Shown one piece after another: positions 1 through 45,401 of a stretch of DNA of 45,401 nucleotides. Every line of letters starts with the position of its first letter. Within the stretch, counting starts at the first letter, position 1. The DNA lies in NCBI GenBank assembly GCA_946803715.1, contig CAMPET010000047.1, positions 228,435 to 273,835 on the forward strand, in the 5' to 3' direction. Made by a program: the position numbers and the translations under genes. The DNA comes from Beroe ovata. Lineage: Eukaryota; Ctenophora; Nuda; Beroida; Beroidae. Under the pieces are notes generated by a model that had not been told where the DNA came from, made no database searches, and was given only the letters and a program-made list of their open reading frames with translations.

Positions 1-4551
<4,551 letters not shown>

Positions 4552-5033
4552 TGCAAAGTTTCATCATTCAGTCAATGGAGCCTGCTCATGTACACAAACT
4601 GTACGGTGTCAAGGGAGGGGAGAGGGTTATCGTGTCATAGCGGTGTCAACTTACTAAACAAGGGTATTGGTTAGGGGGTCGAAAGTTCAGGATCATACTA
4701 GATACTGACGATAATACTGCAACGAATTGATAAATGAAACAGAGACTCACTTTTAAATAAAGTGGTAAAATATTATCATTTTCAATGGTATGAATAAACT
4801 TTGCTTATCATTTTATGGAATTTATCAACAATAATTGTAATCAATAAACATTAAAAGTAGTATAATAAATACATCAATACAGTTGTTTCAACCTGACAGT
4901 TTATTTTTCTGCTGACAGCCTGTTAAGAATGGAAACAAAATTCTGGTCAAACATTCGCAGTTCAACTGAAGACCTTTAAAACATCTGACATTTCTCATTC
5001 CCTTGACACCACCACTGGTCATGACACCACTAC
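4552..5033. other. Intergenic region between IRE1 start and RPB2 stop
   Basis: AT-rich and without a gene. On the minus strand it holds the RPB2 3' UTR (gacacca repeats at 5003-5045) and the short IRE1 leader. No promoter motif can be singled out. Confidence 0.6.
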
Positions 5034-10413
<5,380 letters not shown>

Positions 10414-10718
10414 GCTGTGTCGTTTGCCACCAAATAGGGTGGATACTTGTGTCCTACTACATGACTACAAAATATGAGATAAAGTTAGAATTCATGAGTG
10501 AGTGAAGTCATGTAACAGGTAAATGAAAATCAGTGATGTATGGTAAGAAGAAGTCTATCTCATACAGCAAAACGTTATACTGTTTTAGGTCCACAAGAAA
10601 TCAAATAAGGAATTCAACAATATTTACAATCGATTATCAATTTACAGTTTGTTCAAATCAGAAGAAAATTAGAATAGAATCGCCAAACCAACTGTGAAAC
10701 AATAACTATCAGCAACAT
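10414..10718. other. Intergenic region between BECN1 stop and RPB2 start
   Basis: An AT-rich gap with no gene. On the minus strand an acceptor-like TTTTGTAG lies about 55 nt upstream of the RPB2 ATG. Confidence 0.5.
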
Positions 10719-12480
10719 TCATGTATCACCAGGACGATTATGAGCAACTACTGTCAACGCCCACTTTAAGTTAATGAGCATAAACTTCAACGCTTTTGTC
10801 CATTGCTCCTCGCTATTGAAATGAAGCTTGATACTGTAAAAACCCTTTTGATCCCCTATCTTTGACTTATCGATCTTGTACGGGAAAGTAAACTTTCCTT
10901 TCTTTTCTATGAAATCCAGGAATTGCTTCAGACAGTCTAAGAACGTTACCATGCCTTGATCAAACTTGGCATCCAAAAAGAGACGAATCCCACCGATAGT
11001 GTAGAGGGGTAACTTGGTTTCTCCTTGAATGTAGCTCTGACTTCCGTAAGGTACAATCTGGTTGTGGGCAAGGATTTAGGGAATCTGCCTATCACTTGAT
11101 CAACTTGACGAGAAAGGAATCACATTTGTATTTTTTACCTTGTATCTCTCGAAGACAAAGTCGTTGGCTTTTGCGAGTGAGTAGAGAAGGAGAGCTGTCT
11201 GACCCCAGCCTGCGTTCACCTCATCCCATTCCACATTGAATGTTGGCAGTCGTCCTAGTCTGAATCCGTTAATCGTTCCAAAGTGTCCGTCATGCCAGAT
11301 GTGGAAAACCGTGTTAAAAACGTTCGTTTTCTTAAGTTTCTCCAATTCTGTGTGCGTGAACTTCAATTCGTTGTCCAGACACAGTTGTTGAGACCTCACT
11401 TCCGCTAACCTGTATACAATCCCAGTTTATAGCAGCAAGATTAACACTGTACAAGGTTCAATTAACCAGTGACAGTTAATTCACCACCTCACTCCCCACT
11501 TACCTGTGCTCATACTGGTTACATTCCATGTGCAGCTGCTCTTCCTCTAACTCCAACTCCCTCTCCTCAATTTGGAGTGATGCCAGCTCCTCAGCCACTT
11601 TTGCCCTTTCAGAAGCCACGGTTTCCAACTCACGGAGAAGAGCTGACTCTTCCTCCCGCAATTTGGCAATCTCGCCGTCCAGCTGGGAAGCAGTGGCCGA
11701 GTCTTGGGATTGGAGATGAGCCAGCATTTTCTTGTACTCAGCACAATCCTAGAAAGAGAGGATGTCAACCACCTGCCCCCCCAGAGAAGGAAACATCATC
11801 ACGGTAATCTGCAGCGTACCTGCTTGTGTGTCCTCAACTCAGAATCAAGGAGTTTGAAGAGGCCATTAGTACATTCCTCACAGAGCGGGTGATCTATTTC
11901 AGAATTCTCGGACAGGATGTCAAATAGGTGCATGGCAACACGCAATTTATAACCAACTGCTTCCGTTTTAGCTGCTTCCGGTTTTGCAAGGAAACAGAAG
12001 TCATGTTTGCTCGAGTCTTCGATGATGATCTTTCTGAAAAACTGTAGATGAATGGGGTAAAGTGTGGGAAGAAAGCACAAGTGAAGAGGCATATCACACT
12101 GGTCATACTTCTCATGTCGCCTCTACTGTAGGAGAAGATGTAATCACCTGTCAACGCCATCTTTAGCATGGATGTCTATGGGAGGGTTGGATAAATAATC
12201 AGGATCCTGGTCCAAAGAATTCTTACTATCCGCAATATGGGCTGAAGAGATGATTCAAGTGAAGGTGTCGAAACATTAAAAAGAAAAGAATCATTGAGTT
12301 ATTTAGTTTTGGTAAATTATTTCACAAATTGAGTTATAGCTACACTAGCTACCAACCAAAGCTCTTCAGGGACACGCTTTGGAAAGAAGGATCTAGTTTG
12401 AGAGGTCTGGCACATCTCTGACAACAGAAACTGACGTGGGTCGATGAGGGGCTCCCTGAGCTGCTAGCACCAGAACTCAT
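10719..12480 (-). CDS. BECN1: Beclin-1 (Atg6), autophagy PI3K complex subunit
   Basis: Beclin-1 scaffolds the Vps34 lipid kinase complex that starts autophagosome formation. Six exons: 12480-12357, 12241-12148, 12033-11820, 11748-11504, 11409-11139, 11057-10719; about 428 residues (human 450). It has the N-terminal CxxC (Cys20, Cys23), its partner HPLCEEC (Cys124, Cys127) and a Glu-rich coiled coil (about 145-230). The evolutionarily conserved C-terminal domain has [36 protein letters not shown] and [19 protein letters not shown]. The BH3-like segment reads [12 protein letters not shown] (about 102-113): the usual Gly-Asp before Leu-Phe-Asp is Met-His here. Exon 3 can start after either of two AGs 8 nt apart; only the inner one keeps frame. 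Confidence 0.96.
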
Positions 12481-12692
12481 GGCATTGTGACTAGCTATAC
12501 AGAGGAATATTAGTCAATACTCGGTTAGCATCATTACAAGTAGAGCTTCTAATGAGAAAAACGATGCTCAATGTTCAGTTATCAGTGGAATAATTTCCCT
12601 TGTGAATGAAACTACTCATGTTCATGCCAATCATAAAAAAAGCTACAATAACAACACAAGAAACATTCAAATGATTACTGTGATTACAATAT

Positions 12693-13316
12693 TTACAAAA
12701 CCAAGCGTCTCTTTTGCCCCATGATTTCAAATCTGATATCAGGGTTGAGGTGAAGAATCATGAACAACAAGGTCACACCAAGAAGTAAAGTTTCCAGTTC
12801 ATTATTCGACATTATACTGCAAGTTCTAGTGAAAAGATGTTGTAAGTACCTCATAAGGAGAGTGAAAGGATCAGATGGTGACTGTGAGCTACGTCTAAGC
12901 TGAGTTCGACAAGTGAACCTTCTCAGAATGCAATAAACCAACGTGAATCCAGTTATTGAGCAAGTAATCTCAACTTTATTTCGGTGTAAAACCTTTGTTA
13001 TTTTTGCAAAAATCGATTCTTGGAAGCCAACCATTCCACAAACCCGATCTAAAAGATTCTCAACAGGGCTGGCAACAGTGGACTTTAGCAACCCATCCCC
13101 TTGTGTCTCTGGTGGAGATAGAGCCTCAAGCGGCAGTTTATCCACTATTCGAGCAGGTATATAGGGCTTTACTGTTGAATAAACCCTAGAAGCAAGTTCA
13201 TCAACAAGAAACACAGATTGTTTGGGGTAGTACTGCTGAGCATAGCATAGACCTGCTACACCACCAAGAGTGGACAAGAATATCACAGAAGCGTTTTCCC
13301 TCAAGAATTCGAGCAT
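12693..13316 (-). CDS. Unrecognised 207-aa membrane protein
   Basis: Not recognised. An intronless frame starts at ATG 13316 and has hydrophobic stretches near residues 10-26, 118-132 and 178-190, with a basic C-terminus (GQKRRLVL). Its place in a tight minus-strand series, 166 bp after APC11 and 212 bp before BECN1, and its uninterrupted length argue that it is real. Mitochondrial or other membrane location is a guess. Confidence 0.55.
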   Translation of the reverse strand: MLEFLRENASVIFLSTLGGVAGLCYAQQYYPKQSVFLVDELASRVYSTVKPYIPARIVDKLPLEALSPPETQGDGLLKSTVASPVENLLDRVCGMVGFQESIFAKITKVLHRNKVEITCSITGFTLVYCILRRFTCRTQLRRSSQSPSDPFTLLMRYLQHLFTRTCSIMSNNELETLLLGVTLLFMILHLNPDIRFEIMGQKRRLVL

Positions 13317-13482
13317 TTCAAAGTGCGGCAGTCATTCATCATTTATGTGCAACAAAAGCAGATCACTTCCATCGCCCTAAATGATGCGGTGAGGTGTGTG
13401 TGAGAGGTCAATTACAATGAACAATGAATAAATATCAAATATTCTTATCACTTCATATTAAAGTCACACATCACATGAACGA

Positions 13483-13803
13483 TCACGTGTTCTCATTGCC
13501 TTGCTGCTGAGGTGTTTGTGGAGCCTGCATTGCAGCTACATTCTCACTCTCCTTGAACGCCCAATCCCTCCTGCACATCGGACACTGCTGCTTATTCGTA
13601 TTAGATGTTATCCACTTGATGATACAGTGCATGTGGAAACAGTGAGAACACTCGCCCCACACAATCGGACAGTTGTCACCAGGGAGGGTACAGCTTGTGC
13701 AGCAACCATCGAACAGGTTCCTGCAGATTCCACAAGAGTCGTCATTAGCAACCCAGTGCCATGCAGCAACGGTGGTCCAACGTTTGATCTTCACTTTCAT
13801 CCC
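13483..13803 (-). CDS. ANAPC11: Anaphase-promoting complex subunit 11 (RING-H2)
   Basis: APC11 is the catalytic RING subunit that, with APC2, lets the APC/C transfer ubiquitin to cyclins and securin. The start MKVKIKRW at 13803 is the family start; the frame is open further upstream but without an ATG. Zinc ligands are clear: CGIC, GCCTSC, PGDNCP, WGECSHCFHMHCI and CPMCRRDW. At 106 residues it is longer than the usual 84 because of a Gln/Pro/Asn-rich C-terminal tail. It has no intron. An acceptor-like CTCATTAG lies 5 nt before the ATG. Confidence 0.95.
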   Translation of the reverse strand, partial: GMKVKIKRWTTVAAWHWVANDDSCGICRNLFDGCCTSCTLPGDNCPIVWGECSHCFHMHCIIKWITSNTNKQQCPMCRRDWAFKESENVAAMQAPQTPQQQGNENT

Positions 13804-14046
13804 AACTAATGAGTCCGTTGTTGGAAATGTGGATGTGATAGGAGATATGTACACCTGTTTCACCAATATGAAGTTTTCGAAATCAAACCAGGAAATAAGT
13901 TCAGGTGGGTTATCCGTTATGATATGTACATTAACTATTTACAAAATCTGGTTATTATAACAATCAAACAAAAACGAATTTCCCTTTCAATTTGATGAAA
14001 ACATTCAACTCACGTTTCAACTAAAAATTAATAAAAACTGTAAATT

Positions 14047-15048
14047 TCAGGCAATGTAAGTCTTGACAACCCTGTCAATATTAGTCCTGCAAACTGGGCA
14101 CATATCTAGCATATCAGCGCACAACAAACAGACACAAACATGTCCGCACGGGATAAGAACAGTACCACGTGGGTTATCGAGACACACAACACATGATTCA
14201 TGGGGCACACTTGATGAGTCTCTCATTGCCTCAATTTCGCGGATAATAGCGTCTCGTTTCTTCTGTTCCTGATAGGCACACCACGTTTTCCAGCCCATGT
14301 AAGACAACGCTGAAACAGTAATACCACCGAAAAATATCATGAGTACACGAGGGTAGAAAGTTTTTTCCTTGAGATCCTGCATAATTTCAGTTAAGGATTG
14401 TCGACTGAGGAGGAAAGGGAGTCCATTGCTTGGTGGTCCGATAGATAACACATCATTATCTCGCTTCGCTGAGCCTATGGCTGTCAATATGGTGTCAACA
14501 GGAAGCATCTTCTCTAGATACTGATGTCCCTTGACATGTGAACCTAACACATGGTTTACTAAATGCTTCATCGCACTGGTCTCGTCCCTTGGTTCGAATT
14601 TATCATACACTATTTGCAGAGGAGACTGAGCACTAAGTCCAGGGCTGAATACAGCGAGGCAGTTTACTCCATCTGTAAGAGTGAATGGAACTTGGTTAGA
14701 GGCAAGACTGATGAGTGATTCGCTGTCCATCCATCTCTGAAGTGCTGACACCCACTCTGATTTGTGCTCAACCACTTGTTGCTCAGTGATAACGCCTTCC
14801 AAATTGTCCAGATATGCGCTTTTTAGGGATTGACCAACTGCTGAAACCTTGCCAGTCACTGAAACAAGTCCTATCTCGTTCACTTCATTTTCATCAACAT
14901 AATCTATCAAACGGGATATGGATGAAAACGAAGTGGCTTGTGAAACGGCACTCAGATGACTGTTACGTTGATGGAGGATGTAAGCACAGGAGGCACAGAG
15001 GCCTGCTGATGTAGCAGCGACTAGAACATCCCATCGTATGTTATCCAT
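14047..15048 (-). CDS. MUL1: MUL1/MAPL mitochondrial E3 ubiquitin/SUMO ligase
   Basis: MUL1 sits in the mitochondrial outer membrane and controls fission, mitophagy and signalling. The single-exon product is about 333 residues. There is an N-terminal membrane segment (about 8-25), a GIDE-type intermembrane domain, a second membrane segment around 240-257 (MIFFGGITVSALSY) and a C-terminal C3HC4 RING with CVVCLDNPRGTVLIPCGH and CPVCR. The true start is ATG 15048 (MDNIRW); a TTG codon precedes it. TTTGCCAG lies 10 nt before the ATG. Human MUL1 has 352 residues and the same order of parts. Confidence 0.92.
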   Translation of the reverse strand: MDNIRWDVLVAATSAGLCASCAYILHQRNSHLSAVSQATSFSSISRLIDYVDENEVNEIGLVSVTGKVSAVGQSLKSAYLDNLEGVITEQQVVEHKSEWVSALQRWMDSESLISLASNQVPFTLTDGVNCLAVFSPGLSAQSPLQIVYDKFEPRDETSAMKHLVNHVLGSHVKGHQYLEKMLPVDTILTAIGSAKRDNDVLSIGPPSNGLPFLLSRQSLTEIMQDLKEKTFYPRVLMIFFGGITVSALSYMGWKTWCAYQEQKKRDAIIREIEAMRDSSSVPHESCVVCLDNPRGTVLIPCGHVCVCLLCADMLDMCPVCRTNIDRVVKTYIA

Positions 15049-15231
15049 CAATTTATACCTGGCAAATTTGGTTTGTATTATTACTTGTTTTGTTTTAAAT
15101 CGTTCAGCTCAGTTAAGTGTTGAATTATAGAAGTTTGAACTTAAAGAAACTTTCGGTTCAAATTCAGGATATGACCAGAAGGAGAAGAACGACAATGAAT
15201 TCGGATAAATAAAAATTCAAATTAGAAACAT

Positions 15232-16011
15232 CTAAACTTCCTCCTGGATCGTAGGCTCGACAAATTCACCCGATGTAGCAACAATCTCGCCATTCTCATC
15301 TGTAGCACCACCCATTTCCCCGTGGAGATCCATCAGTTTGTGTGCATCGAATTTGGGTTTCTTCAGTACTTTGACTTTACGGATGTGAACATCATGGAGA
15401 GGATAGACATCTTGGCATGCCTTCTCGATATCCTTACCGATGGAATCTGGAATCAGCTTCAGTACCAGAGACTTCAAGTCTTCAGTGGCGACCTCCTTGG
15501 TCATCACCTCTACCATCTTAGCCCGGATGGCCCTAATCTGTGAGGATTTGGCATATGCGGTCTTCTTGATCTGTTTCTGGACTTTCTTGGTGAAACCAAT
15601 GCAGAAAAGTCTTAGCCAGTATCCGTCAGTGGTCTTGACATCAACGAAAGCCTCGATAAGAGTCTGCCATTTCCTCACAAGTGAGCACAGCTTATCTCTT
15701 GTAAGGTCCATGCCGTGGAAGTTGGTATAACAGTACTTTCCCTGGACATCTTCACAGATAAGCTTGAACTTCCTGAAGGCGTTCTCATCTGCATTAAGAT
15801 CTGCAAGTGCACACTCATACACTCGTCCTTTCAGGGCATCAGCGGCGATTTTGGTACCAGTGGTTCTAGTTACGAGGGTCTTGCCTACATCTCTGGCTGT
15901 GAACATGCTTGGTGCCTTCACGTCATACCATTCCTTCTTGGTGAAGGGATCAACAATCTTCTTCTTGGTTCCCTTCCTTTTGGACAGCCTCTTGTTCTTA
16001 CCGACAGCCAT
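15232..16011 (-). CDS. RPS3A: 40S ribosomal protein S3A (eS1)
   Basis: A small-subunit ribosomal protein of the mRNA exit region. The start [14 protein letters not shown] at 16011 matches the family; the frame is open further upstream but that part is not family sequence. The 259 residues (human 264) carry conserved [28 protein letters not shown] and [17 protein letters not shown]. No intron in the coding part. CTTTTGCAG lies 11 nt before the ATG, so the leader is spliced in cis or in trans. Confidence 0.97.
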
Positions 16012-16243
16012 GTTTCCTAGACCTGCAAAAGATGAGATGGTAAGTGCTTTGCTTTTCACATAGGCAAATTTTCGAAAGAGTGACTATACTCGGGTTCATT
16101 CAAATGAAATTTACATAGCATTGGCGATTCTCAATAAAATGAAATTATATTTCAATTTTCATATAAATATTTCAAGGTGCAACAATGAACTAAACATGAA
16201 ATATTCTAAAACAAAATCAACGGCCTTAATAAAACCTAAAGAT

Positions 16244-17035
16244 TCAATTCATTGTTTTCCTTTTATCCTTTGCTTTCTTCATTTCCTGCTGGACCTGATC
16301 CAACGGTTTTTCATCATCACTGTCATCAGGACAGTAGTCTGGAGGTGCAAGACCTAATGTTGCTTGATAATAGCAAATGTTTCCCCCATCAGAGAAGGCA
16401 AACATTGCAGAGATGTGGATATCAATTGTTTTATCAAAGATGTTTTGTTTTGGGATGATTGAGGATATCTCTTCTTCTGTTGCGGCGAAGGAATTCTTGT
16501 CTATTAGCGTCAAGTCTTCATCATCAGCGAACAAGTCAAGTCTCATCTCTTCAACTCGTGCTCTTTTATTTTCTTCAGCTTCACGAGCCAGCTCAAAATC
16601 AAACTGTCTCTCTGTAACATCCTTATGTAACCTGAAACACTCATCTCTGTCAAATGAAAGGTCTCTCATGAATCGGGGATTGGATGGGTGATGATGAACT
16701 GGAGTGCAAAGTTCAGTTTTAGCTTCGTTATTCCCTGGTTGGGAATCCTCTGATTCATCAACAGTCTCAGGATTGATTTCTATTGTTACTTCTCCAGTGC
16801 TTAAATCCACTCCTAGCTGTTTCACTCTATCAAGGACAAGTTGCATGTCTGATGGCTTCACATTTTCTCCCAGTGGAATGAAAACCACAAGAGGAGTATT
16901 GGAATGTTCCCGCGCTGCTACCACTTGATGGTCATAGAGAGAAATCTCGATCGCTGAGTGCCAGCCACGCTTTGCAGTGAGATCATTCACGATAAGTTCG
17001 CAGACGTTGTCAGACAAACAGTGTTTAGTTGTCAT
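16244..17035 (-). CDS. Unrecognised 263-aa acidic/basic protein
   Basis: Not recognised. It is a continuous frame. Residues 1-85 look folded (hydrophobic periodicity through VVFIPLGENV). The rest is charged and probably flexible, with acidic stretches (DLFADDEDL, PDDSDDEK) and a Lys-rich C-terminus (KKAKDKRKTMN). No signal peptide or membrane segment. It sits in the minus-strand series 232 bp upstream of RPS3A. A short upstream ATG in the leader overlaps the start codon in another frame. Confidence 0.6.
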   Translation of the reverse strand: MTTKHCLSDNVCELIVNDLTAKRGWHSAIEISLYDHQVVAAREHSNTPLVVFIPLGENVKPSDMQLVLDRVKQLGVDLSTGEVTIEINPETVDESEDSQPGNNEAKTELCTPVHHHPSNPRFMRDLSFDRDECFRLHKDVTERQFDFELAREAEENKRARVEEMRLDLFADDEDLTLIDKNSFAATEEEISSIIPKQNIFDKTIDIHISAMFAFSDGGNICYYQATLGLAPPDYCPDDSDDEKPLDQVQQEMKKAKDKRKTMN

Positions 17036-17419
17036 GACGCAAAGATCAACATACTATATTTTGCAAGTCAATCAAAATGAAACCTTTATTCAGCATCACA
17101 GGTTTTGAAAACCTCAAAAATTCATAACTTTGGCATGCACATTGCACAATATTGATACATATTATGCTACAAAAAAATAATCCGTCAAAAAAACAATTTA
17201 TCTGGAATCTAAACAAATGAAATAAATAAAAAACAAAATAAGAATTCCTGAACGGTCTGAAATGACATCCTCATGCGAATAAAATACAAAGTTTATCTGT
17301 CTTCAATTTCTACTTCTACACTATTTAAAGATTAACATATTTAAAACGCCAATAAAGTTATCAGCGACCGGAAGACTAAGCTTTATCTTCAATATTTCCG
17401 TGAAAATTTCTTGGTCATC
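17036..17419. other. Intergenic region after COG5
   Basis: AT-rich and without a gene. It holds the COG5 3' UTR. A minus-strand acceptor-like AAATATAG lies 18 nt before the next gene's ATG. Confidence 0.5.
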
Positions 17420-20400
17420 TCCTGAAACAGTTTTTAAATGGTCAGTTTAAAATCATCACAACAACGCAAGATAACACTGAAAAAGATACATCAGAATAAG
17501 GCCAGGTTGTCTTTCTTTTCTCTGTTGTTGTCACACCACTTCACTCAATGTCACAGAGTTGGGACAGAGTCACAGCTCATGACACGATAGCAAAGTGGTG
17601 TCAACAAACAAACAGGGATCAAAGTGCAAGGATGTGGTCATCATTTTATATTGGTCAACTGTCGCGCCACCATTATTCGAAACAACTGGAGCTGTTTACC
17701 AGGACGTCAATATCAACTTACATGTCTGTAGCAGCTTGATAATAACTGGATAAATGGGGTCGAACTCTGGTGCCCCCGATTCTCTGATCATATCTTCGTA
17801 CCACTGCACAGTCCCTTGTATCATATCTACTGATTCAGAAGGATGGGAATCCAGCCACGCAACATACTGCGCAGGAGACCAGCCCGCGACCTAGAGATGA
17901 CATAAAGAGTGAAGTGATGTCCGGTGAAAAGTGGTGTCAAGCGAAAAATGGTGTCAAGTGTAGAGTGTTACCATTTGCCAAGCGTAAATGGTGTCAAGTG
18001 TAGAGTGGTGTCAACAATTTCTAATGAGGATATGCATTGCCGTACCTTATACGGAGAAAGCAGCACATCCCCAGCTCTAGAGAAGAGATGGTTCAGAAGG
18101 AGTGGTTTCGGGACATTCCTGACTGTACCCAAATCTTCCACAGTCAGGAACAACATGGCTCTGAATCCTCGCAAGACTTTAAACCTCTCACTGACACTAT
18201 GCTCTTCCAACAGCCCACCTAAAACCCTCTCCATCTCTGCTATGTCAGTTGCGAGCTGCATCTTACCACCTTCACCCAAAGGCCTCACCACACAGAGGTG
18301 TTGCAAATAAAGCGAGGTGAGTGAGTCTTGAAACTCCTGGAGGTGAGGTGTGAGTGTCGCTCGAGAGGTGAGTTGGGAAATGTAGGTGGTGAGATGGGTG
18401 ATTGCTTCTTCAATCAAAGTTATGTACGTAGAGCTTCCGGAAATTTCACGAGTAGAGAAACTGTAGTCTGTATCGTGAATTGTGTTGAGGATATGTTCGA
18501 TCTGAGACCTGAGGGCGGGATGCAGCGTTATGCATGTGCAATGTGCATGATATACATGGTCTCACTCATGAATTATCGAGATCGATTCTGTCATCTCGTG
18601 CAAATACCGATCAAGGGTAACTGTCTCCCGATGGTTAATAAACACGGTCTACTCTGCTTTATGTTCTCCAATATATACAACATCAACTTCACGGGAAGTG
18701 TGAAGCAGCAATCAACTTGTGAATTGGAGGCTTGATGGGAACTCAAGGTGATTGGATGTCAAGCATACCTAAAGGGTGTGAGGAGAGAAATTAGATCTGA
18801 AGAAAGCATGTTCTGGACCTCAGCTCTGCACGATGTTATATCAACTGGAACATCGCCTAGTTTGTTGTAGAGCGTACACAGACCATTTATAACCTGATAG
18901 GTCAGACATTTAATTCTAGAATCCAAAACCTAGCGATGCAATTGTCTGAAAATCTCAGAAGTGATCGACATCTTATTATATTATTCATGCACGAACCTGT
19001 ATATTTTTCACGTGATACTGATTTGGGTCGGATGAAATGTCATTTATCCCACTCCCATGATGATAGAGACCCTCGAACTTGTTGAGCATGTCTCGGACAG
19101 CTTTCGTCACGTTATTCGTACTTAACTCTGGTAAGATCGGGACATAACTTTACTAGATAAGGTGCTGATACTGAAGAATTCACATTTCACAGCCTTGGCA
19201 AATGCAACAACTGAAGAACAGGGACGAATTGAAGCCTATGGGAAAACTCCTTTACTGTCCTCGTTCCAATTTCTTTATCCCAGATTGTAGACTGAGAAGA
19301 CACGAGTCTTAACAGCTCTAGTCCGGGAATACGTCACATTCCTCTTAGAATCCACATATTACTCACTTCTCAGTTCATTGTCTCCTCTGGCTGCAGATAT
19401 CTCACTGACCATGATTCGGACCACACCCTCAACATCACCCTGCCCCGGCACTGTCTTGCCGGAGAACGCCATATTCACGGGATCGAGGAGTCGGTTCAAG
19501 GACCGGGCTAAATAGGTACATTGGAACGTCGTGAGAACTTCACGGACCTGTAGTGATGATAAACTGTGAAGTGTGAAATTAGCTTACTTCAGATCGCTCA
19601 GGAATAAAAGTGAGCTATCTAATTGTCAAAATCAGCAGTTTAACATCATAATATTATCAGTGACTCACGTTAGCTTTAGGCAATTCAACATTCTCTAGAC
19701 CCTCCACATCAAGTTTCTCGCCAAAGTGAGTCCACAGTGACATGACAAGTCTCAGTGCTTTAGGGTACTCAGTTATGATTGCATGTTTTGCAGCACTGTT
19801 GATGTTCCTAAATTCCTCCTGCAGAGCTGCGTGGGCAGCCCCCACGAATGTCTGGATGGGAGTAACACTGCACTCTTCCAGCAGTGTTTTGTGAGTCGCT
19901 GTATCGCGTCTTCTAGCCAGGGTACGGTGTAACACGTGTATCTGGTTGTATTGGGTTGTGATATGGCTACCCCACTTGTCTAAAGATGACCACAGATTTG
20001 CTCTACTTGCAGCGGTTGATCCTAAGTTGACACCACCTGCGAATTTTTCAGTGATAAGATCTGTCACTGGAATAGAACGCGGAAACGCGTTATTATTAAC
20101 AAATAAATAGCCCACCCGGTACATTCCCATTGTTGGTCTGATCAAAGGAACCATTGAGTGCCGAATAGAGTTCTTCTTGAACACTGTTACACTTGGAGTC
20201 TATGAGTTTGGTAACAATTTCTTTTATAGTGCCAATACTGTTGAACACTTGCAGTGCTGTACTAGTCTGAGGTAAGTTGTTTTAGAACATGGGTTTTGTT
20301 ATTGAGTCTAATTTGGTTATCAACATGGATCATTATATATCAAATTTTTGTATATACAAACCTGGTTTTGATTCAAGGAAAACAGCCCCTGGGTTAATAG

Positions 20401-21190
20401 TTGCTCAGCCTGAGTCTCCATGTTGACTCGAGCTTTCATCACCCACTCAACATCTCTATCAATTACATCAATCCCAATCAAATCACCATCACCATACAGG
20501 TATTGGAGCTCATTGAATGTCTGAGAAGTTTTGGTGATCTCTTTGACACCACCATCTATCTGCTGTTTCAACCTTTTCGTAAGGTATTGAATACGAGTAA
20601 CTCGCCTCAGCACATCACAACACTTTTGCAACCTGCTTAGCTGCAGGGTTCTTAAATTCATCTGCTGATATGGCTCCGAAAGCTTCTTCTTAATCATGAC
20701 CATTGATCTCTGCAACTGATCAATCCTAGTTTTCACAATTGCTAGAGACTGAAATGATTCATCTGTCAGCTGAGAACAAACATCTTAAATTTGCTATCAG
20801 GTAAGATAAATCAAAGTGATTAGGCTATCAACTTCTGTGACAGAGGTTGTTTACCTCTTCAAGCACATCCATTCCAGTTGCTTGATTTATGAGGTCCTCA
20901 TAATGTTCAGACACATGTTCTTCAAGGGCAGCATCCAATCTCTCCACACCAGTCTATTGAATGGTGTATGTGTGAAGGAAGTTTCATTCATTATCAACAG
21001 AAGAATCTCCCATGATCTAAAATTCGATTCAGATATCCAGAATAGTATAACCTGTTACCTGTAGATTCTGCAATGTCTGTGCTACAGAAGAAGAAGCAAT
21101 AATTGAATTGGCATATTCCTCTGCATCATAACTGTCAACCAAAAATTTTTTCAAATCATTATCCTCAACAAAGGAATCAAGGACATCCAT
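17420..21190 (-). CDS. COG5: Conserved oligomeric Golgi complex subunit 5
   Basis: COG5 is a lobe-B subunit of the COG tether that returns glycosylation enzymes within the Golgi. Exons: 21190-21059, 20953-20855, 20769-20362, 20266-20116, 20066-19669, 19547-19367, 19127-18997, 18893-18769, 18508-18046, 17890-17722, then 17421-17420. About 752 residues (human about 840). Family signatures: ATGMDVLEE, TLQLSRLQKCCDVLRR, TKRLKQQIDGG, AKRRDT-like LARRRDT, ARSLNRLLDPVN and VRPLGEGGKMQLA. The last coding exon ends ACAT before GTAAGT, and the next acceptor supplies GA, so the stop codon TGA appears to be split by an intron; without splicing the protein would end eight residues later. An acceptor-like TCTCCTAG lies 1 nt before the ATG. 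Introns carry many ggtgtcaa words. Confidence 0.93.
17590..18016. repeat. ggtgtcaa words in COG5 introns
   Basis: Copies of a/gtggtgtcaa(c/g) occur at about 17595, 17931, 17948, 17988 and 18006. The last ones lie in a partial tandem with tgtagagtg. None is in coding sequence. Confidence 0.6.
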
Positions 21191-21321
21191 CCTAGGAGAA
21201 TCATTATATTAGTTGAAACCCAAAACAAATAAAGCAGATTATTTACCAGCCCTAGTGCAAATGTCCTATAAATCAAAAATAACAATAAAACAAGTTTATA
21301 AGATAAAACTTAATAAGGCAT

Positions 21322-21801
21322 TTAGAACTTGGAGAATTTCTTCTTGTCATTTCCAGAGGTAGCTATGACTTTCAAGACGTTGAATCTAACTGTCTTTGAC
21401 AGTGGTCTGCACTGGCCAACTAGAACAGAATCACCCTTCTTTAGATCAAGGAAAGCAGGGGATACATGAGCAGAGATGTTCTTGTGACGCTTTTCAAACC
21501 TGTTGTATTTCTTGATGTAATGTAGATAATCTCGCCTGATTGTCAATGTTCGCTTCATTTTCATGTTGTGAACAGTTCCTCTGAGAAGACGGCCTCTTAT
21601 AGAAACATTTCCAGTAAAGGGGCACTTCTTGTCAATGTATGTTCCTTCAATAGCTTCACGAGGTGTCTTGATTCCAAGGCCTACATTTTTAGTCCATCTT
21701 ATATCCTTGCCAACTTTGGCAGTCTTGGAACCAATTCGCCTCTTCTTGTTCAGGAACACTCCTGGCTGTTTCTGAAAAGCCTTCTCTGTTTGTTCAGACA
21801 T
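21322..21801 (-). CDS. RPS11: 40S ribosomal protein S11 (uS17)
   Basis: A small-subunit ribosomal protein of 159 residues with the full family pattern: [47 protein letters not shown] and [12 protein letters not shown], ending [10 protein letters not shown]. It is a single exon. The minus strand reads CCACCTCATAG immediately followed by ATG, leaving no room for a normal 5' UTR if that AG is used as an acceptor. Its stop is only 131 bp upstream of the COG5 start, the tightest spacing in the window. Confidence 0.97.
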
Positions 21802-22822
21802 CTATGAGGTGGTACAATTATCAACCATTAAAGAAAGGCAGTCATCTAAAAAATACCAAACACAACAGAATAGCATTCATCTAACAATCACTAGCAATGT
21901 GAACTCAACTTACAACATTTCAATACATCTTATATGATTGCCAACATGAATAAAAAACTGTGTATTTGCAAAATGAAACATCACAGAGACAATAAAATAT
22001 ATTTTGTTCTATAAAAACGCTTATATGTTGTGCTGAGGGAGAGCACTTAGTCAATCTTTGAGACTGTTAACAAGGTCACCCACTAAAGAATATCTATAGC
22101 ATATCTAATCATATTATTCATGAAAAACAGAAGTGGCGGTTGGTCATAATTAAACGCGTGGCCGAGCGCGAGGCCGAGTGAATCAGAGGTCGAACCAAAT
22201 TTTGTCGACCGATGATAGACAAAATCAAAATACTCCGCGCGCTGAACGGCGCTGCGCCGTGCTTTTTGCGACATTTTAATTAACGGATGTTATCTGTCCA
22301 CTGTTATTTGCGCGCGCGCCGCGCGCAAGAATTAGTGGACAGATATATAACGTCCGATCACGTGCGCGTGCGCGCAAAACGAAATTCTTGTCTGAGTCTA
22401 TCATCGATCGACAAAACTAAATGGATTATGTTTTTGAAGCGCGACGATGCTAATGTCGAACTGAGATCAATGGGTAGCATTTGAAGTCATCAATGCAAAT
22501 GACAGCATTTATATTGTCAAACATTCTATTTTGCTGGTAAATTGTTTCTTCACACCCCAAATGGTCTGCATCAGTGTTCATGCAATAATACAACATAGTG
22601 ATAGTGGCAATCTGTTTTATATTTATTACTCTTCATACTTCATGAAAAGATATATTTCAGAAAAGAAAGATTCTTTATTACTCTTCATGTTGATTATTAT
22701 TCAGTAAACTCTATCCTAAACACTGTATTAGCTTGTGACCCATGAACAGCGTTTTGATCACTTAATTGATCGATTGACTTCCTGAAATATTAATTTATAC
22801 AAATTAGAACTGGCAAATAGGC
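21802..22822. promoter_or_regulatory. Divergent intergenic region RPS11 / CYB5R4
   Basis: The only divergent gene pair in the window, and therefore the likely promoter region for both strand series. AT-rich flanks surround a GC-rich foldback element at 22201-22415. Beyond the foldback no motif stands out. Confidence 0.5.
22201..22415. mobile_element. Nested foldback (inverted-repeat) element with TCGATGATAGAC ends
   Basis: The outer arms 22201-22220 and 22396-22415 are inverted copies with one mismatch in 20 (tttgtcgaccgatgatagac). An inner hairpin pairs 22284-22302 with 22334-22356 (ctgtccact / agtggacag), and the centre is gcgcgcgcgccgcgcgc. Between them lies the small palindrome cggcgctgcgccg. 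The arm core recurs in the element at 40595-40735. No coding capacity. It is probably a miniature non-autonomous element. Confidence 0.7.
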
Positions 22823-24369
22823 ATGTCATTCCTGAGCCCTGCATCTCCTCAAGTTGCTTCTGGTGTCAGAGGTAAAGTTGCCTTGAAACCAGGCCATAGT
22901 CTCATGGACTGGGTAAGATTTAAGGCACGTGTTGCACCCAAAAGACCACTTGAAGTAACTAAGGAAGAACTCTCTAAGCACAATTCAATTGATGATGCAT
23001 GGACTGCTATCAATGGTATGTTCTTGTACAGTATAACAACTAATGTTAATGATTGATGAGTCATATTTAGGGTGATCTCTCAATAAGTGATGTCATACTC
23101 TTCCCAGGTGCTGTTTATGATATAACATCATATGTGGAATATCATCCTGGTGGTGCAGGGGAACTTTTAAAAGGTGCTGGAATTGATTCCACTGACCTTT
23201 TCAATGAAGTTCATAAATGGGTAAACTTTCAGAATATGTTGAAAGAATTCTTAGTAGGATACCTGGTTGCTGATACTTTTCAAAAGCCTAAGTCTAGCCT
23301 GGAAGTACCAATTGTAAAAAAATTGCCTGCTGGAAGCCTGAGCCCAGCTGAGCCATTTAAATATGATCACTATCAGAGTGAAAGATGCTACACTTTGATT
23401 GTATACAGCAAAATTTCCCCTGCTAGTAAAGTAAGGAATTGCTATCATTATGGATATGTGAAGGACAGTATTATAAGATTTTGGATCAATTGTTTAGATA
23501 AACAATTCACATTACATATCAAATTAAATAACAAAATCTTGAATTGGGAAGTGAGGAACTATCATTCGAAATTTGAAATTGTATTGCATAAAAGTGAATC
23601 TGGGCTTTGGGATAATGAAGGTACACATCTCGAGGGCTCTAAAAACATAGTTAATGAAGGGTATAGATTGTTGGCTTTTAGAGCAACTTGTTATGCTAAT
23701 GAGATCAAAACTCATAATACCAGGCTATTGACTTTTTGTGTGGAGGATGATTATCATTTCTCTCCATGTCTTGGAAGTCATGTCTATGTTTTACATCCAG
23801 ACAGAGATAATATGATGCAGAGTAAGAAACCTTACACAGTTTTCAATGCTATTGATGGCAAGACTTTTCAGTTGCTCATAAAGGAGTACACAGATGGTAC
23901 ATTTTCGAGTTATATGTGTGGAATGCGGATGAATCAGAAGGCTGACTTTGAAGGATTTGATCACTGTTTAAACTTAAATTTATTACACTGCAGCAGATCA
24001 ATTGTCATTCTAGCAGCAGGAACTGGAATAACACCTTTCTATAGGATAATAGCTGAAATGTCTGCAAACAGAGTCTTTGAGGGCCATACATGCAATCTTT
24101 TGTTTTATAACAAAACTCAAAAGGACATATTAGTTCGAGAAGAATTTGAAAAGCTTCAAAATGGACATTTAAATCTCATAATATCAAACATTTTATCAGA
24201 TGAGCACTGGGATGGGCTAGAGGGCAGAGTTTGTTCAGAGCATTTAGTCAAATTTCCTAAGGATTCAATTTTTATGATTTGTGGTCCAGTAGCATTCAAT
24301 AGAAATGCAACGGACCTTTTGATGTCAATGAATGTGAATAAGTCAAACATCGTAGAATTCAGTGGCTGA
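22823..24369 (+). CDS. CYB5R4: Cytochrome b5 reductase 4-like (NCB5OR) fusion flavohaemoprotein
   Basis: NCB5OR combines a cytochrome b5 domain and an NAD(P)H-flavin reductase in one ER-associated protein involved in lipid desaturation and redox balance. Exons 22823-23015 and 23108-24369; 484 residues (human 521). The N-terminal motif KVALKPGHSLMDW is peculiar to this family. Haem ligands are His77 (HPGG) and His100 (VHKW). A CS-type linker follows, then the flavin-binding KKPYT and the nucleotide-binding GTGITPFYRI and CGP near the C-terminus. The conserved Pro after PYT is absent (PYTVFN). The large second exon has no introns. An AG lies 2 nt before the ATG, though its pyrimidine tract is weak. 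Confidence 0.9.
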
Positions 24370-24621
24370 GATTTTGTTAGTTGTTCAGTTTTTAATTGAT
24401 TTGAAGTTGTGTAAATATATTATACTGTATACTTTGCCTTTTATTTAACCTTACATGTCGGTCTGTTGGATGATGGTATTTTCATGCCTTGGTATTTTCT
24501 ATGGCTGTCTGATTCGAAACTGCAAAATTTCCTAAAAATTGTTGTGTTACAAATTGTCTGTGGTCATGACCCGACGATTTAAGCTTCTTAACCCCACAGA
24601 ATTATCATAATACTTGGCAGA

Positions 24622-27600
24622 ATGGAAGACGGGGAAAGCAAAGTTAACTGCATACTTTGCAAAGAAACAATTTCTTTTGATGATTATGCTAATCATGAGA
24701 AAAGCGAGAAGCATCAAGCAATATTGAAGGCAAGTTCAAACATAATATCCATTTGAATTCACTGTATATTGATGATTCAATTTCACTGGAGTCATGAATG
24801 TTTGATGCAATGTTTGATGATTTATACTATTGAGTTACCAGGGAAAATTGAAAGACATAACTATTGGAACAATGCTTTGTAAAGCATGTATGGTACCAAT
24901 CAATTCAGAAATTATATGGAAATCTCACTTGAATGGTAAAAATCACGGCAAGCAACTCGAGATATTAGGGAAGGTTGGTTTCATCCGAAATATTAAAGCA
25001 TTTTGAAATATTAACTCAAGGAGTGGCAATGTTTCATTTGTTCACTTTTTTTCAGGTTAAACCAAGCGAATCTTTCAATCGACCTTTCACTTTGGTAAAG
25101 TTTGAAAAGGACAGTTCTGATGTTATAAGTGATGAGATGTTTTCAATTGTTCCTGATCTCTTTGCACCACTAGAGCAGCATAAGATAGATAATGAACATC
25201 CGGCCAATTCTGATAGATCGTTACCACATATCAATAATACCAAGGACTCAAAAGAAAGTTTGAATGCTACTTTCGATACAGAAAATGTCTCCTCTGATGA
25301 GTTACCTGAGAGTCCAGAGCCTAGTGCTGCAAAAACTTCAATGAGCCCAACTCAAATGAACCCAACTCAAAGTGAACCCAACTCAAATGATGTTACGGAA
25401 ATCAAGGAACATAAGCAATTACCAGCTTTTCAAGAAACGGGTGGTTACTCACAGAGATCCAGGGATTTCCGTGGCCATAATCATAAGTACAAGGAAGGTA
25501 GAAAAGGTGTTGATGGTGAATTTCATATGCCAAACAGAGGAAAAAGATCATCTCGGGGTAGATTTGATAGAAGAAGAGCTGATGTCAATCATAAAAACCG
25601 AAACATCTTAGAAGACAACTCATTCACAGAAATTAGAGGTAAGGTAAATACAGGCCACAGGAAAAGAAAAAGTAGATGGGACATAAAAGAAGAGATGCCC
25701 GAAAGCAAAGATTATAATACGCTAGCTGATGAATTTCTTTGTCAGCATAAGAAAGATGTCACTGATACAACTGCTCCCATTCAAAATACAATAGAAACAT
25801 TGGACTCTTCAAAAGCATTGGATCTAGCGAAGACCCCGATTTTATCAAATACCCCCTTGAAGCCTCCTGGAGATATTCCTCTGGTAGATCCTTATGCAGT
25901 CTGTCCACCAACCTTCAATCCCACGCGACCACCCAGTTTCCTACCGGGTTTGCCTCTAAAAATGCCCATGCCTCCACCTTTGCCGATTCCTCCAAACATG
26001 CCTATCCCCCCTCGTTTGCCTCTTCCCCCAAATTTGCCACTGCCGCCTAATGTGATGTTACCGAAGCCTCCGAGCTTGTTTCTACCACCCAATCTTCCAC
26101 CTATGCCATTTCCCTCCACCTCGATGCCGGTGTCAATTCCTGGCCCCCTCCCTCCTCCTCCACTCATCAATTTTGATAATATTGAGGATGAGGAGTTGAT
26201 CAACTATGTCAAGACAGAAACATTTGTGGACAGGGGCCACATTGACAACACCCCCCAACCAACGGTCTATGTTGAACTTGATCCAACAGATGTTGAAATT
26301 TATATCCCGAGTTTCTTTGGAGAGAGGTATCCCGAACACCCACATGAAGGGGTAACTAAAGCTGACCCTGCAGCAGCTTTTGAGATGGCAAAGCGGAAAG
26401 AAAAAATGCGCAAGGAAGTCATACCAGAATCAATACATTCAAGGATGGCAACAAAGCCCATATGTCAAATTGATGAAGAGACTGGAACCATTGATATCAA
26501 TGACTATCCATCATTGAGCAGAGAAATAAGGCCAATCATCAGACCTAATCAAAAATTTCTCATTGTAGGTCAGTGCCAAGTACATTGTTATTTAACTCAA
26601 TTAGCATGTTTTTCCTATGTGATCCTTGGTAGAAATTTATTTCCACCCCATTTTCACTGATACCATCCATTTTGTTTCAGGGACAAACTGTTTGAAAATT
26701 AATGGACCAAACCATTTCCACTGTGTGATATGTGACGTTGACTTCAATGATTCGACTAAGACAGAACATCTTCTTTGTGAGTACAATTTTTTTCAAATTA
26801 TTGTATGCATGCTGACTCATGAAATATGTGGAATGAATCAGCACACTGATATCGTAACATTTCAGCTCAATCCCACTTGCTCAATATACTCTGGAATTGG
26901 GACCCAACTAGTGCTCAAATGATAAAAGACACTGAATCCACAGACAAACAGCTGTTTGAAAAAAGAGTGATGGAGGCAGCTACTGAAATTCAGAAGAAAG
27001 AAATAAAACTCCTCAGTGAGCTTCAATTGAGAATAAGGGCTAGAATTCTCGACGAGAATGTTGAAGAACAGAACAAATATTTTGTTAAGAATGATGTTTT
27101 TGATCCCAAAGATTTCCCAAATCATGACTTCAGTTATCTAGTGAAAGTCAGAAAATATGATGATCAAGATGACATAGATGTCGAAAATGACATGCCATCA
27201 AAAATAAAGATACTTCAATCAGGGATTTTGGATATGCTTAAGAAAGGCAATAAATCAGACATAATTTCTGACGAAGAGACTGCAATTGCTTCCTTGGGAA
27301 TATGCAAAAAGATTGTCAGTAGCCTGGAGGATCAATTCATCCCTTCAAACAAGGATTATTCTCAGCCATTCATTGATAAATTGAAGGATTGTAGCCATTT
27401 CTTCAAAAACTTGGTTCTCATTCAGCAAATTTTAGATGTCTATCCAAGCACAGTGAAGGCAAGTTCTTCAAATGCTGATGATAGCTCAAAACGAGAACCT
27501 TTATCATCTGAGTCATCTAAGCCAGGGGGTGTCAAGAATGAAACTCATTCTGAAAATGAATCTCCAGACCAGAAGATGCCTGGAGCTGTAAATGCCACAG

Positions 27601-27863
27601 CATATTATCCTCAAACAGTGCAATACAAAAACTTGAACAATCCAACTGATGAACAGATCTCAAGTTGCAATCCATTTATAAATAGCGCGTCTCAAAACAA
27701 TGTTTTGCCACCTCCAGATGCGTATAGTGCAGTAGATAGCACTGTACCCAAACAAACTTTTGACCCCCGCCGCATGAAGCAGGCAGAGGGATATAACCTA
27801 TACTCTAAGAGCGTCGACCAATCAGGTTTAGAATGGTATAGACAAAATAAGTTGATACCATAG
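24622..27863 (+). CDS. Three-zinc-finger (U1/matrin-type) Pro-rich protein ZF-A
   Basis: Exons 24622-24729, 24842-24973, 25056-26568, 26681-26776, 26866-27863; about 948 residues. It has three C2H2 fingers of the U1/matrin type: CILCKE...HEKSEKH, CKACMV...HLNGKNH and CVICDV...HLLSQSH. A long acidic/basic middle follows finger 2, with an RNA-binding-like Arg/Gly patch, and then a Pro-Leu-Pro run (coding 25860-26160). A charged helical region follows finger 3. It is probably nuclear and RNA- or splicing-related. Finger 2 resembles that of ZNF830, but I do not recognise an exact orthologue. The first intron starts with GC (AAG/GCAAGT), a GC-AG intron. It is paralogous to ZF-B at 34460. ggcag lies 1 nt before the ATG. 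Confidence 0.8.
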
Positions 27864-28701
27864 CGCGCTTTTACCAATTATATACCAAGGTTAATTATAG
27901 ACCCACTGTCTGTACAGTATTCCCGGATATACAGATATATCCGGGAATATTTCAACACTGATTTGTATGAGTTTCATCATGTTGCATTTTGAGATTTTGT
28001 ACTCTGGATTTTTACAGGTTAACTATTACGATGTAGTGATGCCACTTATGATGATTGCAAATCTAACTAATCCATATTCTTCACATCACATGCAGATAGG
28101 CATTGTGCAATCATATATGATTATTGATTATTAATATCAAATTATAACAGCATGGCATTATTTCATCATGTTTTTTCTCATGTACCCTGTTATGTATATC
28201 ATGATGATTCTTATATGATACCTATATTTTTCTTTTGTTCGTGATTGTTTCAGAAGCTAAAATCGCCACATCGGTTGCTGTTCATATGGAATGCCTTCTC
28301 AGCAAATGTTCATGTTGTCAGAGAAACTATTTTAACTGTTTAGCTTATCCTGCTCAATCTTTTTCATATCTGGCTTAGATAAGGAGATGACCTTCATTGA
28401 AAAACCTTCTGAAAATACTTTAGTCCCCACTCCCCATCCATTAAGCAATGCTCAGGGAAAGGCCTTTGGTGTATTTGGCAATGCAACCTTTGGTGCATTT
28501 GGCAAGGTCAACCTGTTCTCCGTTAATGATAATCAGTACTTTTGTTTAAAGGCAAACAACTTTCAGAGATCTTTTGCAAATCATTGACAGGATTGCCATA
28601 CTGGTATATGGACTAATACTGGTATATAGACTTTCAAGTTTGTTTGACCACAGTAATTAATGTTAGTAGAAATTAGAAACTTACTAGTTGCATCCTAGGA
28701 T
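27864..28701. other. Intergenic region ZF-A to cyclin C
   Basis: AT-rich, holding the ZF-A 3' UTR with a perfect hairpin at 27918-27949. A short frame at 28387 (TFGVFGNATFGAFG-like tandem words) is not convincing as a gene. Confidence 0.5.
27918..27949 (+). other. 14-bp stem with 4-nt loop in ZF-A 3' UTR
   Basis: attcccggatata and tatatccgggaat are perfect inverted copies around caga, 55 bp after the stop codon. In RNA this is a strong hairpin. It is not a bacterial-type terminator (no T run) and not a histone-type stem-loop. Confidence 0.75.
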
Positions 28702-30098
28702 ATGGCTGGTAACTTTTGGAAGTCATCTCATTATGGACAATGGATGCTTCCAGAAGAGCGGGTTCTGGAGGGATATGAACGTGACTCCAAGTCATTGTCT
28801 GTTGAAGATGTTAAGAAGCTCCACATATTTTTTGCCAATTTCATACAAGCTCTTGGAGAAACTAACAAGCTCAGACAACAAGTTATTGCAACTGCCACAG
28901 TGTACTTTAAACGTTTCTATGTTCTCAACTCCTTCAAGAGCATTGACCCATTTCTCATGGCCCCAACGTGCATATTTCTGGCCTCAAAGGTTTGTTTTCC
29001 TATAAAAAAGAACGAATTTATGTTTCAATGAATCTGAACAATTTCCGATACAAACACGTAAGAAACAATGAATGACGTCTTCTTGTCAGGTCGAAGAGTT
29101 TGGGTCAATACCCGTTCAACGCCTGATCACAGTGTGCTCCTCACTGATCAAGAGTAAATTTAGCTTCGCCATGACTAATGAGTTTCTGTACAGGTGAACT
29201 ACCTAAGTAGATACTAGATACCTAATCATACCTCCTCCTGTGTTTGAAAAGACTTATATCACTTTGAAATTTGAACCATGAGTATAACTACATAACACCC
29301 TACCCTTTACTTTGCTTTCCCTATGCCATGAGCCATTGCTCTGATGAGTGCCTCTTCGCAGACCGCAACACATTCTGGAGTGTGAGTTTTACCTCCTGGA
29401 GATGATGGACTGCTGTCTCATTGTGCACCAGCCATACCGCCCCCTCACACTCTATGCTGAGGCTCTTGGTCCTGAGGTTGGTATAACTACTCATCACACG
29501 GATAATTCCCACTCTGCTTCTGAGTTAACTTGCAGGATTGCTAATTCAGCTCACACAATTCCCATCACTGACCTAGCCTAGCCTAGGAGTGGTCCTATTT
29601 CAATTAATCAAACTCTCTCCGACTGCAGGTACTAAACACGGCATGGCACATTGTTAACGATGCTCTGCGATGTCACGTTATCTTGACACACCCACCCCAC
29701 CTTATTGCCTTGTCAGCATTACACATGTCAGCTGTCATACACAACAATGAACACGCCATGCACTGGTTCTCAGACTTATCTGTCAGGTTTGCTAAACCAA
29801 AGTATTTCTTGAATTTCTCCATTGTCATTGATCACTCTTAAATTGATGTAAATTTGTTGCTGAAAAAACCCAAAATAAGTAGGGGGTTAGTGAATGTTTT
29901 GCTAACAGCATTGCCTCGCTCAGTATCGAGAAGATCACACAAGTGTCTCAATCTCTCATTCAATTGTACGAACTGTGGCGGGGATTTGAAGAGAAGAAGG
30001 AAATTCCACAGATCTTGTTCAGGATGCCTCGGCCCCGAGTTTCTCATTCAGGAAGTTTGTCTGGTTCAAGGTGCTCCACTCCGAGTGGAATGAGGTGA
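28702..30098 (+). CDS. CCNC: Cyclin C, Mediator kinase-module cyclin
   Basis: Cyclin C partners CDK8/19 in the Mediator kinase module and also acts in mitochondrial fission after stress. Exons 28702-28989, 29090-29193, 29362-29476, 29629-29786, 29909-30098; 284 residues (human 283). Starts MAGNFWKSSHYGQW. The two cyclin folds show LRQQVIATATVYFKRFY, KSIDPFLMAPTCIFLASKVEEF, HILECEFYLLEMMDCCLIV and AWHIVNDALRC. catcctag lies 3 nt before the ATG. Confidence 0.97.
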
Positions 30099-30454
30099 CC
30101 CCGGCCAGTGGAAAGAATATTCCAAATAGCTGTTTGATGTTTCCATAATCTGATTTAAATTCGCATAATATTTGTGAAGATTGAGTTCCAAGTTGAAAAA
30201 TTTCTTAGCGAGACTGAATTCGAATTGCGTTTGCTGTTTGCTCTTCTCAAGAATGATAGCAAGTTCTCTATACAGTCTTCTCAAGCAATGTTGAGATGGA
30301 TTGAAATAAATTTCAAATGACAGAATAGTTCCACTGATTATCACTGACTGTTTCCTGCTTCAAGACACATGTGATAATTAATTCAAATATCTATTCTAAA
30401 CAAACACCTTTTCTCCTTACTGTAACCCATTCTATTGAACCCAACTTCTAGACC
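30099..30454. other. Intergenic region cyclin C to SLBP
   Basis: The cyclin C 3' UTR and the SLBP leader. No gene. The stretch just before the SLBP start ends in an acceptor-like cttctag. Confidence 0.5.
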
Positions 30455-31993
30455 ATGGATGACTCTGAAAGATCATGGTTTGACATCACGATTGAGGAAG
30501 AGGAAGAGAAAGGTATAACTCACGAACAGCCGACTCTTTCCAACTCTTTCACATCGGAGTCGAACAAGCGGAGTTTTCCTATCCTATCCCCTCTCAAAGA
30601 AGCTGACAGAGACCTCGAAATCGCGGAAGAACTTAGCACAGATACCAGAGGACGAGCCCGTGCTCTGTTTATCAGTCCAGAAAGAACGAAACTAGGTCCA
30701 CGAGCTTCACTGAGACATCATGTTCAGGATGAAATAGACGGCCTTCCCATGGAGTCAAGTTCTCCCCTCACGACTTCTGCACGAGGAAGACGCAGAGTCA
30801 AGGTGACCATGACAGAGGCACCACCCTTTGACGAGGACGGATCTCTTCTATCGCGAGATGTGAGAAGTAGGCTCGGTCCTCGTGCGGCTAGTCGTCACTC
30901 GCCTCATCAAGTTGGGAGTAAGAGACAGATTGTCCGGGAATCGCCTAGGAGAGATTCGGATCATAGGGATAAGAGGTTCAGAATATCAACCCCTACTCGA
31001 GAAAGTCACACGCCCACAAGAAGCAATGCTTCACCAAGCAGACAAACACCGAGAAGAGGAAGTGAATGTACTCCAACCAGAAACCAAACTTCTAACAAAA
31101 ACCAAAATAAGTCGTCAAGACACACTCCGCAAAGGAGGAATAATCAAGAAGAAGACAACATTGTGCCGATTACAAACGGTTTCTCAACCCCTGAACCTGC
31201 CAGGAAACCCAAGTCAGAGCACTGCAAAACACCCAACTCTGACTCTCGTGTGTATAATGTCAGGAAACAGAATTCCCGGACAAGGGGTAATAGTGAAAGT
31301 AGCAAGGAAAATGAGCCGGTCAGGCAGCTGACCAAGGAGCAGATCGCTCAAAGAGAGAAGCAAGTGACGTACGGTAAGGTTACTGAGGGATATCAGAATT
31401 ACAAAGCAGTGATACCTAAGAGCTTGCGAAACATACGAGATCCAGCAACACCGATCAAGGATTACCCGTACAGCAAGCGATGTTGGGATGGCCTTGTGAG
31501 GACTTGGCGACGCAAACTTCATGACTGGGATGATCCCCAGAAGGGGTTAGAGCTCAGAGCAGCATACACGAGGAATAACAGTGATCTGAAATCTTGTGGC
31601 TTGATCAGTGAAACTGGCGAGGTTGTGTGTTGCTTGAGTGGAGATCTCAAATCAGCTGATAATTCGTCCACTGATCCTGTCAGCAAGTCGTCTCCCATGC
31701 CAGCAAACCAATCAGCAACTCCGACAGCAAAGACAGAAACTACAGATCACAATATGACGTCCAAGTGGAACATCCCTGACTTCATATACCCTGAGGAGGA
31801 CGCGTGCAGCGTGGACAGCGAATACACGCGTCTCCTTGGTAACCAAGATGATTTCCCCGATGAGGACGATTCGGACGAGTCGTATCGGTTTTCACAGGAC
31901 AGTTATCCGGACGAATTGGACGGCGAGGTGATGAGTTGTGACGATGAGGAGGTTGCGGGCATGATCGATCAGACCTCGGGTATCGCTGTGTAG
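30455..31993 (+). CDS. SLBP: Histone stem-loop-binding protein
   Basis: SLBP binds the 3' stem-loop of replication-dependent histone mRNAs and directs their processing and translation. A single exon encodes 512 residues, longer than human (270). The RNA-binding domain is near residues 300-370: QVTYGKVTEGYQNYKAVIPK, ATPIKDYPYSKRCWDGLV and WRRKLHDWDDP, matching the family's YGK, TPxK, W and HxWD positions. The N-terminal part repeats Arg-x-x-LGPRA twice (KLGPRAS, RLGPRAA) and is rich in S/T-P sites, probable kinase targets. An acidic C-terminus (DDFPDEDDSDES) follows. The ATG is in accATGG, 3 nt after cttctag. Confidence 0.9.
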   Translation: MDDSERSWFDITIEEEEEKGITHEQPTLSNSFTSESNKRSFPILSPLKEADRDLEIAEELSTDTRGRARALFISPERTKLGPRASLRHHVQDEIDGLPMESSSPLTTSARGRRRVKVTMTEAPPFDEDGSLLSRDVRSRLGPRAASRHSPHQVGSKRQIVRESPRRDSDHRDKRFRISTPTRESHTPTRSNASPSRQTPRRGSECTPTRNQTSNKNQNKSSRHTPQRRNNQEEDNIVPITNGFSTPEPARKPKSEHCKTPNSDSRVYNVRKQNSRTRGNSESSKENEPVRQLTKEQIAQREKQVTYGKVTEGYQNYKAVIPKSLRNIRDPATPIKDYPYSKRCWDGLVRTWRRKLHDWDDPQKGLELRAAYTRNNSDLKSCGLISETGEVVCCLSGDLKSADNSSTDPVSKSSPMPANQSATPTAKTETTDHNMTSKWNIPDFIYPEEDACSVDSEYTRLLGNQDDFPDEDDSDESYRFSQDSYPDELDGEVMSCDDEEVAGMIDQTSGIAV

Positions 31994-34459
31994 TGGAACT
32001 TATTGTTAGGACGGAATTGGAAAAACATTGTGGTATATGAGGTGGTGATACTTGGTTGTCTGTCCTTGTTCTACGGTGGTAGAGTTGTATGATCTGTATT
32101 CTGTCGGTATATGAATATGGTACATTGTACAATGTGTAGTAATTTAGATGTACTGTGTATCCTCTCAAAGCAACGATTTATCAGTTGAAATGAGCTGATT
32201 TTTGACAACCGGTCTGTTCAGCAATTCATATTTGACAATTATAGAATTCAAGAATCTACCTATATTGGTACTACCTTATCATTGTAACCAGCTTTTTTGT
32301 TTCGGAGCTCGATTTTTGTATTGTACGACCAGCGTTCGATATTATATGAAGTATAGACGCTATTTAATTAGGCTGTGAACAGAATGACACACGCTGAATG
32401 TCTTGACACACGTCTGTGCCACATATTGTTAGGTGATTTTTGTCGTCGCTGTATTGCAAACTATTTAATGGTTATACGAACTTGAGGTGAACTAGTTGTA
32501 CGAAACCTGAATGGAAGACGTCCATCTACTATCAGGCCATTCCCTAATCTGTTATTCATCCCTAATCTACTATTTATTCTCAAATCTGCTCGGTACCATA
32601 GTGTTGGAGTGGCGTCTTCCATTCTCCAATGCTCTGTGTAATCTCTGCTAGCAGGATTTTTAAGAAATATCATTATTTAATTCCATCATTAAGTTTGAAA
32701 TCATAAAATTCTAATTTAATTTTCAATGGATTCGTATTACTGATCTTATGAAACAGAATTTGAATCATTGCATCCAACATTTGCATTAATTTCTATTGTT
32801 ATGAAACCCAGCTGGTTTCTGAAAGCTAATCATTTCCTATGTTCAGTGATAGGAATGTCAATGATGACACTATTCTTCATTCCATGTGAGTATGCATTTG
32901 ATTACTATTTATAACTGATTACCGATACGTATGAAATTGATTTGGCAGAGATTGTTCTGCCTGCATTTTTTGTAGAGCTGATCCGGTATATCAGTTATCA
33001 CTTGACAGTCGATAGACTGATCGATCAGTGGGCCCCGTAATGAATTGGGTTAAGTGTAAGTTCATGGGACCTAAGTTCTTTCAATCGAAACAGAAACTGC
33101 AAAACTACACACGACCTGTTGCTTCTGGTATGGCTTATTAATCAGGAGATATGGAAAACTTAATCATTGTATTTCAAAACTGGGTCTCATTATCAATGGT
33201 CAAAATGGCACCCTTATAATGTAAAGAACATTATAATGGTCCATTGAATTCCGTAATTATCGTTCCTGAGTTCTATCAGTTTCTATGATTTGAGTTTTGA
33301 TTCCGGTTTTTGGTCAGTGAAAGCTTCATCAAACTATGAATCAAACCTGGAAGTTTGTGTTGGTGATACGTCAAGGGAACCTTCATTTGTGTGAGCTACT
33401 CAACGATTGAGCCTCAGTGACAGGATGTTTGTTCTATCCCTCTATGCAAGCAGAAAATCATCGTATTTCACACATTTAACTATCAACATTGATATTCCAT
33501 TGTAAGCACACGGTAGGTTTCAAGACAAATTTCGTCAGAGACACTCATTCCACTCTTGATATTTCATTGTATGAACCTGGTATGTTTCATGAGAAATTCC
33601 GGATATTTCCGTCAGAATGTACTCACTTGTTCATCTGCGTAAGGGAGTCGCTAATTTCTGGAATTACCCTCAGGCGTATCTACTGACAGAGAAGGAGTGG
33701 TGACGACAAGCGAATACTCCCGTTGATTGTGGCACACTCTACGACAAGACCGCACTGCTTTCGTTTCGCTTTTGATGGCTCACTTCTGAGCCGAATTGAT
33801 CCGATATTTGCTTTCATATTACCAATATAACCAAACTGTGGCAAAATATCGAACTCATATACGTTCAGAGTTCAGTAGCGTTGTGTAGAAACCATTTTTA
33901 ATACCAACCGTGATGGTGTGGAATCCAGATTAAGTCTCACATATTGTGTCACAGATAAGTGACACAGTAATGAACTCGCATGCGCGCGCATCAACTAAGC
34001 GTAGCGCGCGAGGACTTTTCCATATACCGCGTCACTCCTATCTTAATTTCGTAAAGACACGCTCTTACACAATCACTCTTTGTAGAAATTAGGCGAGTCT
34101 AAAATAGGCGGGGTGCAGTTCATTCCTTTTTATGGTATTCCCTAAAAGACACGAACTATCAAACCCCTTTTCAAACTACCCCTTCCTTACGCTGAGGATA
34201 TTACCAAACTCGTGATAAATGAGTGGCGCGTTGGTGCTCTCGAGTGCTTTACGAAATCTCAAGCAATGGGGGGATTTTGTGCCGTTAAGGTCTGAGTGCC
34301 GAGTTACAACGCCCTATATATCCAATATATCCCAAATATCTGGCCATGGAATTTGGGGCTCATGGAATAATATCCTTGTTTACGTATGGTTCAATCAATA
34401 CTTATCGTCTACTGATTGAGCTCTTCTGATTGCAGGGAATGGTACACGGTTAGGAAACA
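31994..34459. other. 2.5 kb AT-rich intergenic region
   Basis: No supported gene. It contains the SLBP 3' UTR, an imperfect duplication near 33488-33590 (tgatatt.cattgta words) and a GC-rich palindromic patch at 33975-34012 (gcatgcgcgcgcatc). A possible spliced leader region for ZF-B ends with gattgcag at 34436 and ttag at 34453. Confidence 0.5.
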
Positions 34460-37400
34460 ATGCAATCATCATCTGGTGTGCGTCCCAACTTCGTTTGTAC
34501 GGTCTGTCACCAGCAGTATGACGCCTTGTACGATTTCAAGCAGCACTTAGAGAGTCAGGAGCATGAACTTGCCTACGGGATCCGACTGAAGAATTCCAGT
34601 GTATGTGATGTTACTGCGCGGCGCGACCGCAGAGAGTGCTTACACGCTGCGCGCGTCATTTTGAAAATAGAGTGGGAGGCGAATGATGTGTGCACAGTTT
34701 GTTTGGAATAGTTTCCTGAAAATCGTAATGCTTCAGGTTGGTTCTTACTTCTGCAACTGCTGTCACATCTGTGTCAATACGCTGCTTATCTGGAAAAGCC
34801 ATATCATGGGAATGAAACACATGAAAATTGCCTGTAAGTCACGTCTAATATCTGTGGACAAAGCTCCTATATTTACCTTGGCTCCATTTGAATTATGATG
34901 AGTTAACCTCAACCTAACTTTCAGGCGCATTTTCTTTGGCGTACTCTAACTTTGACTTTGACAAGCCGGCTCGAGTATCTGATGTCGGAGTGCTCGATCA
35001 GAATGTCGAAATACCCGAATCACTACAACGATCTACAGGAAAACCAAGCACTCACGTGAGTCTATATCGAATATCGAGAGAATGAGTGAGATATTAAATC
35101 GATAACTAAGTGAGAATAAATCGATAACTAAGTGAGAATTAAGGGATCTATGGCTTGATGAAAATTGAAAACTGTCTTCAGATGCGGACTATGGACTCGT
35201 CAAGCTATGTAATAGGCGTGACGGACATTGATTACAATGGACCTGGTCTTTACCACTGTCGGCTTTGTGACGATCCTTTCAACGAGGGAAACAAAACGCA
35301 GCATCTGACTTCCACTCGCCACCGAGTTAATGTGAGCTTTGTCTGCATCATAGCGAAAATACGACGAAAACCGTCATCGATTATTGATTGTTCCCATGTT
35401 TATCGCAATTTAATGTTCAGCATTCTTTTTAGGTCTTCAGAAGGTGGGATATGGCATTGTATGAGGAGGCGATGAATGTTAAAGACGTAGGAAAGCCCGA
35501 ATTCTCAGAGAGATGCGAATCTATCGCAGCAGATATCTTCCCCGTGGAACAAAATGTTCTTAACAAGGTGAGATCGGGAGTTATTTCTAGAGAAAGGGTT
35601 GACCACCTCTATGATATGATCAATAGATGATATATCATATTTCACTACCAGTTGGAATTGTTCTGTGAATAACTGCTTGATCCAATATATATCTTGGGAT
35701 TGAGGAAGTATATTGTTTCCTGGAAACCAAACAAAGCAATGCCTCAATTATCCCCTCTTCAAAGATATGATCTCATTATCTAATTGCAATATTGCGATAT
35801 ATAGCCGGTAAAATTCTTTCTTATTCGTACCCGGGGTGGCGGAATTGGTAGACGCACCAGCTTCAAGCGCTGGCGCCGCAAGGCGTGCAGGTTCAAGTCC
35901 TGCCCCCGGTATTTTTTTTTCCAAAATTTCCCCAGATTTGACTTTGATGCTGTTTGCTATCAGGAACAGACGCTGCTGTTCAGGAGAATTATGGGAATTG
36001 ATGCTACTCTGGATGAGAGATTCGCAGAGCAGAAGAACCCAGCTCCTGCGAGACCCGGGTATCAACCCGGTATGGGGGCACGACAGCCCCAGGTAAACGC
36101 TCTGCCATCTCACTTGCTTTACTTGCTGATCACGAGATTTCGATTTCTCAAAAATTCATATTTGCAGAACAACCCTTCATATAATGATGGACAGCGACCT
36201 ATGCAGCCAGAAAGACAGATGCAGCCAGAAAGACAGATGCAGCCAGTAAGACAGATGCAGCCAGAAAGACCGATGCCGCAAAACCGCGGACGTGGAATGG
36301 GGCGGGGTCAGCATGGTGGACCCGGTATGGCTCGGGGTCAACCCGGCGTGAGAAGAGGTTTATCACATGGTGATATGAGAGGACCGCCTGATAGAGGAAA
36401 CCACTCCCAGCAGCAGCTACAGCTGCAGGAGCAGCGATATGATCAGAGGAGAGGAGGACCACCTCTTGGGAGGGGAGGTCATGTCCATTACAGGTGGGAA
36501 ATACCAGACTTAGTGAGATGATTGTGTTTTAGAAAACACTTGGGATGATTACTCTCCATTCATCAGGGGTGGTCACAGTGGGATGCAGAATATGGATAGA
36601 GGGATGCAGAAGCCTGGGAACAAGCAAAAAGAGGTTTGAAACTCATATTCCTCTATTTTGAGTGACTTCAAAATGTTTCATGACTATGTGCTCTCTATAA
36701 CCAAAACATATTAGGTTGTGCTAAAGATAAACTCGGATGTTAAGTGTGACATAGCTCTGGAATGTGTACGGGCTCTGATGCAGAACATGAACATCTACCA
36801 GGCCGAGACTAGGGATAATTCATTTACCAGAGTAGAAGTTCTGAAAGCCCAAATACTTTTTGATGAGGTTTGAAATCAGTTCATCACATGAATGAGTCCT
36901 AGATAACTAGTTCTTCTCTGATCTTACTCCTGTTTCAGATCATCAAGATGGCGTATCCACCATCAGCTAAATCAGCTGTAACAGATGACAACTATATCAC
37001 CATGTTCCAAAACGGACGATTGACGCTCAAACGAAAGGAGGAGATCTTGCAGCACAAAAAGGATAATTCCCTTGGGAATAAGGACGAAATGAAAGCACCC
37101 GCATCGAAGGAGCCTAAGCATCATAACCGGGGTTCGAAAGAGATACCCCCAGCTAAAGGTGAACCCATAAAATCCATTGTACCACCAACGGAACCCATGC
37201 TACCTCCACCGATTCCTGGAGTTATGCCAGCGATGCCCCCGCTAATGCCACCCGAGATAAGAGCAGGAGGGCCGATGATGCCAGCAGATCTCAGGGGAGG
37301 ACAGATGCTGCCACCACCTGATTTCAGAGGAGCGCCTATGATGCCACCTCCCCAAGCCATGCTGGATCCCTGGGGAAGACCAATCATGGTCCCACGAGAC

Positions 37401-38075
37401 ATGCACGGTGTTCCGTTCCTCCCTCCCCCTGATTTCTACTCTTCCAGGAGGAAAGATGGTAGGGAGTCCTCCCCAAGAAAGAGAACTCCTTCCCCACCGG
37501 CAGCTGGATCAGATGGTCCACGTGACACGAAGAGGAATAGATCCAGGACACCGGACAGAGTTGTCACTCTCAAGGAGAGACTTGGTGCCAAACCTGACAC
37601 GGACACTAGGACATCACGGTCCCCGACGAGGAAAGCATCTCCGAGAAGATCTCAAAGTCGGCGATCCTCTGACAGGAAATCACCTCCTACAAGAAGGTCG
37701 CCAATTAGAATGTCACCAAACAGAAAGTCTCCTGGTAGGAAGTCTCCTATTGCTAAATCTGCGAGTAAGAAGTCTCCGAGTAGGAAAAAGTCGCCTGTTA
37801 GGAAGTCGCCTGTCAGGAAGTCGCCTGTCAGGAAGTCGCCTGTTAGGAAGTCGCCTGGTAGGAAGTCGCCTGGTAGGAAGTCACCTGGTAGGAAGTCTCC
37901 AAAGAGGTCTCCTCGACGCGGATCCAAGACAACTAAGAAACGGTCCCGATCCCCAGATAAACGAAACAGAAGAAGTCCACCCCGAAACAACGAAATGGAA
38001 ACGATGGAAGATGGAGATGGAACTGTCTTCTTGGATGAGGGAGCTTATGCTGAGTTGCTCAATTCACTGGGATAG
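34460..38075 (+). CDS. Three-zinc-finger (U1/matrin-type) RS-rich protein ZF-B, paralogue of ZF-A
   Basis: Ten in-frame exons: 34460-34600, 34737-34833, 34925-35055, 35182-35331, 35433-35567, 35964-36092, 36168-36493, 36567-36633, 36715-36867, 36939-38075; about 821 residues. Fingers: CTVCHQ...HLESQEH, CNCCHI...HIMGMKH and CRLCDD...HLTSTRH. Finger 2 shares IWKSH with ZF-A, and the lead-in to finger 3 (IGVTDIDYNGPGLYHC) parallels IVGTNCLKINGPNHFHC. Next come a MQPERQ hexapeptide repeat, Arg-Gly-rich tracts, a helical block, a Pro/Met-rich block and an RS-like C-terminus with tandem KSPVRKSP and KSPGRKSP units. It is probably a nuclear RNA-processing factor. Intron 35568-35963 contains a tRNA gene. 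Exact family not recognised. Confidence 0.8.
35830..35911 (+). tRNA. tRNA-Leu (anticodon CAA) of bacterial type, in a ZF-B intron
   Basis: A class II cloverleaf. Acceptor stem 35830-35836 with 35904-35910, six of seven pairs (first pair C/T mismatched). D stem gcg/cgc with loop GAATTGGTAGA. Anticodon stem ccagc/gctgg around TTCAAGC (anticodon CAA at 35864-35866). Variable arm cgcc-gcaa-ggcg and T arm gcagg-TTCAAGT-cctgc complete it. The D arm (GGCGGAATTGGTAGACGC) and GNRA-capped variable arm are typical of bacteria, not of eukaryotic cytosolic tRNA-Leu. No CCA is encoded; base 73 (A) is followed by nine T, a good Pol III terminator. Internal A box (TGGCGGAATTGG) and B box (GGTTCAAGTCC) are present, so transcription by the host is possible. 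Confidence 0.9.
36190..36275 (+). repeat. 18-bp coding repeat (MQPERQ)
   Basis: Four copies of atgcagccagaaagacag-like units lie within ZF-B exon 7. The period is a multiple of three, so the frame is kept. Confidence 0.9.
37735..37905 (+). repeat. 15-bp coding repeat (KSPVR/KSPGR)
   Basis: About ten units of aagtcgcctgttagg lie in the last ZF-B exon, giving repeated Ser-Pro sites flanked by Arg/Lys. Confidence 0.9.
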
Positions 38076-38448
38076 ACCCATGTGCGACTCTTGCATTATT
38101 AAAGGGTGAAATATTGATGACAAAATTGTTAAGATCGCCAGAGACTTATTAAGGCATTGACACTTGCCTTTTCTTGATTCAAAAGTAGTGGCTTCACTAG
38201 TTTCAAGAACCGATATCTATAACAGATTGCATTCGGGATGTTGTTTACCTGTATCTGTTGGTTTTCTTACTTCAATTTTTTCGAATCGATCACTCTGTGA
38301 ATTGGAAATACACCGTTTATTGGAAACATACGATTTAATTCACTATGCCACTTTTATATTTTATAACCTTAACCTCATCTCCGTTTTAGCTTATGTCGTT
38401 GCCAACTGTTGAGTGTTGAGTTGAGACCTGAACAACCAATAGCAGGAT
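38076..38448. other. Intergenic region ZF-B to ARL16
   Basis: The 3' UTR of ZF-B. No gene. It ends with aaccaatagcag, 3 nt before the ARL16 ATG. Confidence 0.5.
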
Positions 38449-39650
38449 ATGGAGTGTCTGGTTATTGGGTGCCCAGGTGTTGGGAAGTCAACGCTCTTGG
38501 AGAGGTAACATTCATACGCTCTATAACCGCTGATATATGGCCATAGTAAGTAGATTTGTGGAAATTGGAAGTGAGTTCTCAATCAATCGCATTGAGAGAG
38601 CGAATGCCGCCCTTCTCAGACTAAGCTGTGAAGATCCCACCATCGACAGAACTCTCCCTACTCTAACACCAACAGTTGGCAGCAATGTGAAGGACATCAC
38701 ACTATCGAAACGGAAATGTGTGCGACTGAGAGAAGTAAGTTACAGTTTGGAATAGTATTCAGTCTGTTTGATATCTACCCGCTGATTGAACGGTTATTGA
38801 GGCGAATAGCGAACTCTATAAAGCGGTTCGGACAAATGAACTGGGTGTGGAAGCCCTATCCCGGCGCGACCGGGAAGGAAATCAGTTTAATATCCATGAT
38901 GTGTAAAATAACTCATGCTTTCAGGTCAGCGGGTCTCTCAGACAGACATGGAGTCAGTATTACCAGGAGGCCAGAGTGATCATTTTCTTGGTCGATCTCA
39001 CTAACAGATCGCAGGTATCATGAACACTCCATCAATCCTCGCATAAGATCTCTAAGTTTCCAATAAGTCACTTTTATTCGTTAAATTCGTGATTATCGAA
39101 GAACAAACGCTCCTCCCCAGTTCTGCACGAGTCAAGTTGAGCTAATCAAGCTCCTTAACAACCCCATAGCACAGACAGTGCCTGTTCTTCTGCTCTTCAC
39201 TAAATGTTGCTCTCCCCTTGCCGAGGACTTGACCCGTATCTACAACATTTTCGACTTCAGTGGCATTCTCAACTCTTCATCCACCTCGATTAAGGTGAAA
39301 TTACTGGATGAGAGTGGTATTTTCTAATTCAGGTGTTTTTAGACAGGAGTTTTTGCACCGTTAAAGTGGTTGTTGTGGTGTGGTTGTTGTGGTGTGGTTG
39401 TTGTGGTGTGGTTGTTGTGGTGTGGTTGTTGTGGTATGGTTGTTGTGGTGTGGTTGTTGTGGTGTGGTTGTTGTGGTGTGGTTGTTGTGGTATGGTTGTG
39501 GTGTTGTTCAATGTTCATGATATCGTTGTCAATGTTGTCAGATTGTTATCCGGAAAATACCATCCTCAGGTCCTAGAGGTTGACTTGTCCGAACAGAGCA
39601 GTGTTGAGAGTATTCTTTCGTGGGTGAGAGAAAAGTATAGCGTCAAGTGA
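38449..39650 (+). CDS. ARL16: ARL16-like small GTPase
   Basis: ARL16 is an atypical ARF-like GTPase linked to cilia and Golgi traffic. Exons 38449-38504, 38554-38734, 38925-39014, 39121-39294, 39570-39650; 193 residues, close to the family length. P-loop GCPGVGKST (residues 7-15) and switch-I Thr in LTPTVGSNVKDI. The usual DxxG is replaced by a REVSGS-type motif, as in ARL16. WSQYYQEARVIIFLVDLTNRSQ-like strand and helix follow, then LLLFTKCC at the NKxD position (degenerate). The first intron is only 49 nt if the acceptor gtaagtag is used, the least certain junction. Intron 4 holds a tgtggtgtggttgt minisatellite. Confidence 0.85.
39366..39503. repeat. 15-bp minisatellite in ARL16 intron
   Basis: About nine copies of ggtgtggttgttgtg with occasional a for g, between ARL16 exons 4 and 5. 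Confidence 0.95.
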
Positions 39651-40594
39651 TACACTGTTACCGGCAAATCTCGACGAATGATACCAGTTCATGATACCAA
39701 CACTCAGACTTAGCAAGACCACTTACCTACCGTCGTCATCAAACTGCAGAATCACGAAGGACTTGATTTTTTGCTGGATCCATCTAGGCATGCGTATTCC
39801 CGATACAATAATAACATTACCATGGACGTGAGGCCTTGACAGAGTGACACATTTGAAATGTCTGACATGAGGAGAGTTTGTGTCAAATCCTGGCAAGGGT
39901 AATCAGTTTAGCACAAGACACTCACAGCCAAATGCTGCGATTATGAATGCTCAGCTGTTCGGGTCCTCGTTTATAAGGAGCAGACGTTAAATAACGGACG
40001 ATCTGGGTGACGATATATACTTGGGAGTCCTAGCACTCACTAGCAGGTGTTGGCCTCTGGGGACCCGGCGAAAAGGTTTCAGATCCTACTGAGACAAGAA
40101 ACCGGTGATCACAAAAGAAGAAAAGACGATCTGGACGAATAACCACTAAGAGCACCGTCTTTACCATGATGTTCAGGCTCCTTGTCGCAGTCTGTACTGT
40201 GGACTACAGTGTGGTGATCACAACTCTGAGTTCAGGGTATTCTACTGTACACCCCTTTTACTCCAGCATGAGCATTGTGCAAGCTCGCGGGGGCTTGCTC
40301 AGTGAAGTTGAACTATAAGTATACGTATAACTAAGGTACGTATAACTAAGTATACGTATAACTAAAAGTGCGCAGGAAGGTCATCCTGAAAAACACTGCT
40401 TAACCCTCCTGCGCCATGCCACACATGCAACATGGATCACGTGGTTCATTTCAGAATTCAGAAAAACACTAGAAGTAGATAGGAATAGATCTTGAAAATT
40501 TGACTTTTTAATTTTAGCGTGTCTTGACTTTAAAATTGAAAATTGAGTTTGAATATTGACAGTTGAATATTGACAAATGAAATTTTGTGTGCTC

Positions 40595-40735
40595 TTTGCC
40601 TGTCGATGATAGAATGTAGACGGTCTTGCCTGGTACGCTAGGCCCTGCTGCAGCTGTCGTGAGCTGCGAAGCAGCTAGCGCCGCGTTAGCAGCTAGCGCC
40701 GCGCGCGAGACCAGGATCTATCATCGACAGGCAAA
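40595..40735. mobile_element. Foldback element with TTTGCCTGTCGATGATAGA arms
   Basis: The arms 40595-40613 and 40717-40735 are perfect 19-bp inverted copies. The interior has the tandem word agcagctagcgccgcg and is strongly CpG-rich against AT-rich flanks. The arm core TCGATGATAGA is shared with the element at 22201-22415. Confidence 0.75.
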
Positions 40736-40742
40736 CTTGAAA

Positions 40743-40885
40743 CTTTTTACGACTCTTCGAATTTAATCACCGAGTAAAATGAGGAGCGCGCAAAGTGTGT
40801 GCATTTGCACGTTATGATAATCATTGTGCACACGTTGCGCGCCTCTTATTTTACTCGGTATTTTACTCTGGAAAGTCGTAAAAAG
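40743..40885. mobile_element. Second foldback element, adjacent
   Basis: The outer arms ctttttacgact / agtcgtaaaaag are perfect over 12 bp (40743-40754, 40874-40885). The inner arms ccgagtaaaat (40770-40780) and attttactcgg (40848-40858) continue into paired gcgcgcaa / ttgcgcgc and gtgtgca / tgcacac, so the element folds into one long, slightly interrupted hairpin. Confidence 0.75.
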
Positions 40886-41486
40886 GAGCTTTAGCTCCAA
40901 ACTACGGAGCCCCGCAACGCGTGCTGAGCTGGAGTGTTGCTACTGGGCACGCCCGCACGCAGCGCGGGAATATAAATCACATGGTTACCAATTTACCATT
41001 GGGCAGTGATTGTTGAAATTAAATCAGGGGCGCGGCCCGCGCATGTTGTGCGCATGTCCCAAATTCAAAGTACAACACAGTCAAAGTCAAACTAAATAAT
41101 CTGAACTAACTCAAAGCTGAGAAAATTTAATTTCAAATGTCAAAACACTCAATTATTGACCACTCCAATAGATATTGACCACTCCAATAGATATGATTTT
41201 AATCGTCAAGGCCAAATCTATAGTACATTATAACTATCTAGCAATATCATGTAATCAGATTTTGCATTAATTCTAGATGTGCTACTTTGCTTCTCCATGC
41301 ACACAATAAAAACATTGTGATCATGATTTAATTTAATCATGTGATCATGATTTAATGCAAAAGAATTAATGTCAATTGAATTGACTCAGTTCCTTGCATA
41401 AAATGCTCAAAATGTTAGTTTAGGTGAAACATGATGCCATTAGTGATGTTTGGAATGGTTTCTATCTGAAGTAGACCAGTTGAATA

Positions 41487-44441
41487 ATGACTGTTCTTGG
41501 GCGAGATATTGGACCTCTGCGAATTTGTCAAATCAGCCACCTTACAGGGACAAGTTCAACTTCAGAATTATCCCATAATACCCATAATTTGGAGGAAACT
41601 AATTACATAACTCTCTTGGGTACTGTTTGATCATTGACAATCTACTTTCTGTAAATGTTGCACACAAAGTTATGATTGGTAAACAATTATGAAATAAGTC
41701 ATTGAATCCTATATACTATCCAGGCTTGATAAAACAGCTGTGCGATATTGCAACTCATGCTGATGAAGTATTTACTGGTCTCCATGAGATTGCTAAAGAG
41801 TGAGTGCAAATGCTTATTTTTTCTGATCCATATTCTGTCTATTACAGGGATTAGGTACTCATGAGTATCAAAAATGTTTTCATAGTTACTAAGGCAAAAC
41901 ATCCCCAGCACTGTGGCAAGGACCAAAGTTCTACATAAGAAGGTCACTGCATTGAGTGAATGCTTGAACAATGGTTCTCAATTATCCCAGGATGACAAAC
42001 CCTGTTTGGGTCCAGGTGTTGTCATCAAGCAACAGTCAATATTCTCTAAAACAACTCGACCTGACAATGTAAGTACTATTATGTTCTGTTTTCATTTATT
42101 TTCCATGGAATTAATCCAAGTTATGTTAAGCGATGAGATGTGGAATCAGCTATCATTGATTGTCATGAAAACGCAGGTGAAGGAGTATTATGAAGCATCT
42201 GAAGGCAAACCACCTCTTCATGAGTTTGTAGACTACATATCGCTTGATGAGATGGATAGATCAGTTCATCCTCATGTTAGTAAAACAGTTCTTTTCATAA
42301 GTTAAGTACTGTACAAGTGTTCATTTATAAATCTACTGTATCTTCTCAAGTCCAATTTTCACAATATTTTCTTAATCTCTTGGGGTTTGGTCAGATGTCG
42401 TATAGTTTAAGCACATCACATAATCAACACACAATTGTATTAACAACTCTCACTATGAAATTTAATATCTCCTTTTAAATTGCTATTTGTCACCAAATCA
42501 ACTGTCATACTTCAAATTGAATAAAATAATCAATGGAGTTCAGTATAGTAAGGACCACTTTCCACTTTGTGCCTACATCACAGGCTATAGGAAGCTAACT
42601 TATTCCAATGCATACCATGTTCCAGATTGAGACAGGCATAACAAATGTGTTATAATGTCTTGTATTGTATGTGTATTTCTTTCAACACTTGGCTCAAGAT
42701 GAAATATACACTCAACATTCAACTGATGTTCTTAACTTTACGTACAGCAAGCTATATCTATACTATTGAACACTATCTAGCATAGTTCAGTTCACATAGA
42801 ATGTTCTGGTTATAGTGTAATTTATAGTGGAGTTGAGTGCTGACCATGGAAGTGTGACAACAGGGCATAAGTTGTTGCTGTTGAAGTGTAATAGGCACTA
42901 GGCAGGGACCTACGCATATCGAGTATGCAAACTCTATCTGATCTCTTGAAACTGAACCATGGAACAGACCTAAATTTCCTTGCTCTTTACGTTTGTGTAC
43001 AGGGCGCTGCCCTGCCCCTGTCATGAAATACATTTTCCATTATGACTCGACGAATGTTATTCGCATAACTATTAACATAATACCCTACATTCAACTAGAA
43101 AATAGAGTTGTTTAGCAACGAAGTACATGAGATCGAATTATCCACTGTCGATCTCATGAACGCCAATGTGTGAACAAAAATCATCCTGTAACTTCGTAAT
43201 TTCAGAAACTGTACTCGGACCCCGCCCTATTTTTCAATGCCTGGGTTGATCTAATGGAGAAGGAGAGTGAACAATTCAAGAAGGCGAGGAAACGATCATT
43301 CAAGAGGACCAAAGAGGAACATCCAAGTGCTAAGATTGCAACTTTGAAGAAAAAAGTTCACGATCCTAAGAGCAAAACGTATGACATTGGAATGAACAAA
43401 AACTCTAAATTAGAGAAGGCAATATGAAGAGATGTCGAGGACGGCATATTACACCCATATGTATCACAGGTATGTCATGGTTGACGTTGCCCCACACTAC
43501 GCCACATTGCCTCTCAAGGCACTCAAGGAGGCAGAGGAAATGTCTCATTCATCGACACTGAACAGGAAAAAATACGGAGATCCAGTGCCTAAATCAGGTG
43601 AATATATCCGCCCTATCATGATATTCTTCAACTTGTCCCCTTTGAAATACCCAAACACGTGTCTGAGTGCATGTCCTTACGAAATATCGAATCCATCTTG
43701 AAACCCTATCTATATAGTTCTGACCGTATTCCCGTAAGGACTGTCTCCAGACCTAAGCAGCTCTAGATCTCCGACTGTTTCGTCTCAAGACGGTGGTTTC
43801 TTTTCACCTCCACAATCTGGGAACAAGTCAGTGGAAACAAACAGAGCATACCATCACTGCACCAGCACACCGTTAACCAGCAGTTCCCCTAAGAAAGCGG
43901 AAACATCAAGTGCCTCTTCAGCAGATGGTGAGTTGTCAGGGGCAATGGTATCAGGATAGGATTTCTGCAAAGAAAGGTGTATTTCAGTTTATATATTCTC
44001 AGATCACGTTGATGTGAACCAAATTTCGCTGGAAATGAAACCGGCGAAGCCCACTTCTGCGCCTCCGCCTCCTCCCCCAGCGCCGCCAATTCCCGTCCCA
44101 ACTGCGCCATCCTCTCGTGAGTGTCGCGTGTTATGACTTATGTGTCACATGTTATGTGTCACTTGTCGTTATAATAGCACCTGATCAGTCACGTGTCGTA
44201 ATAATAGCACGTGTTTAGTCACACGTAGAGTGCAAACATCCCCCCTTGTTCAGAGCCCGAGAATTCGCCGCCACCCTTCATGCCACCTCCCGTTCCGGAA
44301 GTGGCAATCAAGCCGCCAGAACTGACAGCGGTGCAGCGGGTACTCCGAACTAACGTCGTTCCACAAACGCGGGACAGAGACGTGATGTTGGAGATGATCA
44401 GGTCTAGCAGCTTCAGTCTCAAGCCTGTCTCTAAAAATATG
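41487..44441 (+). CDS. WASF: WAVE/WASF family actin-nucleation promoting factor (3' end outside window)
   Basis: WAVE activates Arp2/3 downstream of Rac within the WAVE regulatory complex. Exons: 41487-41619, 41724-41799, 41909-42068, 42177-42275, 43206-43355, 43414-43469, 43761-43927, 44003-44116, 44254-44441, continuing beyond. The WAVE homology domain is visible: MTVLGRDIGPLRICQISHL, LIKQLCDIATHADEVFTGLH, VKEYYEASEGKPPLHEF, YSDPALFFNAWVDLMEKE and a basic KKKRRQYEEM. Pro-rich blocks and a WH2-like helix (RDVMLEMIRSS then LKPV) follow; the C and acidic regions should lie past the window. Intron 43356-43413 is only 58 nt; reading through it meets a stop. The join from 43469 to 43761 is the least certain. 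The last visible 5' splice site seeds the tandem array that follows. Confidence 0.85.
42276..43205. other. Long WAVE intron
   Basis: A 930-bp AT-rich intron. I see no gene, repeat or RNA in it. Confidence 0.6.
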
Positions 44442-44700
44442 GTGAGCCGTGAGTAGTGTCTCGTATGCCTGTCTCTAAAAATATGGTGAGTAGTGTCTCT
44501 TGCTAACTTGTTTCTAAAGATGTGGTGAGTAGTGTCTCTTGCTAACTTGTCTCTAGAAATATGGTGAGTTGTGTTTCGCGTGCCTGTCTCTAAAAATATG
44601 GTGAGTTGTGTCTCTTGCAAACTTGTCTCTAGAGATATGGTGAGTAGTGTCTCGTATGCTTGTCTCTAGAGATATGGTGATAGTGTCTCGTATGCTTGGT
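44425..44700. repeat. 37-39-bp tandem array containing a WAVE 5' splice site, block 1
   Basis: Eight or so units resembling tgtctctaaaaatatggtgagtagtgtctcgtatgc. The first unit includes the end of WAVE exon 9 and its GTGAGC donor; later units carry GTGAGT. Confidence 0.95.
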
Positions 44701-44890
44701 GAGTTGTCAACTGTAGTACATCTGTTACATCTTGTCGTTACAGTTCTATCAAAGTAGTTGGATCTCTCCCCATGGCCCTCTCTCCCCATAGCAGTGCATT
44801 ATTATATATAATAAGGAGATCTGCAAATCTAAATCAGAGAGAGCTGTTTTTGTGATTAGCTTGCATCCTCCACCATCCTCTTTGTGTGTG
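44701..44890. repeat. Unique spacer of duplicated block, copy 1
   Basis: It runs from gagttgtcaactg to cctctttgtgtgtg and recurs with small changes at 45178-45401. Confidence 0.9.
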
Positions 44891-44892
44891 TG

Positions 44893-45180
44893 NGTGGTGA
44901 GTAGTGTCTCGTATGCGTGTCTCTAGGTATATGGTGAGTAGTGTCTCGAGTGCGTGACTCGAGAGATGTGGTGAGTAGTGTCTCGCGTACATGTCTCTAG
45001 AGATGTGGTGAGTAGTGTCTCGTATGCGTGTCTCTAGAAATATGGTGAGTAGTGTCTCGAGTGCGTGACTCTAGAGATGTGGTGAGTTGTGTTTCGCGTG
45101 CATGTCTCTTGAAATGCAAATTCGTTTCTAAAGATGTGGTGAGTAGTGTCCTGTATGCGTGTCTCTAGAGATGTAGTGAG
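44893..45180. repeat. 37-39-bp tandem array, block 2
   Basis: A second set of about eight units with the same ggtgagtagtgtctcg core, starting after an unresolved base at 44892. Confidence 0.95.
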
Positions 45181-45364
45181 TTGTCAAGTGTCAACTGTTG
45201 TGCATATGTTACACATATGTTACATCTTGTCGTTACAGTTCTATCAAAGTAGTTGGATCTCTCCCCATGGCCCTTTCTCCCCATAGCAGTGCATTATTAT
45301 ATAAGGAGATCTGCAAATCAGAGAGAGCTGTTTTTGTGATTAGCTTGCATCCTCCACCATCCTC

Positions 45365-45401
<37 letters not shown>
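45178..45401. repeat. Duplicated spacer copy 2 ending in GT microsatellite
   Basis: Matches 44701-44890 at an offset of about 477-495 bp and ends in a GT run that reaches the window edge. Confidence 0.9.

What the first reader, a model, noticed from the sequence alone, without database searches (positions are those of the whole stretch)
35830..35911. Bacterial-type tRNA-Leu(CAA) inside an intron of a metazoan gene
The cloverleaf is almost intact, with a bacterial D arm and GNRA-capped variable arm, yet the flanks are ordinary host intron. No CCA is encoded, and a nine-T run plus A and B boxes would suit Pol III. This suggests transfer of a single tRNA gene from a bacterium or organelle. If the host is a ctenophore, whose mitochondrial genomes are known to lack tRNA genes, a nuclear bacterial-type tRNA would be of special interest. 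That last step is speculation; the C/T mismatch at pair 1-72 may mean it is decaying.
Basis: partly seen in the sequence, partly recalled or inferred. Interest (0 to 1): 0.75.

Follow-up and report, generated by a model that had tools for sequence, protein, structure and literature searches.

The report
Bacterial tRNA gene in comb-jelly intron
A single, nearly intact transfer-RNA gene of bacterial type sits inside an intron of what is probably a comb-jelly nuclear gene; it looks like a small piece of bacterial or phage DNA captured by the animal, most likely a passenger, though the sequence does not rule out that it is transcribed.

Summary
35830-35911 (+) is a tRNA-Leu(CAA). A model of 22 bacterial/viral tRNA-Leu, built without it, scores it 94.1 bits; 17 held-out ones score 71.5-100.7, the host's own tRNA-Leu 50.5-54.2. 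A tree places it with bacteria (95/96). It is single-copy, in a 396-base GT-AG intron whose neighbouring exons join in frame. All stems are intact except C1/U72; no CCA is encoded; A and B boxes match consensus; the window's only run of nine T on either strand follows A73 directly. No donor was found: best 91% over bases 6-72, 83% full length. The host is an animal, probably a ctenophore (partly recalled); three intron-bearing tRNA-Leu(CAA) of its own make this one redundant. The only PF13603 match is a ValRS, so no bacterial-type LeuRS was seen: against, not excluding, a mitochondrial role. Best reading: micro-insertion of a bacterial or phage tRNA gene, transcribable but probably a passenger. 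The bolder reading, a domesticated tRNA, is kept at 9%.

The parts
35830..35911 (+). bacterial-type tRNA-Leu, anticodon CAA (35864-35866), G37, A73, no encoded CCA, C1/U72 mismatch
   Evidence: sequence read
35912..35920 (+). run of nine T directly after A73: possible Pol III (or bacterial) terminator; the only run of nine or more T on either strand of the window
35837..35847 (+). A-box match TGGCGGAATTG
35890..35900 (+). B-box match GGTTCAAGTCC
35568..35963 (+). host intron (GT...AG, 396 bases) that holds the tRNA, same strand as the gene; no second match in the assembly (bases 35569-35963 searched)
   Evidence: borders inferred from sequence, no transcript seen
35433..35567 (+). inferred upstream exon of the host gene
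   Evidence: joins in frame with 35183-35331 and the downstream exon over 137 codons without a stop
35964..36092 (+). inferred downstream exon of the host gene (ends CAG, next intron begins GT at 36093)

Best explanation
A short piece of bacterial (or phage) DNA carrying one tRNA-Leu gene was captured in an intron of an animal nuclear gene, probably in a ctenophore, most likely as filler during repair of a break. It has kept its cloverleaf because the event is fairly recent or because the unit is still transcribed. Its internal A and B boxes and the T9 run would let Pol III make a precursor that the host could trim and give a CCA end; the spliceosome removes the intron, so the gene around it is not harmed. 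The host already has tRNA-Leu(CAA), so the copy is most likely a passenger without a needed function. Shown: bacterial type, single copy, intact stems but for one pair, host redundancy. Inferred: the intron (from sequence), capture by repair, recency, Pol III transcription, passenger status.
For: Bacterial identity: 94.1 bits with model R1 against 71.5-100.7 for 17 held-out bacterial or viral tRNA-Leu (several are close kin of model sequences), 50.5-54.2 for the host tRNA-Leu matches and at most 55.3 for the tRNAs in 17 other host loci; tree split 95/96. One match in 77.8 Mb; 11 other places within 3 mismatches of the D arm are not tRNAs. It lies inside a contig of 385,005 bases that carries RPB2 and eS1 upstream in the window and the inferred exons on both sides of the intron. 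Redundant: 9 host tRNA-Leu genes found (AAG 3, CAA 3 with predicted introns, CAG 1, TAG 2).
Against: No donor: best full-length identity 83% (70 of 84; 69 of 84 with the same anticodon, L173), best local 91% over bases 6-72; this allows an old event under constraint as well as an unsampled donor. Practically all proteobacterial tRNA genes template CCA (PMC5143459, passages) and this one does not, so CCA was lost or the donor is of another group. No read-level check of the assembly was possible. No flanking bacterial DNA was recognised and no target-site duplication (longest shared word between 50 bases upstream and 52 downstream is 6 bases), so the capture route is unseen.
Confidence: 0.62

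Rival explanations
1. Domesticated tRNA: the inserted gene is transcribed by Pol III, charged by the host's cytosolic LeuRS and used in cytosolic translation or as a source of tRNA fragments.
For: Intact stems but for one pair, A73, A and B boxes matching consensus, T9 run at the exact 3' end. G37 next to CAA, as in the host's own tRNA-Leu(CAA) (3 of 3) and unlike the bacterial tRNA-Leu(CAA) of A1, where 6 of 7 have A37 (the exception, with G37, is the viral contig L032).
Against: Redundant with three host tRNA-Leu(CAA) genes; C1/U72 mismatch; no expression data; G37 is also normal in bacterial tRNA-Leu(CAG), from which one change at 36 would give CAA.
Confidence: 0.1
2. Nuclear gene for a tRNA imported into the tRNA-less ctenophore mitochondrion.
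For: [quoted passage not shown]
Against: The only PF13603 match in the genome is a ValRS, so no bacterial-type LeuRS was seen; a review says no case is known of a mitochondrial tRNA gene moved to the nucleus and targeted back (PMC9839398, passage). Limits: the search is exon-wise and had no positive control in this genome (it found no LeuRS of either type), and the larger model TIGR00396 did not complete.
Confidence: 0.03
3. Assembly artefact: a bacterial read joined into the intron.
For: No reads were available; the window holds two N (6986, 44893) and a local duplication near 6161-7150, so the assembly is not flawless.
Against: A misjoin would bring bacterial flanks, but the insert has tRNA borders and flanks of 33-34% GC; the assembly shows no second match to the query, hence no visible bacterial contig with a similar tRNA.
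Confidence: 0.1
4. Phage donor rather than a bacterial chromosome.
For: IMG/VR contig L211 (306 kb record) has a tRNA-Leu(CAA) with GCCGGGG acceptor, G1.U72 and no CCA; L032 (279 kb record) has a tRNA-Leu(CAA) with G37, the only viral contig that matches the D-arm, TTCAAG and T-arm pattern of the window.
Against: L211's gene shares 64 positions with the window, below the 70 of bacterial ones; the 33-base pattern with CAR found 0 viral contigs.
Confidence: 0.12
5. Nuclear copy of a mitochondrial or plastid tRNA.
For: Such copies are common in nuclear genomes (recalled).
Against: 67% GC; animal mitochondria use UAA and UAG tRNA-Leu (recalled); ctenophore mtDNA has no tRNA genes (PMC4558845, passage). 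No organelle sequence was compared.
Confidence: 0.03

Closest known systems
Bacterial tRNA-Leu (class II, long variable arm)
   Same: D arm GGCGGAATTGGTAGACGC, variable arm, T arm, A73; 94.1 bits with the bacterial model
   Different: C1 instead of G1, CAA with G37, no encoded CCA, resident in an animal intron
tRNA genes acquired by plant mitochondria by horizontal transfer, e.g. fungal-derived tRNAs in orchid mitochondria (PMC11827590, title and start of abstract in the listing)
   Same: foreign tRNA gene kept in another lineage
   Different: there in mitochondrial DNA, with expression and aminoacylation stated in the title; here nuclear, intronic, no expression data
Small bacterial DNA insertions in animal nuclear genomes (HGT / filler DNA; recalled)
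   Same: short foreign segment inside host DNA, host gene apparently intact
   Different: cargo is one complete structured RNA gene, without visible bacterial flanks
Host tRNA-Leu(CAA) of this genome (L203, L204, L209)
   Same: anticodon CAA, G37, A73
   Different: eukaryotic D arm GGCCGAGTGGTCTAAGGCG, predicted intron; 52 identical in 86 aligned columns for L203

Membership tests
tRNA (RF00005) | score above the Rfam gathering cut-off of 29 bits | tested here: met
   49.7 bits
bacterial-type tRNA-Leu | scores within the range of bacterial tRNA-Leu not used in the model and above host tRNA-Leu | tested here: met
   94.1 against 71.5-100.7 (17 held-out) and 50.5-54.2 (host)
bacterial-type tRNA-Leu | all model pairs standard | tested here: not met
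   pair 1-72 is C/U; the alignment marks no other non-standard pair
bacterial-type tRNA-Leu | A37 next to a UUG-reading anticodon, as in most bacterial tRNA-Leu(CAA) | tested here: not met
   G37 here; A37 in 6 of 7 tRNA-Leu(CAA) of A1 and in 3 of 3 viral ones
bacterial-type tRNA-Leu | encoded CCA, usual in Proteobacteria | tested here: not met
   A73 followed by T9; not a rule for all phyla (PMC5143459, passages)
horizontal transfer into a nuclear genome | identified donor lineage with high identity | tested here: inconclusive
   9, 398, 385 and 48 Pseudomonadota genomes, overlapping samples; best full-length 83%; other phyla could not be reached this way
horizontal transfer into a nuclear genome | reads or PCR span both borders in clean tissue | not testable with these tools
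   no reads held
functional nuclear tRNA gene | Pol III A and B boxes and T-run terminator | tested here: met
   sequence matches only
functional nuclear tRNA gene | expression and aminoacylation | not testable with these tools
   no RNA data

The most novel reading that the evidence does not exclude
A bacterial-type tRNA-Leu, acquired horizontally, has been domesticated by an animal nucleus: it is transcribed by Pol III from an intron, has become eukaryote-like at position 37, and is charged and used by the host, in the cytosol or, less likely, in the tRNA-less mitochondrion of a ctenophore.
Probability: 0.09. Interest if true: 0.88.

Novelty: new variant of a known kind. Interest (0 to 1): 0.5.

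Why it matters
If confirmed at read level, it would be a clean case of a single bacterial tRNA gene entering an animal nucleus in a form that the host's Pol III could use at once, because its internal boxes already fit the Pol III consensus. It would let one test whether a foreign tRNA is expressed, processed and charged in an animal, in a group (if the host is a ctenophore) whose mitochondria have lost all their tRNA genes. If it is only a passenger, it still is a marker of bacterial DNA capture and a warning for automatic tRNA annotation.

Tried and rejected
Viral patterns: 1, 0, 6 and 3 contigs; the three gave no tRNA-Leu by ARAGORN. My gapped pattern (0 contigs) was badly made: its gap of 25-45 excludes the window's own spacing of 22, so it shows nothing; with a gap of 15-40 it matches the window and one viral contig, L032, already known.

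Rejected: more copies in the genome; the flanking intron as part of a repeat; the PF13603 match as a bacterial LeuRS, since NCBIfam names its exons ValRS first. COX1 was not found in the assembly, so mitochondrial tRNAs could not be looked at. The search of the host genome with part of a viral tRNA cluster found nothing but also missed the window's own tRNA, so it says nothing about other bacterial-type tRNAs. The generic tRNA search listed 50 matches (63 of 2384 candidates scored) and did not list the window's tRNA, so it is no inventory. The host gene has no firm Pfam match (DUF5463, 24.9 bits, below its cut-off of 30).

Host: eS1 and MUL1-like proteins have their closest relatives in unnamed contigs; the only one of the 11 best with a source's own label is EukProt 'sb/3467773/', 52% over 80%, a label style that I recall as Pleurobrachia bachei; papers gave no confirmation. 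Assembly size 77.8 Mb and window GC 42.1% are near Beroe ovata (91.6 Mb, 41.97%; PMC11184263, passages), which is weak support.

Full report
What is there. ARAGORN finds a single tRNA in the window, tRNA-Leu(CAA) at 35830-35911 +, and Rfam's tRNA model matches the same 82 bases with 49.7 bits. Acceptor, D, anticodon, variable and T stems pair except position 1 with 72 (C/U), as the alignments and the fold show. The fold energy alone is not unusual against shuffles (19 of 200 at least as low); the case rests on the family models.

Which lineage. I collected tRNA-Leu genes of bacteria and viral contigs, aligned 22 of them without the window (A1) and built a covariance model (R1). In that alignment 98.9% of cells pair and 15 of 24 pairs show changes on both sides, so the structure is sound. 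R1 scores the window 94.1 bits. Seventeen tRNA-Leu that were not in the model score 71.5 to 100.7; the other tRNAs in those loci score at most 69. Several of the seventeen are close kin of model sequences. The host's own tRNA-Leu matches score 50.5-54.2, and the tRNAs of 17 other host loci at most 55.3 (17 of the 30 loci were given). A tree of 16 sequences splits the five host ones from bacteria plus window with support 95/96; the bootstrap had not settled, and the window's place among the bacteria is unresolved.

Place in the genome. The window lies in a contig of 385,005 bases of a 77.8 Mb assembly. The tRNA with 30 and 19 flanking bases, and the whole intron, have one match each in the assembly, themselves. 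The intron 35568-35963 has GT and AG borders, and three inferred exons (35183-35331, 35433-35567, 35964-36092) read open in one frame for 137 codons; no transcript was available, so the exons are inferred. Flanks are 34% and 33% GC, the tRNA 67%. A 19-base D-arm pattern with up to 3 mismatches gives 12 places against 3 for the reversed control, but the 11 other than the window are not tRNAs by ARAGORN and score at most 10.5 bits with R1. Whether other kinds of bacterial-type tRNA occur in the genome was not settled (one search was uninformative).

Pol III features. A box and B box match the consensus, and the only run of nine T in 45.4 kb on either strand starts at the base after A73. These would suit Pol III. 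Boxes of this kind are expected in bacterial tRNAs too (recalled), and a T run may equally be a bacterial terminator; transcription is inferred, not shown.

Donor. Best local match: 91% over bases 6-72, with a two-base gap in the variable arm, in alphaproteobacterial tRNA-Leu(CAG). Best full-length: the same gene, e.g. L152, 70 identical of 84; L173, tRNA-Leu(CAA), 69 of 84. The anticodon arm is like tRNA-Leu(CAG) with 36 changed to A, while the acceptor GCCGGGG occurs in bacterial and viral tRNA-Leu(CAA) (L175, L180, L211). U72 occurs as G1.U72 in 3 of 22 sequences, so only G1 to C need have changed there. Practically all proteobacterial tRNA genes template CCA (PMC5143459, passages), and this copy does not: either CCA was lost or the donor lies in a group that I could not reach. 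Whole-genome searches were limited to Pseudomonadota, because no handle in other phyla was obtained.

Host. eS1 and the MUL1-like protein show an animal whose near relatives are in unnamed contigs. P0131 of EukProt, 52% identical over 80%, bears a label style that I recall as Pleurobrachia bachei, a ctenophore; the two named vertebrate proteins are at 28-30%. Assembly size and GC resemble Beroe ovata (PMC11184263, passages). I hold 'ctenophore' at about 80%. The 18S search did not complete.

Use. Nine host tRNA-Leu genes were found by one pattern, among them three tRNA-Leu(CAA) with predicted introns; the pattern may miss others. So decoding of UUG does not need the foreign gene. PMC4558845 (passages; section 14) reports loss of all mitochondrial tRNAs in ctenophores and retention of only two mitochondrial synthetases in Cnidaria and Ctenophora. 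In this genome the only PF13603 match, 25.3 bits, lies in a gene whose exons match ValRS best, so no bacterial-type LeuRS was seen. That test is weak: PF13603 also rings in archaeal control genomes, it is searched exon by exon, it found no LeuRS of either type here, and the larger model did not complete. PMC9839398 (passage) states that no case is known of a mitochondrial tRNA gene transferred to the nucleus and targeted back. My literature searches (of many hits only 20 of 61, 7 of 7, 15 of 166, 12 of 1,674, 13 of 13, 25 of 33 and 1 of 1 were listed) showed no paper whose title or abstract start reports a bacterial tRNA gene in an animal nuclear intron; this is a limited search of open papers, not proof of absence.

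Judgement. A real bacterial-type tRNA gene in what reads as a host intron; the most economical account is a micro-insertion by repair, without needed function. Function is not excluded: the copy is structurally sound, carries G37 as the host's own tRNA-Leu(CAA) do, and ends on a T9 run. An artefact is not excluded either, since no reads were available.

Noticed in passing
window 6161-6288 and 7023-7150: 128-base duplication, 98% identical, inside the RPB2 gene on the minus strand, with a 22-base minisatellite (6288-6446), a TG run (6889-6948) and one N (6986) between the copies. Either a recent partial duplication or an unresolved haplotype.
   Followed up: partly
window 35748-36155 (-) and 35805-36521 (+): Both strands of the tRNA lie in long open frames; the plus frame runs through the tRNA into the downstream exon in phase.
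   Followed up: no
window 44449-45116: Two blocks of minisatellite with related 37-39-base units (GTGAGTAGTGTCTC...), with one N at 44893, the base before the second block.
   Followed up: no
window 37725-37900: 15-base coding repeat giving an RKSPVRKSPG-type tail, RS-like, in an open frame downstream of the tRNA.
   Followed up: no
L032 8908-8987: A 279 kb IMG/VR record carries a tRNA-Leu(CAA) with G37, amid 24 tRNAs in the 11.6 kb fetched; the other bacterial and viral tRNA-Leu(CAA) compared here have A37.
   Followed up: no
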